From assembly GCA_016288795.1 (NCBI GenBank), contig JAEELI010000017.1, positions 1 through 64,000 of the forward strand: 64,000 nucleotides of DNA, given 5' to 3'. How positions within the stretch are numbered: position 1 is the stretch's first letter; every line of letters begins with the position of its first letter. Below, piece after piece: positions 1 through 64,000 of this stretch. Both the position numbers and the translations under genes were made by a program. Source of the stretch: Caryophanales bacterium. GTDB lineage: Bacteria > Bacillota_I > Bacilli_A > RF39 > UBA660. The notes beneath the pieces were generated by a model, which did no database searches, had not been told where the DNA came from, and saw only the letters and a list, made by a program, of their open reading frames with translations.

Positions 1-132
1 AAACCAGAAGTTAAACCTCCGGTAGTTGATGAAAAACCAATTATTAATGTTGATTCTGATAGTGTTATTGATAATGAAAATGTTGTTACTGATGATGAAT
101 TCTTTGATGACTTTTTTGGTGCTGATGCATAG
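1..132 (+). CDS. C-terminal end of an unknown protein (5' end outside window)
   Basis: An open frame runs from the first base to a TAG and encodes 43 visible residues. The visible tail is acidic and Pro/Val-rich, ending in Asp-Asp-Phe-Phe-Gly-Ala-Asp-Ala, and looks disordered. No domain can be named from this fragment. It is in the same direction as the next genes and is followed by a small hairpin with a T-run, so it probably ends its transcript. The start and full length are unknown. Confidence 0.6.
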   Translation, partial: KPEVKPPVVDEKPIINVDSDSVIDNENVVTDDEFFDDFFGADA

Positions 133-149
133 TCATCACTTTTTTTTAT
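123..149 (+). terminator. Putative rho-independent terminator of the partial first gene
   Basis: TGATG and CATCA form a short 5-bp stem around a 6-nt loop, followed at once by C and nine T. The stem overlaps the stop codon of the preceding gene. It is weak, but the T-run is good. Confidence 0.5.
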
Positions 150-177
150 ATTTTCCATATAATACTATGGTGAGAGA

Positions 178-435
178 ATGAAACCAATATTAGAAAAAGA
201 TTATAATCCTAGTATGGGAATACTTATAGACGTTCGTAATCCAATTAGTTATGATAAAAAACATAATCCCCATAGCATTAATATTAGTTATGATAAACTT
301 CTTATGAATCATCAAAAGTATCTAAATAAACAAAATAGTTATTATCTTATTTGTGATAAAGGATATAAGAGTAGGAAAGCAGCTAGAATTTTAACATTTT
401 ACGGCTACAATGTAACATATGTGATAAATTCGTGA
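178..435 (+). CDS. Small rhodanese-like domain protein
   Basis: This 85-residue protein is essentially one rhodanese fold. LIDVRNP near residue 17 is the usual early strand motif, and CDKGYKS near residue 59 is the active-site loop carrying the persulfide-forming Cys. Stand-alone rhodanese domains transfer sulfane sulfur or act in redox chemistry, and the physiological acceptor is not shown here. GGTGAG lies just upstream of the ATG. At 85 residues it is short for the family (about 100), so it is a minimal single-domain member. The next gene is an unrelated membrane protein. Confidence 0.75.
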   Translation: MKPILEKDYNPSMGILIDVRNPISYDKKHNPHSINISYDKLLMNHQKYLNKQNSYYLICDKGYKSRKAARILTFYGYNVTYVINS

Positions 436-476
436 TTTTTTTTCATACTTATATTATAATAAGTATGTGATTTGGT

Positions 477-1061
477 ATGGGTAGTAATTTAAATGAATTA
501 TATAATTATTTAATTGATATCATTAATAATTCAACTATATATGGGCCTTTATTTGCAGGTTTTTTAATATTAGTTGAATCTATTCTTCCTATATTGCCTT
601 TATTTGTATTTATAACTATTTTATTTATTGCTTATGGACCTATAATTGGTTTTCTAATTTCTTATGCTTTAACATGCTTAGGATGTGCTTTGTCATTTTT
701 TTTCTTCCGTTTTTTATTAAAAAACTTTTTTGAAAAAAGAATTCGTAAAAATGAAAGAATAAATAAAGCCATGAGGCTAATGGATAAAATAAAAATAAGT
801 AATTTAGTTTTATTAATTGCTATTCCATTTACACCAGCATTTTTAATTAATATAGCCGCCGGGTTATCAAGAATTAATTTTAAACATTATTTTATTTCAA
901 TATTAATAGGAAAAGTATCTCTAGTAGCATTCTGGGGATTTATTGGAACTAGTTTATTAGAGAGTTTAAAAAATCCTAAAATATTGATTATTTTATTCTT
1001 TATGTTACTAGCTTCTTATTTAGCAAGTAAATATGTAACTAGAAAGCTGAAAATCGAGTAA
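477..1061 (+). CDS. VTT-domain (TVP38/TMEM64, DedA-like) membrane protein
   Basis: The 194-residue product is very hydrophobic, with about five membrane segments and a basic cytoplasmic loop (KNFFEKRIRKNERINKAMR) in the middle. The segment IAIPFTPAFLINIAAGLSRI near residue 115 matches the conserved Pro and Gly positions of the VTT/SNARE-associated domain seen in TVP38/TMEM64 and DedA proteins. Members of this superfamily include flippases for phospholipids or undecaprenyl phosphate, and which lipid this one moves cannot be read from sequence. An imperfect palindrome at 444-467 precedes the gene. The ribosome binding site is weak. Confidence 0.72.
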   Translation: MGSNLNELYNYLIDIINNSTIYGPLFAGFLILVESILPILPLFVFITILFIAYGPIIGFLISYALTCLGCALSFFFFRFLLKNFFEKRIRKNERINKAMRLMDKIKISNLVLLIAIPFTPAFLINIAAGLSRINFKHYFISILIGKVSLVAFWGFIGTSLLESLKNPKILIILFFMLLASYLASKYVTRKLKIE

Positions 1062-1087
1062 ACGCTTGTAAATTTATAAACAATTAT

Positions 1088-1116
1088 TTGACAATAGCGG
1101 TAGAGAATAGTATATT
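1088..1116 (+). promoter_or_regulatory. Sigma-A type promoter for the 1141-2787 operon
   Basis: TTGACA at 1088-1093 and TATATT at 1111-1116 are separated by 17 bp, a near-consensus vegetative promoter. It lies 25 bp upstream of the first gene of the group. Confidence 0.75.
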
Positions 1117-1140
1117 GATAATAGGGAATAGTGATGTTTG

Positions 1141-2076
1141 ATGGGAAAAGATTATATAGATGTATATGATTTTAGAAAAGATGAAGAAGATGAAGCAAGA
1201 AAGGTATATGAGTATGTTCTTTCTCGAGTTGAGGGCGATGAAAGATTTGCAAAGGCAATAAGTGAAAGAATGATAAACTCAGAAAATTTCAGATCAGAAA
1301 ATCTTTATAGTGGAAAATATGACGTTGAAATCGAAAAAAGATATAATTATTATTTAGTTAAGTATAGTTCTATTGCTAAATCTAATGAAGATAAGAAAAA
1401 AGTTCCCGTTAGAACTTTTAAAAATAAGGTTGAAAGAAGTCTATTTGGAATGGTAGTGGCACTAGCTATTGGAGTAGCAGCATTTGGTGGTTATCAAGCA
1501 GGTAAAAATCAAACTGAAAATGAAATTGCTCAAGAATTAGAAGGATACTTAGATGAAGATCTAGGTGTTGGAATAGTTGCTCAAAATACCCATAGTAGAA
1601 TGGTCAATACTGATAATGGAGTCAGTCATATTACTTATTATGATGGAATATCAATAGGAAGCCAATTAGCAAGAATATGCCAAGACAATCCTGAAAAGTT
1701 TGATATTGCAATAAACAATATTTATCATGACTTAGCTCAATACGCTGAAAAAGAAATTGAAGGTATTTATAAAGCAGCAAGAGGAACAATGAAAGATGCT
1801 GATAAAAACCCAGTAATGTCAGAAGAATTAGTTGGATTAGAAAATTTTGATTCTTATCTTGCTAGTAGAGATTATTTATTAAAAGATAATCCTGAGGCAA
1901 AAAAAGCTTTTGAAAAATTACAATTATTAGGAAAAGATAGTTTAAGTAAAGAAGAGAAAGAAATAATAGATGAAGTAAAAAAACATTATCAATATAGTCA
2001 AGATGAAGTATGGAAAGCTAATGTTGCAGCCTCTGCAATAAGAGGATCACAAAGCACTGGCAAAGGACTTCAATAG
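1141..2076 (+). CDS. Unknown single-pass membrane protein
   Basis: The ATG at 1141 is chosen over a TTG immediately before it, giving 311 residues. An N-terminal soluble part rich in Glu, Lys and Tyr (about 100 residues) is followed by one hydrophobic segment near residues 103-121 (GMVVALAIGVAAFGGYQAG). A mostly helical C-terminal part of about 190 residues follows, with long Glu/Lys stretches that could form a coiled coil. The basic residues before the segment place the N-terminus inside the cell. I recognise no family. A strong promoter drives it, and two small genes follow with gaps small enough for one operon. Confidence 0.65.
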   Translation: MGKDYIDVYDFRKDEEDEARKVYEYVLSRVEGDERFAKAISERMINSENFRSENLYSGKYDVEIEKRYNYYLVKYSSIAKSNEDKKKVPVRTFKNKVERSLFGMVVALAIGVAAFGGYQAGKNQTENEIAQELEGYLDEDLGVGIVAQNTHSRMVNTDNGVSHITYYDGISIGSQLARICQDNPEKFDIAINNIYHDLAQYAEKEIEGIYKAARGTMKDADKNPVMSEELVGLENFDSYLASRDYLLKDNPEAKKAFEKLQLLGKDSLSKEEKEIIDEVKKHYQYSQDEVWKANVAASAIRGSQSTGKGLQ

Positions 2077-2096
2077 GAACTAGAAAGGGAATAAAA

Positions 2097-2339
2097 ATGG
2101 AATTAGATTTTATTACTTTGGAAGATGATAATAATTATGCTATAATTGATACGATAGAAGTAAATAATAATAGATATCTTTTCTTAGCGGATGCTAATGA
2201 ATTTACGAAAATTACTGTTCGTAAGGTTATAAGAGAAGAAGGAAAAGAATATTTAGTTAAGCTTGATGATGAAGAAGAGTTTGATAGTGTTATGAGTTTC
2301 TATAACGAAGTAAAGGGAGGCAAAAATGAAGAAAAATAA
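2097..2339 (+). CDS. DUF1292-like small acidic protein (YrzB-type)
   Basis: The product has 80 residues and begins MELDFITLEDDNNYAIIDT. It has the strand pattern of DUF1292 proteins: a short LED turn, a strand giving RYLFLADAN, then Glu/Asp-rich strands ending near FDSVMSFYNEV. In other Bacilli this family is often linked to yrrK/yrzL-type housekeeping operons and its function is unknown. Here it sits between an unknown membrane protein and a lipoprotein, and its end overlaps the next gene. The family assignment is by recall of the pattern only. Confidence 0.6.
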   Translation: MELDFITLEDDNNYAIIDTIEVNNNRYLFLADANEFTKITVRKVIREEGKEYLVKLDDEEEFDSVMSFYNEVKGGKNEEK

Positions 2340-2787
2340 AAGTATTTTATTGGGAATATTAATAATAGTAGTGGTAGTTTTTATAGCCGGATGTGGTTTT
2401 TATAATGTAGTAGACAAAACTGAATTTAAAGAACACTTTGGGGCATTAGGATGGACAGTAACTGATACTGAACAAGGTAAATATGAATCTAGTAGTTATT
2501 CGGTTGCTACTAAAAGTGATATGCCATTCAAGATTGAACATTACGAATTTGAAAATGAAGTAGAAGCTAAAAAAGCTTATGAAAAATATAAAAAAGCTAT
2601 ATCAGAATATATAACTAGTGACAGTAAAAATAAAGAAACTACTGGAGCAGTATTTTCTAAAGTAGTAGCAATTTCTGATAAAGAATATATTATTATTTCT
2701 AGAGTAAAAGAAACATTAATATTCGTTGCTGGAACTAATGAATATGCTAAACAAATAGATACTTTATTAGAAGATATAAAATATTAA
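2326..2787 (+). CDS. Predicted lipoprotein, unknown function
   Basis: A lysine-rich start and a long hydrophobic stretch end in a lipobox (FIAGC, Cys at about residue 23), so the protein should be lipid-anchored on the outer face of the membrane. The mature part of about 130 residues has alternating strands and a central helix rich in Glu, Ala and Lys (ENEVEAKKAYEKYKKAI). It resembles small secreted proteins of unknown function in Bacillota. GGGAGG five bases before the ATG lies inside the end of the preceding gene, and the 14-bp overlap argues for translational coupling. A terminator follows immediately. Confidence 0.65.
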   Translation: MKKNKSILLGILIIVVVVFIAGCGFYNVVDKTEFKEHFGALGWTVTDTEQGKYESSSYSVATKSDMPFKIEHYEFENEVEAKKAYEKYKKAISEYITSDSKNKETTGAVFSKVVAISDKEYIIISRVKETLIFVAGTNEYAKQIDTLLEDIKY

Positions 2788-2812
2788 ACAACTTAAATAA
2801 GTTGTTTTTTTA
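2787..2812 (+). terminator. Rho-independent terminator after the lipoprotein gene
   Basis: AACAACTT and AAGTTGTT form an 8-bp stem around AAAT, followed by a run of T. It starts at the stop codon. Confidence 0.85.
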
Positions 2813-2859
2813 TTTTGTTTGAGTATATAATATAAAAGATTTAAGAAATTGGTGATATT

Positions 2860-3549
2860 ATGGATTTTTCTAATTTGAATGTTTTAGTAACTGGAGCCTC
2901 AACTGGTCTTGGAAAAACTTTATGTGATATATTACATAGTTATGGAGCTGATGTTATTGGGGTATATAATACTCATAAAGTTGAGGCTCTATATGATATG
3001 TTTAAATGTGATATTAGTAATGAAATAGAAGTAAAGAAGTTATTTGAAGATGTTCAAAAAAGACATGAAAAAATAGATGTTTTAGTTAATGTTGCTGCAT
3101 TAACCATGGATAATGATATATATGATAAAAGTAAAGAAGAATTTATGAGAGTTTTAGAGGTTAACTTAGTTGGGAGTTTTTTAATGTGTAAATATGCTTC
3201 TTTAGTTCCCGAGTTAAAAGTCATAATTAATATATCTTCTACTGATGCTTCTTCAACATATAGTGTTTTATCTATGGACTATGCTTCTTCTAAAGCAGGA
3301 CTAGAAAATTTAACAAAAAATTTAGCTCAAAGATTTCCTAATCTAAAGGTATGTGCTTTATCACCAAATTGGATTAATACCCAATCTGTCTTAGATATGG
3401 AACCTAATTATTTAAAAGAAGAATTAAAAAGAATTAACCAAAAAGAATTATTAAAAAAAGAAGATGTAGCTTTAAAAATAATAGAAATGATAATAAATGA
3501 TGATATAAGAAGCGGTGAAATAATTAAAATGGGTGATGTAGATGAATAA
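2860..3549 (+). CDS. Short-chain dehydrogenase/reductase (SDR)
   Basis: This 229-residue protein has the classical SDR features: the cofactor loop TGASTGLG near residue 11, the NVAAL stretch (usual NNAG) near residue 77, ISSTDAS carrying the catalytic Ser, and YASSK with the catalytic Tyr and Lys near residue 147. It is therefore an NAD(P)-dependent oxidoreductase, substrate unknown. Its stop overlaps the start of the next gene by 8 bp, which indicates co-translation with a PLP enzyme. GGTGAT precedes the ATG. Confidence 0.85.
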   Translation: MDFSNLNVLVTGASTGLGKTLCDILHSYGADVIGVYNTHKVEALYDMFKCDISNEIEVKKLFEDVQKRHEKIDVLVNVAALTMDNDIYDKSKEEFMRVLEVNLVGSFLMCKYASLVPELKVIINISSTDASSTYSVLSMDYASSKAGLENLTKNLAQRFPNLKVCALSPNWINTQSVLDMEPNYLKEELKRINQKELLKKEDVALKIIEMIINDDIRSGEIIKMGDVDE

Positions 3550-4798
3550 GTATTTAGAGAGTTTTAATATAAATAAAGATATATATAATCTAGTTTTAGA
3601 AGAAGAGGAAAAATTAAAAAATATCTTTACTGCTTTAGATAATAATTGTTTCAATAACACTTTAAAAGTTTTAAATGCATTTCATGAAGAAAATATTCAA
3701 GAAAGTGATTTTTTTGGCACAACTGGATATGGATATGGAGATATTGGAAGAGAAAAAATAGAAAGAGTATTTGCAAGAGTTTTAGGAGGCGAAGATGCCT
3801 TAGTTAGAAACCAATTTATTTCTGGAACTCATGCTTTAACTGTTACTTTATTTGGCTTACTAAGACCTAATGATAAAATATTAAGTATAACGGGAACTCC
3901 TTATGATACATTACATGAAGTTATAGGTATTAAAGATAATCCTAGTTCTTTAAAATCATATGGTATTACTTATGATCAAATTGACTTAAAGGATAATGAT
4001 TTCAATTGTCCTAACATTATAAATTATTTAAATAATAATTCAGTTAAATTAATTGAAATCCAAAGGAGTAGAGGCTACTCCCAAAGGGATAGTATATCTA
4101 TAGATAAAATTGAAAAAATAATAAAAGAGATAAAAAAAGTAAATAAAAATGTCTTAATTATGGTAGATAATTGTTACTGTGAATTTGTTGAAGAAAAATC
4201 TCCTTTAGAGGTAGGTGCCGATATTATAGTTGGTTCTTTAATTAAAAACTTAGGCGGTGGAATCGCTTCTAATGGTGGTTATGTAGCAGGAAAAAAAGAT
4301 TTAATTAAACTAGTATCAGAAAGATTAACTGTTCCGGGAGAAGGCAAAGAAGTTGGGCCTTCACTTCACGCTAATAAAGAGATATTAATGGGCATATATC
4401 ATGCCCCAAGTGTAGTTAATAGTAGTCTAAAAGTAGCTGTTCTAACTAGTAAAGTTCTTGATAAACTAGGATATAATGTTAATCCTAAATATGATGATAA
4501 AAGAGTAGATATAGTTCAAACAATTATTTTTAACGATAAGGAAAAATTGATTAAGTATTGTGAAGGAATCCAAGCTTGTTCAGCAATAGATTCTAATGTT
4601 CTTCCAATACCTACAGATATGCCAGGTTATGAAGATAAAATTATTATGGCGTCTGGTTCCTTCACTCAGGGATCTTCCATAGAGATATCTTGTGATGGTC
4701 CTTTGAAAAAGCCATATATGGCTTTTCAACAAGGATCTTTAACATATGAATATGGTAAATTAGCTGTAATGAGCGCGATTAGCAAAATAGTTGATTAG
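3542..4798 (+). CDS. PLP-dependent methionine gamma-lyase family protein (YnbB/'aluminium resistance' type)
   Basis: The product has 418 residues and belongs to the fold-type I PLP group annotated as methionine gamma-lyase family or aluminium resistance protein (B. subtilis YnbB). Visible signatures are GTTGYGYGDIGRE near residue 60, QFISGTHAL near 93, VDNCYCEF near 198, and IVGSLIKNLGGG near 230, where the Lys should bind PLP. These proteins are predicted Cys/Met-metabolism lyases, but the true reaction is not established. The length is normal for the family. It overlaps the SDR gene, and no terminator separates it from the secE promoter. Confidence 0.85.
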   Translation: MNKYLESFNINKDIYNLVLEEEEKLKNIFTALDNNCFNNTLKVLNAFHEENIQESDFFGTTGYGYGDIGREKIERVFARVLGGEDALVRNQFISGTHALTVTLFGLLRPNDKILSITGTPYDTLHEVIGIKDNPSSLKSYGITYDQIDLKDNDFNCPNIINYLNNNSVKLIEIQRSRGYSQRDSISIDKIEKIIKEIKKVNKNVLIMVDNCYCEFVEEKSPLEVGADIIVGSLIKNLGGGIASNGGYVAGKKDLIKLVSERLTVPGEGKEVGPSLHANKEILMGIYHAPSVVNSSLKVAVLTSKVLDKLGYNVNPKYDDKRVDIVQTIIFNDKEKLIKYCEGIQACSAIDSNVLPIPTDMPGYEDKIIMASGSFTQGSSIEISCDGPLKKPYMAFQQGSLTYEYGKLAVMSAISKIVD

Positions 4799-4817
4799 AT
4801 TAGATCTTAACTTTTTG

Positions 4818-4846
4818 TTGCATAAATACATCAATTATGCTATATT
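4818..4846 (+). promoter_or_regulatory. Promoter of secE-nusG
   Basis: TTGCAT (4818-4823) and TATATT (4841-4846) are spaced by 17 bp. The predicted start point is about 4853, immediately before a small hairpin. Confidence 0.6.
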
Positions 4847-4853
4847 ATTAATG

Positions 4854-4871
4854 AACTCGAAAGAGTTTTTT
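4854..4871 (+). promoter_or_regulatory. secE: Hairpin with T-run at the 5' end of the secE mRNA
   Basis: AACTC-GAAA-GAGTT forms a 5-bp stem capped by a GNRA tetraloop and followed by TTTTT. It lies at the predicted start of the transcript, well before the AGGAGG ribosome binding site. It may be a 5' stabilising hairpin or a very early attenuator. Confidence 0.45.
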
Positions 4872-4898
4872 AATTTAAATAATTTTTAGGAGGTTCTA

Positions 4899-5135
4899 AT
4901 GGCAAAAGAAAAAAATATTAAGAAAAAAGTTGATAATAAAAAGAAAGAAAAAAATAATAAACCCAAGGAAAAATTTTTAGCAGGCATAAGAAAAGAATTA
5001 AAATTGGTTAAGTGGCCTACTGCTAAAGAAATAATCAAATATACTATTGCTACAATTATATTTGTTATTATTTTAGTTTTATTCTTTGAATTATTGAGTT
5101 TATTCATGGCTTTTGTAAAGGGGTTATTTAACTAA
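4899..5135 (+). CDS. secE: Preprotein translocase subunit SecE
   Basis: This is a 78-residue single-span SecE. A highly basic N-terminal tail precedes the conserved amphipathic motif RKELKLVKWPT near residue 32, then one hydrophobic segment (YTIATIIFVIILVLFFELL). SecE clamps SecY in the SecYEG channel. AGGAGG lies 7 bp before the ATG. As in most bacteria it is directly followed by nusG, with stop and start sharing TAATG. The ribosomal protein genes rplK/rplA that often follow are absent, since a terminator comes right after nusG. Confidence 0.95.
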   Translation: MAKEKNIKKKVDNKKKEKNNKPKEKFLAGIRKELKLVKWPTAKEIIKYTIATIIFVIILVLFFELLSLFMAFVKGLFN

Positions 5136-5668
5136 TGGAAAAGTTATGGTATGTTGTTAATACTTACTCTGGTCATGAAACTAAAGTAAAAGAAAAAATA
5201 GAAGCTAAAATAGAATCAATGGGAATGCAAGATTATATCTTCAGAATTGTTATTCCAGAAACAAAAGAAGTAGAAGTAAAAGATGGCGTAAAAAAGGAAA
5301 AAATCAAAAAAATGTTTCCTGGTTATATTTTAGTAGAAATGGTTATGTCTGATGAAGCTTGGTATATAGTTCGTAATACTCCAGGAGTTACTGGATTTAT
5401 CGGATCAAGTGGAAAAGGTGCTAAACCAACACCATTATTACCTCAAGAAATAGATCGTATTTTAGTAAACATGGGTATGAGCCGAGTTAATATCGAAGAT
5501 GACTTAAAAGTCGGCGATGAAGTATCTATTGTTGATGGACCATTCAAAGGAATGATTGGAAAAGTAGATAATATTGATAATGAAAATAATCGTTTAAATA
5601 TTATTATTGATTTATTTGGTCAAGAGACATCAGTAGATGTTGAATTATTCCAAGTAAGTAAAAATTAA
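5135..5668 (+). CDS. nusG: Transcription termination/antitermination factor NusG
   Basis: The 177-residue protein has the NGN domain (WYVVNTYSGHETKVKEKIE at the start, MFPGYILVEM near residue 60, VRNTPGVTGFIG near 84). After a linker it has the KOW domain (VGDEVSIVDGPFKGMIGKV near 126). NusG binds RNA polymerase and couples transcription to Rho or ribosomes. Length and domain order are normal. It is co-translated with secE and ends the transcript. Confidence 0.96.
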   Translation: MEKLWYVVNTYSGHETKVKEKIEAKIESMGMQDYIFRIVIPETKEVEVKDGVKKEKIKKMFPGYILVEMVMSDEAWYIVRNTPGVTGFIGSSGKGAKPTPLLPQEIDRILVNMGMSRVNIEDDLKVGDEVSIVDGPFKGMIGKVDNIDNENNRLNIIIDLFGQETSVDVELFQVSKN

Positions 5669-5687
5669 AGCCCTGTGGCTTTTTTCC
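5667..5687 (+). terminator. Terminator after nusG
   Basis: AAAGCC-CTGT-GGCTTT forms a 6-bp stem continuing into a T-run, overlapping the nusG stop. Confidence 0.85.
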
Positions 5688-5729
5688 ATTTTATTTTATG
5701 TTATAATTAAAAAAAGAAGGAGAACAAAT

Positions 5730-7151
5730 ATGGCAAATAAAAGTATTACAAGTAGAGATTTAGATTTTGCTAAATGGTATACCGATGTAGTTAGAGCAGC
5801 CAAATTAGCTGATTATACATCTGTGAAGGGATGTATTGCTATTGAACCCAATGGGTATGCTATTTGGGAAAGAATGCAATATGAACTTGATAAAAAATTT
5901 AAAGAATTGGGACATGTCAATGTTCAAATGCCGTTATTGATTCCCGAGAATTTATTAAATAAAGAAAAAGAGTTAGTTGCTGGATTTGCTCCAGAACTTG
6001 CTTGGGTAACTATAGGTGGCCGTAAAGAACTAGAAGAAAGACATTGTATAAGAGCTACATCAGAGACTTTATTTTGTGATTATTATAAAACTCATGTTAG
6101 AACTTATAGAGACTTACCTATGTTATATAATCAATGGTGTAATGTTTTAAGATGGGAAAAAGAAACTAGACCATTTTTAAGAAGTAGAGAATTTTTATGG
6201 CAAGAAGGTCACACTGTTCATGCAAGTGAAGAGGACGCAATTAAAGAGACTTATCAAATGGCTGAAGTATATAAATGGTTTCACCATGAAATATTAGCAA
6301 TACCTTCTATAATTGGTTTAAAAACTGAAAAAGAAAAGTTTGCAGGAGCTGAATTTACTATAACTAATGAAGATATGATGTATAATGGAGTATGTTTACA
6401 AGATGGAACTAGTCATTATTTTGGTCAAAAGTTTAGTAAGGCTTATGATGTAAAATTTACAAATAAAGATAATAAATTAGAACATGTTTATCAAACATCT
6501 TGGGGAATAGCAACTAGAATGATCGCAGCATTAATTATGGTTCATGCTGATGATGATGGATTAGTTTTACCACCAAGAATTGCTCCAAGACAAGTAGTTA
6601 TTATTCCAATTGGAGACGATAAAAAAGTTTTAGATTTAGCTAATACAATTAATACTAAGTTAAATAAAAAGAATATCATTTCTTATATAGATAATAGTGA
6701 TAAATCACCAGGATTTAAGTTTGCTGAAGCTGAAGTTAATGGTATTCCATTAAGAATCGAAATTGGTTCTCGTGATTTAGATAATAATGAATTAACTGTG
6801 GCTAGAAGAGATACCAAAGAAAAATCTAAAGTAAATGTTAAAGAAGATATTGTTAAATATGTATCAAAAATGTTAGATACAATTCAAAAAGATATGTATG
6901 AAAGAGCTTTAAAAAGAAGAGAAGAATTAACATTCACTGCTAAAGATTTAAAAGAAATGGAAAATATTTTAAATACTCAACCAGGATTTATTCATGCCGA
7001 TTGGTGCGGTGATTCAGATTGTGAATTAAAAATAAAAGAAATTAAAGGATGTAAATCTAGATGTATCGTTGATGAACCTTTAGTTACTGGTAAATGTGTA
7101 TGCTGTGGCAAAAAAGCTAAACATCATGTAATATGGGGATTACAATATTAA
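5730..7151 (+). CDS. proS: Prolyl-tRNA synthetase, archaeal/eukaryotic type (ProS type 3)
   Basis: This 473-residue class II synthetase charges tRNA-Pro. It lacks the INS editing domain of the long bacterial ProRS. It has the features of the short type 3 enzyme: DFAKWYTDVVRAAKLADY at the start, motif 2 TRPFLRSREFLWQEGHT near residue 148, and motif 3 with SWGIATRMIAALIMVH near 255. The anticodon-binding domain follows, then a C-terminal zinc-type region with paired Cys (GKCVCCGK) and a terminal aromatic LQY. This form is common in Mollicutes and some other bacteria. AGGAG precedes the ATG. It appears monocistronic. Confidence 0.95.
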   Translation: MANKSITSRDLDFAKWYTDVVRAAKLADYTSVKGCIAIEPNGYAIWERMQYELDKKFKELGHVNVQMPLLIPENLLNKEKELVAGFAPELAWVTIGGRKELEERHCIRATSETLFCDYYKTHVRTYRDLPMLYNQWCNVLRWEKETRPFLRSREFLWQEGHTVHASEEDAIKETYQMAEVYKWFHHEILAIPSIIGLKTEKEKFAGAEFTITNEDMMYNGVCLQDGTSHYFGQKFSKAYDVKFTNKDNKLEHVYQTSWGIATRMIAALIMVHADDDGLVLPPRIAPRQVVIIPIGDDKKVLDLANTINTKLNKKNIISYIDNSDKSPGFKFAEAEVNGIPLRIEIGSRDLDNNELTVARRDTKEKSKVNVKEDIVKYVSKMLDTIQKDMYERALKRREELTFTAKDLKEMENILNTQPGFIHADWCGDSDCELKIKEIKGCKSRCIVDEPLVTGKCVCCGKKAKHHVIWGLQY

Positions 7152-7173
7152 AAAGAACCGATTTGGTTCTTTT
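7151..7173. terminator. Bidirectional terminator between proS and the ABC permease gene
   Basis: AAAAGAACC and GGTTCTTTT form a 9-bp stem around GATTT. The flanking A and T tracts let it work on both strands, and it overlaps the stops of the two converging genes. Confidence 0.85.
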
Positions 7174-7960
7174 ATTTTTGTCTTAATAATTTATTTTCTA
7201 ATGTTATAACTAATTTATAAAGAAGATAAGATAGAATGGCTAGAAGGATAATTCCTGTCATCACTAAGTCTAAATTAAAAATCTGTTTTCCATAAACAAT
7301 TAAGTATCCTATACCAGCTTTACTTACTAAGAATTCACCCATGATAACTCCAACTAAAGTCTGAGCAATACATAACTTAAACGAAGATATAATAGTTTGA
7401 TAACTACTAGGAATTATTAAGTATAGTAGAGTTTGTCCCTTGGTGGCATTAAGAGTCTCAAATAGTTTTAATTCAAATTCATTAGTTCTAATAAAACCAT
7501 TATATATAGTTATAATACTAGTTATTAAGTTTATTAATAAAGCCATTATAATAACACTTTTTATATTAGCACCAAATATAATTATTATTAATGGACCTAA
7601 TGCCACTTTGGGTAAAGAGTTAAGCATAGTTAAAAAAGGATCTATTACTTTAGCAAACAATTTAAATTCATATAATAAACAAGCAATAATAAATCCCATA
7701 GATATTCCTAAAACAAAAGAAATAATTGTTTCTTTTAAAGTTATCCATATATGAATAAAAAGGTTATTATTTATTATTAAACTATTGATAGTTTTTAGTA
7801 TTCTTGATGGACTAGAGTAGATAAAAGAACTAATTATTCCTTTGGAAGATAGTTCTTCCCAAAGAAATAGAAATGTAAAAATGATTAACAATTGAAAGAA
7901 AAATATAATATATTTTTCTTTCTTAAGTTTTTTCAAATATTCTTTTTGTTCTTTACTCAT
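7172..7960 (-). CDS. ABC transporter permease (SsuC/TauC/ThiX type)
   Basis: The 262-residue integral membrane protein has about six membrane segments. The EAA-type cytoplasmic loop LFETLNATKGQTLLYLIIPSS near residue 165 is the contact site for the ATPase. It belongs to the BPD_transp_1 family of nitrate/sulfonate/taurine/pyrimidine-precursor importers. It is the last gene of a three-gene operon, overlapping the ATPase gene by 8 bp, and the order binding protein-ATPase-permease is typical. The substrate cannot be decided from the sequence. Confidence 0.88.
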   Translation of the reverse strand: MSKEQKEYLKKLKKEKYIIFFFQLLIIFTFLFLWEELSSKGIISSFIYSSPSRILKTINSLIINNNLFIHIWITLKETIISFVLGISMGFIIACLLYEFKLFAKVIDPFLTMLNSLPKVALGPLIIIIFGANIKSVIIMALLINLITSIITIYNGFIRTNEFELKLFETLNATKGQTLLYLIIPSSYQTIISSFKLCIAQTLVGVIMGEFLVSKAGIGYLIVYGKQIFNLDLVMTGIILLAILSYLLYKLVITLENKLLRQK

Positions 7961-8696
7961 TTAAATCTAACGCTTTCCAAAGTTCATCAAAATAGTAATT
8001 AAACTTAGTATCTATTCTTTTTTCGTATATAGTAGGTTTATTAATATTTATATTAATAACCTTTTTAATTGAAGAAGGCCTTTTAGTTAATACAATTACT
8101 TTATCAGATAAAGTAATTGCTTCTTCCAAGTTATGAGTAACTAAAATAACTGTAATATTTTCTTTTTTGGCTATTTGATAAACATCATCGCTTATTAATA
8201 ATCTAAATTTTCCATCAAGAGCACTAAAGGGTTCATCTAGTAATAGAATATCTGGTTTTAAAGCCAAGGTTCTGATTAAAGCAACTCTTTGCCTCATTCC
8301 TCCTGATAAGCTACTAGGATAACTATTTTTAAACTCCTCTAAATTATATATTTTTAATAAATAATTAATATAATCTATTTTATCCTTAGATATACATTTT
8401 TTAATTTTTAGACTTAATAAAATATTTTCATATACTGTTAGAAATGGTAGTAAAGCATCATTTTGTAACATATAAGCAATTTTAATATTCTTATCTTTAT
8501 TTATTGTTCCCTTAAAATCTTTATCTATATTTGCAATAATAGATAAAAGAGTAGATTTACCACATCCAGAAGGGCCAATTAAAGAAATTATTTCTCCTTG
8601 ATTTATTTCTAAATCTATATTCTTTATTGCATCTATTTCTCCGTTCTTATTTCGATATTTTTTGCTTATATTCTTAATCTTAATTATATTATTCAT
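7953..8696 (-). CDS. ABC transporter ATP-binding protein (SsuB/TauB/ThiZ type)
   Basis: The 247-residue ATPase shows Walker A GPSGCGKST near residue 41, the Q-loop AYMLQNDALLPFLTV near 78, the signature LSGGMRQR near 129, Walker B DILLLDEPFSALD near 150 and the switch His in LVTHNLEEA. This matches the NitT/TauT family, energising import of organic anions or thiamine precursors. Both ends overlap neighbouring genes by 8 bp, so the three components are translationally coupled. Confidence 0.92.
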   Translation of the reverse strand: MNNIIKIKNISKKYRNKNGEIDAIKNIDLEINQGEIISLIGPSGCGKSTLLSIIANIDKDFKGTINKDKNIKIAYMLQNDALLPFLTVYENILLSLKIKKCISKDKIDYINYLLKIYNLEEFKNSYPSSLSGGMRQRVALIRTLALKPDILLLDEPFSALDGKFRLLISDDVYQIAKKENITVILVTHNLEEAITLSDKVIVLTKRPSSIKKVINININKPTIYEKRIDTKFNYYFDELWKALDLNE

Positions 8697-9678
8697 ATAG
8701 ATTATTAATTAACTTACTATAATAAACTTCATCTTTAATTAAATTATTATCTTTTAATAGAGTTACTAAAGATTGGTAAAAATCTTTTTTTATAATAGGA
8801 TTTTCCAACCAAACATCAGCATCTTTATATCTATCTATCATTATTGTTAAATCTTCTTCTTTTGTTTCAGCAAAGTCTTTCTTTATGACTTTAGCAACAT
8901 TTAAACTATCATTTTCCAAAGTCCATTTAAGTCCTTTAGCTATAGCTTTAGTAAAACCGACATATGTATTTTTATTTTTACTTAAATCACTTTTTCTGGC
9001 GTAGAAAGCAGTATATGGAAATTCATTGGAAGAAAGACCCACGCTTTCTAAAACATATCCTTGATTCTTTTTCTCTAAGTTAGATGCTAGGGGTTCAAAT
9101 AAATTAACATAGTCACCAGTTCCGCCAATAAAAGTTCCCGCCAATTCAGCAAACTCTATTGAAGTATTAATAATTATATCTTCTTTAGCAATACCTTTAT
9201 TTTCTAAGGCTTTAAAAAAGCTTAATGCAGGCATTCCTGTTGAACGACCAACAAGTATTTCTTTGCCAATTAATTCTCGCCAGTTAAAATCTTTGTCTCT
9301 ACCAATAATAAATTGACCATCTCTTTTAGTTAAACCAGAGAATACTTGTAAATAATCTTTTTCACCACCTAAGTAAACATAGATAGCAGATTCTGGTCCA
9401 GCTAAACCAACATCAGTATCGCCAGATAGAACAGACGCTGCAACATTATCGCTCCCACTAACGAGTAGTAACTCTATATCTAAACCCTCTTCTTTAAAAA
9501 AACCATTTTCAATAGCGACGTAAAATGGAGTATAGAAGACACTATGAGTTACCTCAGCTACTTTAATAGTTTTCTCATCTTTTGGCTTGTTCTTTTTATT
9601 GAATATATATTTTATAGATATACTACTAATGATGATAATAACAATAACTATTAAAAAAAACATAATATTTTTTTTCAC
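8689..9678 (-). CDS. ABC transporter substrate-binding protein, NMT1/THI5-like
   Basis: The GTG at 9678 is used because AAGGAG lies 7 bases upstream, giving 329 residues. A hydrophobic N-terminal segment without a lipobox Cys suggests a membrane-anchored rather than lipidated protein. The mature part has the NMT1/SsuA pattern: HSVFYTPFYVAIENGFFKEE near residue 45, DVGLAGPESAIYVY near 87, and GRSTGMPALSFFKALE near 143. Such proteins bind pyrimidine thiamine precursors, sulfonates, taurine or riboflavin-like ligands. I looked for a TPP riboswitch upstream and found none. A TATAAT (plus-strand 9710-9715) is the likely -10. Confidence 0.88.
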   Translation of the reverse strand: MKKNIMFFLIVIVIIIISSISIKYIFNKKNKPKDEKTIKVAEVTHSVFYTPFYVAIENGFFKEEGLDIELLLVSGSDNVAASVLSGDTDVGLAGPESAIYVYLGGEKDYLQVFSGLTKRDGQFIIGRDKDFNWRELIGKEILVGRSTGMPALSFFKALENKGIAKEDIIINTSIEFAELAGTFIGGTGDYVNLFEPLASNLEKKNQGYVLESVGLSSNEFPYTAFYARKSDLSKNKNTYVGFTKAIAKGLKWTLENDSLNVAKVIKKDFAETKEEDLTIMIDRYKDADVWLENPIIKKDFYQSLVTLLKDNNLIKDEVYYSKLINNLYE

Positions 9679-9771
9679 GAAAACACTCCTTACATGGTAA
9701 TATATGTGGATTATAGAAAAATGATTGGATATTTGGCATATATTTTATTTTAGATTTTTTTAAAAAAATAC

Positions 9772-9800
9772 TTGACAACAATAAAAAAAAGTAGTAAATT
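9772..9800 (+). promoter_or_regulatory. Strong promoter of the rel leader
   Basis: TTGACA (9772-9777) and TAAATT (9795-9800) are spaced by 17 bp. Transcription from about 9807 would give a leader of roughly 165 nt before rel. It is divergent from the ABC transporter promoter. Confidence 0.75.
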
Positions 9801-9829
9801 GATTGCATATTTATTTTTGAGAGGGCAAT

Positions 9830-9931
9830 ATGAAAAGAAAGAATAGTCCAAAACATAATTATGATATATTCTTTCACTCAATAATTGAGGGTATAGTTTC
9901 ATATGGCGACAAAGCGGAGATGGCCGATTAG
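9830..9931 (+). CDS. Possible 33-residue leader peptide upstream of rel
   Basis: An ATG preceded by GAGAGGG (4-bp spacing) opens a 33-codon frame, MKRKNSPKHNYDIFFHSIIE followed by GIVSYGDKAEMAD. Its stop lies in the loop of a strong hairpin. The arrangement of promoter, small frame and hairpin resembles an attenuation leader. I see no run of one amino acid that would make it a classical sensor, and the frame could be fortuitous. Confidence 0.3.
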   Translation: MKRKNSPKHNYDIFFHSIIEGIVSYGDKAEMAD

Positions 9932-9953
9932 ATGCGGGCTCTCCGCTTTTAAT
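9911..9953 (+). promoter_or_regulatory. Structured RNA leader hairpin before rel
   Basis: AAAGCGGAGA (9911-9920) pairs perfectly with TCTCCGCTTT (9940-9949) around a 19-nt loop. The loop can form a small inner GCC/GGC helix. The region is much richer in G and C than its surroundings, and only four T follow the stem. It could be a terminator, a protein-binding leader or an unrecognised riboswitch. I could not match it to a riboswitch consensus I know. Confidence 0.6.
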
Positions 9954-9970
9954 CTTATGGAGGTGGAATA

Positions 9971-11413
9971 ATGGAAAAGATTTCATTAAATGATTTTTTA
10001 GAATTAGTTCGCAATTATAATCCAGAAGAAGAAGAAATAATTACAAAAGCATATGAATACGCAAAGGCTTCTCATGAAGGTCAGTTTAGACAAAGCGGGG
10101 AGCCATATATTACTCATCCTTTAGAAGTTGCGTATATTTTAGCCGAAATGCATGCTGATCGTGATACAGTATGTGCTGGACTTTTACATGATACCTTAGA
10201 AGACACAAAAATAACTAAAGAAGATATAGCGCATGATTTTAATCAAAATGTTGCTAATTTAGTGGATGGTGTAACAAAATTATCAAAAATGAATTTTTCT
10301 ACTCAGGAAGAGTTAGAAATGGCTAATATGCGCAAGATTATATTAGGAATTACCGAAGACGTTCGTATAATCATAATTAAATTAGCTGACAGATTACATA
10401 ACATGAGAACTTTGCAATATAAGACTCCTTTTAAACAAAAAGAAAATGCTTTAGAAACAATAGATATATTCGCTCCTTTAGCTTATTGCATCGGGGCCTA
10501 TCGTATAAAATCCGAATTAGAAGATTTATCTTTAAAGTATCTAGTTCCCGATGAATACAAATCTATAGAAGAGAGAATGAAAAAAATCTATAGTAGTAAT
10601 TATCATTATCTTGAGGAAATGCTAATTAAAATAAAAAGTATATTAGAAGATAATAATATTCCCACAGAAATAAAGATTAGAACTAAAAATATATATGGTA
10701 TCTATAAGAGATTAAAAGAGGGAAGCAAATTATCAGAAATTCATGATTTATTAGCATTAAAAATAATGGTAGATAGTATTGAAAATTGTTATAAATCTTT
10801 AGGATTAATTCATCATGAATATCATCCAGTTAATGATAAATTTAAAGATTATATATGTAATCCAAAGACCAATATGTATCAAAGTTTACATACCACAGTC
10901 TTTGGTCCCAATGAAAGGTTAGTTCAAACACAAATTAGAACATTTGCAATGGATAAAGTAGCATCATTTGGATTAACTGCTAAATGGGACATTGACAAGG
11001 GGTTAGCTAGAGAAACAATGCAAAATGATTTAAGAAGTAAATATCAATTTTTTAATTCTTTAGTTGAAATCAATAGTATGTTTGCTGATAATAAAGATTT
11101 TGTTAATCAAATAAAAAGTGAGTTGTTCGGTGATCAAATATATGTTTATACTGCTCAAGGTGAAATAATTGAATTACCTAAAGGAGCAACTCCTGTAGAT
11201 TTTGCCTATAAAATCAATGCAGATATAGGAAATACAATGCAATATGCTTTAGTAAATGATAAAAAAGTTGAAGATAATTATCGTTTAAATAATAAAGATA
11301 GAGTTCGTATTATAACTGATGATTTGTCATTTGGATCAAGAGAAAATTGGGAAGAATTTGTTAAAACAAGTTCAGCAATTAGAAGAATCAGAGAATTAAA
11401 TAATGGAAGATAA
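9971..11413 (+). CDS. rel: RelA/SpoT homologue (RSH) without C-terminal regulatory domains, synthetase site altered
   Basis: The 480-residue protein begins with an intact ppGpp hydrolase HD domain: THPLEVA with His49, LLHDTLEDT with His73-Asp74, and KLADRLHNMRTL with Asp140. A synthetase-like domain follows (KFKDYICNPKTNMYQSLHTT), then a TGS domain (QIYVYTAQGEIIELPKGATP), and the protein ends. The helical, zinc-finger and ACT domains of full-length Rel (about 730 residues) are missing. The usual E-x-Q-I-R-T reads Q-T-Q-I-R-T, so the catalytic Glu is Gln319, and the downstream A-A-H-W reads T-A-K-W. Hydrolysis is expected, while synthesis is doubtful. GGAGG precedes the ATG. Confidence 0.88.
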   Translation: MEKISLNDFLELVRNYNPEEEEIITKAYEYAKASHEGQFRQSGEPYITHPLEVAYILAEMHADRDTVCAGLLHDTLEDTKITKEDIAHDFNQNVANLVDGVTKLSKMNFSTQEELEMANMRKIILGITEDVRIIIIKLADRLHNMRTLQYKTPFKQKENALETIDIFAPLAYCIGAYRIKSELEDLSLKYLVPDEYKSIEERMKKIYSSNYHYLEEMLIKIKSILEDNNIPTEIKIRTKNIYGIYKRLKEGSKLSEIHDLLALKIMVDSIENCYKSLGLIHHEYHPVNDKFKDYICNPKTNMYQSLHTTVFGPNERLVQTQIRTFAMDKVASFGLTAKWDIDKGLARETMQNDLRSKYQFFNSLVEINSMFADNKDFVNQIKSELFGDQIYVYTAQGEIIELPKGATPVDFAYKINADIGNTMQYALVNDKKVEDNYRLNNKDRVRIITDDLSFGSRENWEEFVKTSSAIRRIRELNNGR

Positions 11414-11475
11414 TTAATTTATCTTCTTTTTATTGCACAAAGTATAACTTCATGATAAACTATTTTTAGTTATTT

Positions 11476-11552
11476 AGCCCGTTGGTGAAGCGGTTCAACA
11501 CACTGCGTTCTCAGCGCAGCATTCACGGGTTCGAACCCCGTACGGGTTACCA
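11476..11552 (+). tRNA. tRNA-Glu (anticodon CTC)
   Basis: A complete cloverleaf of 77 nt with encoded CCA. Acceptor AGCCCGT pairs with ACGGGTT (including one G-U). The D-stem is GTG/CAC with an 11-nt loop containing GCGGTT. The anticodon stem CTGCG/CGCAG encloses TTCTCAG, so the anticodon is CTC. The T-arm is ACGGG-TTCGAAC-CCCGT. The identity follows from CTC reading GAG and from similarity to Bacillota tRNA-Glu. Confidence 0.93.
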
Positions 11553-11562
11553 ATTTGTCAAT

Positions 11563-11590
11563 AAGTTCCTTTTGCGGGAGCTTTTCTTTT
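11563..11590 (+). terminator. Terminator after tRNA-Glu
   Basis: AAGTTCC pairs with GGAGCTT (one G-U) around TTTTGCG, and TTCTTTT follows. Confidence 0.75.
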
Positions 11591-11750
11591 GATTTAGCTA
11601 CGCTTTATTTGTAGTTGTAGTCAATTTCTTTTTTTATTTAAAACTATTATTACTTTATTATAGTTTTTTAATATACTAGTATATAATGACGATTTTGATA
11701 GTTCAAGGTTTATAGATATAGAAAAACATTATAAAGTGTAAAGATAAAAA

Positions 11751-11813
11751 AAGCAAACGCTCAGTCAGCTCTTTCTTTAAATAAAGGCGAGGCTGATTTA
11801 GGAGCGTCTGCTT
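11751..11813. ncRNA. Long structured hairpin in the 354-bp tRNA-Glu/bipA intergenic region
   Basis: AAGCAAACGCTC pairs with GAGCGTCTGCTT (one mismatch). Then TCAGC/GCTGA, TC/GA and CTTT/AAAG continue the stack inward, giving a rod of about 63 nt. It is clearly richer in G and C than the flanks. A plausible -10 (TATAAT near 11683) and the palindrome TATACTAGTATA lie upstream on the plus strand. No coding frame is seen between 11591 and 11906. It may be a small RNA or the remnant of a mobile element next to the tRNA. Confidence 0.45.
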
Positions 11814-11851
11814 CGTGTATAAATATACAACGAATTCATCGAAAAAGCAAA

Positions 11852-11878
11852 TAGTATTATATATTAATAGTAATACTA
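11852..11878. other. AT-rich hairpin TAGTATTA/TAATACTA
   Basis: Eight bp of stem with an 11-nt loop. Part of it (11859-11878) recurs inverted with one mismatch at 56003-56022. Confidence 0.4.
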
Positions 11879-11894
11879 CTTGAGTTTTGCTAAT

Positions 11895-11928
11895 AAAAAA
11901 ACATGACTATTTTTTTGCGTCATGTTTT
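11895..11928. terminator. Terminator after bipA (symmetrical)
   Basis: AACATGAC (11900-11907) pairs with GTCATGTT (11919-11926), flanked by A6 and T7. It overlaps the bipA stop and can terminate transcription leftward. Confidence 0.8.
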
Positions 11929-13715
11929 TTTCTTTGCTCTGTATTTAATATAACTTTTCTTAAACGAATAAAATGAGGAGTAACTTCAACTAATTCGTCT
12001 TGATTGATATAATCTAAGGCATATTCTAAAGTAATAGGTCTAGGTCTTTTTAAAACAACAGTTTTATCAGAGAATGCTGCTCTAGTATTAGTTAATTCTT
12101 TTCCTTTTACAACATTTACTGCTAAATCATTATCTCTATTACATTCACCAACTATCATTCCCTCATATACTTCAGTATTGGGTTCTACAAACATAATACC
12201 TCTATCTTCTAAAGCACCAAGGCTATACGCAGTAGCTTTTCCGTTATCAGTTGACACTAGAACCCCAAGTTTTCTTTCACCTAAAGCGAGTGACGCTAAA
12301 GGAAGATATTCTTTAAATGTATGATTCATAATACCATAGCCTTTAGTTAATGTCATAAAGTTTGTTGCAAAACCAATTAATCCCCTTGAAGGAATAGTAT
12401 AATTAATTCTTGTTAATGAACCAATATGAGACATATTATCCATTATTGCGCCACGTGTAGATAATTCTTCGATGACGCCACCCATATATTCATCATCAAC
12501 TTCAATTTGCAAATCCTCATAAGGTTCACACTTAACTCCATCTATTTCTTTAATAATAACCTTAGGTTTTGACACTTGTAGTTCAAAACCTTCGCGTCTC
12601 ATGTTTTCAATCAATATAGATAGATGTAGTTCACCTCTTCCAGAAACCAAAAAGTTTTCTGAATCAATTTGTTCAACTTTTAAACTGACATCTTTTTGCG
12701 TTTCTTTTTCTAATCTTTCTCCTATTTTTCTTGATGTTAATAACTTTCCATCTAATCCAGAAAATGGAGAAGAATTAACGCCAAATGTCATTTGTAATGT
12801 TGGTTCATCAATATGAATTATAGGTAATCGATCATGATTATTAACCTCGGTAATAGTTTCTCCAACTGAAATATCTTCTAAGCCAGCAATTGCACAAATA
12901 TCTCCAGCTTCAACTTCGTCAACTTCAATTCTATTTAAAGCATTAAAACTAAATAATTTTTGAACTCTGAATTGTTTTTCACTTCCGTCTAATCTTAAAC
13001 AATTAACCATTTGACCAACTTTAACTTTACCATTAAATATTCTTCCAATAGCAATTCTGCCTACATAATCATTGTAATCTAGTAGAGCAGGTTGAAATTG
13101 AAAAGGTTTATTAATATCTCCTTCTGGAGCTTTAATCTCATTAATTATTAAATCCAATATACATTTAAAAGATTTTTCTTGAGTAGAAGGATCACTATTT
13201 AAACTAGAAGTTCCATTTAAAGCGCTAGTATATGCCACTTTAAAATCTAGTTGTTCATCACTAGCACCTAAATCTAAGAATAATTCTAATACTTCATCAA
13301 CAACTTCTTTGATTCTTGATGTTGGTTTATCAACTTTATTGATAACTACTATAGGTTGAACACCGGCATCAATGGCTTTTTTTAATACAAATCTTGTTTG
13401 TGGCATAGGTCCCTCATATGCATCAACAACGAGAATAACACCATCAACCATTTTCATTATTCTTTCAACTTCACCACCAAAGTCAGCATGACCTGGCGTA
13501 TCTAATATATTTATTTTTATATCATTATAAATAATAGAAGTTGTTTTAGCTAAAATAGTTATTCCACGTTCTCTTTCGATAGCATTAGAATCCATTGAAA
13601 AATTAGATACATCCTGATTATCCCTAAAAGTTCCAACATATTTTAATATTTCGTCTACAAGTGCAGTTTTGCCATGGTCAACATGAGCAATAATTGCTAC
13701 ATTTCTTATATTCAT
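11907..13715 (-). CDS. typA: Translational GTPase TypA/BipA
   Basis: The ATG at 13715 is preferred because GGGGTG lies 9 bases upstream, where an in-frame GTG overlaps the ribosome binding site. The 602-residue protein has the EF-G-like layout. The GTPase domain carries AHVDHGKT, RERGITI, DTPGHADFGGEV and NKVD. Domain II, the domain III/V core and the BipA-specific C-terminal domain (PRGLIGFATNFMTLTKGYG near residue 420, ending with KVILNTEQRKKHDAKK) follow. BipA acts on ribosome assembly, notably in stress and cold. The gene is monocistronic and convergent with tRNA-Glu. Confidence 0.96.
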   Translation of the reverse strand: MNIRNVAIIAHVDHGKTALVDEILKYVGTFRDNQDVSNFSMDSNAIERERGITILAKTTSIIYNDIKINILDTPGHADFGGEVERIMKMVDGVILVVDAYEGPMPQTRFVLKKAIDAGVQPIVVINKVDKPTSRIKEVVDEVLELFLDLGASDEQLDFKVAYTSALNGTSSLNSDPSTQEKSFKCILDLIINEIKAPEGDINKPFQFQPALLDYNDYVGRIAIGRIFNGKVKVGQMVNCLRLDGSEKQFRVQKLFSFNALNRIEVDEVEAGDICAIAGLEDISVGETITEVNNHDRLPIIHIDEPTLQMTFGVNSSPFSGLDGKLLTSRKIGERLEKETQKDVSLKVEQIDSENFLVSGRGELHLSILIENMRREGFELQVSKPKVIIKEIDGVKCEPYEDLQIEVDDEYMGGVIEELSTRGAIMDNMSHIGSLTRINYTIPSRGLIGFATNFMTLTKGYGIMNHTFKEYLPLASLALGERKLGVLVSTDNGKATAYSLGALEDRGIMFVEPNTEVYEGMIVGECNRDNDLAVNVVKGKELTNTRAAFSDKTVVLKRPRPITLEYALDYINQDELVEVTPHFIRLRKVILNTEQRKKHDAKK

Positions 13716-13854
13716 AATTCTTTTCACCCCGTAAACCTATGCTATTATAGCATTATTATTCCGTTTTTGTCTATCAATTTTTTGCTTAAAAAAGAGCCAA
13801 TTTGGGTTGTTACTTTCCAAATAATGTGTTAAACTTAGAATAAGGTGAAGTAGA

Positions 13855-14499
13855 ATGAGAGGAAGAGGATTCAAACGTGATGTTCAACTAATTCTTATTT
13901 CAGTAATAATTCTAACTATTACCACGATAAGAGTATCCTATTCATATGTTTTTTCCGTTAAATCTCAAACTACGATCCAAAAAATCACTGCCGGAGATTT
14001 GGAAGTGACAATTAATGGCTCTTCAGCATTAAGTGGTGATGAATTGTATCCAATTGACGAAGATGAATTGCCAACTAGTTCTAATAGCACAATTAGTTCA
14101 AATTATTCTTATGCAACTTTGGTATTAAATAATACTGGTAATTTAGATGCTGATTATTCTGTTAGTTTAGAATATGATGATTTACCAAATGGTGTTTCTT
14201 CTTCAGATTTATTATCTATGCAATACATGGTTATAGGCATATATGATGTAACTAATAATGCTTGGGTTAATTTTGGAACTGCTCAAAACACCAAGTATTG
14301 GACATTAGTTACAAATTTAACTCCTACAAATCAAAATGTATATCCTATAATTAGAAATATAGTTCAAGCTTCAGCATCAAGAAGTTATCGGATATATGTA
14401 TGGCTAGAGGAAGGTACTCCAGTATCAGAAATTGGAAAATATGTTTATTTAAAATTGGAAGTTAAAAGCGCAACCGTAAATGGAAGAATTGAGGAATAG
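13855..14499 (+). CDS. TasA/CalY-like exported surface protein (SipW-type signal)
   Basis: The 214-residue protein starts with a basic segment and a hydrophobic stretch ending in SYSYVFSVKSQTT, then ITAGDLEVTI. This is the hallmark N-terminus of the camelysin/TasA family, cleaved by SipW-type signal peptidases. The mature part is beta-rich, with a typical LVLNNTGNLDADYSVSLEY strand pair, and lacks Cys. Family members form biofilm fibres or are secreted proteases or adhesins. The gene is 11 bp upstream of a calcium-type repeat protein, so the two probably act together at the cell surface. No SipW gene is in the window. Confidence 0.72.
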   Translation: MRGRGFKRDVQLILISVIILTITTIRVSYSYVFSVKSQTTIQKITAGDLEVTINGSSALSGDELYPIDEDELPTSSNSTISSNYSYATLVLNNTGNLDADYSVSLEYDDLPNGVSSSDLLSMQYMVIGIYDVTNNAWVNFGTAQNTKYWTLVTNLTPTNQNVYPIIRNIVQASASRSYRIYVWLEEGTPVSEIGKYVYLKLEVKSATVNGRIEE

Positions 14500-14510
14500 G
14501 TGAGTTAATA

Positions 14511-16598
14511 ATGGAAGAAAAAAACATTAAAAAGAAAAAGTTAATGTCAATAGTTATTATGGTTATCATAATGTTAATGTGCTTTATATTAATTGTTGAT
14601 GATTTTATTATTGAAATAGATACAGGATATCGAAGAGGAGGCGGCAAGAGAAGCCAAGATGATCCTGGTGAATTTATTGGATACATCATTATTAACTATG
14701 ATTTGGATGGCGATGGTATTCCTGATATCAATATCGATATTGATGGAGATAATATTTGTGATCTTAACTGTGATTCAACAGGAAATAAAAAAGCCGATTA
14801 TAACATTGATGTTGATGGCGATGGAGTAGCAGACGTAAATATTGATACTAATGGTGATAAGAAACCAGATGTTAATATAGACTCTACCGGAAATAATAAG
14901 CCTGATTTAAATATCGACTTAAACGGCGATGGAAAACCAGATGTTAATGTTGATACTAATGGTGATGGTAAAGCGGACGAAAATCTTACTAACATCGATT
15001 CTGATGGTGATGGTAAATGCGATGTAAACTGTGATACTAATGGCGATGGTTACCCAGATACAAATATAGATATTAATCATGATGGCAAACCAGATGTTAA
15101 TATCGATACTGATGGTAATGGTGTTGCTGATACAAATATAGATATTGATCGTGATGGCAAACCAGATGTTAATGTTGATACTGATGGTGATGGTGATGCA
15201 GATAAAAATTTGACTAATACCGATACCAATAAAGATGGTAAATGTGATTTAAACTGTGATACAAATAAAGATGGTTATCCTGATACAAATATAGATATAA
15301 ATGGAGATGGAAAACCAGACATAAATATTGATACAAACAAAGATGGCAAATGTGATTTAAATTGTGACACCAATGGAGATGGCAAACCAGACTTAAATCT
15401 TGATACTAATAAAGATGGTAAGTGTGATTTAAAATGTGATACCAATGGAGATGGCAAACCAGATACAAACATTGATGTTAATTATGATGGTTCATGCGAT
15501 TTAAACTGTGATACTAATGGTGATGGCAAACCAGATACAAACATTGATACAGATAAAAATGGAGTTCCAGATTTAAATATTGACCTTGATAAAGATGGCA
15601 AATGTGATTTAAACTGCGATACTAATGGTGATGGTAAACCAGATACAAATACAACAAATTCAACCACTGGAAAAGATGGCAAATGTGAAGTAAACTGTGA
15701 TATTAATGGAGATGGAAGGCCAGATACAAACATCGATACTAATGGCGACGGCAAACCAGATATTAATTTAGATACTGATAATAATGGCAAGCCAGACACA
15801 AATATAGATATTAATGGTGATGGTAAACCAGATGTTAATGTTGATACTAATGGAGATGGTAAACCGGATACAAATCTAGTTAATACTGATCGTGATGATA
15901 ATGGCAAGCCAGATTTAAACGTTGATACAAATGGTGATGGTTATCCTGATTTAAATATTGATATAGATGGCGATGGCAAACCTGATTTAAATATCGATCC
16001 TTCTATAGAAAGCATCAAGATTATCGACGAAACATCTAGTTCTACAATAAATACAAACGTAAGCGAAGCAGTAGATGTTTTAGTTTCAATGTTAAACTCT
16101 GGAGATATAGATTTCTTTGTTCCAGCTGAAAGCATGACTAAAGATGCAGTTGGAGAAAATGAATATGTTGAAATTAAGAGTTTAGCCGGAACAAACTCAA
16201 TTTCATTAAAATCTCAAAGTGGAAAATCAAGATGTAAATATTCAATTAAGTTCTCATTAGTTAAAAATGAAATTGAAAATAAATATATTAAAAATGATAG
16301 TCCAATGGGAACTTTGAAAAATCAATTAATATTTAATATGCATGGTTATGAAAACAACAAAAAAGAACCAGGAACTAAAGATTATTCATTTGATGTTGTA
16401 GCATTAAATAAAGGTGTATACGAAATAAAAGATGTATATATAACTAATGATATGAAAGATAATAATCCAACAGTTCATAATTGGAATTATAATATGATAT
16501 TTAGAAATTATCGCGATTATAACCAAGCAAACAATGCTGGAAAGAAATCATCAGCTACAATTGAATTTAAAATACAAGAATGTGAAAGAGTAAAATAG
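14511..16598 (+). CDS. Membrane-anchored giant Asp/Asn-Gly repeat (thrombospondin type 3/dockerin-like calcium-binding) protein
   Basis: The 695-residue protein has a basic start, one hydrophobic anchor (residues 11-33) and a Gly/Arg/Ser linker. About 36 tandem copies of a 12-residue unit of the form DTNGDGKPDxNI follow (residues 64-496). A non-repetitive C-terminal domain of about 195 residues (from IESIKIIDETSSST) ends the protein. The repeat has the calcium loop pattern D-x-D/N-x-D-G-x-x-D. Some units carry Cys (GKCDLNCDTNGDG), which could add disulfides. It is exported in type II orientation. AGGTGAG precedes the ATG. It probably forms a rigid, calcium-stabilised stalk partnered with the upstream TasA-like protein. 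Confidence 0.8.
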   Translation: MEEKNIKKKKLMSIVIMVIIMLMCFILIVDDFIIEIDTGYRRGGGKRSQDDPGEFIGYIIINYDLDGDGIPDINIDIDGDNICDLNCDSTGNKKADYNIDVDGDGVADVNIDTNGDKKPDVNIDSTGNNKPDLNIDLNGDGKPDVNVDTNGDGKADENLTNIDSDGDGKCDVNCDTNGDGYPDTNIDINHDGKPDVNIDTDGNGVADTNIDIDRDGKPDVNVDTDGDGDADKNLTNTDTNKDGKCDLNCDTNKDGYPDTNIDINGDGKPDINIDTNKDGKCDLNCDTNGDGKPDLNLDTNKDGKCDLKCDTNGDGKPDTNIDVNYDGSCDLNCDTNGDGKPDTNIDTDKNGVPDLNIDLDKDGKCDLNCDTNGDGKPDTNTTNSTTGKDGKCEVNCDINGDGRPDTNIDTNGDGKPDINLDTDNNGKPDTNIDINGDGKPDVNVDTNGDGKPDTNLVNTDRDDNGKPDLNVDTNGDGYPDLNIDIDGDGKPDLNIDPSIESIKIIDETSSSTINTNVSEAVDVLVSMLNSGDIDFFVPAESMTKDAVGENEYVEIKSLAGTNSISLKSQSGKSRCKYSIKFSLVKNEIENKYIKNDSPMGTLKNQLIFNMHGYENNKKEPGTKDYSFDVVALNKGVYEIKDVYITNDMKDNNPTVHNWNYNMIFRNYRDYNQANNAGKKSSATIEFKIQECERVK
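14700..15998 (+). repeat. Tandem 36-bp coding repeat (12-residue Asp-rich unit)
   Basis: About 36 degenerate copies of a GAT-ACT-AAT-GGT-GAT-GGT-AAA-CCA-GAT type unit, with third-position variation. The array is wholly inside the coding frame. On the reverse strand it produces long false open frames full of SGLPSPLVS. Confidence 0.9.
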
Positions 16599-16622
16599 AT
16601 AGTTTAAAAAACTATCTTTTTC
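16598..16622 (+). terminator. Terminator after the repeat-protein gene
   Basis: GATAGTTT and AAACTATC form an 8-bp stem closed by three A, followed by TTTTT. It starts at the stop codon. Confidence 0.85.
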
Positions 16623-16656
16623 ATTGAAACAATGGTAAAATTAAGTAGGTGGTTTT

Positions 16657-17382
16657 ATGTTGACAGGTATATTGTTTACTGGTTTAACAGGATTATTCTT
16701 TTTAATAGGAATAGTCTTATTAAAGAAAAATAATAACAAAGAATGGACTAGCAGATTAACTATTGCTTTAGCCATGGTTGTTCTATTGGGTTTATTACTA
16801 TTTGATTTAGGGCCTGAATTAATTGAAGATAAAAATCCATATTTACTTATTCCGTTAGTAATTGGCTTTTTGATTTTAATCTTACTTGATAAATTAGTTC
16901 CTCATCATCATCATGAACATTCTGATAGCCATTGTGATAAGCATGATCATGAAAATCATTTGAATCATATAGGAATAATAACTATTTTGGCTTTAACAGT
17001 TCATAATATGATAGAAGGATTATCTTTATATAGTGTAACTTTATCTAGTGTTAAATCTGGTTTATTAATGATGTTAGGAATATCATTGCATAATATTCCT
17101 TTGGGATTTCAAATAGGCAATTCATTGGAAGAAAAGAAAACTAAACCTATACTTATCATTTTATTATGCCTAAGTTCTTTACTTGGAGCTTTAATATTTA
17201 TAATGTTTGGCTCAATAGATAATAATATTCTTAATATTTTATTAGCAATAACGTTTGGAATGTTACTATATATATTGATATTTGAATTGTTTGGAGAAGT
17301 AAAGAATTATTTACATAAGAAAGAAACTATATATGGTATTATAATAGGCATTATTATATTAGTAATAGCAAACTTTTTATAG
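16657..17382 (+). CDS. ZIP family metal transporter
   Basis: The 241-residue membrane protein has about eight segments. The cytoplasmic loop between segments 3 and 4 is rich in His (HHHHEHSDSHCDKHDHENH, about residues 87-105) and should bind metal. Segment 4 carries HNMIEG (His116) and segment 5 HNIPLG (His145), the binuclear metal site of ZIP proteins. It is predicted to import zinc or another divalent metal. It opens a tight four-gene run with gaps of 8, 13 and 9 bp. AGGTGG precedes the ATG. Confidence 0.9.
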   Translation: MLTGILFTGLTGLFFLIGIVLLKKNNNKEWTSRLTIALAMVVLLGLLLFDLGPELIEDKNPYLLIPLVIGFLILILLDKLVPHHHHEHSDSHCDKHDHENHLNHIGIITILALTVHNMIEGLSLYSVTLSSVKSGLLMMLGISLHNIPLGFQIGNSLEEKKTKPILIILLCLSSLLGALIFIMFGSIDNNILNILLAITFGMLLYILIFELFGEVKNYLHKKETIYGIIIGIIILVIANFL

Positions 17383-17390
17383 GAGTTTAT

Positions 17391-18314
17391 ATGAAGAAAG
17401 TATTAGTTACAGGAGCTGCTGGAAGTATTGGTTTATGTGTTATTAAGTATTTACTTAGTGAAGGAAAATATGAAATTACAGCTCTAGATTTAAAAAATAA
17501 AAGAAGTCAAAAGTTATTAAAAAAATATCATAAGAGAATAAATGTTTTATATGGTGATATTAATGATTCAGTTTTAATGGAGGCATTAGTAAAAGGCCAT
17601 GATGTAATTATTCATTTAGCTAGCGCTATGCCACCAATGAGTGACATTAGCTATTCCCTTGGTGAAACTGTTGAGTATTATGGAACAGAGAATATTATAA
17701 AAGCTATAAATTATTATAATAAGAATTGCTATTTAATATATGCATCAACAACTTCACTTTACGATAGCAGTTTAAGTGGTCATGTTAAAGAGCATATTAA
17801 TGAAGGAAAATTAACTAATTATAATTTAAATAAATATAGGACAGAACAATTAATAAAAAAGAAATTAAAAAATTGGACAATTTTAAGAGTTTCTTTAGTT
17901 CTAAATAGTGTTATTAATGAACCATTTATGTTTAATGTTAAAAATAATTCTATAGTTGAAGTAACAACTAAAAATGATGCAGCATATGCTTTTGTTAAAG
18001 CAATTGAGAAAAAAGATATATTAAACAAAAAGATTTATAATGTTGGTATGGGTGCAAGTGGTAGAGTATTATATAAAGACATATTAAGAAACATATTAAA
18101 ATATGAAGGAATTAGTTTTAAATATATTCTATCTAGATTATTTTTAGAAAAGAATTATTATAGTCCAGAATTGGCTGATAGTGATGAATTAGATAATTTA
18201 ATAAAATATCGTCATGATTCATTAAATAATTACTATCAGAGATTAAAAAGAAGAGGTAATAACAGAAGAATAAGAAAGCTTATAGCTAAGCCTTTATTAT
18301 TCTTTAAAAAATAG
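17391..18314 (+). CDS. NAD-dependent epimerase/dehydratase family protein
   Basis: This 307-residue extended-SDR protein has the nucleotide loop VTGAAGSIGLCVIKYLL at the start, GDIND near residue 56 and IHLASA near 74. A Tyr-x3-Lys pair (YNLNKYRTEQ region near residue 143) serves as catalytic base. It modifies or reduces a sugar nucleotide or a similar substrate, which is unknown. The C-terminal 60 residues are basic (KRRGNNRRIRKLIAKPLLFFKK), unusual for the family, and could touch membrane or nucleic acid. TAGGAG lies 7 bp before the ATG. Confidence 0.82.
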   Translation: MKKVLVTGAAGSIGLCVIKYLLSEGKYEITALDLKNKRSQKLLKKYHKRINVLYGDINDSVLMEALVKGHDVIIHLASAMPPMSDISYSLGETVEYYGTENIIKAINYYNKNCYLIYASTTSLYDSSLSGHVKEHINEGKLTNYNLNKYRTEQLIKKKLKNWTILRVSLVLNSVINEPFMFNVKNNSIVEVTTKNDAAYAFVKAIEKKDILNKKIYNVGMGASGRVLYKDILRNILKYEGISFKYILSRLFLEKNYYSPELADSDELDNLIKYRHDSLNNYYQRLKRRGNNRRIRKLIAKPLLFFKK

Positions 18315-18327
18315 AAAAGGTGATAAA

Positions 18328-19371
18328 ATGGTTGGATTAGTACTAGCAGGCGGAGGAGTAAAAGGCTCTTATCAAATTGGAGCGTATTTAGCTTTTAAAA
18401 AATGTGGTATTAAAGTTTCTGGAGTAGCAGGAACATCCATCGGAGCTTTTAATGGAGCGATGATTGCTTCAGGTAAAGAAAAAGAATTATATAATTTTTG
18501 GTTTAATTGTAATGTTGGTGAACTATTAGGATTAAATTCAAAATTTGTTGACAGTGTCAATTCTAATCAAAAATTCAAAGAGTTAGTTTATGGTATTGAA
18601 CAAATGACTTTAATAGTCAAAAAAAAGGGAATTGACAATGTTAACTTAAAAAAAGCTTTGGATGAAATGATAGATGAAGAGGCTATTTTCTCTAGTCCTA
18701 TGGACTATGGGTTAGTAACTGTAAGAGTTAATGATTTAAAACCTTTGTATCTATTTAAAGAAGATATGAAAAAAGGAAAACTATCTGAATATATATTAGC
18801 TAGTTGTAATTTGCCTATTTTTAAAACCACTAAATTAATAGATAATAAATATTATATTGATGGAGGATTTTATGATAATAATCCAATTAATATGTTATTA
18901 AATAAAGGTTATGATAAAGTATATTCTGTAGAAATTCAAGGAGTTGGATTTAGTAGAAAAGTTCAGGATGAACATAAAGTTATAAGAATAACTCCTTCTA
19001 GACATTTAGGAAGTACTTTAAATGTTAATACTAGCAAGATAAAAGAAAATATTAAATTAGGTTATTATGATACTTTAAAAATATTAAAGAATTATGATGG
19101 TTATAATTATATATTTAAAAAATGTTCGCCAATGGTTTATAAAACTCTAGTTAAAAAAGGAGACAAAGAGTTATATAAAAAATGTAAAAAATATTTTAAA
19201 AGTTGTAGTGATAAAGAATTAATTATTAAGTGTTTAGAATATGTTATGTTAAAAGAAGATAGTAGTTATTTTAATGTTTATAGAGTTTTAAAACAAATTC
19301 AATATATTAAAACTAATACTAAAAGTAAACACTTTGTTTATGAATATATTCGTAGTTTACGTATTTTTTAG
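18328..19371 (+). CDS. Patatin-like phospholipase
   Basis: The 347-residue protein shows the whole patatin signature. LAGGGVKGSYQIGA forms the oxyanion loop, GTSIG carries the nucleophile Ser37, and YIDGGFYDNNP carries the catalytic Asp178. It is expected to hydrolyse acyl esters of membrane lipids in the cytoplasm. The C-terminal 130 residues are Lys-rich and of unknown role. No signal peptide is present. It is preceded by AAGGTGATAAA and followed by yebC after 9 bp. Confidence 0.9.
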   Translation: MVGLVLAGGGVKGSYQIGAYLAFKKCGIKVSGVAGTSIGAFNGAMIASGKEKELYNFWFNCNVGELLGLNSKFVDSVNSNQKFKELVYGIEQMTLIVKKKGIDNVNLKKALDEMIDEEAIFSSPMDYGLVTVRVNDLKPLYLFKEDMKKGKLSEYILASCNLPIFKTTKLIDNKYYIDGGFYDNNPINMLLNKGYDKVYSVEIQGVGFSRKVQDEHKVIRITPSRHLGSTLNVNTSKIKENIKLGYYDTLKILKNYDGYNYIFKKCSPMVYKTLVKKGDKELYKKCKKYFKSCSDKELIIKCLEYVMLKEDSSYFNVYRVLKQIQYIKTNTKSKHFVYEYIRSLRIF

Positions 19372-19380
19372 GAGGTTATA

Positions 19381-20100
19381 ATGGGAAGAGCATACGAAGT
19401 TAGAAAAGCAAGTATTCAAGCAACTGGAGCTGCTAAAGGAAAAATATATACAACATTTGCTAAAGAAATATATTTAGCTGCTAAAAAAGGTGTTCCAGAT
19501 ATTGAAGCGAATGCAACATTAAAAAGATTGGTAGAAAAAGCTAAAAAGAATCAAGTACCTAGTGATATTATTAATAGAGCTATTGATAAAGCTAAAGGAG
19601 TAGGTGGTGAAGACTATCAAGAAGTTATTTATGAGGGATTTGGACCTGGAGCTTCAACATTGATAATTAAAACTTTAACTGATAATGTTAATAGAACAGT
19701 TGGAGAAGTTCGTGCGGCTTTTAACAAGGTTCATAAGAGTTTAGGCGTAACAAATTCCGTTTCTTATAATTATGATTATTTAGGAGTTATTTCTTTTAAT
19801 AGTTCAAAATCTGAAGAAATATTTGAAGAATTACTTAATGAAGGAATAGATATAATTGATTATGAAGATGAAGATGGATTAATAACTATTTCTATGCATC
19901 CAAATGATCATAATAAAGTTCAAGATGTTATTGAAAAGATAGAGCCAAATGTTAGTTATGATATAGATCAAATAGGAATGTTTCCTAAAGAGAAAACAGC
20001 ATTAAATGATGAAGATTTAGAAACATTTAAAAAATTATATAAAATGTTGGATGATATCGATGATGTTACTGAAATATATCATAATGTAGATAATAATTAA
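19381..20100 (+). CDS. yebC: YebC/PmpR family protein
   Basis: The 239-residue protein is a complete YebC/TACO1 member. The N-terminal domain carries GKIYTTFAKEIYLAAKKG and RAIDKAKG, the second part YEGFGPGASTLIIKTLTDN, and the third the dimer strands EIFEELLNEGIDIIDYED. Family members have been described as transcription regulators and more recently as ribosome-associated factors that ease translation of proline-rich stretches. MGRAYEVRKAS resembles the YeeN branch more than the MAGHSKW branch. It is last in the ZIP operon, with a perfect AGGAGG. Confidence 0.93.
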   Translation: MGRAYEVRKASIQATGAAKGKIYTTFAKEIYLAAKKGVPDIEANATLKRLVEKAKKNQVPSDIINRAIDKAKGVGGEDYQEVIYEGFGPGASTLIIKTLTDNVNRTVGEVRAAFNKVHKSLGVTNSVSYNYDYLGVISFNSSKSEEIFEELLNEGIDIIDYEDEDGLITISMHPNDHNKVQDVIEKIEPNVSYDIDQIGMFPKEKTALNDEDLETFKKLYKMLDDIDDVTEIYHNVDNN

Positions 20101-20129
20101 TTGATTTATTGTTTTATTAATTGTATAAT
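20101..20129 (+). promoter_or_regulatory. Promoter of the tyrS leader
   Basis: TTGATT (20101-20106) and TATAAT (20124-20129) are spaced by exactly 17 bp. It begins right after the yebC stop and places the transcript start near 20136. Confidence 0.75.
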
Positions 20130-20135
20130 TTATGT

Positions 20136-20282
20136 GTTAGCGATGAAGGAATTTACGACTCTGGAGCTAAATCGTTACTAGCGTTAATAGTTTTAAAGTG
20201 TATGATTAATTCATAAATTAAGGTGGTACCGCGGGTCATCTCGTCCTTAACCTTGGTTTTTGAATTTTTTTATTTAAGGAGG
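20136..20282 (+). promoter_or_regulatory. T-box leader of tyrS, short Stem I, probably translational
   Basis: The T-box AAGGTGGTACCGCG is at 20220-20233. The antiterminator-type fold is clear: TTAAGG pairs with CCTTAA (20245-20250) around the TGGTACC bulge, and GCGGG-TCAT-CTCGT forms the upper helix. Stem I is only about 40 nt (TAGCGAT with ATCGTTA), with a UAC tyrosine codon at 20154-20156. No terminator with a T-run follows CCTTAA. Instead TCCTTAA can pair with TTAAGGA inside the AAGGAGG ribosome binding site. Uncharged tRNA-Tyr would free that site. Confidence 0.85.
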
Positions 20283-20289
20283 AATAAAA

Positions 20290-21516
20290 ATGAATTGTTA
20301 TGAAGATTTAAAATGGCGTGGATTAATTCAAGATATTAGTAGTCCAGATTTAATTGATAAATTAAACGAAGGAGGACTAACATTCTATATTGGAACAGAT
20401 CCAACTGCTGATTCAATGCATATAGGGCATTATTCTTCATTTTTGATATCAAAAAGATTAGCAGCCTATGGCCATCATCCAATTCTTTTAGTAGGAGGCG
20501 CTACTGGGTTAATTGGAGATCCTAAACCAGATAGTGAAAGGCCAATGATTACTAAAGAAGAAGTTGAAAAAAACTTTATTGGCCTAAAAAAACAAGCTGA
20601 AGAAATATTTGGCTTTGAAGTAGTTAATAACTGGGATTGGACTAAAGATATAAATGTCATTGATTTTTTAAGAGATTATGGCAAATATTTCAATGTTAAT
20701 TACATGTTGGCTAAAGATAAGGTTAAGTCTAGATTAGAAACAGGTATAACATATGCTGAGTTTTCTTATATGATTTTACAAGCATTGGATTTTCTATATC
20801 TATATGAGAATAGAAATGTTACATTACAAGTTGCAGGTTCTGATCAATGGGGAAATATTACTTCAGGAATAGAATTAATAAGAAAGAAAATAGATAAAGA
20901 AGCATATGGAATGGTTATGCCTTTAGTGACTGATTCAACAGGAAAGAAATTTGGTAAAACTGAAGGGAATGCTTTATGGCTAGACAAGAATAAAACATCT
21001 AGTTATGAATTATATCAATATCTAATTAATTTAGAAGATTCAATGATTATAGATTATTTGAAAAAATTAACCTTTTTATCTAAAGAAGAAATTGAAAAGT
21101 TAGATAAGAAGAATCAAGAGCATCCTGAATTAAGAGAGGCTCATAAAGCTTTGGCTAAAGAAATAATTACTCATTTACATGGAGAAGAAGCATATAATAA
21201 AGCAGAAATGATGAGTAAAGCATTATTTACTGATGACATTAAAAAATTAACTAGTGATGATATTTTAACTAATTTTAAAGATATAGAAAAAGTTACTTTG
21301 GAAGATAATGTTATTTTAGAAGACTTATTAGTTAATGGTGGTATAGCTAGTAGTAAAAGAGAGGCTAGAGAATTAATTGGTGGTAATGCAATTAGTTTAA
21401 ATAATGAAAAGATAACAGATTCAACTAAAGTTATTAAGAAGGATAATGCTATTGATAAAAAGGTATATTTAATAAAAAAAGGAAAAAAGAAATACTATTT
21501 AGGTATTTATGAATAA
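20290..21516 (+). CDS. tyrS: Tyrosyl-tRNA synthetase
   Basis: This 408-residue class I synthetase is of normal length. HIGH near residue 43 and the KMSKS-equivalent KFGKT (residues 220-224) form the ATP site. YAEFSYMILQALDFLYLY and QVAGSDQWGNI are the tyrosine-pocket motifs. The C-terminal S4-like domain (LEDLLVNGGIASSKREARELI) binds the tRNA. A T-box leader responding to tRNA-Tyr lies upstream, with AAGGAGG 7 bp from the ATG. It seems monocistronic. Confidence 0.97.
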   Translation: MNCYEDLKWRGLIQDISSPDLIDKLNEGGLTFYIGTDPTADSMHIGHYSSFLISKRLAAYGHHPILLVGGATGLIGDPKPDSERPMITKEEVEKNFIGLKKQAEEIFGFEVVNNWDWTKDINVIDFLRDYGKYFNVNYMLAKDKVKSRLETGITYAEFSYMILQALDFLYLYENRNVTLQVAGSDQWGNITSGIELIRKKIDKEAYGMVMPLVTDSTGKKFGKTEGNALWLDKNKTSSYELYQYLINLEDSMIIDYLKKLTFLSKEEIEKLDKKNQEHPELREAHKALAKEIITHLHGEEAYNKAEMMSKALFTDDIKKLTSDDILTNFKDIEKVTLEDNVILEDLLVNGGIASSKREARELIGGNAISLNNEKITDSTKVIKKDNAIDKKVYLIKKGKKKYYLGIYE

Positions 21517-21556
21517 TTTATTATTATAATTTATATACTATTATTAGTGATGAGAT

Positions 21557-22015
21557 ATGAAAATAAATTATAAAGAATTATTAATATGTATAGGCGGACC
21601 ATTGGGGTTTGCCTTTTTAGTTAGTTTACTAATTAATTATAATAGTTATAAAACAGTTATTAAACCATTTTTTGCGCCCCCAAGTATAGTCTTTCCAATA
21701 GCTTGGACAATTCTCTATATTTTAATGGGAATATCTACTTATATCATCATAAATAGAGTAAATGATAGAGTAGATAAAGCTATGATTTTATACATTATTC
21801 AACTAATATTAAATCTCTTATGGAGTTTTATATTCTTTTCTTTTAAAGCATATTTATTATCTTTTATATGGATACTTATAATAATTCTATTGGTTATATT
21901 AATGATTAGAGAATTTTATTCCATAGCAAAAATAAGTGCATTTTTAAATGCACCGTATCTTTTATGGCTTATTTTTGCCTTAGTTCTAAATATTTCTATT
22001 TATTTATTAAATTAA
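21557..22015 (+). CDS. tspO: TspO/MBR family membrane protein
   Basis: The 152-residue protein has five membrane segments and the TspO pattern: FFAPPSIVFPIAWTILYILM near residue 40, then LNLLWSFIFF near 90. TspO proteins bind porphyrins and related tetrapyrroles and take part in stress responses. No haem pathway gene is nearby. Its stop directly abuts the stop of the convergent uppP. Confidence 0.88.
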   Translation: MKINYKELLICIGGPLGFAFLVSLLINYNSYKTVIKPFFAPPSIVFPIAWTILYILMGISTYIIINRVNDRVDKAMILYIIQLILNLLWSFIFFSFKAYLLSFIWILIIILLVILMIREFYSIAKISAFLNAPYLLWLIFALVLNISIYLLN

Positions 22016-22822
22016 TTATCTAAAGTAAATAAATATAAATAAAGCTAGAAGCAAACAATATATAGAAAATTTCCATAATTTACCATTTTTAACTAATCTA
22101 CTTAACCATTGATATGAATAATATGTAACTATAAGAGCAAATAACATACCAATAAAATATGGAAGTAGTAATGCTGAAGAGGTTCCTCCTAAGTCGGATA
22201 CTTTTAGAACCATTGCTCCTAGACTAACCGGGAAATATAACATGAAAGTATATTTTAAAGCATCTTCTTTCTTAAGTTTACATATTAAGCAAGCAACTAA
22301 AACGGTTCCGCTTCGAGATATTCCAGGAATAATAGTTATTGCTTCAAATAATCCAATAATAATTGCATCTTTAATCGTAATATCTTTACCAGTTTTTTCA
22401 CCCTTAATATTTCTAACAATATATAGCATTAATGCAGTTAATAAAAATGTGAATCCCAATAATCTTATTGAACTAAAATTACTTTCTAAATAATCATTAA
22501 ATAAGAATCCGGTAATTATAACAGGAATAGTAGATATAATCATTTTGATAACATACATAAATCCATCTTTATAATTATTTCTCTTTTCTTTTTTAAATAT
22601 AAAACCAAAAAAGTCTTTAAATAATTTCCAAATATCTTTTCTAAAAATAAAGAATATAGCTAAAAAAGATCCAAAGTTTGATATGATTTCAAAATTTAAA
22701 CTATTAAATAATTCAGCATTAAATAAATGTTTAAATAAGAATATGTGGCCACTTGAAGATATTGGCAGTGGTTCAGTTAATCCTTGAATAATTCCTAATA
22801 TTATATATTTTATATATTTCAT
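22016..22822 (-). CDS. uppP: Undecaprenyl-diphosphatase UppP/BacA
   Basis: The ATG at 22822 is chosen because AGGTGA lies 6 bases upstream, where an earlier GTG overlaps that site. The 268-residue membrane protein has GIIQGLTEPLPISSSGH (conserved Glu and Ser cluster) near residue 12 and PGISRSGT near 165, the two catalytic signatures. It recycles undecaprenyl diphosphate for wall and polysaccharide export, consistent with the glycopolymer locus further on. Usually Q-G-[FL]-T-E-x-L-P is seen, and here the x is Pro. Confidence 0.93.
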   Translation of the reverse strand: MKYIKYIILGIIQGLTEPLPISSSGHIFLFKHLFNAELFNSLNFEIISNFGSFLAIFFIFRKDIWKLFKDFFGFIFKKEKRNNYKDGFMYVIKMIISTIPVIITGFLFNDYLESNFSSIRLLGFTFLLTALMLYIVRNIKGEKTGKDITIKDAIIIGLFEAITIIPGISRSGTVLVACLICKLKKEDALKYTFMLYFPVSLGAMVLKVSDLGGTSSALLLPYFIGMLFALIVTYYSYQWLSRLVKNGKLWKFSIYCLLLALFIFIYFR

Positions 22823-22885
22823 TTGTATCACCTAATTAATTATATAATATTTTTTATAAATTATAAATAAAATATAGAGATAGTT

Positions 22886-23101
22886 ATGTATAAATGTATC
22901 ATATTTATAATTGGTTTTATTTTATCAACCCTAGGACTTTTTTTCATTTTTCTTTATTTAAATCTTCTCGTAATTGGGTATACTTTTTTAGAATTTGTTT
23001 ATTTTATTATTAGAAGTCCTTACTGTGATTTATTTTTTATTGGCTTCTTTTTAATCTACTTATCTATAGGAAGGAAGAAAAATAATGAATTATTATTATG
23101 A
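22886..23101 (+). CDS. Small two-span membrane protein, unknown
   Basis: Seventy-one residues, almost all hydrophobic, with two predicted segments and a short basic tail (GRKKNNELLL). The ribosome binding site is poor (AGAGAT). The end overlaps the next gene, whose own AGGAAGG lies within it, so the pair may be coupled. I recognise no family. Confidence 0.5.
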   Translation: MYKCIIFIIGFILSTLGLFFIFLYLNLLVIGYTFLEFVYFIIRSPYCDLFFIGFFLIYLSIGRKKNNELLL

Positions 23102-23714
23102 TATACTATTAAATTTTCAAGATAATTTATATATGTTTTATGAATGGGAAGAAGAAGACGTTTATGATTATATAAAAAAGATTCCTCTTTTTCATATTCA
23201 AAAGAAAGATTTTCAAGATATTTGGTCTAATAAAATAAAAGTTGAGGAATCTTTTTTAAATATGATAGAGAATAAGACAAAAACAAAAAGGGGAGATTAT
23301 TTAAAATATGTGGCTATATTTAGTGATGGTTCAAATAATATTGCCTTAGAATTTAATAATGAAGGGATATCAACTAATAAGAGTAGTTTATTATTAGATG
23401 ATGAATTGAATATTAATGAATTCGTCTATAATGTAGAGTTAACTAAAGTTAACTATAAAATTCTTTCTCAGGAAGAAATATTAAGAGAAACAAAACAAGA
23501 TATAAAGATCAAAAAAATATTAAAAACCGAAATAAAAACAATGTTTAATAACAAAGATAAAAGTAAGTTTAAGTATATTTATTTAGAATGGTTTAATGAA
23601 TTAAATGATAACTATGAAGAAATGTTTTTAAGAATGTTAGATAAAATTAACAATAGATTGACTAATAAAGAGTATGAAATATATGAATTAATTAAAATGA
23701 CATATAGTGTATAA
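23085..23714 (+). CDS. Unknown conserved-type protein beginning MNYYYDILLNFQD
   Basis: The 209-residue soluble protein is acidic and aromatic-rich near the N-terminus (FYEWEEEDVYDYIKKIPLF). A beta segment around YLKYVAIFSDGSNNIALEF and a helical C-terminus follow. The N-terminus recalls a Bacillota family of unknown function (DUF3603-type), but this is memory of pattern and not a search. AGGAAGG is well placed. Codon use is the same as its neighbours. Confidence 0.55.
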   Translation: MNYYYDILLNFQDNLYMFYEWEEEDVYDYIKKIPLFHIQKKDFQDIWSNKIKVEESFLNMIENKTKTKRGDYLKYVAIFSDGSNNIALEFNNEGISTNKSSLLLDDELNINEFVYNVELTKVNYKILSQEEILRETKQDIKIKKILKTEIKTMFNNKDKSKFKYIYLEWFNELNDNYEEMFLRMLDKINNRLTNKEYEIYELIKMTYSV

Positions 23715-23754
23715 AATAGATTAAAAAAGTAAATAATAATATTAGGTGATAATA

Positions 23755-24294
23755 TTGAGAAGAATAATAATTCTTTTTCTATCTATATGTTTATTGGTTG
23801 GATGCGGGAAAATGACCCAAAGAGGAGCAGTAGAAAGGTATTTAAAAAAATATAAAACTTTAGATAGTGAAGTGTTAGTGGATTTAGAAAATATAGTTCA
23901 AAGTGAAAATTTAAATAAAGAACAAGAAAAGAAATATAGAGATATATTAAAAAAACAATATAAAGATTTAACTTATGATATTTTAGAAGAAGAATATGAT
24001 GATGAATTTAGCTATGTTAAAGTTAAAATAACTGTTTATGATTATTATAAAGCTAATTATGATTCAGCTTTGTATTTAGAAAATAATCGTAGTGAATTTT
24101 ACGATGATGATGGTAATTATGATGTTAATAAATATATAGATTTTCGCTTGAACAATCTAAGTAATACTACAAATAGAATTGATTATACAATAGTTTTAAC
24201 AGTCGCTAAGGAAAACAATAATTATGTAGTGGTAGAACCTAGCGAAAGCGATTTAAAAAAGATTCATGGTATTTATAATTATGAATTAGAATAA
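23755..24294 (+). CDS. Predicted lipoprotein, unknown function
   Basis: TTG at 23755 is the likely start because AGGTG lies 6 bases upstream, where an in-frame GTG at 23746 falls within that site. The 179-residue product has a short basic start, a hydrophobic core and the lipobox LLVGC (Cys at about residue 17). The outer domain has a helical repeat-like start (RGAVERYLKKYKTLDSEVL) and then strands with many Tyr and Asp. It may be distantly like membrane-anchored lumazine-type unknown lipoproteins, but no family is named. Confidence 0.62.
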   Translation: MRRIIILFLSICLLVGCGKMTQRGAVERYLKKYKTLDSEVLVDLENIVQSENLNKEQEKKYRDILKKQYKDLTYDILEEEYDDEFSYVKVKITVYDYYKANYDSALYLENNRSEFYDDDGNYDVNKYIDFRLNNLSNTTNRIDYTIVLTVAKENNNYVVVEPSESDLKKIHGIYNYELE

Positions 24295-24327
24295 AAAAAG
24301 AAAACATTAACTTTGTTTTCTTTTTTT
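24293..24327. terminator. Bidirectional terminator
   Basis: A7-GAAAACA (24293-24306) pairs with TGTTTTC-T7 (24314-24327), a 14-bp symmetrical stem between convergent genes. Confidence 0.85.
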
Positions 24328-24774
24328 AGGATTATTTTTAACATAAGAAACATTATTCTTATAATTCTTACGAACAATATTACTTTCTTTAGTTCGCTTT
24401 CTCTTTGGTTTAGTTCTATTAGGTCTTCTAGCATTTTTATTTTTTGGTTTAACTGGAGTTTTTGTAACTGGGACTTCCTTCTTTGGTTTATTCTCCTTTT
24501 TAACTGGAGTTTTCTTAACTTTATCTTTAACTTTCTTTTCTTTTTTAACCTTTTCCCTTTTAGGTTTACTAACTTTTTCTTTCTTAATTGAACCAGTTTT
24601 TTCCTTGATAGAAACTCTTTTCTTTCTAACTTTCTTTTCTTTAGGGATATTCTTACTTTCTTCTGGTTCAAAATATTTTATTAAAAAAATTGAAATGAAT
24701 AAAAAAAGCGCAACAAAATAAACAGATATAACTATGATAAAAAATATATCGATACCATCAAAATTTCTGTTCAT
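24307..24774 (-). CDS. Single-pass membrane protein with very Lys-rich cytoplasmic tail
   Basis: The ATG at 24774 is chosen for its spacing from AAAGGG, giving 155 residues. A hydrophobic segment (FFIIVISVYFVALFLFISIF) near residues 10-30 is followed by about 110 residues that are mainly Lys, Arg, Pro and Val, arranged loosely as KKTPVKKENKPKKE-like units. Such tails bind nucleic acid or acidic polymers or are simply disordered. The codon pattern is coding-like and a terminator follows the stop. No family is recognised. Confidence 0.55.
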   Translation of the reverse strand: MNRNFDGIDIFFIIVISVYFVALFLFISIFLIKYFEPEESKNIPKEKKVRKKRVSIKEKTGSIKKEKVSKPKREKVKKEKKVKDKVKKTPVKKENKPKKEVPVTKTPVKPKNKNARRPNRTKPKRKRTKESNIVRKNYKNNVSYVKNNPKKRKQS

Positions 24775-24916
24775 ATAATTCATCCCTTTTGCAAGTATTA
24801 TAATATAACTTTCCTAAAAATAATAGCAAAAATATGTCAATTTGGCGAAAATTGTAGCTATATTAGAATTTTTGAGTGTTAAATGTGTTAAAATATATAG
24901 AGAAAGTAGGAGTTTA

Positions 24917-26662
24917 GTGAAAAAAAGTTATCAATACATTTTATTGTTTCTTTTCCTATTTATACTAAATATAAATACTTTTTATGCTGACACAATTTTC
25001 CAAGGAACCATTACTGGTTCTGGAGTTAATACAAGAAAAGGCCCTGGAACTAACTATGGCACTAATAGCACATTAGTTAAAGGAAATAAATATAAATTAG
25101 TTTCTAATACTTTATATCAATCAGAATCTGGTTGTAGTGCTGGCTGGTATAAGATTTATTATAGTGGAACATCTATTGGTTATGTTTGCGCAAGCTATGT
25201 AAAAGTAGAAGAAGTAGATCAAATGGATATTCAAGATGTTTATCTAAGACCTTGGACTAGTCCTAAAAAGGCTATTACCGGAGGAGCCATCTTTATTACT
25301 CAATCATATATCAATAAAGGACAATTTACCTCATATTTAAAGAAATTTAATGTTAATCCAAATGGCTCCTATAGTGTTTATAACCATCAATATATGGCTA
25401 ATTTACAAGCACCTTATTCAGAAGCTTATTCTAGCTATAACAGTTATTTAGCCAATAATTTGTTGGCATTGCCTTTAGTGTTTACCATTCCTGTATTTGA
25501 AAATATGCCAGAATGGACTACATTACCTGGTAAAGAAACAATTACTGCTTGTCAAAATGAAGTTTTGGATACTGAATTTGAAGCATTGCTTGATGCTGAG
25601 AATTTTACTGAAAGCTATAAGTGTAAATTAAGATTAATTCATCAAACATATGCTAATTGGACATTTAAATCTTTACCTACAGGTTTAGATTTTGCGAGAT
25701 CAGTTACTGCGGAACAAGCAGTTAGCTCAATTCAAGGTGGAAATCTTTATTATGATTTATCTTCAGGTAGTCCAATCCAGACAGAAAAAGGTTGGTATAG
25801 AGCTAACAGGGCTACAGTAGAGTTTTACTTAGATCCAAGAAACTCTTTAGTTCCCGAAAGAATACTTATGTTTGAAAACTTAGGTTATAGTGAAAACTAT
25901 ACTATTCCAGTAGTTCAAAGTATATTAAATGGAACATTTATGGCAGAGTATTCTCTAATAGATAATGAAAGTTATGCTTCAATATTTGTTAATGCTGGTT
26001 CAGTTGCTAATATTAGTTCAGTTTATTTAGCATCTTTAGCTCGTCAAGAATCTGGAACCAAAGGTTCAAGAGCAACTTCTGGAGCTGAGTTCACTTATAA
26101 AGGAATAACTTATAAAAACTTATTTAATTTCTTTAATATTGGAGCTAATAGTAGTGCTGAAAGCCCAATACTTGCTGGTCTAGTTTGGGCTAGTGGTGGT
26201 GATACCAGTGTTATTGTAAGTCCAACTAATATTGGACCAACAGACAATACACCAGCTAATTTGACTGAAGAAGTTGTATTAACTAAGTTAAAAGCTGCTA
26301 AACAAAGTGGTATTTTAACTAATATTAGTTTAGGAACTACTTTAAAGAGCATCAAAGATGCATTGCCTGAATTTGAGATAACTATTGAGAATGTATCTGA
26401 TAATGATTATGTAAAAACTGGTGATACTTTAGTAATAAAAGATGGTGAAAATATAGTTAATTTAACAATAGCTATCAAGGGTGATGTAGATGGCAATGGT
26501 GAGACCGGAGCAACTGATTATGTTAAGATAAAAAACTTTATTATGGAAAAACAAGGTAGTGAATTATCTGTTGCTCAAAGTGTTGCAGCAGACGTAGATG
26601 CTAATGGTGAAATTGGTGCAACTGATTATGTTAAGATAAAGAATAGTATAATGGAGAGATAA
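24917..26662 (+). CDS. Secreted SH3-domain N-acetylglucosaminidase with two C-terminal dockerin repeats
   Basis: GTG at 24917 is chosen: AGTAGGAG lies just before it and it yields a clean signal peptide (KKSYQYILLFLFLFILN, cleavage near FYA). The 581-residue protein has a bacterial SH3 domain (TGSGVNTRKGPGTNYGTN onward) and a LytD-type endo-beta-N-acetylglucosaminidase region (IHQTYANWTFK; YLASLARQESGTKGS near residue 375). It ends with two dockerin-like calcium repeats (DVDGNGETGATDYVKIKN and DVDANGEIGATDYVKIKN). It should cut peptidoglycan outside the cell. A TTG 25 codons upstream is less likely. The next gene starts 1 bp after the stop. Confidence 0.85.
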   Translation: MKKSYQYILLFLFLFILNINTFYADTIFQGTITGSGVNTRKGPGTNYGTNSTLVKGNKYKLVSNTLYQSESGCSAGWYKIYYSGTSIGYVCASYVKVEEVDQMDIQDVYLRPWTSPKKAITGGAIFITQSYINKGQFTSYLKKFNVNPNGSYSVYNHQYMANLQAPYSEAYSSYNSYLANNLLALPLVFTIPVFENMPEWTTLPGKETITACQNEVLDTEFEALLDAENFTESYKCKLRLIHQTYANWTFKSLPTGLDFARSVTAEQAVSSIQGGNLYYDLSSGSPIQTEKGWYRANRATVEFYLDPRNSLVPERILMFENLGYSENYTIPVVQSILNGTFMAEYSLIDNESYASIFVNAGSVANISSVYLASLARQESGTKGSRATSGAEFTYKGITYKNLFNFFNIGANSSAESPILAGLVWASGGDTSVIVSPTNIGPTDNTPANLTEEVVLTKLKAAKQSGILTNISLGTTLKSIKDALPEFEITIENVSDNDYVKTGDTLVIKDGENIVNLTIAIKGDVDGNGETGATDYVKIKNFIMEKQGSELSVAQSVAADVDANGEIGATDYVKIKNSIMER

Positions 26663-26663
26663 G

Positions 26664-28082
26664 ATGAAAAAAAGATTTATAAAAATAATTGTTACAGTTT
26701 GTTTGTTATTTGGTTGGGTATCTAATGCCTGTGCAGCCTCTTTTACAGTTAGTGTTGGATCACAAAATCTAACTAAAGGTGGTTCAACTAAATTAACAAT
26801 AAAGGGTAGTGATGTAACTGGAAGATTTAATATATCTTCATCTAATTCTGGTGTTGTATCTGTAAGCGAAGATAGAGCTTGGATAGAAAACAACTCATAC
26901 ACAGTCACCTTAACTGCCAATGGTGTTGGCAGTGCGACTATTACTGTGTCGCCAAGTGGTGTAAGTGATTCTAGTGGTAGTGCAGTATCACTTTCAGCAA
27001 AGTCAATTAAAATTAATGTGGCGTTACCAAGAGAAAAATCAACTGATAATAATTTAAAAAGTTTAAGTGTAGAAGGTTATACAATTACACCAGAGTTTAG
27101 CAAAGACGTCCTAGATTATAAAGTAACAGTTCCTGAAGGAACTACAAGTGTTAAAATTAATGCATCTGCAAATTCGGGATACGCTAAAGTATCTGGGGCT
27201 GGAGAGCAAACAATTTCTGAAGGTTTAAATAACTTAAGTGTTGTTGTAACTAGTGAAAGTGGGTCTAAAAAGACTTATAACATAGAAGTAGATGTAATAG
27301 ATCCTACTCCAATAATTGTCCCAATTAATAATGTTAATTGGACTGTAGTTAAATTGAGAGATAACTTTAAATGTCCAGAATTATTTCAAGAAAGTGAAGT
27401 AGTAATAGCTGGAACTAATATTCCTGCATGCAAGAATGATAAAGTTAATTATGTATTAGTAGGCTTAAAAGACGAGAATGGAAATGTTAAAAGTTACATA
27501 TATAATGAAAAAGCAAAAGATAATAAAAACTATTCTTTATATTCATATGCTTATAGTAATTCTTTACAAATAATAATCCTAAATTTAAAAGAATTAGATA
27601 ATGCAGAAAAAACGACATTAACAATAGATGATGTTAAATACGATGCATATCAATATAATAATTCAAGCAGATATTATGTTGTTTATGGTAAAAATATTGA
27701 AACTGGAGAAGAAGGATTCTATCTATATGATAGTAAAAATAAGACTTTTAGTGCTTATGATAGTGATTTTATAGATGATTTATTAAATAATTCTAATAAT
27801 AATATTTATTTATTAACTACAATAGTTTTTGGAGTTGGTTTATTCTTATCTATAATATGTATTATTTTATTAAATAAGAAAAAAAGTGTGAAAAAAGATA
27901 GACCTAAGAAGCAAAAAGAGGATATAATAGAAAAGGCACCAGAAGAAGAGAAAATAACTGATAATTCAGATGAAGAAGAAGTTGCTTCAGAAGAAAACAA
28001 CATAGAAGAAATAAAAGAAGAGGAAGAAGAAGATATCTTAGGAGAAAAGCCAAAGAAAAAAAGTAAGAAACGAAAAAAATAG
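26664..28082 (+). CDS. Membrane-anchored Ig-like/cadherin-like beta-sandwich surface protein
   Basis: A signal peptide ends near ACA (residue 24). An Ig-like (Big-type) domain (SFTVSVGSQNLTKGGSTKLT to about residue 120) and a cadherin-like beta-sandwich (LKSLSVEGYTITPEFSKDVL, about 130-210) follow. A third extracellular domain of unknown type (about 220-385), one membrane segment (LLTTIVFGVGLFLSIICIIL) and a charged Glu/Lys cytoplasmic tail complete the protein. It is co-transcribed with the dockerin-bearing hydrolase, so one of its outer domains is a candidate receptor. I do not see a canonical cohesin, so this is inference. Confidence 0.75.
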   Translation: MKKRFIKIIVTVCLLFGWVSNACAASFTVSVGSQNLTKGGSTKLTIKGSDVTGRFNISSSNSGVVSVSEDRAWIENNSYTVTLTANGVGSATITVSPSGVSDSSGSAVSLSAKSIKINVALPREKSTDNNLKSLSVEGYTITPEFSKDVLDYKVTVPEGTTSVKINASANSGYAKVSGAGEQTISEGLNNLSVVVTSESGSKKTYNIEVDVIDPTPIIVPINNVNWTVVKLRDNFKCPELFQESEVVIAGTNIPACKNDKVNYVLVGLKDENGNVKSYIYNEKAKDNKNYSLYSYAYSNSLQIIILNLKELDNAEKTTLTIDDVKYDAYQYNNSSRYYVVYGKNIETGEEGFYLYDSKNKTFSAYDSDFIDDLLNNSNNNIYLLTTIVFGVGLFLSIICIILLNKKKSVKKDRPKKQKEDIIEKAPEEEKITDNSDEEEVASEENNIEEIKEEEEEDILGEKPKKKSKKRKK

Positions 28083-28138
28083 TTTCGCAACTTTATTTTT
28101 TAATAGTTCTAAGATATAATTAATTACGGGTGTAATAT

Positions 28139-29185
28139 ATGAAATGGGTAGTAAACAATCATAATATATTTGAAATAATTTTAGTAACTTTTATAGTTAG
28201 TTTAGTTCTAGTTCCTATTGCTAAAAAGTTAGCTAATTATGTTGGTGCTATGGACATACCAAACGAAAGAAAAGTTCACAATAAACCTATGCCTAGATTA
28301 GGTGGTTTGGCTATATTTGGAGCATTTTTGCTTGGTTACATTTTATATGGTGATTTAACTACTCAAATGATTTCAATATTAATAGGTTCATTTATTATCT
28401 TATTAATAGGTATATTTGATGATATTAAACCTATTGGAGCAAAGTATAAATTTTTAGTTCAAATAGTCGCTGCTGTTATAGTGGTTATTTATGGAAAAGT
28501 TTACTTTACGGAAATAACATTCTTGGGATGGCGTATTAGTTTTAATATATATTTAAGTTATATATTATCAATATTCTTTATTGTTGCTATATCTAACGCT
28601 ATTAATTTAATAGATGGATTAGATGGTCTAGCAGCAGGAATAAGTGAAATTTACTTTATTACAATAAGTGTAATAGCAATATTATTGAATAAATTAGCTG
28701 GATTGGATATAGTTTTATCATTAATAATGCTGGGAGCGACGTTAGGATTTTTGGTTCATAATTTTCCACCCGCCAAGATATTTATGGGGGATTCTGGAAG
28801 TCTATTCTTAGGCTTTATGATTTCTGTAATTGCTTTAGTTAGTTATAAAGTAGCTACTTTAACATCATTAATTATTCCGATGGTAATACTAGCTATACCA
28901 ATATTTGATACATTATTAGCCATATTAAGAAGGCTACTTAAAGGTGAGAATATTGGAGCACCCGATAAAGAACATTTTCATCATCAATTATTGAAAATGA
29001 AATTATCAACAAAAAAGAGTATATTAATTATTTATTTTGTTAGTATAGTTTTTTCATCAGTTGCGATTCTATATGTTATAGGTCAAACTAAAGAAGCAGT
29101 TATAGTGTATGTTTTATTAATGATATTATTACTATTTGTTATTTTAAAAACAGATATTCTTTATAATCATAAAGATAAAAAATAA
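28139..29185 (+). CDS. tagO: Undecaprenyl-phosphate N-acetylhexosamine-1-phosphate transferase (TagO/WecA family)
   Basis: This 348-residue polyprenol-phosphate glycosyl-1-phosphate transferase has about ten membrane segments. PMPRLGGLAIF near residue 51, FDDIKPIGAKYKFLVQ near 97, NAINLIDGLDGLAAG near 155 and the HFHHQL motif near 281 are the catalytic-site signatures shared by MraY, WecA and TagO. It is expected to load GlcNAc-1-P onto the lipid carrier as the first step of teichoic acid or polysaccharide assembly. It stands first in the surface glycopolymer locus. Confidence 0.92.
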   Translation: MKWVVNNHNIFEIILVTFIVSLVLVPIAKKLANYVGAMDIPNERKVHNKPMPRLGGLAIFGAFLLGYILYGDLTTQMISILIGSFIILLIGIFDDIKPIGAKYKFLVQIVAAVIVVIYGKVYFTEITFLGWRISFNIYLSYILSIFFIVAISNAINLIDGLDGLAAGISEIYFITISVIAILLNKLAGLDIVLSLIMLGATLGFLVHNFPPAKIFMGDSGSLFLGFMISVIALVSYKVATLTSLIIPMVILAIPIFDTLLAILRRLLKGENIGAPDKEHFHHQLLKMKLSTKKSILIIYFVSIVFSSVAILYVIGQTKEAVIVYVLLMILLLFVILKTDILYNHKDKK

Positions 29186-29200
29186 AATATTTGATTTATA

Positions 29201-29236
29201 ACAAAAATGTAAATAAAGTGCTATTTACATTTTTGT
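29201..29236. other. Long AT-rich hairpin between tagO and the LCP gene
   Basis: ACAAAAATGTAAATA pairs perfectly over 15 bp with TATTTACATTTTTGT around a 6-nt loop. No clean T-run follows on the plus strand, so it may be a weak terminator, an mRNA end or an operator. Confidence 0.55.
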
Positions 29237-29292
29237 TAGCTAATTATTTGAATTAGTCTATAAAGTGTTTTATAATAATTAAAGAGGTTGTT

Positions 29293-30750
29293 ATGGGATT
29301 AAGAAAAAAGAAAAAAAGAAAGATTTTTTTTGCAGGACTAGGATTAATACTACTGATCATAGTTTTTTTAAATACCTTCTTATTATTAAAATATAATATT
29401 TTACCCGCAAAATACTTAATCCTATATGGTTTATTTGGAGTTATTATTCCAATATTATTGGTTTTTTATACATTATTTAGAAAGAAGAAAAATAAAAAGA
29501 AATTAATATGTGCTTTTTTTGAAATTATTTATATCATAGTTATGTGCGCAGCTTTTTTCTATTTAAATAAAACTTTTGATTTTTTAAATAAATTTACAAG
29601 TCTAATTGATTATGAAGCCAAGAATTATTATGTAGTGGCTTTGAATAATGGCATGATAAAGGATGTAAAAGATTTAAGCAATAAATTAGTTGGTTATTCT
29701 TCAAAAGCTGATAACACTTCTAATAAAGCCTTAGATAAGTTAAACAAAACTGTTAAAATTCAACCTTTAGATGTTGAAGGTAATGGGGCATTATTTGAAA
29801 AATTAGATAATAATGAGATATCTGCAATATTAATAACAAGCAGTTATTTTGATATGATTCAAGAGAATCAAGAAGTTGATGAAGAAAATCCAAATGAAGA
29901 AAAAATAGAAAAATATGTCGTAGTTTATAAGTTTTCTATAAGAGAAAAATCTAAAGAGGTTAAGGCTAAAGAAGTGGATGTTACGAAAAAGCCGTTTAAT
30001 ATTTATATATCTGGAATAGATACTTATGGAAGTGTTGCTGATAAAACAAGAAGTGATGTTAATATTTTAATGAGTATTAATCCAAAAACAAAAAAAATAT
30101 TAATGATTAATATACCTCGAGATTATTATGTAGAACTTGCTGGAGTCAATCAAAAAGATAAACTTACTCACGCAGGAACTTATGGTATAGATATGAGTGT
30201 TAAGACTATAGAAAGATTATTTGACATTGAAATTAACTATTATTTAAAGGTTAATTACAACGCTTTAATTAAATTAGTTGATGCCTTAGGTGGTGTTGAT
30301 GTTGAATCAGAATATGATTTTTCAAGTTATGAATTACATCATAGATTTAAAAAAGGAATTAATCATGTAAATGGAAAACAAGCCTTGGATTTTGTAAGAA
30401 CTAGAAAAGCATTCCAATATGGTGATAGAGTTAGAGGAGAAAATCAACAACGAATGATTAAAGCAATAATTCAAAAAGCATCTTCAGCTGCTATATTGGT
30501 TCGATATGATGATTTATTAAGAGCGTTAGATGGTAATTTTACTACTAATATGTCTACGAATAACATTACAAGTTTGATTAATATGCAACTTAAAGACATG
30601 GCAACTTGGAATATAGAATCAATAAGTGTAAATGGTAGTGATGGTCGGGCATATACTTACTCCGCTCCTAGTCAAGAGTTATATGTCATGATACCTAATG
30701 AAGAAACAGTAAACGAAGCTAAAACAAAATTAGCGGAAATAAAACAGTAA
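29293..30750 (+). CDS. LytR-CpsA-Psr (LCP) family glycopolymer ligase
   Basis: The 485-residue protein has three hydrophobic segments at the N-terminus and a ligand-like domain (about residues 110-220). The LCP domain follows: FNIYISGIDTYG, TRSDVNILMSINPKTKKILM, NIPRDYYVEL, VDALGGVDVE and GKQALDFVRTRK. The Arg and Asp residues that hold polyprenyl pyrophosphate are present. LCP enzymes attach teichoic acids or capsule to peptidoglycan. AGAGG precedes the ATG and a terminator follows. Confidence 0.92.
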   Translation: MGLRKKKKRKIFFAGLGLILLIIVFLNTFLLLKYNILPAKYLILYGLFGVIIPILLVFYTLFRKKKNKKKLICAFFEIIYIIVMCAAFFYLNKTFDFLNKFTSLIDYEAKNYYVVALNNGMIKDVKDLSNKLVGYSSKADNTSNKALDKLNKTVKIQPLDVEGNGALFEKLDNNEISAILITSSYFDMIQENQEVDEENPNEEKIEKYVVVYKFSIREKSKEVKAKEVDVTKKPFNIYISGIDTYGSVADKTRSDVNILMSINPKTKKILMINIPRDYYVELAGVNQKDKLTHAGTYGIDMSVKTIERLFDIEINYYLKVNYNALIKLVDALGGVDVESEYDFSSYELHHRFKKGINHVNGKQALDFVRTRKAFQYGDRVRGENQQRMIKAIIQKASSAAILVRYDDLLRALDGNFTTNMSTNNITSLINMQLKDMATWNIESISVNGSDGRAYTYSAPSQELYVMIPNEETVNEAKTKLAEIKQ

Positions 30751-30776
30751 AAAAGTATACGATTGTATACTTTTTT
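30749..30776 (+). terminator. Terminator after the LCP gene
   Basis: AAAAAAGTATAC-GATT-GTATACTTTTTT, a 12-bp symmetric stem. Confidence 0.88.
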
Positions 30777-30822
30777 ATATGATATTAACTAATAATATTG
30801 TATAATTATAATAGGTGTTTTT

Positions 30823-31938
30823 ATGAAAAAAGTAATTGGATTAGTAATTAATTTTATATTTAGATTATTTCCGGTCAATGAAAAAAAATTACTATTTGAA
30901 TCTGCTCATAATAAAGCTGACGGAAACCCATTGGCGTTATATTTGTATATAAAGAAGAACAATATAAATAATTTTAAATGTATTTGGCTTGTATCAAAAG
31001 AAACAGATATAAGTGATTTAGATAAAAAAGACGTTAGATATTATAGAACAATAAAAGGCCTATTTCATCAAGCAACAGCAAAATATTGGTTAAAAAGTCA
31101 AAGCACTTCAAGTATTATAAAAAAAAGAAAGAACCAAATATATTTGCAATTAGAGCATAGTAATGGAGTGTTTAAGAAATGTGGTTATGATGTAACAGGT
31201 ATTCACCCGGGATATCCAGCTAGTTTTACAAGAGAATGGGACTATTTTGTGGCTTCAGATAAAAGATTATTAGCGGAAATAAGAAGTTCAACAGGCTACG
31301 AAGGAAAAGGAGTAGTTACTGGAGTAGCAAGAACAGATATCATAGTTAATAGAAGTGAAGAATTAAAAGAAGAATTACTTAAAAAGATTAATATCCAAAA
31401 GAATAATAGAAAAATAGTTATGTATGCTCCAACTTTTAGAGAGAAAGACTTAACAGATTGGACTAATGAATTACCAGTTAAAGAATTTGGAAAAATGAAA
31501 GATTGCTTGTTTTTAATCAGATTACATCCACAAGCAAAGGGGATTAATCCCAAAATTAAATTACCAGATAATGTAATAGATCTTTCAAGGTATAATGATA
31601 CTCAAGATATATTATTAGTGTCAGATTTATTAATATCAGATTATTCTACAATAGTTTGGGATTTTACTTTAATGCATAGGCCAACTATTTTCTATATGTA
31701 TGATTTAGAAGAATATATTAAAGAAAGAAATGGTTTTGATATTGATATAGATAAAGAATTGCCTGGGCCAATGTGTAAGACACCTGAGGAATTGATTCAA
31801 CTAATAAAAGATGAATCTTGGTATAGCAAATATAATGAAAGAATTGAACATGCTAATAAAGAGTTTAATTATTTAAATGATGGTCATGTTTGTGAAAGAT
31901 TAACAAAAATGATAATAGATGGTTATTTTAAGAAGTAG
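30823..31938 (+). CDS. CDP-glycerol:poly(glycerophosphate) glycerophosphotransferase family (TagB/TagF-like)
   Basis: The 371-residue protein begins with a membrane-associating helix and contains the family signatures: QLEHSNGVFKKCGYD near residue 107, APTFRE near 203, IRLHPQA near 228, and LLISDYSTIVWDF near 270 with the catalytic DYS. Members transfer glycerol- or ribitol-phosphate from CDP-alditol to a lipid-linked acceptor. It has only the catalytic GT-B part without extra domains. The CDP-glycerol synthase TagD is not in the window. GGTG lies before the ATG, and the flippase gene follows at 15 bp. Confidence 0.88.
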   Translation: MKKVIGLVINFIFRLFPVNEKKLLFESAHNKADGNPLALYLYIKKNNINNFKCIWLVSKETDISDLDKKDVRYYRTIKGLFHQATAKYWLKSQSTSSIIKKRKNQIYLQLEHSNGVFKKCGYDVTGIHPGYPASFTREWDYFVASDKRLLAEIRSSTGYEGKGVVTGVARTDIIVNRSEELKEELLKKINIQKNNRKIVMYAPTFREKDLTDWTNELPVKEFGKMKDCLFLIRLHPQAKGINPKIKLPDNVIDLSRYNDTQDILLVSDLLISDYSTIVWDFTLMHRPTIFYMYDLEEYIKERNGFDIDIDKELPGPMCKTPEELIQLIKDESWYSKYNERIEHANKEFNYLNDGHVCERLTKMIIDGYFKK

Positions 31939-31953
31939 AAAAGGAGCCTTTTT

Positions 31954-33462
31954 GTGAGAACAAAAAAATCAATAAAAAATATTATATCAGTTGTTTTATT
32001 TAATTTAGTTATAGGCATTTTAGGCTTTATTAAAGTTCGTGTATTTGTTCATTATCTAAGCAATGATGTATATTCTTTAAACCAATTGTTTTATCAAATA
32101 TTTGGTTATATAGCTATTGCAGATATAGGATTTGGACTTGTTTTAAATAAAGAATTATATAAAGCCTTTGCTAAAAATGACAAAGATGAAGTAAATAATA
32201 TTTATAGCACATCCAAAAAGTTTTATAAATACATTGGTATTGCAATGTTACTAATCTCCTTTATTATTAGTTTCTTTGTGCATTACTTAACTAAAGCAAA
32301 TGTAGATAGATTATATATTCAAGTAGTGTGTATTATCTTCTTAATTAGAAATATTATAGACTATTTCTTTGTTGCGCCTAGATATATAATGGACTCTAAT
32401 CAAAATGCTTATAAAATAAATTACTTAGTAAAAGGTATTAAAGTTTTAGAAATAATTATAGAAATCCTTTTAATATCTCTTGGAGTAGATTATTTGTTTG
32501 TTTTATTACCAGGAATAGCAATAACTGTAATAATAGATTTATATATTAATCACTTAGTATACAAGGAATATCCTTGGTTAAAGGATAATAAAACATATAA
32601 CAAAAAGTATTTAAAAGGAACAAAAGATTTAGTATATTTAAAACTATCTGGAATAATGAACTCAAATACAGATATTGTTTTGTTATCTGCTTTTATTAAT
32701 CCTTTAACAGTAATAATTTACACTTCATATAATTATATAACTAAGTTTGTATCAGATACAATTTATATAGCCGCGACTGCTATTACACCAAGTTTTGCAA
32801 ATGTTTTATGTAATGATAATGAAGAAAAAAAATACTCGGTATTTTGTGAACTAAATATCATGTTTCTATTTATAGCTTCATTCTGTTTCATCATGTTATA
32901 TGGCTTTTTAAACTCTTTAATAACATTTTGGATAGGTAAAGAATATCTAACAAACAATTGGACATTATTCTTGTTTTGCTTTATTATTTTTCAAACTATA
33001 TCTGTTAGAGCTGTAATAATAACAATTAATTCTTTAGGTTTATTTAAAGAAACTAAGATTGCTACAATATTAGAGGCTATTCTTAATTTAATTATATCAG
33101 TTCTATTAGTTAGAAAGTTTAAAATCGTTGGAGTTTTACTCGGAACTATCATAGCTACTTTAGTAACATCATTTATTCAAAACTCCGTTTGTATTCATAA
33201 AAAAGTATTTAATAAGAGTTCTTTGAGATATTTTGGTGTTTATGCTGTAATAGTAGGTATTAATGTAGTATTTGTTTATTTATTTAATATAATTAATTTA
33301 CATATAACTAGTGTTTTATCTTGGATAGGATTAGTATTAGGATTTGCTATTCTAGTAGCAATTATATTATTTATCATTTATTACATTTTATTTAAATCAT
33401 TTAAATTATTAACATCTAGAGGGATAGAATTTATTAAAGTAAGAGGAAAATATACAAGTTAG
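31954..33462 (+). CDS. Polysaccharide flippase (Wzx/PST, MOP superfamily)
   Basis: GTG start with AAGGAG 8 bp upstream. The 502-residue protein has about twelve to fourteen membrane segments. LSNDVYSLNQLFYQIFGYIA near the start and the duplicated layout match lipopolysaccharide/teichuronic-type exporters. It should flip a lipid-linked oligosaccharide repeat unit. Together with the polymerase-like gene at 34698 it suggests a Wzx/Wzy-type pathway. Confidence 0.85.
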   Translation: MRTKKSIKNIISVVLFNLVIGILGFIKVRVFVHYLSNDVYSLNQLFYQIFGYIAIADIGFGLVLNKELYKAFAKNDKDEVNNIYSTSKKFYKYIGIAMLLISFIISFFVHYLTKANVDRLYIQVVCIIFLIRNIIDYFFVAPRYIMDSNQNAYKINYLVKGIKVLEIIIEILLISLGVDYLFVLLPGIAITVIIDLYINHLVYKEYPWLKDNKTYNKKYLKGTKDLVYLKLSGIMNSNTDIVLLSAFINPLTVIIYTSYNYITKFVSDTIYIAATAITPSFANVLCNDNEEKKYSVFCELNIMFLFIASFCFIMLYGFLNSLITFWIGKEYLTNNWTLFLFCFIIFQTISVRAVIITINSLGLFKETKIATILEAILNLIISVLLVRKFKIVGVLLGTIIATLVTSFIQNSVCIHKKVFNKSSLRYFGVYAVIVGINVVFVYLFNIINLHITSVLSWIGLVLGFAILVAIILFIIYYILFKSFKLLTSRGIEFIKVRGKYTS

Positions 33463-33471
33463 GAGGATATT

Positions 33472-34638
33472 ATGATTATCAATGTGTTGATGCCAACATA
33501 TAATGATGAAAAAACTATTATTGATGCTTTGGATTCACTTAAGAATCAAACTTATGATAAATGGCATCTAACTATAGTAAATGATGGTAGTGTAGATGGC
33601 ACTGAATCATTAGTAAAAAAATATATAAAAGATAATAAATTGGATAAAAAAATAACTTATATATATCAAGATAATGCTGATCAATTAAATGCTTTAAAAA
33701 CAGGTCTAAATTCAATTGAAGACAATGATGGATTAATATTTGTTCTTCATTCAGATGATGTTATGGCAGATAACAATGTTTTTAAAAAGGCAATAGAGTA
33801 TTTTAATAAGAACAAAAATATTGATGCAATAATATCTGGATACAATATTATGAATGAGAAATCAGAAATAGTAGGTTTCCAAAAGGTTAAGAAATATACT
33901 AATAGTTTTTCAAATATTCCTTTAATGGGTTTATGGTTGGGAAGAAACTTGTTTGTAGATGTTGCTTTTTGGAAGTATAAGATATATAAAGAAAAAGTTT
34001 ACTATAATTACTTAACTTGGAATACACCATTTTGGTTTTGTCACGAAAATGAATTAAGTTCTTTAAATGTTTCAAATGTTGATTTTCCTTTCTTTAATTA
34101 TCGTGTTTTTGAAGAAAACTATATTAATAATGAAATAGGATTACTTAATGTTTTAAATGGAGAATTAAGAACTTTACTATTAATATTAAATAAGGTAAAT
34201 ATTCCATTCTATAAGGTCCAATATTTATTATTTAGAATATTTAATAAACTTCATTTGAATTATAGAGTTTTTTATTCTAAAAAACGTTCTAAAAACATTT
34301 ATAATATTATAAAATTTGTTATAAATAAGCGTATTAATGATAATGAATTAATAAAATATAAGTATTATGAATCTATACTAAATTTCTTTAAAAATTATAA
34401 TGAGAGAGAAATAGAGATATTTAATGTCAAAAAAGAAGATGTTTTTGTAGGATCTGACGCTAGATTCTTTAACAAAAAGATGTTAGATGGTTCATTACCA
34501 AAATTATATGATGAACTCTTTAATTATATGAATAATGGGTTTAATTCTATTATAACCGATAAAAAAAGTTACGATAATTTAGTAGAAATATTAAAATTTT
34601 TAGATATATATGAATATGTAAAGATAAAAACAAAATGA
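33472..34638 (+). CDS. Glycosyltransferase family 2
   Basis: The 388-residue protein has a GT-A fold: MPTYNDEKTIIDALDSLKNQ near the start, VNDGSVDGTE near residue 38 and LHSDDVM (DxD-equivalent) near 87. The middle region binds the acceptor. The C-terminal 130 residues carry an extra domain with many Asn and Lys. It transfers a sugar to the lipid-linked repeat unit. AGGAGG lies close to the ATG. Confidence 0.9.
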   Translation: MIINVLMPTYNDEKTIIDALDSLKNQTYDKWHLTIVNDGSVDGTESLVKKYIKDNKLDKKITYIYQDNADQLNALKTGLNSIEDNDGLIFVLHSDDVMADNNVFKKAIEYFNKNKNIDAIISGYNIMNEKSEIVGFQKVKKYTNSFSNIPLMGLWLGRNLFVDVAFWKYKIYKEKVYYNYLTWNTPFWFCHENELSSLNVSNVDFPFFNYRVFEENYINNEIGLLNVLNGELRTLLLILNKVNIPFYKVQYLLFRIFNKLHLNYRVFYSKKRSKNIYNIIKFVINKRINDNELIKYKYYESILNFFKNYNEREIEIFNVKKEDVFVGSDARFFNKKMLDGSLPKLYDELFNYMNNGFNSIITDKKSYDNLVEILKFLDIYEYVKIKTK

Positions 34639-34697
34639 ATGTTTTTATCTAGTATTTTGTGTTATAATTATTAGGAATGCAAGAAGTAGGGTAAAAA

Positions 34698-36332
34698 ATG
34701 AACAAATTAAGGAATAAAATAATAGATAAAAGAATAATAGAGAAAATACTCATGTTCTTTTTAATATTGCAACCAATATTAGATTTATACTTTCTATTTG
34801 ATGAAAAAGTTGTATCTATGTTTGGTTTTTCCCCATCAACTATTATAAGAATAGCCTTTGTTTTTGTAATAGCTGTATTGTTTTTAATTGTATGGAGAAA
34901 TAAAAAAGAATTAATATTGTATATCATTTATGCTGTCTTTTTAGTCGTCTACATTGTTTTTCATCATATAAATGCTTTAAACTTCACAAACTTTTATAGC
35001 GGCTATGATTTTGGCTATAATTTAGTTGGTGAATTATTCTATATAATTAGAATGCTTTTACCACTTATAACAATTATTATTTCATTCCATTACGAATTTG
35101 ATAATAAGTCTATTGAAAAGATTGTTAATTGGCTATTATTTATTATATGTGGAAGTATAATAGTTTCAAATTTATTCGTTATATCAACCGGTTCTTATAG
35201 TAAAGAAATAATAAAAGGAAATATTTTCTGTTGGTTCCAAGCCGATAGGTGTAATCTTAATTATTTAGATTTGGCCTCAAAAGGCTTCTTCTTAGATCCT
35301 AATAGATTATCTGCATTATTAATATTATTATCAACTATAATGATATATAATTTTATTAATAATTCATCTTTTAAAAATATGTTTATATTCTTTATTACTC
35401 TTATTGGAATGTTAATGTTAGGAACTAAAGTAAGCACTTATGGTTTCTTTGCAATATGTATTATTGCTTTATTCTTTTACTTGTTCTTTGCTTTTATAAA
35501 AAAAGAAATAAAGTTTAGCAAAAGGACTTTTGGGTTCATAGCTTTCATAATTGCATTATCACTATTAATAACCCCAAAAGCTCCGGCAGTTAATAGAACT
35601 AATATTGATGTTGAGGCAGCTAATAGTTATAATAATGATGTTGATGGTATTAAAACAAAGAATGAAGCAGAATTAGAAAAAGTCAATAATAATATTAAAG
35701 AAAAATATAAAAAGACACATTCTGATGCAAAAGAAGAGAAAAGTATAGACGAAATATTAAAAGAATTGGATTCTGAGGAAAGAAATGAATTATTAATTAA
35801 TTTCGTTAGAGATAATTATTTATCCTACGGATTACATGGATTCTTTGTTGAAGAAAGTTATCCATACCATTATGATCCAGAGTTCTGGTATAATGTGATG
35901 AAAATGGATTATTATGATAGAGTCAATTTTAGAAAAATAGAGTATTTAATGCTAACTAGAGTAAAAGAATTAAATAATAATAAATATGATGATTTGCTGG
36001 GCATTACTTTCGTTAGAGAAGGAAATATATTTGATTTAGAAAGGGACTATATATCTCAATACATAACAATGGGACTATTTGGATTTATCTTATTAGTTTT
36101 ACCATACATAATTATAGTTGCAGTATGTATTCTAAAAATGATTATCAGTTTTAGAAAATCATTTGCTTTAAAAAATGTTTTCTATTTATTAGGGGTAGGA
36201 ATATGCTTATCAGCTGCATATTTTACTGGAAATGTTTTAGATGGTTTAATTGTAACAATAATGTTAGGATTCTTTATAGGCCAATTAATCAATGGAACAT
36301 TTGGACTAGGAAATATGATAAAAAAATCATAA
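34698..36332 (+). CDS. O-antigen ligase/polymerase-like (Wzy-type) membrane protein
   Basis: The 544-residue protein has about twelve membrane segments and one large extracytoplasmic loop of about 130 residues (TPKAPAVNRTNIDVEAANSY onward) rich in charged residues. LGTKVSTYGFFAICIIALFF precedes the loop and FGFILLVLPYIIIV follows. Topology and location fit the O-antigen polymerase/ligase family, which is very divergent, so the assignment leans on context. A strong terminator follows. Confidence 0.7.
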   Translation: MNKLRNKIIDKRIIEKILMFFLILQPILDLYFLFDEKVVSMFGFSPSTIIRIAFVFVIAVLFLIVWRNKKELILYIIYAVFLVVYIVFHHINALNFTNFYSGYDFGYNLVGELFYIIRMLLPLITIIISFHYEFDNKSIEKIVNWLLFIICGSIIVSNLFVISTGSYSKEIIKGNIFCWFQADRCNLNYLDLASKGFFLDPNRLSALLILLSTIMIYNFINNSSFKNMFIFFITLIGMLMLGTKVSTYGFFAICIIALFFYLFFAFIKKEIKFSKRTFGFIAFIIALSLLITPKAPAVNRTNIDVEAANSYNNDVDGIKTKNEAELEKVNNNIKEKYKKTHSDAKEEKSIDEILKELDSEERNELLINFVRDNYLSYGLHGFFVEESYPYHYDPEFWYNVMKMDYYDRVNFRKIEYLMLTRVKELNNNKYDDLLGITFVREGNIFDLERDYISQYITMGLFGFILLVLPYIIIVAVCILKMIISFRKSFALKNVFYLLGVGICLSAAYFTGNVLDGLIVTIMLGFFIGQLINGTFGLGNMIKKS

Positions 36333-36344
36333 TTTTAAATTAAG

Positions 36345-36377
36345 GAATAGAGCACAGTGATGTGCTCTATTCTTGTT
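36345..36377 (+). terminator. Terminator after the polymerase-like gene
   Basis: GAATAGAGCACA-GTGA-TGTGCTCTATTC forms a 12-bp stem followed by TTGTT. It divides the glycopolymer locus into two transcription units. Confidence 0.8.
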
Positions 36378-36456
36378 ATGATAGTTCTAATATGATAGAA
36401 TTAACTTGTAGATACAAGAGATGATAAACTATCTATAAAAAAGAAGGGAATTAAAC

Positions 36457-37896
36457 ATGGCTTTTACATCACTAAAGTATTTATCATTTTTATTAATAAG
36501 TTGTATAGGCTTCTTTTTGATGCCCAAAAGATTTAAAAATTTATGGTTACTTATATGTAGTTATTATTTTTATATATCTTGGAATACTAAGTATGCCATA
36601 TTAATGATTATATCTACTATAGTAACTTATTTGTCTGGCTTATTAATGAGTAAATATAATAAGAAGAATACAAAATTATTATTTTTAATACTATCAATTT
36701 TTATTAATATAGGTTTATTAATAGTTTTTAAATACTATAGTTTTATTATAACTTTTGTAAATGTTTTGTTAAAACCGATTTCTCTTAGTTTGCCAAAAAC
36801 ACTAAATTTGTTGTTGCCTGTTGGCATTAGTTTCTATACATTTCGATCTTTAAGTTATTCTATTGATATATATAGAAAAGATGTTTCTGTAGAAAAGAAT
36901 ATTATTGATTATGCTTTATTTGTTTCTTTTTTTCCTGAACTGATTGCAGGTCCAATTGAAAAAGCCAAAGATTCTTTAAGTAACTATAAAACTGTTAAAA
37001 AATTTGACTATTCAAATTTTTGCTATGGATCTTTTCTAATACTAATTGGTTTTTTCTATAAACTAGTTATATCAGATCGGGCTGCTATAATAGTAGATAC
37101 GGTCTATAACAATTTAAATAACTATATTAATGGTGGAGGCTTATATTTAATTCTTTCTACCATTATCTTTGCTATTCAAATCTATTTTGATTTTTATTCT
37201 TATTCATTAATAGCTAGAGGATCAGCATATATTATGGGTTATGATATTCCAATAAACTTTAAAAGACCATATTTAGCTAGTTCTATAAAAGAATTTTGGC
37301 GTAGATGGCATATATCTTTAAGTACTTGGTTTAGAGATTATTTATATTTTCCTTTAGGTGGAAGTAGAAAGGGATTTATAAGAGCGCAAGTAAATACATT
37401 AATAGTCTTTTTAGTTAGTGGTTTGTGGCATGGCGCCAGCTTTAATTTTTTAATTTGGGGCGGCATTCATGGAATGTTCTTAGTTGTTGAAAATGTAGTG
37501 AATAAGAACAAGAAAAAAGAAAAAGATAATTGGTTTATACATATCATTAAAGTATTAATTACATTTATTATTATAGATTTTGCTTGGATATTCTTTAGAA
37601 GTAATTCTATAAACGATTCTATAACAATAATAACTCATTTATTTAATTTTGGAATGGCAAAAGATTTATCTTTATTAGGAACCAACGTCCTAGAAGCATC
37701 AATACTATTAGTATGTGTTGTGATAGTATTGATTTTAGAAGTAATTGGAGATAAAAAGGATTTAAAAGAATCATTCTATAAAATGAACATTGTTGTTAGA
37801 TGGGCTGTCTATTTTGTGTTATTATTCATGACCATAATATTTGGTATTTATGGGCCGGGATTTAGTGCAAAAGAGTTCATTTATTTGAAATTCTGA
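36457..37896 (+). CDS. MBOAT family O-acyltransferase (AlgI/DltB-like)
   Basis: The 479-residue membrane protein has the MBOAT signature: GISFYTFRSLSYSIDIYRKD near residue 128, FWRRWHISLSTWFRDYLYFP near 286 and VSGLWHGASFNFLIWGGIHG near 327, whose His is the catalytic residue. It passes acyl groups across the membrane to an outer polysaccharide, as in alginate or teichoic acid modification. The SGNH-type gene begins 7 bp later, the usual partner arrangement. Confidence 0.92.
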   Translation: MAFTSLKYLSFLLISCIGFFLMPKRFKNLWLLICSYYFYISWNTKYAILMIISTIVTYLSGLLMSKYNKKNTKLLFLILSIFINIGLLIVFKYYSFIITFVNVLLKPISLSLPKTLNLLLPVGISFYTFRSLSYSIDIYRKDVSVEKNIIDYALFVSFFPELIAGPIEKAKDSLSNYKTVKKFDYSNFCYGSFLILIGFFYKLVISDRAAIIVDTVYNNLNNYINGGGLYLILSTIIFAIQIYFDFYSYSLIARGSAYIMGYDIPINFKRPYLASSIKEFWRRWHISLSTWFRDYLYFPLGGSRKGFIRAQVNTLIVFLVSGLWHGASFNFLIWGGIHGMFLVVENVVNKNKKKEKDNWFIHIIKVLITFIIIDFAWIFFRSNSINDSITIITHLFNFGMAKDLSLLGTNVLEASILLVCVVIVLILEVIGDKKDLKESFYKMNIVVRWAVYFVLLFMTIIFGIYGPGFSAKEFIYLKF

Positions 37897-37903
37897 GGTG
37901 TTT

Positions 37904-38812
37904 ATGAAGAATATAATAAAAACTGTTATTTTTATAGTAATATTTTTAGTATTGTTAAGCATATGTTCTGATGTTTTTGTTTTAAAAGGAAATGGATATG
38001 GAACAGACGTAATCGATTTTTATAATCAAAAGAAGAATTCTCTGGATGTGATATTTTTTGGTTCCTCACATAGTTATGCTACATTTTCTCCATATATAAT
38101 TGAAGAAGAAACAAATCTTTCATCATATAATTTTGCTACACAACAACAGCCAATCAATATAACATATCATTATATGATTGAAGCTTTAAAATATCAAAAG
38201 CCAAAGTACTTCGTTTTAGAAATAAGAATGCTAGCGGTAGATGATGAATATTTTGCTACTGGTGTAGTCAGGGATGCTTTGGATAAGATGAAATTTTCTA
38301 AAAATAAAATTGAAGCAATAAATGAAAGTGTTGAAAACAAAAGTGAAAGAATGAGTTATTATATTAATATAATTAAATATCATTCAAGGTATAATGAATT
38401 AACAAAAAATGATTTTAAAGTAGCATTCACACATAAAGGAATTGATAATAAGGGATTTATAGGTCTAGAAGGAAATGATAATATAATTATTGATAATAAA
38501 CAGGTGTTAAAAGAAACTAAAGAGGAAATAATTACTTCTAGAAATAAAGAATATTTGAAAAAAATGATTAAATTAGCTAAAGATAATGGTATTGAATTAA
38601 TATTAGTTAAAAGTCCTTGTTTATTGTCTAGTGATGATGAAGCAAAATATAATTATGTTGAAACAATTGCTAAAGAAAACAATTTATTATTTATTAATTA
38701 TAATAAAAATAATACTATAAAATATGAAAAAGGCGATTTTTATGATAATGGTCATTTATCTTTAAGCGGAGCAACTAAAGTATCCAAAGACTTCTCCAAC
38801 TATTTAAAATAG
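37904..38812 (+). CDS. SGNH/AlgJ-DltD-like partner of the MBOAT acyltransferase
   Basis: ATG at 37904 fits GAGG five bases upstream, and an in-frame GTG at 37898 lies inside that site. The 302-residue protein has an N-terminal membrane anchor and then a SGNH hydrolase-like fold: FGSSHSYATFSP near residue 49 (nucleophile Ser block) and DNGHLSLSGA near 283 (catalytic Asp-His). With the adjacent MBOAT protein it should complete O-acetylation of the glycopolymer outside the cell. Confidence 0.78.
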   Translation: MKNIIKTVIFIVIFLVLLSICSDVFVLKGNGYGTDVIDFYNQKKNSLDVIFFGSSHSYATFSPYIIEEETNLSSYNFATQQQPINITYHYMIEALKYQKPKYFVLEIRMLAVDDEYFATGVVRDALDKMKFSKNKIEAINESVENKSERMSYYINIIKYHSRYNELTKNDFKVAFTHKGIDNKGFIGLEGNDNIIIDNKQVLKETKEEIITSRNKEYLKKMIKLAKDNGIELILVKSPCLLSSDDEAKYNYVETIAKENNLLFINYNKNNTIKYEKGDFYDNGHLSLSGATKVSKDFSNYLK

Positions 38813-38823
38813 ATAGTCTTTTC

Positions 38824-38852
38824 TTGTTGCAATAATAATAGTATGTTATAAT
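38824..38852 (+). promoter_or_regulatory. Internal promoter before the GT32 gene
   Basis: TTGTTG (38824-38829) and TATAAT (38847-38852) are spaced by 17 bp, with about 20 bp to the ATG. Confidence 0.6.
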
Positions 38853-38871
38853 TCAAATAAGGTGAATAATT

Positions 38872-39576
38872 ATGAGTAATAATAAAATACCCAAGAAAAT
38901 CCATTATGTTTGGGTTGGAGGAAAAGAAAAACCAAAAGATATAAAAAAGTGTATGAAAACATGGGATAAATATCTTGATGGTTATGAAGTTATTGAATGG
39001 AATGAAAATAACTTTGATATTAATTCTCATCCTTTTTGTAAAGCTGCCTATGAAGCCAAAAAATGGGCTTATGTAAGTGATTATATTAGAGCTTATGTAA
39101 TCTATAATGAAGGAGGTATCTATCTAGATACTGATATATTGTTATTGGATAGATTAGATAGGTTTTTATGTCATGATGCTTTTGTGGGATTTGAAAATTA
39201 TGATCATCCTTTTACAGCAACTTTTGGAGCTAAAAAGCATCATCCTTTATTAAAAAAGATGTTAGATTATTATGATAACCTAGATGGTTATAGTTTTGAC
39301 TTTGAAAATAATAATACTATTTCAGTATCAGAAATTCTAATAAATGATTTTGGTTGTAAAATAGGTAATAAATATCAAGAATTAAAAGATGGTATTGCAG
39401 TATATGAAGATACTGTATTTTGTAATCCTTCAAAAGATTCAGTAACAATACATATTTTTACTGGAAGCTGGTTAGATAATAAAAAATCATTAAAATATAA
39501 AATTATGAAGTTCTTTAAACTGAGATTGAATACAAAAAAGAAAGCTGAATTATATAGAAAACTAATATCAAAATAA
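38872..39576 (+). CDS. Glycosyltransferase family 32 (capsule type)
   Basis: This 234-residue protein carries IPKKIHYVWVGGKEKPKDIK at the start, the catalytic GGIYLDTDILLL (DxD) near residue 85 and HIFTGSW near 198. These are typical of GT32 (OCH1/capsular sugar transferases). It has no membrane segment and probably acts on the lipid-linked unit at the inner membrane face. AAGGTGA precedes the ATG, and a gap of 11 bp leads to the next gene. Confidence 0.9.
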   Translation: MSNNKIPKKIHYVWVGGKEKPKDIKKCMKTWDKYLDGYEVIEWNENNFDINSHPFCKAAYEAKKWAYVSDYIRAYVIYNEGGIYLDTDILLLDRLDRFLCHDAFVGFENYDHPFTATFGAKKHHPLLKKMLDYYDNLDGYSFDFENNNTISVSEILINDFGCKIGNKYQELKDGIAVYEDTVFCNPSKDSVTIHIFTGSWLDNKKSLKYKIMKFFKLRLNTKKKAELYRKLISK

Positions 39577-39587
39577 AGGAGGCGTCT

Positions 39588-40712
39588 ATGAAAAAAATAG
39601 CAATATTAGGATTGCATTTAAACTTTGGCGGAGTAGAACAAGCTATTGTTAATCAAGCAAATATGTTATGTAATGATTATGATGTAAAATTAGTAATAAC
39701 ATATAAAAAAGACGAACCATCCTTTTACATTGATCCTAAAGTTAAGATAGATTATTTAACTAATTTGTATCCAAACAGAGAAGAATTTAAAAAATGTTTA
39801 AAAAAATTCAAATTAGTCTCTTTAATAAAAGAAGGATTTAAAAGTATTAAAATTCTTTATTTAAAAAAGAAGACTATGATAAATTATATAAAGAATAGTG
39901 AAGATGATATTTTAATATCTAGTCGTGTCGATATAACTAAGTTATTAAGTAAATATGGTAAAAACCAAATAAAAGTAGCTGAAGAACATAGACATCATAA
40001 TAATGACGAAAAATATATTAGTAATTTAAAAAAATCTTGTAAGAATATAGATTATTTAGTATCTGTTTCCAAAGAATTAAATGATTATTATTCAAAAGAG
40101 ATTCCTAATACTAAGTGTGTATATATACCTAATGGACTAGATTATTTTCCTAATAAAACATCTAAGTTGAATAATAAAAATATCATATCTGTAGGAAGAT
40201 TATCTCCAGAAAAAGGTTTTTTAGACTTAATAGATGTGTTTAATATAATTCATGACTTAGATAAAGATATTCATTTAGATATAGTAGGAGACGGAGTAGA
40301 AAAAAGCTCTATTGAAAATAAAATTAACCAATACTGTTTACAAGAGCACATTAAACTTCATGGTTTTCAAAAAAAGGATTATATTAATAAATTACTTGAA
40401 AAATCATCATTATATCTAATGTGCTCATTTGAAGAATCATTTGGAATAGTTTTAATTGAGGCTGGTTCATTTGGTATTCCTCAAATAGCATTTTCTTCTG
40501 CTCAAGGCGCTAACGAAATAATTCAAAACAATATAAGTGGTTATTTAATTGATAATAGAGACAAAGAAGAGATGGCAAAAAAAGTGGTTGAATTAATTAA
40601 TGATAATGATAGATTAATTAAGATGGGTGAAGAAGCTAGAAATATTGCAAAAGAATTCTCTTTTGTAGAAGTTCAAAAGAGATGGTTAGATTTTATCAAA
40701 AAAACTGATTAA
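39588..40712 (+). CDS. Glycosyltransferase family 4
   Basis: The 374-residue GT-B enzyme has LHLNFGGVEQAIVNQANML at the start. VGRLSPEKGFLDLIDVF (donor-side) lies near residue 201, and the E-x7-E motif is in SFEESFGIVLIEAGSFGIP near 279. GT4 enzymes use nucleotide sugars with retention of configuration. It is part of the run 38872-43256. Confidence 0.92.
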   Translation: MKKIAILGLHLNFGGVEQAIVNQANMLCNDYDVKLVITYKKDEPSFYIDPKVKIDYLTNLYPNREEFKKCLKKFKLVSLIKEGFKSIKILYLKKKTMINYIKNSEDDILISSRVDITKLLSKYGKNQIKVAEEHRHHNNDEKYISNLKKSCKNIDYLVSVSKELNDYYSKEIPNTKCVYIPNGLDYFPNKTSKLNNKNIISVGRLSPEKGFLDLIDVFNIIHDLDKDIHLDIVGDGVEKSSIENKINQYCLQEHIKLHGFQKKDYINKLLEKSSLYLMCSFEESFGIVLIEAGSFGIPQIAFSSAQGANEIIQNNISGYLIDNRDKEEMAKKVVELINDNDRLIKMGEEARNIAKEFSFVEVQKRWLDFIKKTD

Positions 40713-40722
40713 GGGAGTAAAA

Positions 40723-42540
40723 ATGAAGAAATCATTTGTAAACACAAAAACTTTTGTTACATGTATGTTATTTTTATCATATTTGCTGATAGATTTCTTT
40801 TTTAGATACTACACAATAAAAGCGATATACTTTTATTCTATACGTAATTTGGCTCCTATAATGTTTAGTTTATCAATAATCTCATTGAATGTATTAATTA
40901 TAAGTTTGTTGCCAAAAAAAGCTGGCATTATTTATTATATAGTTAGTTTTCTTTTAAACTTAATATTTGGTTTAGTTAATTTCTTTCATTATAAAATACT
41001 GGGTTCATTTTTTACTTTTTCAGAATTATTCCTAATGGGAGAAGGCTTAGAATATAAATCAGCAATATTTACTTATATTTCCTTAAAACTAGTTATAGCT
41101 TTTATTATTATAATGATTGCTTGTGTTATAACTGTAGTCCTTTTAGTAAAAAATGATATGAAATATTCTATAAAAAAATTGATAGTGTTAATTATAGTAT
41201 TTCAATCAATTGGAGTGTTACTATTATTTATAAATAATAATGGCTATCCTAAAGAGAATAGTTATTCTCCAATTTATAATTATACTCATTTTAATATTCC
41301 TCATAGATCAATTCAAGTTGTTGGACTGCTACAGTACAATATTCAAGATGTTGTTATGTATTATAAAGGTGTAATTAAGGAGAAGATTGAACTTGATAGT
41401 TACCGAAAAAAAATGGACAATTATTTCAATGGCAAAGATTCACATAACGAAAAGAATAAATATTCAGACACATTTAAAGGTAAAAATTTGATCTATATAA
41501 TGATTGAAACTGGTGACGACTGGTTGTTAACTAAAGAGGATATGCCAACTTTATATAAATTGAAAAATGAGGGATTAAATTTTACGAACAGATATGCTCC
41601 ATTCTTTTATGCAGGATATACAATTAATAGTGAGTTTGCTGCAAATACAGGTTATTATTTAGTGGATGATTTTAATGATTATTTAAATAATTATTATCCA
41701 TATTCATTGCCTAATCTATTCAAAAAGGCTGATTATGTTGTTAATTCTTTTCATATGAATAGTGGGAATTTCTATAATAGGGATGTATTGCATAATAGTT
41801 TGGGTTATGAGCATTACTATGGTAATTATAATACTCAAGAATATAAAGATAAAGGGTATAATTATGCAAATGACATTAGCTGGATAGATAATGATGAAAC
41901 TTATAATTTGTTGGTTCCTAAAACGGATAAAAAGTTTATGAGTTTTTTAGTTACATATTCGATGCATTTACCATTCTTCAATAACGGAATGTGCGAACAG
42001 GCCGTTAGAAATGAAAAGATAATGTATAAGCCATGGGAAAAAAAAGAAGAAATCTGTTTGAGATATTTAGCTTTTCAAACAGATGAAATGATTAGAAAAC
42101 TTTTAAAAAGGCTTGAAGAAGATAAAATGTTAGATGATGTAGTTTTAGTATTATTTGCTGATCATGACGCTTATGGTTTTTCGGACAAAAACTATTTAAG
42201 TGAAGTAAAAGGAACTAATAATATTTATCTTCAACAAAAAACGCCTCTTATAATATGGAGTAAGGATATCAAACATGAAGATATTGATATATTAATGGAT
42301 ACTGCAGATTTAGTTCCAACTATAGCAAACATGTTTGGATTAGAATATGATAGCAAGTTCTATTTATCTACTGATGTATTTAGCAATAATCATGATAATT
42401 ATGTTTATTTTAGTTCAGGATTTACACTAGATTCTGATGGTAATTTTATTGATAACAATTCAAGTAATAAAGGAAATGAAATGATTAATTATAATAAATA
42501 TTTATTAAAAACAGATTATTTTAGAAAGGCTAATAAATGA
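40723..42540 (+). CDS. LtaS-like phosphoglycerol transferase/sulfatase-fold membrane enzyme
   Basis: Five N-terminal membrane segments are followed by an extracellular alkaline-phosphatase/sulfatase fold (605 residues). IMIETGDDW carries the metal-binding Glu262, AGYTINSEF the catalytic Thr300, TYSMHLPF a conserved His, and FADHDAYG Asp480-His481. All match positions in lipoteichoic acid synthase. It may polymerise glycerol phosphate or decorate the glycopolymer with phosphoglycerol from phosphatidylglycerol. The overlap with the next gene is ATGA. Confidence 0.88.
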   Translation: MKKSFVNTKTFVTCMLFLSYLLIDFFFRYYTIKAIYFYSIRNLAPIMFSLSIISLNVLIISLLPKKAGIIYYIVSFLLNLIFGLVNFFHYKILGSFFTFSELFLMGEGLEYKSAIFTYISLKLVIAFIIIMIACVITVVLLVKNDMKYSIKKLIVLIIVFQSIGVLLLFINNNGYPKENSYSPIYNYTHFNIPHRSIQVVGLLQYNIQDVVMYYKGVIKEKIELDSYRKKMDNYFNGKDSHNEKNKYSDTFKGKNLIYIMIETGDDWLLTKEDMPTLYKLKNEGLNFTNRYAPFFYAGYTINSEFAANTGYYLVDDFNDYLNNYYPYSLPNLFKKADYVVNSFHMNSGNFYNRDVLHNSLGYEHYYGNYNTQEYKDKGYNYANDISWIDNDETYNLLVPKTDKKFMSFLVTYSMHLPFFNNGMCEQAVRNEKIMYKPWEKKEEICLRYLAFQTDEMIRKLLKRLEEDKMLDDVVLVLFADHDAYGFSDKNYLSEVKGTNNIYLQQKTPLIIWSKDIKHEDIDILMDTADLVPTIANMFGLEYDSKFYLSTDVFSNNHDNYVYFSSGFTLDSDGNFIDNNSSNKGNEMINYNKYLLKTDYFRKANK

Positions 42541-43256
42541 AAAAGTATTTTGAAAAACTATATAAAGAAGGAAAAGATAACTTCTATGATTTAGTTAAAG
42601 AAAAATTATCCAAGAAAGAAAAAATGTTTATAGTAACTGCTAACCCAGAAACTTTTACATATGGAGAGAATGATAAAGAGTTTAATAAATTATTAGTAGA
42701 TAAAGAGACCACGTTAATTCCAGATGGTATAGGTATTGTTAAAGCAGCGAATATTTTGAAGTATAATATTAAGGAAAGAATAACTGGCATAGATTTAGCT
42801 AATGAATTAATGGATATATGTAATATCAATAAATACAAAGTAGCTTTAATAGGAGCTAAGGAAGAAGTTATTAATGCTTTAAGAAAAGTCATTAAAGATA
42901 AATATCCGGGCATAGATTTAGTGGCAACAGAAAATGGCTATGTAGAAGATAAAGATTCATTCTTTGATAAAATAAAGAATAAAGATATTGATGTTTGTTT
43001 AGTTGCCTTAGGGATTCCTAATCAAGAAAAACTTATTTATAAACATTTAAAAAAGTTTAAAAAAGGTGTATTTGTTGGAGTAGGTGGATCTTTTGATGTA
43101 ATGAGCGGGACTAAAAAAAGAGCTCCTAAAATATTTCAAAAATTAAATTTAGAATGGTTATATAGAATAGTTTGTGAGCCAAAGAGAATAGGAAGATTTT
43201 GGAATAATAACGTTAAATTTATTTTTAAAGTTAAAAAAATATCAAAAAAGAGATAA
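42537..43256 (+). CDS. tagA: WecG/TagA/CpsF family glycosyltransferase
   Basis: The 239-residue GT26 enzyme has IPDGIGIV near residue 60, RITGIDLANELMDIC near 80, CLVALGIPNQEKLIYKH near 151, VGVGGSFDVMSGTKKRAPKI near 177 and LEWLYRIVCEPKRIGRF near 208. TagA adds ManNAc to GlcNAc-PP-undecaprenol, which fits the TagO and UDP-GlcNAc 2-epimerase genes nearby. It overlaps the LtaS-like gene by 4 bp. The symbol is by family, so the exact sugar is inferred. Confidence 0.88.
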   Translation: MKKYFEKLYKEGKDNFYDLVKEKLSKKEKMFIVTANPETFTYGENDKEFNKLLVDKETTLIPDGIGIVKAANILKYNIKERITGIDLANELMDICNINKYKVALIGAKEEVINALRKVIKDKYPGIDLVATENGYVEDKDSFFDKIKNKDIDVCLVALGIPNQEKLIYKHLKKFKKGVFVGVGGSFDVMSGTKKRAPKIFQKLNLEWLYRIVCEPKRIGRFWNNNVKFIFKVKKISKKR

Positions 43257-43280
43257 TAATAATTATTATTTCTTTTTTTT
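43253..43280 (+). terminator. Possible terminator after tagA
   Basis: AATAATAA/TTATTATT palindrome followed by T-C-T8. All A-T pairs, therefore weak. Confidence 0.45.
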
Positions 43281-43335
43281 CGGATGTTTTTATAGTATAC
43301 TGAAATAGAAAAGACTGCAATTGTGGAGGTATTAA

Positions 43336-44442
43336 ATGATTAAAGTAATGAGTATATTTGGAACAAGACCTGAAGCCATAAAAATGGCTCCACTTGTTAA
43401 AGAATTAGATAGCAGAGAAGAAATAGAAAGTATTGTATGTGTAACAGCTCAACATAGAGAAATGTTAGATCAAGTTCTTGAAACTTTTGATATTAGACCA
43501 AATTATGATTTAAACATTATGAAACAAGGACAAACTTTAGGAGATATAACTACTAGAGCATTAACTGGACTAGAGGGTGTTATAAAAGAGTGTAAACCAG
43601 ATTTAGTCTTAGTTCATGGTGATACTACTACTACATTTGCTGGAGCCTTAGCGGCCTTTTATAACCAAGTTTCTATCGGGCATGTTGAAGCCGGACTTAG
43701 AACTAATGATAAATATAGTCCATATCCAGAAGAAATGAATAGACAAATGGTTGATTGCATGACAGATATGTATTTTGCCCCTACTGAATTAAGTAAACAA
43801 AACTTATTAGATGAAAATATAGACGAAGATAAAATATATGTTACAGGGAATACTGCTATAGATGCAATGAAAACTACAGTTAAAGATGATTATTCACATC
43901 CAGAATTAGATTGGATAAAGGAAGATGAAAAATTAATTCTTTTAACTGCTCATAGAAGAGAAAATCTTGGTGATAATATGAGAAATATTTTCAAAGCAGT
44001 TAAACAAGTATTAGAAAATACTACTAAAGTTAAAGTTATTTATCCAATACATCTAAATCCTAAAGTTAGAGAAGTAGCAAATGAAGTATTTGGTAACACT
44101 AAGAAGATTAAATTGATTGAACCATTAGAGGTATTTGATTTCCATAACTTCATTAATAAAGCTTATATTATTCTAACTGATTCTGGTGGTATCCAAGAGG
44201 AAGCTCCTTCTTTAGGAAAACCAGTTTTAGTTTTAAGAGATACCACTGAAAGACCTGAGGGAATAGAAGCAGGAACATTAAAACTAGTTGGGACATCAAC
44301 AAAAATTATATATGATGAAACAATGAAACTATTAACTGATGAAGAAGAGTATAAAAAGATGAGCAAAGCATCAAATCCATATGGTGATGGCTTTGCTAGT
44401 CAACGAATTGCAGATGCTATAATTCAAAAATATAAACAATAA
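43336..44442 (+). CDS. wecB: UDP-N-acetylglucosamine 2-epimerase (non-hydrolysing)
   Basis: The 368-residue enzyme has FGTRPEAIKMAPL at the start, VHGDTTTTFAG near residue 93, GHVEAGLRTNDKYSPYPEEM near 117, LTAHRRENLG near 202 and DSGGIQEEAPSLGKPVL near 282. It makes UDP-ManNAc from UDP-GlcNAc, supplying the TagA-like enzyme upstream. AGGAGG-like GGAGG precedes the ATG. It ends the glycopolymer locus at a bidirectional terminator. It is also called MnaA. Confidence 0.96.
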   Translation: MIKVMSIFGTRPEAIKMAPLVKELDSREEIESIVCVTAQHREMLDQVLETFDIRPNYDLNIMKQGQTLGDITTRALTGLEGVIKECKPDLVLVHGDTTTTFAGALAAFYNQVSIGHVEAGLRTNDKYSPYPEEMNRQMVDCMTDMYFAPTELSKQNLLDENIDEDKIYVTGNTAIDAMKTTVKDDYSHPELDWIKEDEKLILLTAHRRENLGDNMRNIFKAVKQVLENTTKVKVIYPIHLNPKVREVANEVFGNTKKIKLIEPLEVFDFHNFINKAYIILTDSGGIQEEAPSLGKPVLVLRDTTERPEGIEAGTLKLVGTSTKIIYDETMKLLTDEEEYKKMSKASNPYGDGFASQRIADAIIQKYKQ

Positions 44443-44467
44443 AAAAGATGAACAATTCATCTTTTTT
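44441..44467. terminator. Bidirectional terminator between wecB and the HD gene
   Basis: AAAAAAGATGAA-CAA-TTCATCTTTTTT, symmetric between convergent genes. Confidence 0.88.
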
Positions 44468-45320
44468 ATTTTTCTTGAGTTTCTTCTTTTTGTTTAGCCT
44501 CAGTATAATATCTTTCTAATATTTCATAAGCTTCTTTAGAAAAGGCTGGATCAATATATTTATCAAATAATTTTTTATAACCTTCTAAAGCATTCCCAAT
44601 TTCATCTGTTAGTTTCCAACTCATTAATTGATTTGCGATTTCCTTATGTTTCCCTTTTAATGATTGAATAGCTAAGATTGCTGCAAATAACAAGTAATCG
44701 GCATATGTATAACATTCAGTCATTTTATTAAATTTTTCTCCACGTCTATAAAATTCCATTACTCTAGGAGAAACACTTTTCATATCTAAATCAGGATTTT
44801 TAGCTTTATATCCTTTTTTATCATTCACAATTTCATCTTCAATATAGAATAGGGCACCAATGCATCCATTATCTAAATCATCAACTTCACTAATAATTTC
44901 AGTTATTTCCATTGCTTCTTTAGTAATAGGGCTTTCCTTAAACGGAATAAAACTAGTTCTTCCATGATACATTGCACCTTGTCTTATAGCATCCAATTCA
45001 GGAGATGGTTGTAATATTCCTTTAAATAGTAATCTCGTAATAAAATCTTCACCTAAATTATGATGTAAAATAATATCATCTCTAAAAGCACCAAGTATTT
45101 CATATTGAGGAATTCTTCCAATATCATGAAATTTTGCTGCTACGACAGCCATTTTATTGTTATTGGTAATCAATTTAGCTATCTTAGCAGTCCTATCTAT
45201 ATGTTCTAATTTTTGAATTATAGAAATATCTCCGCTGTCTTTGTATTGGGCTTTCTTTTGAGCTAAATAATCATCAATAAATTTTTCTAATGAATCTAAA
45301 GTGTTCTCATCATAATTCAT
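44466..45320 (-). CDS. HD-domain metal-dependent phosphohydrolase
   Basis: ATG at 45320 follows GGTGAT, and an earlier in-frame ATG at 45368 lacks a site and adds a spurious hydrophobic stretch. The 284-residue protein has His in LEHIDRTAKIAKLI, AAKFHDIGRIPQYE as the HD pair near residue 66, and HHNLG downstream. It resembles HD-hydrolases acting on nucleotides. The substrate is unknown. It is monocistronic, reading towards wecB. Confidence 0.82.
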   Translation of the reverse strand: MNYDENTLDSLEKFIDDYLAQKKAQYKDSGDISIIQKLEHIDRTAKIAKLITNNNKMAVVAAKFHDIGRIPQYEILGAFRDDIILHHNLGEDFITRLLFKGILQPSPELDAIRQGAMYHGRTSFIPFKESPITKEAMEITEIISEVDDLDNGCIGALFYIEDEIVNDKKGYKAKNPDLDMKSVSPRVMEFYRRGEKFNKMTECYTYADYLLFAAILAIQSLKGKHKEIANQLMSWKLTDEIGNALEGYKKLFDKYIDPAFSKEAYEILERYYTEAKQKEETQEK

Positions 45321-45492
45321 TATGCTATCACCAATTATGATTATAAATGGTAGAGGAATAATTAACAATAAAAAAGGGGAATAGTTTACAGTGTTCTTTC
45401 CGTTTTTTCTATTATTCTATATCCAAAAATAATAAAAATAACTTTATTTTGGTTAGAAATTAGTATATAATTTATTTATAAGGAAGTGTAGT

Positions 45493-46500
45493 ATGAAAAA
45501 AAAGATTTTATTATTAATTTTAGTCGTGTTATTAGTATGCGTTGGCTGTGGAAAGAAAAAAGAAGAACCTAAAGATTTAGAGCCAGCTCCAGAACCAGTG
45601 GTTGAAAAGCCTAAATTAAAAATAGTTGATCTTGATAGCACATCTAGACCATATGCAATAATGATTAATAATATTGGCGTAGCAAGGCCATTACAAAGTG
45701 GATTACAAGATGCATATATTATTTATGAGTTTATTGTTGAAGGTGGATTAACAAGATATATGGCATTGTTTTTAGACCAAAAAACAGAAAGAATTGGGTC
45801 TGTTCGTTCAGCAAGACATTATTATATAGATTATGCTCTAGAAAATGACGCAATTTACGTTCATCATGGCAAGAGTCCGCAAGCTCAAAATGATTTCTCA
45901 ATGTTAAAAGGAGATCGTATAGAAGTAGATAACTCTAAAACTGGATGGAGAGATAAATCTCTAAACGTTGCTACTGAACATACTTTATTCACTAGTATTG
46001 AAAAATTAAATAGTGGATTGGGTTCAAAAAGAACTACTAGAAATAAAGATTTATTATTAAAATATAGTGTTGAATCAGTAGACTTAAAGAGCAAAGAAGG
46101 ATCTAAAGACGCTAATAATGTAACGATAAAGTATTCTAATAGTGTTAAAGATGATTATGTGTATGATGAAACAAATAAAGTATATAAAAGAAGCGTCAAT
46201 GGAAAAGAACATGTTGACTATGTAACTAAAGAACAATATACATTCAAAAATATAATCGCATATGCTGTTAAGAATAGCCGTATAGCTGGAGACAATAAAG
46301 ATCGTCAAACACTAGATAATATTGGTTCAGGCGAAGGATATTACATATCTGAAGGAGTAGCAGTTCCAATTACATGGAAAAAATCTAGTAGAGCTGAACA
46401 AACTATATATAAGTTCAAAGATGGAACAGACTTACAAGTTAATGACGGTAATACATTCATTCAAATTTATCCAACAAGCGGATCAATATCTATTAATTAA
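45493..46500 (+). CDS. DUF3048 lipoprotein (YerB-like)
   Basis: A 335-residue lipoprotein with lipobox VCVGC (Cys at residue 19) and a Pro/Glu linker. The DUF3048 domain follows: RPYAIMINNIGVARPLQSGL near residue 54, EGGLTRYMALFLD near 82 and IGSVRSARHYYIDYALEND near 98. The C-terminal domain has the GEGYYISEGVAVPITWKKSS block. B. subtilis YerB is a PcrA-associated protein whose outer role is unclear. AAGGAAG lies before the ATG. It is separated from the next genes by short gaps. Confidence 0.9.
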   Translation: MKKKILLLILVVLLVCVGCGKKKEEPKDLEPAPEPVVEKPKLKIVDLDSTSRPYAIMINNIGVARPLQSGLQDAYIIYEFIVEGGLTRYMALFLDQKTERIGSVRSARHYYIDYALENDAIYVHHGKSPQAQNDFSMLKGDRIEVDNSKTGWRDKSLNVATEHTLFTSIEKLNSGLGSKRTTRNKDLLLKYSVESVDLKSKEGSKDANNVTIKYSNSVKDDYVYDETNKVYKRSVNGKEHVDYVTKEQYTFKNIIAYAVKNSRIAGDNKDRQTLDNIGSGEGYYISEGVAVPITWKKSSRAEQTIYKFKDGTDLQVNDGNTFIQIYPTSGSISIN

Positions 46501-46545
46501 GAAACAAAGGAATCATTTATTCATATAATTATTTAGAGGTGTTAT

Positions 46546-46788
46546 ATGAATTTAAATGATTCTTTTTTTAATAAAGTTGAAAAAAAGACTAAAGTAGACA
46601 AAGAAACCATTTTTTCACTTGCAGAAAAACTACAAAAAGGAAATATGAAAGATGAAAAAACAATTAGAGAAGTAATAGATTCTTTAAGTAAAATGACTGG
46701 AAAAAATGTTTCTAAGGAACAAAGTGATAAGATAGTGGCCAAGATTATTGGGGATAAGATACCAAATAATCTTGATAAAATGTTTTAA
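46546..46788 (+). CDS. SpoVIF-like small protein
   Basis: This 80-residue protein aligns by eye to stage VI sporulation protein F: FFNKVEKKTKVDKETIFSLA, then KDEKTIREVIDSLSKM and SKEQSDKIVAKIIGDKIP. SpoVIF helps build the spore coat via GerE in Bacillus, and homologues also exist in Bacilli not known to sporulate. AGAGGTG precedes the ATG. No other clear sporulation genes are present except the ylbD-like one, so a spore role here is uncertain. Confidence 0.65.
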   Translation: MNLNDSFFNKVEKKTKVDKETIFSLAEKLQKGNMKDEKTIREVIDSLSKMTGKNVSKEQSDKIVAKIIGDKIPNNLDKMF

Positions 46789-46851
46789 AATAATTGCATA
46801 ACAACATATTTTGTGATAATCTATTTATAGAATAAAGAGGTGACTAAAACT

Positions 46852-47802
46852 ATGGATGAGTTTTTAAATAAATTATATGGCTATCAATATTTTAGCCTTT
46901 ATTTAATTATTGCAATAGTTGTCTTAGTAATTTTATTTTTTATAATATTATTTGCTGGCAGAAAAGATAAAAAAGAAAGAGAGATTGAAGCAACAAAGAA
47001 ATTACAACAAATTAATGGTGAGTTTGGTTTTAAAGAAGAAGCTACTGAACAAAAAGTAGAAACTGAACCAGTTAAGGACTTACAAAATGACACAATTATG
47101 ATGCCAATTGTTGAAGAAGCAAATATGTCTATGACAGAAGAGGCTCCAAGTATTGAACCAACCGTTGAAGCACCAACACCAGTTGAGCCTATCATAAATG
47201 TTGAACCAACAATAAACGTTGAACCAGTTATTAATCCTGAACCAATAAAGGAACCAGAATTAGAACCAGTTGTTCAACCTGATATTCAACCTATAGTTCA
47301 ACCTGAAGTAGAGATTAATAATGATTTAGAAGAAAAAACATTAGTTTTAGAACCAGTTGAAGAAAAACCTTTAGTCTTTGAAGAAGATAAGGTTGAACCA
47401 GTTGTTCAAAGCGTTGAAGAACAAAGTGTTCCTACATTTGATTTTGATTCCATTCTAAAAAATATTGAAGAATCTAGTTCTAAAACTGAAGAAATTCCAA
47501 AAGAAAGTATTCCTAGTCCTGAACTAGAACCAAAAATTCCAGAAGTTGAAGTAACAGATATTCCTGTTTCAGATTGGAATTTCCCAACAATGGAAGAAAC
47601 TACTCCAGTAGAGGGAACTCAACCTAAAGAAGTATTTAGTTCAGTTTATGTTCCAACGCCAGAGGAAAAGCCTAAAGCTTCAGCTAGTGGTGACTTAGAT
47701 TTTGAACTACCTGCTTTAAAGAAAGAAGAAAAGGTTGAAGGACCAGTTTTACGTGATTACAATCTAGATGATTTATCTGGAGAAATATATTCAATAAAAT
47801 AG
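46852..47802 (+). CDS. Single-pass membrane protein with long Pro/Glu/Val-rich tail
   Basis: ATG at 46852 is taken because AGAGGTG is correctly spaced, while an in-frame GTG at 46840 sits inside it. The 316-residue protein has a membrane segment (YLIIAIVVLVILFFIILFAG) near residues 16-35, a basic stop-transfer, and about 270 residues of low-complexity PxxEPxINVEPV repeats. It ends in a conserved-looking terminal block, LDFELPALKKEE, and VLRDYNLDDLSGEIYSIK. It could be a scaffold or cell-division type protein, but no family is recognised. Confidence 0.6.
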   Translation: MDEFLNKLYGYQYFSLYLIIAIVVLVILFFIILFAGRKDKKEREIEATKKLQQINGEFGFKEEATEQKVETEPVKDLQNDTIMMPIVEEANMSMTEEAPSIEPTVEAPTPVEPIINVEPTINVEPVINPEPIKEPELEPVVQPDIQPIVQPEVEINNDLEEKTLVLEPVEEKPLVFEEDKVEPVVQSVEEQSVPTFDFDSILKNIEESSSKTEEIPKESIPSPELEPKIPEVEVTDIPVSDWNFPTMEETTPVEGTQPKEVFSSVYVPTPEEKPKASASGDLDFELPALKKEEKVEGPVLRDYNLDDLSGEIYSIK

Positions 47803-47808
47803 TTAATT

Positions 47809-47830
47809 AGCCCACAAATGTGGGTTTTTT
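47809..47830 (+). terminator. Terminator after the Pro/Glu-rich protein gene
   Basis: CCCAC-AAAT-GTGGG stem followed by TTTTTT. Confidence 0.82.
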
Positions 47831-47855
47831 ATTGTCAAAAGATGTCTACCTCATG

Positions 47856-47885
47856 TTGAATCATTTATAAATCATGTGATAAAAT
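47856..47885 (+). promoter_or_regulatory. Promoter of parE-parC
   Basis: TTGAAT (47856-47861) and TAAAAT (47880-47885), 18-bp spacing, close to the ATG at 47904. Confidence 0.5.
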
Positions 47886-47903
47886 AAATTATGGTGAATA
47901 GTT

Positions 47904-49817
47904 ATGGCAAAATATGATGCATCATCTATCAAAATATTAGAAGGTTTAGAGGCAGTTAGAAAAAGACCCGGAATGTACATAGGTTCAACAGATAAAAGAG
48001 GATTACATCATCTAATATGGGAAATAGTAGATAATTCAATTGATGAAATAATAAATGGTTATGGTAATTATATAAAAATAGTTTTACATAAAGATGGTTC
48101 AATAACCATCGCGGATAATGGCCGTGGAGTTCCAATCGGAATGCATGAAAGCGGAAAATCCACTCCAGAGGTTATATATACAATTTTACATGCTGGAGGT
48201 AAATTTGAAGAAGGAAACTATAAAGTTTCTGGAGGACTACATGGAGTTGGTGCTTCTGTTGTTAATGCCTTATCCAAAAAAATGGATGTTTTAATATATC
48301 GTGATGGTGTTATTTCTAACATTCGCTTTTGTGATGGCGGAAGAGTTGAATCTCCTTTAAAAACTGTAGGCAAAACAAATAAAACAGGAACAGTTGTAAC
48401 ATTTATGCCTGATTATGAATTATTTAAAAATGCTAGTTTTTCTTTCACAACTATATGTGAAAGAATGCAAGAAAGTGCCTTTTTAATTCCTAATGTTACA
48501 ATAGAAGTATTTGATGAAGAAGATAAAAGAGAAGCTAAATATCATTATGAAGATGGTTTAACAAACTTTGTTGAGTACATGAACGAAGGCAAGAATACAT
48601 TACATAAAGTTTTAAACTTTACGGGATCTAAGAACAATATTGAAGTTAATGTTGCCCTACAATGGACTGATACTTATAATGAAAACATTATTTCTTTTGT
48701 TAATAATGTAAAAACAATAGATGGTGGAAGTCATGAAGTGGGATTTAAAACTGGTATTACTAAGGCATTTAATGACTATGTAAAAAATAATAATCTATTA
48801 AAAGGTAAAGATAGCACATTTGATGGAACTGATGTTAGAGAAGGTCTATCAGTAATAATTAGTTTAAGAATACCAGAAAATTTATTGCAATTCGAAGGAC
48901 AAACTAAGGGTAAATTAGGAACTCCTGAAGCAAGAAGTATTACTGAGAGTATAACTTATGAAAAGATTAAATTCTTTTTAGAAGAAAATAAAGAAATAGC
49001 TTTAAATATAGTTGATAAAGCCACTAAGAGCAAAATAGCTAGAGAAGCCGCTAGAAAAGCTAGAGAGCAAGTTCGAAATGGACAAAATAGTAAATCTAAT
49101 AAAGAAAGAGTATTATCTGAGAAATTGGCTAAAGCGACTTCCAAGGATTATATGAAAAATGAATTGTTTTTAGTCGAAGGTGATAGTGCAGGTGGTTCTG
49201 CTAAAAAATATCGTGATAGAGAACATCAGGCTATTATGCCATTACGTGGAAAAGTTCTAAATACAGAAAAAGCATCTTTAAGTGATATTCAAAATAATGC
49301 TGAATTAAGACAAATAGAATATGCTATTGGAGCAGGTTTAGGAGAAACATTTGATTATCGAGACTCTAACTATGGAAAAGTTATTATTATGACTGATGCC
49401 GATGTAGATGGTTCTCATATTCAAATTCTTTTAATTACTTTCTTCTACCGTTATATGCGTCCTTTAATAGAAGAAGGAATGCTTTATATAGCAACTCCAC
49501 CTTTATACTCAATAGAGATTAATAGTAAGGGGGAAAAAGAATATATTGCTACTGATGAAGAATTAGAAGAAAGAAAGAAGACTCTTAAAGGAGATCCTAA
49601 AATTCAAAGATTTAAAGGTTTAGGAGAAATGAATGCAGATGAGTTATATGAAACCACTATGGATCCTCGTAATAGAAGATTAATTAGAGTAAATGTAACT
49701 GATGCTGCTTTAGCTGAAAAAAGAATTCATGTTCTAATGGGCGATGAAGTTGCCCCTAGAAAAGAATGGATAAATGAAAATGTTGATTTTTCTTTAGAAG
49801 ACAATTTTAAGAAATAG
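47904..49817 (+). CDS. parE: DNA topoisomerase IV subunit B (ParE)
   Basis: The 637-residue type IIA topoisomerase ATPase subunit has a GHKL domain (HLIWEIVDNSIDEIINGYG, ADNGRGVPIGMH, GGLHGVGASVVNAL). The Toprim domain carries LVEGDSAGGSAKKYRD near residue 423 and MTDADVDGSHI near 497. The IWE-type start and the partner subunit favour ParE over GyrB. It decatenates chromosomes with ParC, which follows after 7 bp. Confidence 0.93.
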   Translation: MAKYDASSIKILEGLEAVRKRPGMYIGSTDKRGLHHLIWEIVDNSIDEIINGYGNYIKIVLHKDGSITIADNGRGVPIGMHESGKSTPEVIYTILHAGGKFEEGNYKVSGGLHGVGASVVNALSKKMDVLIYRDGVISNIRFCDGGRVESPLKTVGKTNKTGTVVTFMPDYELFKNASFSFTTICERMQESAFLIPNVTIEVFDEEDKREAKYHYEDGLTNFVEYMNEGKNTLHKVLNFTGSKNNIEVNVALQWTDTYNENIISFVNNVKTIDGGSHEVGFKTGITKAFNDYVKNNNLLKGKDSTFDGTDVREGLSVIISLRIPENLLQFEGQTKGKLGTPEARSITESITYEKIKFFLEENKEIALNIVDKATKSKIAREAARKAREQVRNGQNSKSNKERVLSEKLAKATSKDYMKNELFLVEGDSAGGSAKKYRDREHQAIMPLRGKVLNTEKASLSDIQNNAELRQIEYAIGAGLGETFDYRDSNYGKVIIMTDADVDGSHIQILLITFFYRYMRPLIEEGMLYIATPPLYSIEINSKGEKEYIATDEELEERKKTLKGDPKIQRFKGLGEMNADELYETTMDPRNRRLIRVNVTDAALAEKRIHVLMGDEVAPRKEWINENVDFSLEDNFKK

Positions 49818-49824
49818 GTGAATT

Positions 49825-52317
49825 ATGGCAAAGAAGAAAGTTGAAACAAGTGAAATAATTGAAAAAATATCTGATTACAGTTTACATGAAATAATGGAAT
49901 CAGGTTTTGGGAGATATTCTAAAGAAATAATCCAAGAACGTGCTTTACCAGATGTTAGAGATGGTTTAAAGCCAGTGCAAAGAAGAATACTCTTTGCTAT
50001 GAAAAAAGCTGGTTACACTTACAATAAACCATATCAAAAGAGTGCCAAGTCTGTCGGATATATTATGGGTAATTATCACCCCCATGGAGATTCAAGTATT
50101 TATGATGCATTAATTAGAATGAGTCAACCATGGAAAATGCGCGAAGTATTTATTGATATTCATGGTAATAATGGTTCAATAGATGGGGATGGCCCTGCTG
50201 CTATGCGTTATACTGAAGCAAGATTATCTAAGATAGCGGAAACAATGCTATCATCTATTGAAAAAAATACTGTTGAGATGGCTTGGAATTTTGACGATAC
50301 TGAAAGAGAACCAACTGTTCTCCCAGCTAAATTTCCAAATCTGTTAGTAAATGGTTCAACTGGTATATCTGCAGGTTATGCAACTGATATTCCTACTCAT
50401 AACCTAGGGGAAGTCATCGATGGAACAATAAAAAGAATAGAAAGTCCTAATTGTCATTTAGAGACAGTTATGGAATTAATAAAAGGTCCTGACTTTCCCA
50501 CTGGAGGAATCCTTGAGGGAAGAGAAGAATTAATTAAAGCGTATTCTACTGGAAAAGGAAAAGTTGTTCTAAAAGCTGATGCCGAAATAGTAAAAAATCA
50601 AATAATAATTAAATCTATCCCTTATGAAGTAGTTAAAGAACAATTAATTAAAAAGATAACAGATATAAAGTTAGATAAAAAAGTTGATGGTATTAACGAT
50701 ATTATAGATGAGTCTGATCACGAGAATATGGCTCGTATAGTTATTGAATTAAAAAAAGACGCTAATGCTGAGAATATATTAAATTATTTATATAAGAATA
50801 CTGATTTACAGATAAATTATAACTTCAACATGGTTGCTATAGTTAATAAACGTCCTAAATATGTAGGCATATTAGATATTTTAGATGCTTTTATTGCTCA
50901 TCAAAAAGAAGTAATAACAAGAAGAACTGAATTTGATTTGGATCATGCTAAAAAGCAATTGCATATTTTAGAAGGTCTAGTTAAAGCGACATCTATTTTA
51001 GATGAAGTAATCGCAACTATTAGAAAAAGTAAAAATAAGAGTAACGCTATGGAAAACTTAGTTAATGAATATAAATTTACTATGGAACAAGCTAAGGCCA
51101 TTGTTGAATTACAATTGTATAGATTAACTAATACTGATGTTGTTGAATTAACTGAAGAAATGGAAAGTTTAAAGAAGACTATTGAAGCTTTGAAGGCCAT
51201 TTTAAGCGATGAAGAAGCATTAAAATATGTTATGAAAAAAGAACTAAAGTTAATTAAGAAAGAATATGCTAATCCTAGATTAACTAAAATAAATGATGAA
51301 ATAACAGAAATTAAATTGGATATGACTAGTATGATTCCTAAGGAAAATGTATATGTAGTTATAACTAATGAAGGCTATGTTAAAAGAGTATCAACAAAAA
51401 GTTATGCCGCTAAAGATGGTGAAACAGCATTAAAACCTGGAGATTATGTAACAAATATATTTGAAACAACGACATTAGATAATTTAGTTTTATTTACTAA
51501 TCTAGGCAATTACTTATTTGTTCCAGTTCATAAAGTTTTCGAGGCTAAATGGAAAGAATTGGGAAAACATGTTAGTAATATAGTTCCTTTGAGTGAAGGA
51601 GAAAGAATTATATCGTCTTATGTTTTAGAAGAAGATAAAAATTTAACTATATTTACAAAATTAGGTATGGTTAAAAAGATATTAATGAAAGATTTATTTG
51701 TTACTAGATATAGTAAGCCAATGACTTCAATGAAATTAAAAGATAAAGACGAAGTTATAAATGTTTCTTTAACTGATAAAGAAACTATAATTGTAACAAA
51801 AAATGGTTATTATCTAAGATATAATTCTAATGAAATACCTCAAGTTGGAACTAAGGCTGCTGGCGTAAAAGGAATTAATCTTTCTAATGATGAAGTAGTT
51901 TATGGAGGATCCATTAAAGAAGATAGTGAATATATAGATATATTTACAAATAATAAGACAGCTAAGAGAGTTAAAATTGAAGAATTGAAAACTTTAACTA
52001 GAGCCAAAAAAGGAACCATGCTACTAAAGAAAAATAAAACAGTTAATTATTATGTTACTAATGCTTTTATAACTAATTTTAGAGATAGTATTATTATAAA
52101 AAGTGATAGTGATATAAAAGAAATTAAAAATAGTGAAATACCAATAATGGAATTAACTAGCAATGGTAGTGTTATTGCTAAAGGTCACGTAGATAAATAT
52201 GATTTAAAATATATCGTTCAAACTATTCAAAAGAAAGAAACAAAAGAAGAAGTTGTTGAAGAAGTTAAAGAAAAACAATTGAGTTTAGCAGAGTTTGCTA
52301 AAGACTTTAAACTATAG
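49825..52317 (+). CDS. parC: DNA topoisomerase IV subunit A (ParC)
   Basis: The 830-residue DNA-cleaving subunit has ERALPDVRDGLKPVQRRILF, GNYHPHGDSSIYDALIRMSQ and AAMRYTEARLSKIAE with the catalytic Tyr129. HGNNGSIDGDGPAAMRY is typical of ParC rather than GyrA. The C-terminal beta-pinwheel (from about residue 500, repeats such as LTIFTKLGMVKKILMKDL) wraps DNA. It ends with a Lys/Glu helix. The operon with parE is standard. Confidence 0.95.
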   Translation: MAKKKVETSEIIEKISDYSLHEIMESGFGRYSKEIIQERALPDVRDGLKPVQRRILFAMKKAGYTYNKPYQKSAKSVGYIMGNYHPHGDSSIYDALIRMSQPWKMREVFIDIHGNNGSIDGDGPAAMRYTEARLSKIAETMLSSIEKNTVEMAWNFDDTEREPTVLPAKFPNLLVNGSTGISAGYATDIPTHNLGEVIDGTIKRIESPNCHLETVMELIKGPDFPTGGILEGREELIKAYSTGKGKVVLKADAEIVKNQIIIKSIPYEVVKEQLIKKITDIKLDKKVDGINDIIDESDHENMARIVIELKKDANAENILNYLYKNTDLQINYNFNMVAIVNKRPKYVGILDILDAFIAHQKEVITRRTEFDLDHAKKQLHILEGLVKATSILDEVIATIRKSKNKSNAMENLVNEYKFTMEQAKAIVELQLYRLTNTDVVELTEEMESLKKTIEALKAILSDEEALKYVMKKELKLIKKEYANPRLTKINDEITEIKLDMTSMIPKENVYVVITNEGYVKRVSTKSYAAKDGETALKPGDYVTNIFETTTLDNLVLFTNLGNYLFVPVHKVFEAKWKELGKHVSNIVPLSEGERIISSYVLEEDKNLTIFTKLGMVKKILMKDLFVTRYSKPMTSMKLKDKDEVINVSLTDKETIIVTKNGYYLRYNSNEIPQVGTKAAGVKGINLSNDEVVYGGSIKEDSEYIDIFTNNKTAKRVKIEELKTLTRAKKGTMLLKKNKTVNYYVTNAFITNFRDSIIIKSDSDIKEIKNSEIPIMELTSNGSVIAKGHVDKYDLKYIVQTIQKKETKEEVVEEVKEKQLSLAEFAKDFKL

Positions 52318-52340
52318 GAAGTAGTCAATACTTCCTTTTA
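52317..52340 (+). terminator. Terminator after parC
   Basis: GGAAGTA-GTCAA-TACTTCC followed by TTTT, starting at the stop codon. Confidence 0.78.
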
Positions 52341-52369
52341 TATGTTATAATATCTTAACGAGTGATTGT

Positions 52370-53152
52370 ATGACAAAAAATGATAGAGATAGAGAAATAA
52401 TAATTCTTGAAGAATTGCTAAAGGATGCTAATGCTTTAAATAGAAGTAATGGGGCCAAAAGAAAGCTAGGAAAATCAAAATTAATAGTCAATCATGCTTG
52501 GCCATTTGTTTTAACTACTGGATTAACCTTTGGAGCTTTCTCTGCTCTTGGCAAAACTCCATTTATAAAAGATAGTTATGAAGCGTCTTTGGAAACCAAA
52601 ATAGAAATAGATAGTATAGGTATAGAGAAAGAATATCAATATTATAAAAGAAATCATAATAAAGAAGGAACTATATCTTATGTAGGCCGTTGGCAAGAAA
52701 GAGAAGATGGCTTATATGAAAGAGAAACAAAAAAGTATTTAGTAAATGATGTTGAAAAAAATCTTATTATGAGAATTATTAAGAATAAGGATATTGAGTC
52801 TTTCGATGACGTTTTTGGAACTGCTATTAGTTCAAAGACTGAAGTAAAATCTAACCCAACTGATGATGAATTAAGTATAATTCCTTATATTGAAGCAGTT
52901 CTATACTACGAAGATAAAAATGAAGTAATAACTATAGTTGAATCTACAAAAAGCAATGTTATCTGGACAACTATATGGTTAATATCAAATTTGTTTGCTA
53001 ATGCATTACTATATGATGAAATAGATAAAATATCTAAGGGTAAGTTTAGAGAGAATTATCGAAAGTTAAAAGACAAACTAGATGAGATATATCCAGAAAC
53101 AGATACTAAAGAATATAAAAAAGTTTTAAAATTAAAAAAAGAACTAAAATAG
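52370..53152 (+). CDS. Unknown two-span membrane protein
   Basis: The 260-residue protein has a Lys/Asn-rich N-terminus, a hydrophobic segment (AWPFVLTTGLTFGAFSALG near residues 44-62) and an outside domain of about 130 residues rich in Glu, Tyr and Lys. A second segment (VIWTTIWLISNLFANALLY) and a helical basic C-terminus follow. GAGTG precedes the ATG. I recognise no family. It is monocistronic between terminators. Confidence 0.6.
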   Translation: MTKNDRDREIIILEELLKDANALNRSNGAKRKLGKSKLIVNHAWPFVLTTGLTFGAFSALGKTPFIKDSYEASLETKIEIDSIGIEKEYQYYKRNHNKEGTISYVGRWQEREDGLYERETKKYLVNDVEKNLIMRIIKNKDIESFDDVFGTAISSKTEVKSNPTDDELSIIPYIEAVLYYEDKNEVITIVESTKSNVIWTTIWLISNLFANALLYDEIDKISKGKFRENYRKLKDKLDEIYPETDTKEYKKVLKLKKELK

Positions 53153-53163
53153 TTCTTTTTTGT
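53137..53163 (+). terminator. Terminator after the two-span protein gene
   Basis: AAAAGAACT-AAAAT-AGTTCTTTT, overlapping the stop codon. Confidence 0.8.
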
Positions 53164-53261
53164 TTACACAATTAGACTTTGATTCGACAAATTGTTTCTC
53201 CTATATTTACACAAACGACTTTTGTGTTTTATACTCATAGTATGAGAGAAAAGGGATAAAA

Positions 53262-53879
53262 ATGAAAAGAATCGAAAACAAAGCTTTAGATATTGTTTTA
53301 AAAGTTGTGTTGTGGGTATCATTAATAGTAGGAGGATTTTTTGTAGGTATTAGACCTTTTCTTCTAAATCCAACTCCTACAAAAGTTGTTTATTATCCAT
53401 CAAATAACTGTAGTAATGTTCCTAACGAAGACTGTTCAAATAATTCTTTAGATGTTGTTGGAGAATGGACTGCCACGGTAAGAATAAACAAAGAAAAAAC
53501 TGATATGGATTTTGAAGAGTTTACAGAAATATTGTATTTATATGAAGATGGAACATTTACAAGAGAACCATTGAGTCGAATTATGGCTGCCAACGCTTAT
53601 TATGGAAATTATATTGTTAAAGATAATAAAATATATTTAAATTATATAATTGGAACTGGTTCTGGAACTGGAGTTGTCTATCCGTCTAAATCAAGTCAAG
53701 TTTTAATAATAAATGAAGATAGTATACATGAAGAAAATGTAGATTCCCCATATACTTCAGAAAAAGAATTTAATTTTGTAAAGACAAATGCTACTGTTCC
53801 AAATGATAAACATATAGAGAGTGTATTAAAAAACACAATTGTTAGTAAATCAGAAAACTATATTAATAGTAATTTATAA
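53262..53879 (+). CDS. Signal-anchored outer-surface protein of unknown function
   Basis: The 205-residue protein has a basic start, a hydrophobic segment (IVLKVVLWVSLIVGGFFVGI) and an extracellular part with two Cys (NNCSNVPNEDCSNN). DVVGEWTATVRINKE then starts a beta-rich stretch with YLYEDGTFTREP and NYIVKDNKIYLNY. The strand pattern resembles lipocalin-like domains found in exported Bacillota proteins. The region before it (53164-53261) holds a small ACACAAA/TTTGTGT hairpin (53209-53227). Confidence 0.6.
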   Translation: MKRIENKALDIVLKVVLWVSLIVGGFFVGIRPFLLNPTPTKVVYYPSNNCSNVPNEDCSNNSLDVVGEWTATVRINKEKTDMDFEEFTEILYLYEDGTFTREPLSRIMAANAYYGNYIVKDNKIYLNYIIGTGSGTGVVYPSKSSQVLIINEDSIHEENVDSPYTSEKEFNFVKTNATVPNDKHIESVLKNTIVSKSENYINSNL

Positions 53880-53886
53880 AATAATA

Positions 53887-53926
53887 AAATCACCTATATA
53901 GTCATAGATTATACTAGGTGATTTTT
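53887..53926 (+). promoter_or_regulatory. Hairpin that terminates the upstream gene and contains the ylbD ribosome binding site
   Basis: AAATCACCTA (53887-53896) pairs with TAGGTGATTT (53915-53924) over 10 bp, followed by T residues. The right arm includes AGGTGA, which is also the only Shine-Dalgarno sequence for the gene starting at 53929. When folded it would hide the ribosome binding site. Confidence 0.6.
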
Positions 53927-53928
53927 AT

Positions 53929-54276
53929 ATGTCTAAAAAAGAAGATTTTAAGAGGTTTATTCAAGATAAACCAGAGTTAGTTGAGTATATAAAGAATAAA
54001 GATATTACTATGCAAGGGCTATACGAAATATATGATATATATGGAGAAAGTGAAGAAGCTTGGAGACCTTATTTAGAAAAAAAAGAAGTATCAGGGAGAA
54101 AAATTAAAGATATTGTTCAAAACATAGATTTAGATGAAATACAAAAACATATTAATACAGCCCAAAAGGCCTTGGGAGTAGTTGGAGAATTAACTAGTAA
54201 AGGTGAAGAAAGTTTAGCAAATTTAGTTAAGGGGCCTTTAAGTAGTAGGCCACTGAATAAGTTCTTTGAGGATTAA
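53929..54276 (+). CDS. ylbD: YlbD-like protein
   Basis: The 115-residue protein matches the YlbD pattern: FKRFIQDKPELVEYIKNKDI, YEIYDIYGESEEAWRPY, then IDLDEIQKHINTAQKALGVVG. The B. subtilis protein is called a putative spore coat protein, but the family is wider than sporulating species. It is immediately followed by a YlbE-like gene, the same order as in Bacillus, which supports both calls. Its ribosome binding site lies in a hairpin. Confidence 0.75.
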   Translation: MSKKEDFKRFIQDKPELVEYIKNKDITMQGLYEIYDIYGESEEAWRPYLEKKEVSGRKIKDIVQNIDLDEIQKHINTAQKALGVVGELTSKGEESLANLVKGPLSSRPLNKFFED

Positions 54277-54277
54277 T

Positions 54278-54499
54278 ATGGATAGATATTTGCAAGAAAA
54301 ATTAAAAAATGATAAGGCCTTCAAAAAATACTTAGATGAAAATACTAATTATTTAAAATATTTAAATAGAGATAGTTCTTATCATCAAGAATTCATGAGA
54401 TTAATGAAAGATAAATATAAAGAAAGAACAACAGATAAAATAAATAATGCAGTTAAAACTATCAACGTTATTAGTTCTATTATTGAAACTATTAAATAA
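54278..54499 (+). CDS. ylbE: YlbE-like protein
   Basis: ATG at 54278 follows GAGGA by seven bases, and an in-frame TTG at 54266 has no site. The 73-residue protein fits the YlbE pattern: MDRYLQEKLKNDKAFKKYLD, NYLKYLNRD, a run of helix with KDKYKERTTDKINNAVKT, and a hydrophobic terminal helix. Function unknown. It abuts the stop of a convergent gene and has no terminator of its own. Confidence 0.7.
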   Translation: MDRYLQEKLKNDKAFKKYLDENTNYLKYLNRDSSYHQEFMRLMKDKYKERTTDKINNAVKTINVISSIIETIK

Positions 54500-55036
54500 T
54501 TAATTTATGTAATCATTTATTCCATATAAATGTTTTTTAGCATCATAAAATATATAATTATGGGGAGCTTTGTATGTTAAAACTCCCATAATAGTGTAAA
54601 CATTTATTATGGATACTATGGCTGCTAAAAATTGATATTTTAATTTAGGAAGCATTATTATTTTGTATTCAATAATATTAACAATAATAATACTTATAAG
54701 CATAGTTGAAATAGCTAAAAACATATTTTCTCCAGTTAAACTATAAATAGGTAAGAATATAACTAAATAAATAGGAATAATAATTATAGATTTAATAAAA
54801 GCCACTAGAGCAAAATTGTTATGAACGTTATTATTATTTTTCAATATCAAATACTCAATTAAACATGATACTAATCCAGCAGTCCATAACATTTTCATAT
54901 GTTCCCAAATACTTTCATTTACTGGGAAAAATATAGATAATATAGGGTTAGGAAACCATTCATATACATAATGAAATAAAAAACATAATAAAAAATATAT
55001 AATGCTATTAATAATAATCATTTTTTTGAAGTTCAT
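54500..55036 (-). CDS. DUF6512-like small membrane protein
   Basis: This 178-residue protein has five predicted membrane segments. FPVNESIWEHMKMLWTAGLV near residue 38 is a sharp, conserved-looking motif which I associate with the DUF6512 group. A late GVLTYKAPHNYIFYDAKKH may close a pore-like fold. Function unknown. AGGTGA lies before the ATG. It is convergent with ylbE and divergent from the TtcA-like gene. Confidence 0.65.
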   Translation of the reverse strand: MNFKKMIIINSIIYFLLCFLFHYVYEWFPNPILSIFFPVNESIWEHMKMLWTAGLVSCLIEYLILKNNNNVHNNFALVAFIKSIIIIPIYLVIFLPIYSLTGENMFLAISTMLISIIIVNIIEYKIIMLPKLKYQFLAAIVSIINVYTIMGVLTYKAPHNYIFYDAKKHLYGINDYIN

Positions 55037-55120
55037 ATAGTCACCTAGTAATAATATATATTTTTTTTATTATAATTATACATATTTATGGTATAATCTC
55101 TTTGTGTTTGAGGTGATATT

Positions 55121-55948
55121 ATGGAAAAATATCAAGAAGTAGAAAGAAGTATAATAAAGAAATATCGTAAGGAAATATGGAGCCGTTTTATGGCCGGAAT
55201 ATCTGAATACAGCTTGATTGAAGAAAATGATAAATTAATGGTTTGTATAAGTGGAGGAAAAGATTCATTTCTAATGGCTAAGTGTATCCAAGAATTAAAA
55301 CGTCATGGAAAAGTTTCATTTGAAGTTCATTATGTAACTATGGATCCTGGATATAATGATTATAATAGAGAATTAATAATAAGTAATGCTAAGTTACTTA
55401 ATATTCCTTTAGAGGTTTTTAAAACTGATATATTTGATATAACAAATAATTTGCAAGAGGGAAATCCTTGTTATTTGTGCGCTAAGATGAGAAGAGGTCA
55501 TTTATATAATCATGCTAAGGAATTAGGATGTAATAAAATATGCCTAGGACATCATTTTGATGATGTCATTGAGACTTCCTTATTGAATCTATTTTATGGA
55601 GCAGAAGTTAAAACTATGATGCCTAAGTTACATAGTGACAACTATGAAGGAATAGAATTAATTAGACCTCTTTATCTAATTAAAGAAGATGCGATTAAAT
55701 CTTGGGCTAATTATAATGAATTAAAGTTTATAAATTGTGCTTGTCGTTTTACAGAAAAATGTGATGTTGATTCTGCTGGAGATGGTAAAAGAAGTGAAAT
55801 GAAAAGATTAATTAAAGAATTACGAAAAGAAAAAAAGAATATTGATAATAATATTTGGACTGCTTTAAATAATATTAATTTAAATTGTGTTCTTGGTTAT
55901 AAAAAAGATGGTAAATATATAAGTTTTTTAGATGATTATGATAAATAA
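55121..55948 (+). CDS. PP-loop tRNA-thiolation-type ATPase (TtcA/TtuA family)
   Basis: The 275-residue protein has SGGKDS near residue 46, the ATP-pyrophosphatase P-loop. CYLCAKMRR near 118 is a CxxC pair for the iron-sulfur cluster, and LGHHFDDVIETSLLNLFYGA near 144 is typical of TtcA-like enzymes. It also has a late Cys pair (NCACRFTEKC). It is expected to thiolate tRNA bases (2-thiocytidine or similar). The gene is monocistronic with a promoter-proximal AGGTGA and a terminator. Confidence 0.85.
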   Translation: MEKYQEVERSIIKKYRKEIWSRFMAGISEYSLIEENDKLMVCISGGKDSFLMAKCIQELKRHGKVSFEVHYVTMDPGYNDYNRELIISNAKLLNIPLEVFKTDIFDITNNLQEGNPCYLCAKMRRGHLYNHAKELGCNKICLGHHFDDVIETSLLNLFYGAEVKTMMPKLHSDNYEGIELIRPLYLIKEDAIKSWANYNELKFINCACRFTEKCDVDSAGDGKRSEMKRLIKELRKEKKNIDNNIWTALNNINLNCVLGYKKDGKYISFLDDYDK

Positions 55949-55958
55949 TCATCTTTTT
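55931..55958 (+). terminator. Terminator after the TtcA-like gene
   Basis: GATGATT and AATCATC (7 bp) followed by TTTTT, with the left arm in the coding end. Confidence 0.7.
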
Positions 55959-55986
55959 ATTGTTATTGCTTTTAAGTAAAAAAATA

Positions 55987-56032
55987 GACGCCGTTGTGAT
56001 ACTAGTATTACTACTAATATATCAATAGCGTC
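55987..56032. other. Stacked hairpin in the 55949-56224 intergenic region
   Basis: GACGC/GCGTC, TGATA/TATCA and TAGTA-TTAC-TACTA stack in one rod. An alternative helix joins the left arm to AACGGTGGCGCC (56043-56054). The element carries a 20-nt stretch that recurs inverted at 11859-11878 with one mismatch. Confidence 0.45.
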
Positions 56033-56133
56033 ATCAAACAATAACGGTGGCGCCAAACTTGCGCTTACCTAATATTATTATATGTTATTTTATAAGCATT
56101 ATCAACTACGTTTCCTTTTTCTATTTTATCTTA

Positions 56134-56154
56134 GCGACCACCCTTGGTGGTTGC
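56134..56154. other. GC-rich hairpin upstream of the variable surface gene
   Basis: GCGACCACC-CTT-GGTGGTTGC, a 9-bp stem with one G-U. No T-run follows on the plus strand. It may be a regulatory or protein-binding site. Confidence 0.5.
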
Positions 56155-56224
56155 AATAAAATGCTTCATGAAGTATAATCTAATTATAAGTGTATTAATA
56201 ATACATTCGTGGAGGCTATCTAGA

Positions 56225-57238
56225 ATGGAAAATAGAAAGAAAATAATCATTTATGCTTCAATAGTTTTTGTTAGTTTATTAATTTTAATAGTCGGATCTT
56301 CATATGCATATTTTAGTATTACGTCAACAAACAGTTTTGGAAGTAAAACGATAAGTGCATCAGCGCCAAATATAGGGAGTGTAATTCTAGTAGGAGATAA
56401 TAACACAGTGTCACTTAATTTAAGTGCAGCAGATATGATGAAAAAAACATACAATGTTTATTATTATGGAACAACTAGTGGAACAGCTTCAACCAATCGA
56501 ACCAGTGTTCAAATAGCGCATACAGAAGTAAATGGCGAAGGATATTTTAATTGTAGTTACACATTACAAGCAACAAATTCAGGAACAAATAACTTGTATA
56601 CAGCATTCCAAGGGTGGAGTGGCAAATCAACTGGCCAAATAGTTTTGACGGTAGGAGGGAATACATATGACTTTAATTCAGCCAATCTTTTTCCAAAAAC
56701 AATACAAGGAACAACGTATGGAGCAACAAGTAGTAGTTCGAAAATAATAGAAGCTAGTCTAAAGTTTTTAAATAATAATGTTGATCAAAGTGTATTAAAA
56801 AATAAAGATATCACAATAACATTGACAGCAACAAGCTTTAGTTGTTCGATAGCAGATGGACCATATTATTATGTGTTTGATTCGACAAGGCCATCATATA
56901 ATTTTATGTCTGTCCCATTAGAAAGTAATAGTGGGTTAGATTATTATATGATTGGAGATAATAATGGCGACTATTCAATGGTATGTGGAGTATTTAGTGG
57001 AACAGAATATTGTGTCCAACCAAACTCATGGAGTAATGTAAGCACAATAAAATCCGAAATGGAAGCCTTAGGAGCAACATGTGATTCATACATGTTAGAA
57101 GGCGGTGTTTTAGCCTGTTATAATGATTCGGTCTTTTGCAATGTCAGTTTTGATGGCTTCGTGGTATGCGGCTCTATGTCGGCCGGTGATTATTGTCGCA
57201 TCGAATCTTCTCGTGGTGTTGCGGGATGCGCTGACTAA
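56225..57238 (+). CDS. Exported surface protein (SipW-type signal) with an atypical, Cys-rich C-terminal segment
   Basis: ATG at 56225 is set by GGAGG nine bases upstream. The 337-residue protein has a basic start, a hydrophobic segment and GSSYAYFSITSTNSFGS, a camelysin/TasA-like export signal. Beta-rich repeats with many Thr/Ser/Asn (about residues 40-215) follow, then a tail rich in Cys, Gly and Val (FDGFVVCGSMSAGDYCRIES and RGVAGCAD). The last 35 codons have an abrupt change of codon use: mostly NNC/NNT endings, GC rise and A depletion. The tail resembles the variable part of a diversity-generating target, but no reverse transcriptase is in the window. Confidence 0.75.
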   Translation: MENRKKIIIYASIVFVSLLILIVGSSYAYFSITSTNSFGSKTISASAPNIGSVILVGDNNTVSLNLSAADMMKKTYNVYYYGTTSGTASTNRTSVQIAHTEVNGEGYFNCSYTLQATNSGTNNLYTAFQGWSGKSTGQIVLTVGGNTYDFNSANLFPKTIQGTTYGATSSSSKIIEASLKFLNNNVDQSVLKNKDITITLTATSFSCSIADGPYYYVFDSTRPSYNFMSVPLESNSGLDYYMIGDNNGDYSMVCGVFSGTEYCVQPNSWSNVSTIKSEMEALGATCDSYMLEGGVLACYNDSVFCNVSFDGFVVCGSMSAGDYCRIESSRGVAGCAD

Positions 57239-57270
57239 GTCGGCATTCTCGATAGTCTTCGCGCTACCGT
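57121..57270 (+). other. GC-shifted, A-poor segment at the 3' end of the surface gene
   Basis: By hand count about 65 of 120 bases are G or C in 57151-57270, and only about 23 of 160 are A in 57121-57280, unlike the AT-rich rest. The shift continues past the stop, where GCTGAC-TAA-GTCGGC and CGATAGTC/GCTACCG form small hairpins. In the coding part about 28 of 35 codons end in C or T. Confidence 0.7.
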
Positions 57271-57306
57271 TTCATTTTCTTAATCAAATAATATATAATT
57301 CTATTC

Positions 57307-57334
57307 TTGCATAAAAAATAAATTGTGCTATAAT
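57307..57334 (+). promoter_or_regulatory. Promoter of the thrS T-box transcript
   Basis: TTGCAT (57307-57312) and TATAAT (57329-57334), 16-bp spacing. Confidence 0.6.
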
Positions 57335-57340
57335 TATTTA

Positions 57341-57555
57341 TAGATTTTATTTAAATATTTTGATTAGGACAAGATTATTATTGATTTTATTTAGCGAGAT
57401 TGCAAATGGTGAAAGGCAATTATAAATAGATAATAGTTACTACCTATGAATTGAACTCGAAAGAGATTTCCGGTGAAAACCGTTATAGTAATTAAGAAAA
57501 ATAAAGGGATGGTACCGTGCATATGCACTCCTTAGGAATCATCCTTTTTTATTTG
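57341..57555 (+). promoter_or_regulatory. T-box leader of the unknown gene-thrS operon (terminator type)
   Basis: A longer Stem I (AATGGTGAAAGGC loop, Thr codons ACT/ACC at 57439-57444) leads to the T-box AGGGATGGTACCGTG at 57505-57519. The antiterminator pairs AGGGA with TCCTT, with GTGC-ATAT-GCAC above. The competing terminator pairs AAAGGGATG with CATCCTTT and runs into T6. Uncharged tRNA-Thr would allow read-through. Confidence 0.88.
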
Positions 57556-57569
57556 TTATGGAGGGTATT

Positions 57570-57995
57570 ATGAAAGAAGACAAAAAGAGAGTAAATAGTG
57601 AATTAGAAAGACAAAGAGATGAATTAAGAGAATTTAGACGTGTTCTAGCAAGATTAAAGGATGTAGAAAGAGAAAGAAGATTAAGAGAATCGTCGGCATT
57701 AAGCCCAGAATATGACTACTTAGAAATTGATGAGGATGGTTATTTATTAATCCCTTATAGCACAAATGGGAAAGATACCTATACATACGATAAAGTTCTT
57801 GCTGCAGGTATGGAACTAGGAAAAGAATATATGAAATTGGCTGAAGATCAATATGGTTTTTTACCACTATATAAAGCCATAAATGAGATAAATGCTAGAG
57901 TTGGCAGAAAACCATCTTATGATAACAAAGCTTTTGTTAAAGAGATGGAAAGAGTTAATAATTTTATGGATACGAAAGGAGTAAATAAGTTATGA
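57570..57995 (+). CDS. Unknown 141-residue protein preceding thrS under T-box control
   Basis: ATG at 57570 follows GGAGGG by five bases (an earlier ATG at 57558 overlaps that site). The protein starts with a charged helix rich in Glu and Arg (ELERQRDELREFRRVLARLK), probably coiled. A short beta part (DYLEIDEDGYLLIPYSTNGK) and a helical end follow. It overlaps thrS by 4 bp, so the two are translationally coupled and sense threonine charging. I recognise no family, and it could be an accessory factor for ThrRS. Confidence 0.6.
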   Translation: MKEDKKRVNSELERQRDELREFRRVLARLKDVERERRLRESSALSPEYDYLEIDEDGYLLIPYSTNGKDTYTYDKVLAAGMELGKEYMKLAEDQYGFLPLYKAINEINARVGRKPSYDNKAFVKEMERVNNFMDTKGVNKL

Positions 57996-59755
57996 TAAAT
58001 ATTAAAGAAGATGAAAAACTAAATATAATGAATCACTCTTGTGCCCATTTAATGGCTCAAGCAGTTAAACATTTATATCCAAATGCTAAGTTCTGGGTTG
58101 GACCAGTAATTGAAGATGGATTTTACTATGATATAGATTTAGACGGAGAGGTAATTACTGAAGAAGATTTGCCAAGAATTGAAAAGGAAATGAAAAAAAT
58201 AAGTAAAGATGGCAAAAGAATTGTTCGTCATGAAATATCAAAAAGTGAAGCTTTAGAAATGTTTAAAGATGATCCATATAAAGTTGATTTAATTAGTCAC
58301 ATGGATGAAGATAATACAGTTATATCTTGTTATTCACAAGGCGATTTTACTGACCTTTGTCGTGGACCACACCTTGAGTCAGTAAAAGAATTAAAATACT
58401 TTAAATTATTAAAATTCAGTGGAGCATATTGGAAAGGCGATTCTAAAAACAAAATGTTACAAAGAATTTATGGAGTATGCTTTGATACTGAAGAAAGATT
58501 AAATGATCATTTAAGAGAATTAGCTGAGAGGGCCGAAAGAGATCATAGAAAAATAGGAAAAGATTTAAGTATATTTATGTCTCATGATTTAGTTGGTAAA
58601 GGAATGCCTCTTTGGTTGCCTAATGGTGCAATTATTCGTAAAAACTTAGAAAACTATATTTATGAAAAAGAACAAAAATTAGGATATATGCATGTATATA
58701 CACCATGTGTAGGAACTGTGGATCTTTATAAAACTTCAGGTCACTGGGATCATTATAAAGAGAATATGTTCCCTAAGATGCAAGTTGATGAAGAAGAATT
58801 TGTTCTTAGACCAATGAATTGTCCTCATCATATGTTAATTTATAGTAATGAATTACATTCTTATCGTGATTTGCCCATTAGAATTGGAGAATTTGCTACT
58901 GATTTTAGATATGAAGCCAGTGGCGCAGTTAAGGGTCTTGAAAGAGTAAGATGTATGTGTCAAAATGATGCTCACCTTTTTGTAACTCCTGAACAAATTG
59001 GTGAAGAATTTAAGCGCGTTGTTGAACTAATTTTAGATGTATATAAAGATTTTGGAATTAAAGACTACAAGTTTAGACTATCTTTAAGAGATCCAGAAGA
59101 TAAAGAAAAGTATTTTGATGATGATAATATGTGGAATGAAGCAGAAAGTAAACTTCGTGAAGTCCTAGACTCATTTGATATAAAATACTACGAAGCAATT
59201 GGTGAAGCGGCATTCTATGGACCTAAATTAGATGTTGAAGTCAAACCAGCAGTTGGTCCAGAGATAACTTTATCTACATGTCAATTAGATTTTTTACTTC
59301 CAAGAAGATTTGAATTGTCTTATATAGATAGTGAAGGAAATAAAAAGACTCCAGTAGTTATTCACCGAGCTATTTTTGGAACATTTGATAGATTTACGGC
59401 CTTTATTTTAGAAGAAACAAAGGGTGCTTTACCACTATGGTTGTGTCCAACTGAAGTTAATATTATTCCAGTAAATAATGAATATCACTTAGAATATGCA
59501 AAAAAGATCTATAAAGAATTAAGTGATAATAAAATTCGTGTTAAATTAGATGATCGTAATGAAAAACTATCATATAAAATGCGTGAAAGTAGTATAAAGA
59601 AAGTTCCTCTAACTTTAATTTTGGGAGATAAAGAAAAAGAAAATGGAACTGTTAGTTTTAGAAGATTTGGGTCTCAAGAGACCACTACAGTAAAATCACA
59701 AGAATTCTTAGAGAAAGTATTAGATGCTAAGGCTAAGAGAATTCAAAATATATAA
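57992..59755 (+). CDS. thrS: Threonyl-tRNA synthetase without TGS domain
   Basis: This 587-residue class II synthetase begins directly with the N2 editing domain (HSCAHLMAQAVKHLYPNAKF with the HxxxH pair), whereas the usual enzyme (about 640 residues) starts with a TGS domain. Catalytic motifs: LRPMNCPHHMLIYSNE (zinc Cys), FRYEASGAVKGLERVRCM (motif 2), STCQLDFLLPRRFEL and VIHRAIFGTFDRFTAFI (motif 3). The anticodon-binding domain is intact. Editing is expected to persist. Confidence 0.95.
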   Translation: MINIKEDEKLNIMNHSCAHLMAQAVKHLYPNAKFWVGPVIEDGFYYDIDLDGEVITEEDLPRIEKEMKKISKDGKRIVRHEISKSEALEMFKDDPYKVDLISHMDEDNTVISCYSQGDFTDLCRGPHLESVKELKYFKLLKFSGAYWKGDSKNKMLQRIYGVCFDTEERLNDHLRELAERAERDHRKIGKDLSIFMSHDLVGKGMPLWLPNGAIIRKNLENYIYEKEQKLGYMHVYTPCVGTVDLYKTSGHWDHYKENMFPKMQVDEEEFVLRPMNCPHHMLIYSNELHSYRDLPIRIGEFATDFRYEASGAVKGLERVRCMCQNDAHLFVTPEQIGEEFKRVVELILDVYKDFGIKDYKFRLSLRDPEDKEKYFDDDNMWNEAESKLREVLDSFDIKYYEAIGEAAFYGPKLDVEVKPAVGPEITLSTCQLDFLLPRRFELSYIDSEGNKKTPVVIHRAIFGTFDRFTAFILEETKGALPLWLCPTEVNIIPVNNEYHLEYAKKIYKELSDNKIRVKLDDRNEKLSYKMRESSIKKVPLTLILGDKEKENGTVSFRRFGSQETTTVKSQEFLEKVLDAKAKRIQNI

Positions 59756-59758
59756 TAG

Positions 59759-59784
59759 AACTCTACATAAGTAGAGTTTTTTTA
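59759..59784 (+). terminator. Terminator after thrS
   Basis: AACTCTAC-ATAA-GTAGAGTT stem followed by T5. Confidence 0.88.
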
Positions 59785-59818
59785 ATTTCTATGCTATACT
59801 ACATGTTAGGTGGTTTTT

Positions 59819-60580
59819 ATGTTGCAAATATGTTCTTTAGATGTATCTGTAGATAATAAAAAATTATTTGAAAATATCAATTTAACTATAAATGATAATG
59901 AAATACACGTTTTTATGGGACCTAATGGTGTAGGTAAAAGTAGTATTGCTAATGTTATTATAGGTAATCCTAATTATAAAGTTAAAGGTAAGCTTATTTA
60001 TAATAATGAAGATATTACTAATCTATCTATAGAAGAACGTAGTAAAAAAGGTATCTATCTAATTAGTCAAACCCCAATAGCAATTGAGGGGGTAACTAAT
60101 GCCGAGATGCTTAGATTAGCTGTGTCTGAAAAGAATAAAAAACCAGTAAACATATTTGATTTTAATAAAGAATTAGAAAGTATTTGTGATTCTTTAGAAC
60201 TAGATAAGAGTTTTATTCATAAAGATATTAATGTTGGAGCATCTGGCGGAGAAAGAAAAAAAATAGAGCTAATGCATATGTGGATGCTAAAACCATCATT
60301 AGTTATTTTAGATGAAATAGACTCAGGATTAGATGTAGATGCAACTAAATTAGTTGCTAAATCTATAAAAGAATATCAAGCAAAATATAAAGCTTCCATA
60401 ATAATCATTACTCACAATAGTGCTTTAATAAATACTTTTGATAATTATTTTGTCCATTTATTTGAAAATTCTTCTTTAGTTAAATCTGGAGATAAGAAAT
60501 TAGCTAAAGAAATATTATCTAAAGGATTTAAAGAATTATCTAATTCATTTGTTATAAGTGAGAATGATGAAAATGAATAA
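59819..60580 (+). CDS. sufC: Fe-S cluster assembly ATPase SufC
   Basis: ATG at 59819 follows AGGTGG, with an in-frame GTG inside that site. The 253-residue ABC-type ATPase has Walker A GPNGVGKSS near residue 34, the signature ASGGERKK near 142, VILDEIDSGLDVDATKLVAK and IITHNSALI. SufC powers the SufBC2D scaffold. The operon order sufC-sufD-sufS-sufU follows, with overlaps that argue for coupling. Confidence 0.95.
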   Translation: MLQICSLDVSVDNKKLFENINLTINDNEIHVFMGPNGVGKSSIANVIIGNPNYKVKGKLIYNNEDITNLSIEERSKKGIYLISQTPIAIEGVTNAEMLRLAVSEKNKKPVNIFDFNKELESICDSLELDKSFIHKDINVGASGGERKKIELMHMWMLKPSLVILDEIDSGLDVDATKLVAKSIKEYQAKYKASIIIITHNSALINTFDNYFVHLFENSSLVKSGDKKLAKEILSKGFKELSNSFVISENDENE

Positions 60581-61226
60581 ATTATTAGTAAGTGATGTTA
60601 TTGATTTGAAAAGTGGTTCTTATGTACTGGAATGTCAAAGTAAGAACTTAGATATAAATATCGATGGGGATGTAACCATCTATTTGCTCAATGAAAAGAT
60701 GGATAACATAAGTATTAATGTAAAAGATAATAATATATTACACTTATATATGTTTAATAATGAATTAAATAATGATTTAAAAGTTATAATTAATCAAAAT
60801 AATAATTCTAAAGTTTATTATAATGAATCATATTTAAATAGCCATGATAGAAAATTAATAATAGATAATAATATGCTAGGTTCTAATAATGAATCAATAA
60901 TTAGTATTAGAAATATATCTAATAAAGGTGATAGTTCAATAATAGTTAATGTTTTGGTAGATAAGAAAACTATTAATAATATTGCTTTAGAAAGTATAAA
61001 AGGAATTAATAATGGGGGATATGTTCATGTTGAACCTAATATCATTTGTTTAAGCAACGAAGTATCTGCTAATCACTTAACTACCATAGGATCTTTAGAC
61101 CCAGATAGCATTAATTACTTAGTTAGTAAAGGCATTAGTCTAACTAATGCCCAAGAATTATTACTTAATGGTTTTATTTATAGCAATATGGATGAATATA
61201 TAAAAAAGAATAATGGAGGTGAATAA
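60573..61226 (+). CDS. sufD: Short SufD-like scaffold protein
   Basis: The start is uncertain among clustered ATGs, and 60573 gives 217 residues. The C-terminal SufB/SufD core is visible: HVEPNIICLSNEVSANHLTTIG with the conserved His, then SLDPDSINYLVSKGISLTNA and ELLLNGFI. The N-terminal half found in SufD (about 430 residues) is missing, so only the beta-helix and C-terminal helices remain. It overlaps sufC. No sufB gene follows in this operon, so it might serve as a homodimeric scaffold. Confidence 0.8.
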   Translation: MNKLLVSDVIDLKSGSYVLECQSKNLDINIDGDVTIYLLNEKMDNISINVKDNNILHLYMFNNELNNDLKVIINQNNNSKVYYNESYLNSHDRKLIIDNNMLGSNNESIISIRNISNKGDSSIIVNVLVDKKTINNIALESIKGINNGGYVHVEPNIICLSNEVSANHLTTIGSLDPDSINYLVSKGISLTNAQELLLNGFIYSNMDEYIKKNNGGE

Positions 61227-62423
61227 ATGCATAGAGATGATTTTCCTTTATTAAAGAAGGATATAATATATTTTGATAATGGGGCAACTACTTTAAAGCC
61301 TCAAGCAGTTATTAACAAAATAAAAGATTATTATGAGAATTATAGTTCTAACATTCATCGCGGAGATTATGATATATCTTATAAAGCCGAATTAGAGTAT
61401 GAAAATGCAAGAGAGTTAGTTAAAGAGTTTATTGGGGCTAAGAGAAAAGAAGAAATAATATGGACATCCGGCACTACCGATAGTATTAACTTAGTTGTTA
61501 ATGGATTCTTTGCTAAAAACTTAGAAAAAGGAGACGAAATAGTAATCACTAAATCAGAACATGCATCTAATGTTATGCCTTGGTTCAGAGTAGCTATGGC
61601 TACCGGGGCAGTTATTAAGTATATTCCTTTAGATGAAAATAATTTTGTTACTTTAGATAATTTGAAAAAAATAGTTACACCAAGAACAAAAGTTATAAGC
61701 ATTGCTGATATTACTAATGTTATCGGAGATATAAGACCTGTTAAAGAAATATGCGAGTATGCTCATGAAAATGATATTTTTGTTGTTGTAGATGGTGCTC
61801 AAAGTGTTGGCCATATGAAATGTGATGTTCAAAAAACTGATGTAGATTTTTATGCTTTTTCTGCTCATAAAATGCTAGGCCCTACAGGCGTTGGAGTTTT
61901 ATATGGTAAATATGAATTATTAAAAGATTTAGAACCAGTAAATTTAGGAGGAGGAATGAATGAATCATTTATATCACCTGAAGAAATGGTTTTAAAAGAA
62001 ATACCAACTCGTTTTGAAGCAGGAACTCCAAATATTGCTGGAGTTATTGGGTTTGGCGAATCTATTAAGTATATAAATAGTATAGGAATAGATATTATTC
62101 ATAAAAGAGAAAAAGAACTAAGAGACTATTTAATAGATAAACTAGTGCAAATACCTCATATAGATATTCTAAATATAGAATCAGATTCTGGTATTGTATC
62201 ATTTAATGTAGAAGGCATATTTGCTGAGGATGTAGCATATTATCTAAATAAATATAATATATGTGTTAGAGCAGGCAATCATTGTGCTAAATTAACTAAA
62301 GATATCTTTGGCTTTGCAAACTCTATTAGAGTTAGTTTATATTTCTATAACACAGAAAGTGAAATAGATACTTTAGTAGATTTATTAAAAGATAAAGATA
62401 AGATTATGAAAGAGATGTTATAA
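61227..62423 (+). CDS. sufS: Cysteine desulfurase SufS
   Basis: The 398-residue PLP enzyme has YFDNGATTLKPQAVI at the start, HRGDYDISYKAE near residue 44, VDGAQSVGHMKCD near 187, SAHKMLGPTGVGVLY with Lys215 binding PLP, and VRAGNHCAK with the persulfide Cys353. It abstracts sulfur from cysteine for SufU. AATGGAGGTG precedes the ATG, and the sufU ATG overlaps its stop. Confidence 0.96.
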   Translation: MHRDDFPLLKKDIIYFDNGATTLKPQAVINKIKDYYENYSSNIHRGDYDISYKAELEYENARELVKEFIGAKRKEEIIWTSGTTDSINLVVNGFFAKNLEKGDEIVITKSEHASNVMPWFRVAMATGAVIKYIPLDENNFVTLDNLKKIVTPRTKVISIADITNVIGDIRPVKEICEYAHENDIFVVVDGAQSVGHMKCDVQKTDVDFYAFSAHKMLGPTGVGVLYGKYELLKDLEPVNLGGGMNESFISPEEMVLKEIPTRFEAGTPNIAGVIGFGESIKYINSIGIDIIHKREKELRDYLIDKLVQIPHIDILNIESDSGIVSFNVEGIFAEDVAYYLNKYNICVRAGNHCAKLTKDIFGFANSIRVSLYFYNTESEIDTLVDLLKDKDKIMKEML

Positions 62424-62851
62424 TGAATTCAGAAGTAAAAAGAGAAATAATATTAGAGCATTTTCAAAATCCTATGAATAAAGAAGAAGTTCAAGATGAT
62501 AATTATGTTTTAATAAATAGTTCTAATCCTAATTGTATAGATAATATTAATTTATATATATTATTTGATAATAATTGTATTAAAGATATAAAGTTTATGG
62601 GAGAAGCTTGTGCAATATCAACGGCATCAACATCTATTATGATTAAGAATTTAATAGGTAAAAGTTTAGTTGATGCTAAAGAATATATTAATAATTTTTA
62701 TAATATGTGTGATGAAGAAGAATATAAAGAAGATTTATTAAATGAAGGCTTAGCTTTTTCAGAGATATATAAACAATCTAATCGTAAAAACTGTGCTTTA
62801 CTACCATACAAAGCAATATTGAAAGCAATAGATGAGTATGAAAAAAAGTAA
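62423..62851 (+). CDS. sufU: Sulfur-transfer protein SufU
   Basis: This 142-residue protein has the three zinc Cys contexts of SufU: NPNCID near residue 38 (usually NPTCGD; the Asp is kept), GEACAISTASTSIMI near 63 and RKNCALLPYKAI near 122. It accepts sulfur from SufS through a zinc-ligand swap. The spacer insertion between the second and third Cys typical of SufU is present. The next gene starts inside its end. Confidence 0.93.
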   Translation: MNSEVKREIILEHFQNPMNKEEVQDDNYVLINSSNPNCIDNINLYILFDNNCIKDIKFMGEACAISTASTSIMIKNLIGKSLVDAKEYINNFYNMCDEEEYKEDLLNEGLAFSEIYKQSNRKNCALLPYKAILKAIDEYEKK

Positions 62852-63404
62852 ATTAACAATTCTATTAATAATAATTATTATTGGTTTAATAGTATATATT
62901 CTATATGATAAAGGAATTATTTTTAATAATACAAAAGATATTATTTCTATCCAAAATAATCTTATAGATGAAATAGAATTAGACTATATGAGTGTTGAAC
63001 TTTATAGTGATGGAAATAGTTATATTAAAGTATTGTCTAAAGAAGAAATAAATAATTTAGATCTAAACAGTAGCTTAAAAGAAAGATTAATAAAATTGTA
63101 TGATAAAGCATTATTATTAGAACCTCAAGTTGATTTTCAACTAAAGGGATATAAAATAAAAGTGGATGATAAGATAAGTAAGATTAGAAAATATGAGACT
63201 GAAGATAATATTTATATAATTTTTATTAAAGAAAATGGTTATTTTGGAGTTCTAAATTATACTGATTACTATGATTTATTGTCTACTGAAGTATTAGATA
63301 ATTATAAAAATATTAAGAATGTTGTAGATTTAAAAGACGGAAAAATATATTATCAAGATGGAAGTAATGAATATATAGTAATTAATTATGATAATAGTTT
63401 ATGA
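62832..63404 (+). CDS. Membrane-anchored protein of unknown function after sufU
   Basis: The 190-residue protein (an ATG two codons on is also possible) has a Lys-rich start, one hydrophobic segment (LTILLIIIIIGLIVYILY) and an outer domain rich in strands and Asp/Lys. No lipobox. It occupies the place where sufB would be expected and does not resemble SufB. The ribosome binding site is weak, so coupling to sufU is likely. Family unknown. Confidence 0.6.
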   Translation: MSMKKSKLTILLIIIIIGLIVYILYDKGIIFNNTKDIISIQNNLIDEIELDYMSVELYSDGNSYIKVLSKEEINNLDLNSSLKERLIKLYDKALLLEPQVDFQLKGYKIKVDDKISKIRKYETEDNIYIIFIKENGYFGVLNYTDYYDLLSTEVLDNYKNIKNVVDLKDGKIYYQDGSNEYIVINYDNSL

Positions 63405-63439
63405 CATAAAAAAAGAGATTAAATCTCTTTTTTTATGTC
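63403..63439. terminator. Bidirectional terminator between the suf operon and the aquaporin gene
   Basis: GACATAAAAAAAGAGATT pairs over 18 bp with AATCTCTTTTTTTATGTC. Confidence 0.92.
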
Positions 63440-64000
63440 TTAGTCTTTATTTAAAAATTTATAGACTAATGTGGCAAGAGCAGAACCAACTAAAGGCGCT
63501 ACTATAAATACCCAAACTTGTTTAATGGCCTTGCCACCCAAGAAAATAGCTGGCGCTAAACTTCTAGCTGGATTAACTGATGTTCCAGTTAGGTTAATAC
63601 CTATTAAATGAACTAGAGTTAATGTTAATCCAATAACTATACCAGAAACTTTAGCGTTTTTATCATCACTAGTTACACCAAGAATTGTATATATAAATAC
63701 AAATGTTAATACACACTCAGTAATTAGTGCTCCAACTAAGTTAATGTTATTAGCGCTTAGACTGCCATATCCATTAGCGCCTAGGTTTAATACACCTATA
63801 TTGCTATTAGAAAGAATTAAGCAAAGAAGAGAAGTTCCTAAGATTGCTCCTAATACTTGAGCTATAACATAGAAAATAAAATCTTTGCCTTTTAATTTCT
63901 TACTTAAAAGCATAGCTAAAGATACTGCAGGGTTAATATGGCAACCAGATATTGGGCCAATTACATAAGCGCATGCAACTATTACTAGACCAAAAGCTAA
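63440..64000 (-). CDS. Aquaporin/glycerol facilitator (MIP family), 5' end outside window
   Basis: At least 186 residues are visible reading from the right edge. The first half carries SGCHINPAVSLAM, the first NPA box. The second box, SVNPARSLAP, lies about 100 residues later, with membrane segments between and after. The reading frame continues beyond base 64000. Whether it conducts water or glycerol cannot be said, but the second NPA-R motif followed by Ser-Leu-Ala-Pro is typical of water-type AqpZ. Confidence 0.92.
   Translation of the reverse strand, partial: LAFGLVIVACAYVIGPISGCHINPAVSLAMLLSKKLKGKDFIFYVIAQVLGAILGTSLLCLILSNSNIGVLNLGANGYGSLSANNINLVGALITECVLTFVFIYTILGVTSDDKNAKVSGIVIGLTLTLVHLIGINLTGTSVNPARSLAPAIFLGGKAIKQVWVFIVAPLVGSALATLVYKFLNKD

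Follow-up and report, generated by a model that had tools for sequence, protein, structure and literature searches.

A G+C-rich, A-poor tail on a surface-protein gene of a Caryophanales bacterium as a probable orphan target of a diversity-generating retroelement

Introduction

In the window analyzed here, a stretch of 64,000 nucleotides from a Caryophanales bacterium, one gene for an exported surface protein ends in a short tail whose base composition departs from that of the DNA around it. How did this tail arise? An earlier note on the same DNA had suggested either a variable region (VR) of a diversity-generating retroelement (DGR) or a cassette acquired by recombination. Remote DGR targets escape searches that are centered on the reverse transcriptase (RT) (Roux et al., PMC8144416). 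If orphan VRs could be recognized by A-depletion alone, this would reveal remote or extinct targets that RT-first searches miss by design. We therefore analyzed the tail in the window, in its own genome (G000; 979 kb or 0.98 Mb, 22 contigs, 92.9% complete) and in relatives. The own-genome tests consisted of searches across the assembly and of the stretches surrounding matches.

Results

The gene encodes an exported protein with a Cys-rich C-terminal domain

The open frame at 56225..57238 (+ strand) encodes a protein of 337 aa with an N-terminal membrane helix (residues 3-29), a beta-rich body and a Cys-rich C-terminal domain (CTD). The CTD was placed at 56945..57235 (+) by profile matches, its Cys/Gly pattern and the AlphaFold2 model, and it contains the two G-x-V-x-C-like strands described in the earlier note, present as DGFVVC and RGVAGC. 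The whole protein matched no Pfam or NCBIfam model. A scan for close orthologues across a wider collection of genome contigs, one that may exclude the window's own genome, gave none. AlphaFold2 gave a confident model of the protein (pLDDT 83), which matched no solved structure at E<=0.001 and had no C-type lectin among its listed matches. The CTD alone was modeled with a pLDDT of 90 as one helix and about nine short strands, and such a domain may bind a ligand.

A C-type-lectin fold is usual, though not obligatory, in a DGR variable domain. Foldseek comparison of the CTD model with the PDB returned nothing at E<=0.001, with no C-type lectin among the 50 matches listed, and comparison with viral models likewise gave no match at E<=0.001. 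DGR variable domains are reported to be C-type lectins throughout, wherever they can be annotated (Roux et al., PMC8144416), which would make the CTD an uncommon scaffold for a DGR. No description of the CTD as a DGR target was found in the literature covered, which excludes most subscription papers.

The surroundings of the gene were also surveyed. Just upstream, positions 55975-56180 form a strongly structured non-coding stretch (RNA fold z -5.2) with three G+C-containing hairpins and no Rfam match. Downstream, a T-box leader-like Rfam match (57351-57535; 71 bits, under the gathering score of 93) precedes two genes, one small and one threonyl-tRNA synthetase-like. Elsewhere in the window, a 695-aa protein (14511-16598) consists mostly of DxNGDGxxD-type repeats, calcium-binding in appearance, and adjoins a small exported protein (13855-14499); neither matched Pfam.

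The tail is depleted of A beyond the effect of its amino acids

The earlier claim of a G+C-rich, A-poor 3′ end was confirmed: the richest 120-base stretch of the window lies at 57152-57271, with 54.2% G+C and 13% A against a window-wide G+C mean of 27.2% (sd 5.6). The second-richest, at 11474 (49% G+C), is a tRNA-Glu gene (11476-11552). The composition changes abruptly at 57100-57110, and the A-depleted, NNY-rich stretch at 57110..57235 (+), which we read as a DGR variable region, was delimited by composition tests and a third-base score.

To separate base composition from residue choice, the same amino acids of 57110-57235 were recoded by the window's own codon usage in 5000 trials. The observed GC of 0.484 (expected 0.382, sd 0.018) and GC3 of 0.429 (expected 0.156) were each reached in 0 of the 5000 simulations, and A was 0.143 against an expected 0.218 (p=0.0006). 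Amino-acid choice alone was thus rejected as the source of the G+C excess. The codons end mainly in C or T, as the earlier note had it: third positions in the tail hold 9.5% A, 31% C and 48% T, compared with 41% A, 10% C and 38% T in the 120 codons before it. On the coding strand, A falls from 0.38 in the gene body to 0.14 in the tail and T rises from 0.29 to 0.37, indicating that the depletion hits A and not T. At 21.2 bits, 57110-57235 had the highest third-base score among the 16,691 42-codon segments of the window (mean -45.6, sd 13.0); the training set of the model was six tails of relatives, picked for their VR-like look, so that the score classifies the window copy and by itself is no proof of mechanism.

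These values bear on two other origins. Recombination could have brought the tail in from a donor that is richer in G+C and has the same domain, and the abrupt change in composition speaks for this. A G+C-rich donor, however, would cut both A and T, whereas the T of the tail exceeds that of the body; relatives bearing such tails are AT-rich themselves; and no similar tail was matched in the rest of the own genome, in 37 congeners or in phage and plasmid records. A phage or plasmid donor was accordingly rejected, the recombination-acquired cassette of the earlier note gained no support, and we regard import as quite unlikely. It could also be an ordinary fast-evolving Cys/Gly-rich tail, its composition following from the residues chosen and the codons preferred locally, without any special mutator. 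In its favor, the CTD needs Gly, Cys and Val, and paralogous tails diverge without strong G+C enrichment. Nevertheless, the GC3 is far above that expected for the same residues, the pattern is also found in non-coding bases after the stop, and it recurs in several other genera; this explanation is therefore improbable in our judgment.

The composition shift extends past the stop codon

The 35 bases 3′ of the stop (57239..57273, +) contain 54% G+C and 11% A, indicating that the tail pattern extends about 35 bases into non-coding DNA. By composition and position, this G+C-rich, A-poor stretch is a candidate for the DGR recognition repeat (IMH): it occupies the position that the post-stop repeat has in a DGR locus of a relative, G053 (L121). 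BLAST found no second copy of it in the own genome, which also offered no template copy to match it against. The earlier note had described a shift continuing beyond the stop into small hairpins. The shift stood, but the hairpins did not, since 57233-57332 folded no better than its shuffles as a hairpin or cruciform (z -0.1). The same test gave z -2.9 in G053, -5.0 in G093 and -4.6 in G184. A structured RNA within the tail itself was rejected, because it folds like shuffles (z -0.25). Rfam matched nothing on the tail region besides the T-box further on, except for a weak chance match to an MS2 hairpin.

Paralogs in the own genome share the body but not the tail

The tail forms the end of a domain that gave 15 matches in the own genome. 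Eleven of the carriers are full-length paralogs, in which a conserved body precedes the CTD, and the other carriers have different N-termini. Paralogs averaged 49% identity over the body and 51% over the first part of the CTD, compared with 24% in the last ~50 residues, the hyperdivergent tail that follows a conserved LGATC (57083..57235, +). Strongly VR-like third bases were found only in the window copy; the other paralogs were intermediate, and their tails are diverged yet lack strong G+C enrichment.

A dozen paralogs whose bodies are conserved while their tails diverge would also suit antigenic variation, in which silent tail cassettes are used for gene conversion as in pilE/pilS. However, the search of the own genome turned up no copy of the tail that was partial or silent; each paralog with a window-type body and tail is a complete open gene at a site of its own, and the tails of these paralogs have no long DNA blocks in common with the window tail. 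We consider gene conversion of this kind highly improbable.

As a separate observation, three scattered paralogs (C7b in L006, C5a in L008 and C22 in L009) have a nearly identical promoter/leader of ~50 bases directly 5′ of the start codon, pointing to duplication with regulation kept.

The same domain carries A-poor tails in other genera

A profile search found no CTD in the 37 congeneric genomes but matched it in 8 further genomes of the family, where the Cys/Gly pattern is conserved across genera. Its carriers in other genera are type IV pilins (several genomes) and SipW/TasA-like proteins. No CTD was found in phage records and viral contigs, although short divergent queries make this a weak test. 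The tails in G093 (two copies), G166, G314, G201, G184 and G053 contain 49-58% G+C and 13-25% A, within loci of 25-30% G+C. These VR-like tails, from several other genera, are likewise A-poor with C/T-ending codons and a G+C-rich stretch 3′ of the stop. The CTD tails of G305 and G294 are AT-rich.

Pairs of copies within one genome were compared. The two G093 pilins share an identical 99-base block, followed by tails with 34 differing sites, 32 of which fall at codon position 1 or 2; beyond the stop the two copies are again nearly identical as far as a hairpin. Differences in the pilin bodies lie mostly at third positions. Judged from sequence, this pattern is that expected of copies rewritten from one template. 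The tail pair of G314 shows 94 differences spread evenly over codon positions and is too diverged to reveal a DGR pattern. Templates for the tails in G093, G314, G201 and others were not found in the stretches examined, which are parts of the genomes. The sole RT found in G093 is retron-like (QGYPTS motif) and not of the DGR type, and the searched assemblies of G093, G314 and G201 lack a DGR-type RT and the accessory protein Avd despite their VR-like tails.

A DGR in G053 targets a protein ending in a CTD

RTs of the DGR type occur commonly in the genus and the family. They carry GNMTSQ/GNLTSQ-type and YMDD motifs and occur with Avd-like proteins, often also with a small MutS-I-like protein; a ~130-aa protein matching MutS domain I lies beside the Avd and RT genes at L076, L078 (by eye) and L106. 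Canonical pairs of VR and template repeat with A-specific differences stand beside the RTs in G184, G294 and G166, where the targets look C-type-lectin-like by eye. The bona fide VRs found in this analysis have an A content of 0.13-0.23. At the G166 locus L115, a single template lies between two VR copies of 137 bases with identical sequence, as though one cDNA had served to rewrite two targets or duplication had come afterwards.

At the G053 locus L121, the DGR target is a SipW-type matrix protein ending in a CTD, and the template, Avd and RT adjoin it. The target/homologue matches TIGR04090 and PF12389. Between template and tail, 14 of 31 A were changed and 0 of 78 other bases (Fisher 2e-9), with two more changes, both where homology ends. 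A repeat of ~40 bases just past the stop is identical in target and template. The G053 CTD scored 11.4 bits with the own-genome profile alone and 34.9 bits with a family profile built without G053, and 200 shuffled copies reached at most about 11 bits per domain. By these profile scores, it is a distant relative of the window CTD, and the domain family of the window CTD is a bona fide DGR target in G053. The target gene (2852-4255 of the locus) apparently holds two tandem CTD copies; the first matches weakly (9.7 bits), and the variable end belongs to the last copy alone.

No DGR machinery was found in the own assembly

The earlier note had proposed searching the genome for an RT and an A-rich template copy, and neither was found in the 92.9% complete assembly, where absence is not proof. 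Neither PF00078 nor a DGR-RT alignment detected a DGR-type RT (GxxxSQ, YxDD); one of these searches was run without a positive control alongside it, although DGR RTs of congeners were picked up by PF00078. Avd (PF22296) was absent, while the same run found it in the RT-bearing G053, G184, G166, G294, G013 and G030. For a template, BLAST with 57085-57290, a base-or-A pattern of 57150-57210 allowing 3 mismatches, and ungapped scans of the window and the own loci all returned only the gene itself. That the own genome carries a DGR is thus unsupported by its assembly. Since G000, G093, G314 and G201 are 89-96% complete, chance gaps in the assemblies are unlikely to account for the missing locus in all four. 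The machinery has probably been lost, or is sited on an unbinned element, across these genomes.

Discussion

We conclude that the window tail was probably made by a DGR, or works like a DGR target, and that it is best read as a variable region that is now orphan, remote or fossil. Several points favor a DGR: the depletion is A-specific rather than of A+T, goes beyond the amino-acid effect and continues into non-coding bases; the same tail composition occurs in G093, G166, G314, G201, G184 and G053, all of them AT-rich genomes; G053 combines RT, Avd, A-only template changes and a post-stop repeat, and G093 adds its pilin pair; DGR RTs are frequent in both genus and family; and the A content of the tail compares with that of bona fide VRs. 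The reading is weakened by the own assembly, which yielded no RT, Avd, template or significant hairpin, and by the distance of the G053 CTD. The DGR region put forward in the earlier note was thus backed by relatives but not by its own genome, and we infer an origin by DGR for this tail specifically.

In the mechanism that we propose, an ancestor, or cells not represented in the assembly, would have had a DGR RT that worked with Avd to copy a template repeat containing A. The RT would misincorporate at A, and the cDNA would then replace the 3′ end of the gene, for which the G+C-rich recognition repeat after the stop may be used. Repeated A-to-N swaps at codon positions 1 and 2, with template C, T or G at position 3, would leave A-poor NNY codons, and this rewriting would change residues of a Cys-stabilized surface domain. 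The target would now be an orphan, with RT, Avd and template lost (a fossil), located in the missing ~7% of the genome or carried on an unbinned element.

More tentatively, it is possible that the CTD is a further general DGR scaffold, distinct from the C-type lectin, on pilins and SipW-type matrix proteins across this small-genome family. In several genomes including that of the window, the retroelement might act in trans from outside the chromosome bin, or might have been lost, leaving frozen variants multiplied by gene duplication. If a DGR diversifies a small disulfide-rich domain in a relative, the mechanism would not be bound to one fold, and the CTD as a DGR target would mean that pilins and matrix fibers can be hypermutated.

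Compared with known DGRs, such as that of Bordetella phage BPP-1 and those with surface targets in Treponema and Legionella (PMC8144416), the window gene is similar in having a C-terminal, A-poor NNY variable region on an exported protein and a G+C-rich stretch straight after the stop, at the place that the recognition repeat occupies in DGRs, as well as a CTD family that is targeted in G053. It differs in that no RT, Avd, template or hairpin was found in its assembly, and in that the CTD model has no C-type-lectin match. The G053 DGR shares with it a SipW/TasA-type protein, the same CTD family, a variable tail and a G+C-rich repeat after the stop, whereas in G053 the RT, Avd and template adjoin the target and the sequence similarity of its CTD to the window CTD is low. 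Finally, the window protein resembles the SipW-dependent matrix proteins of the TasA/camelysin/BsaA type in its N-terminal helix and the beta-rich exported body behind it, but it matches none of the NCBIfam/Pfam models and carries an added hypervariable Cys-rich tail.
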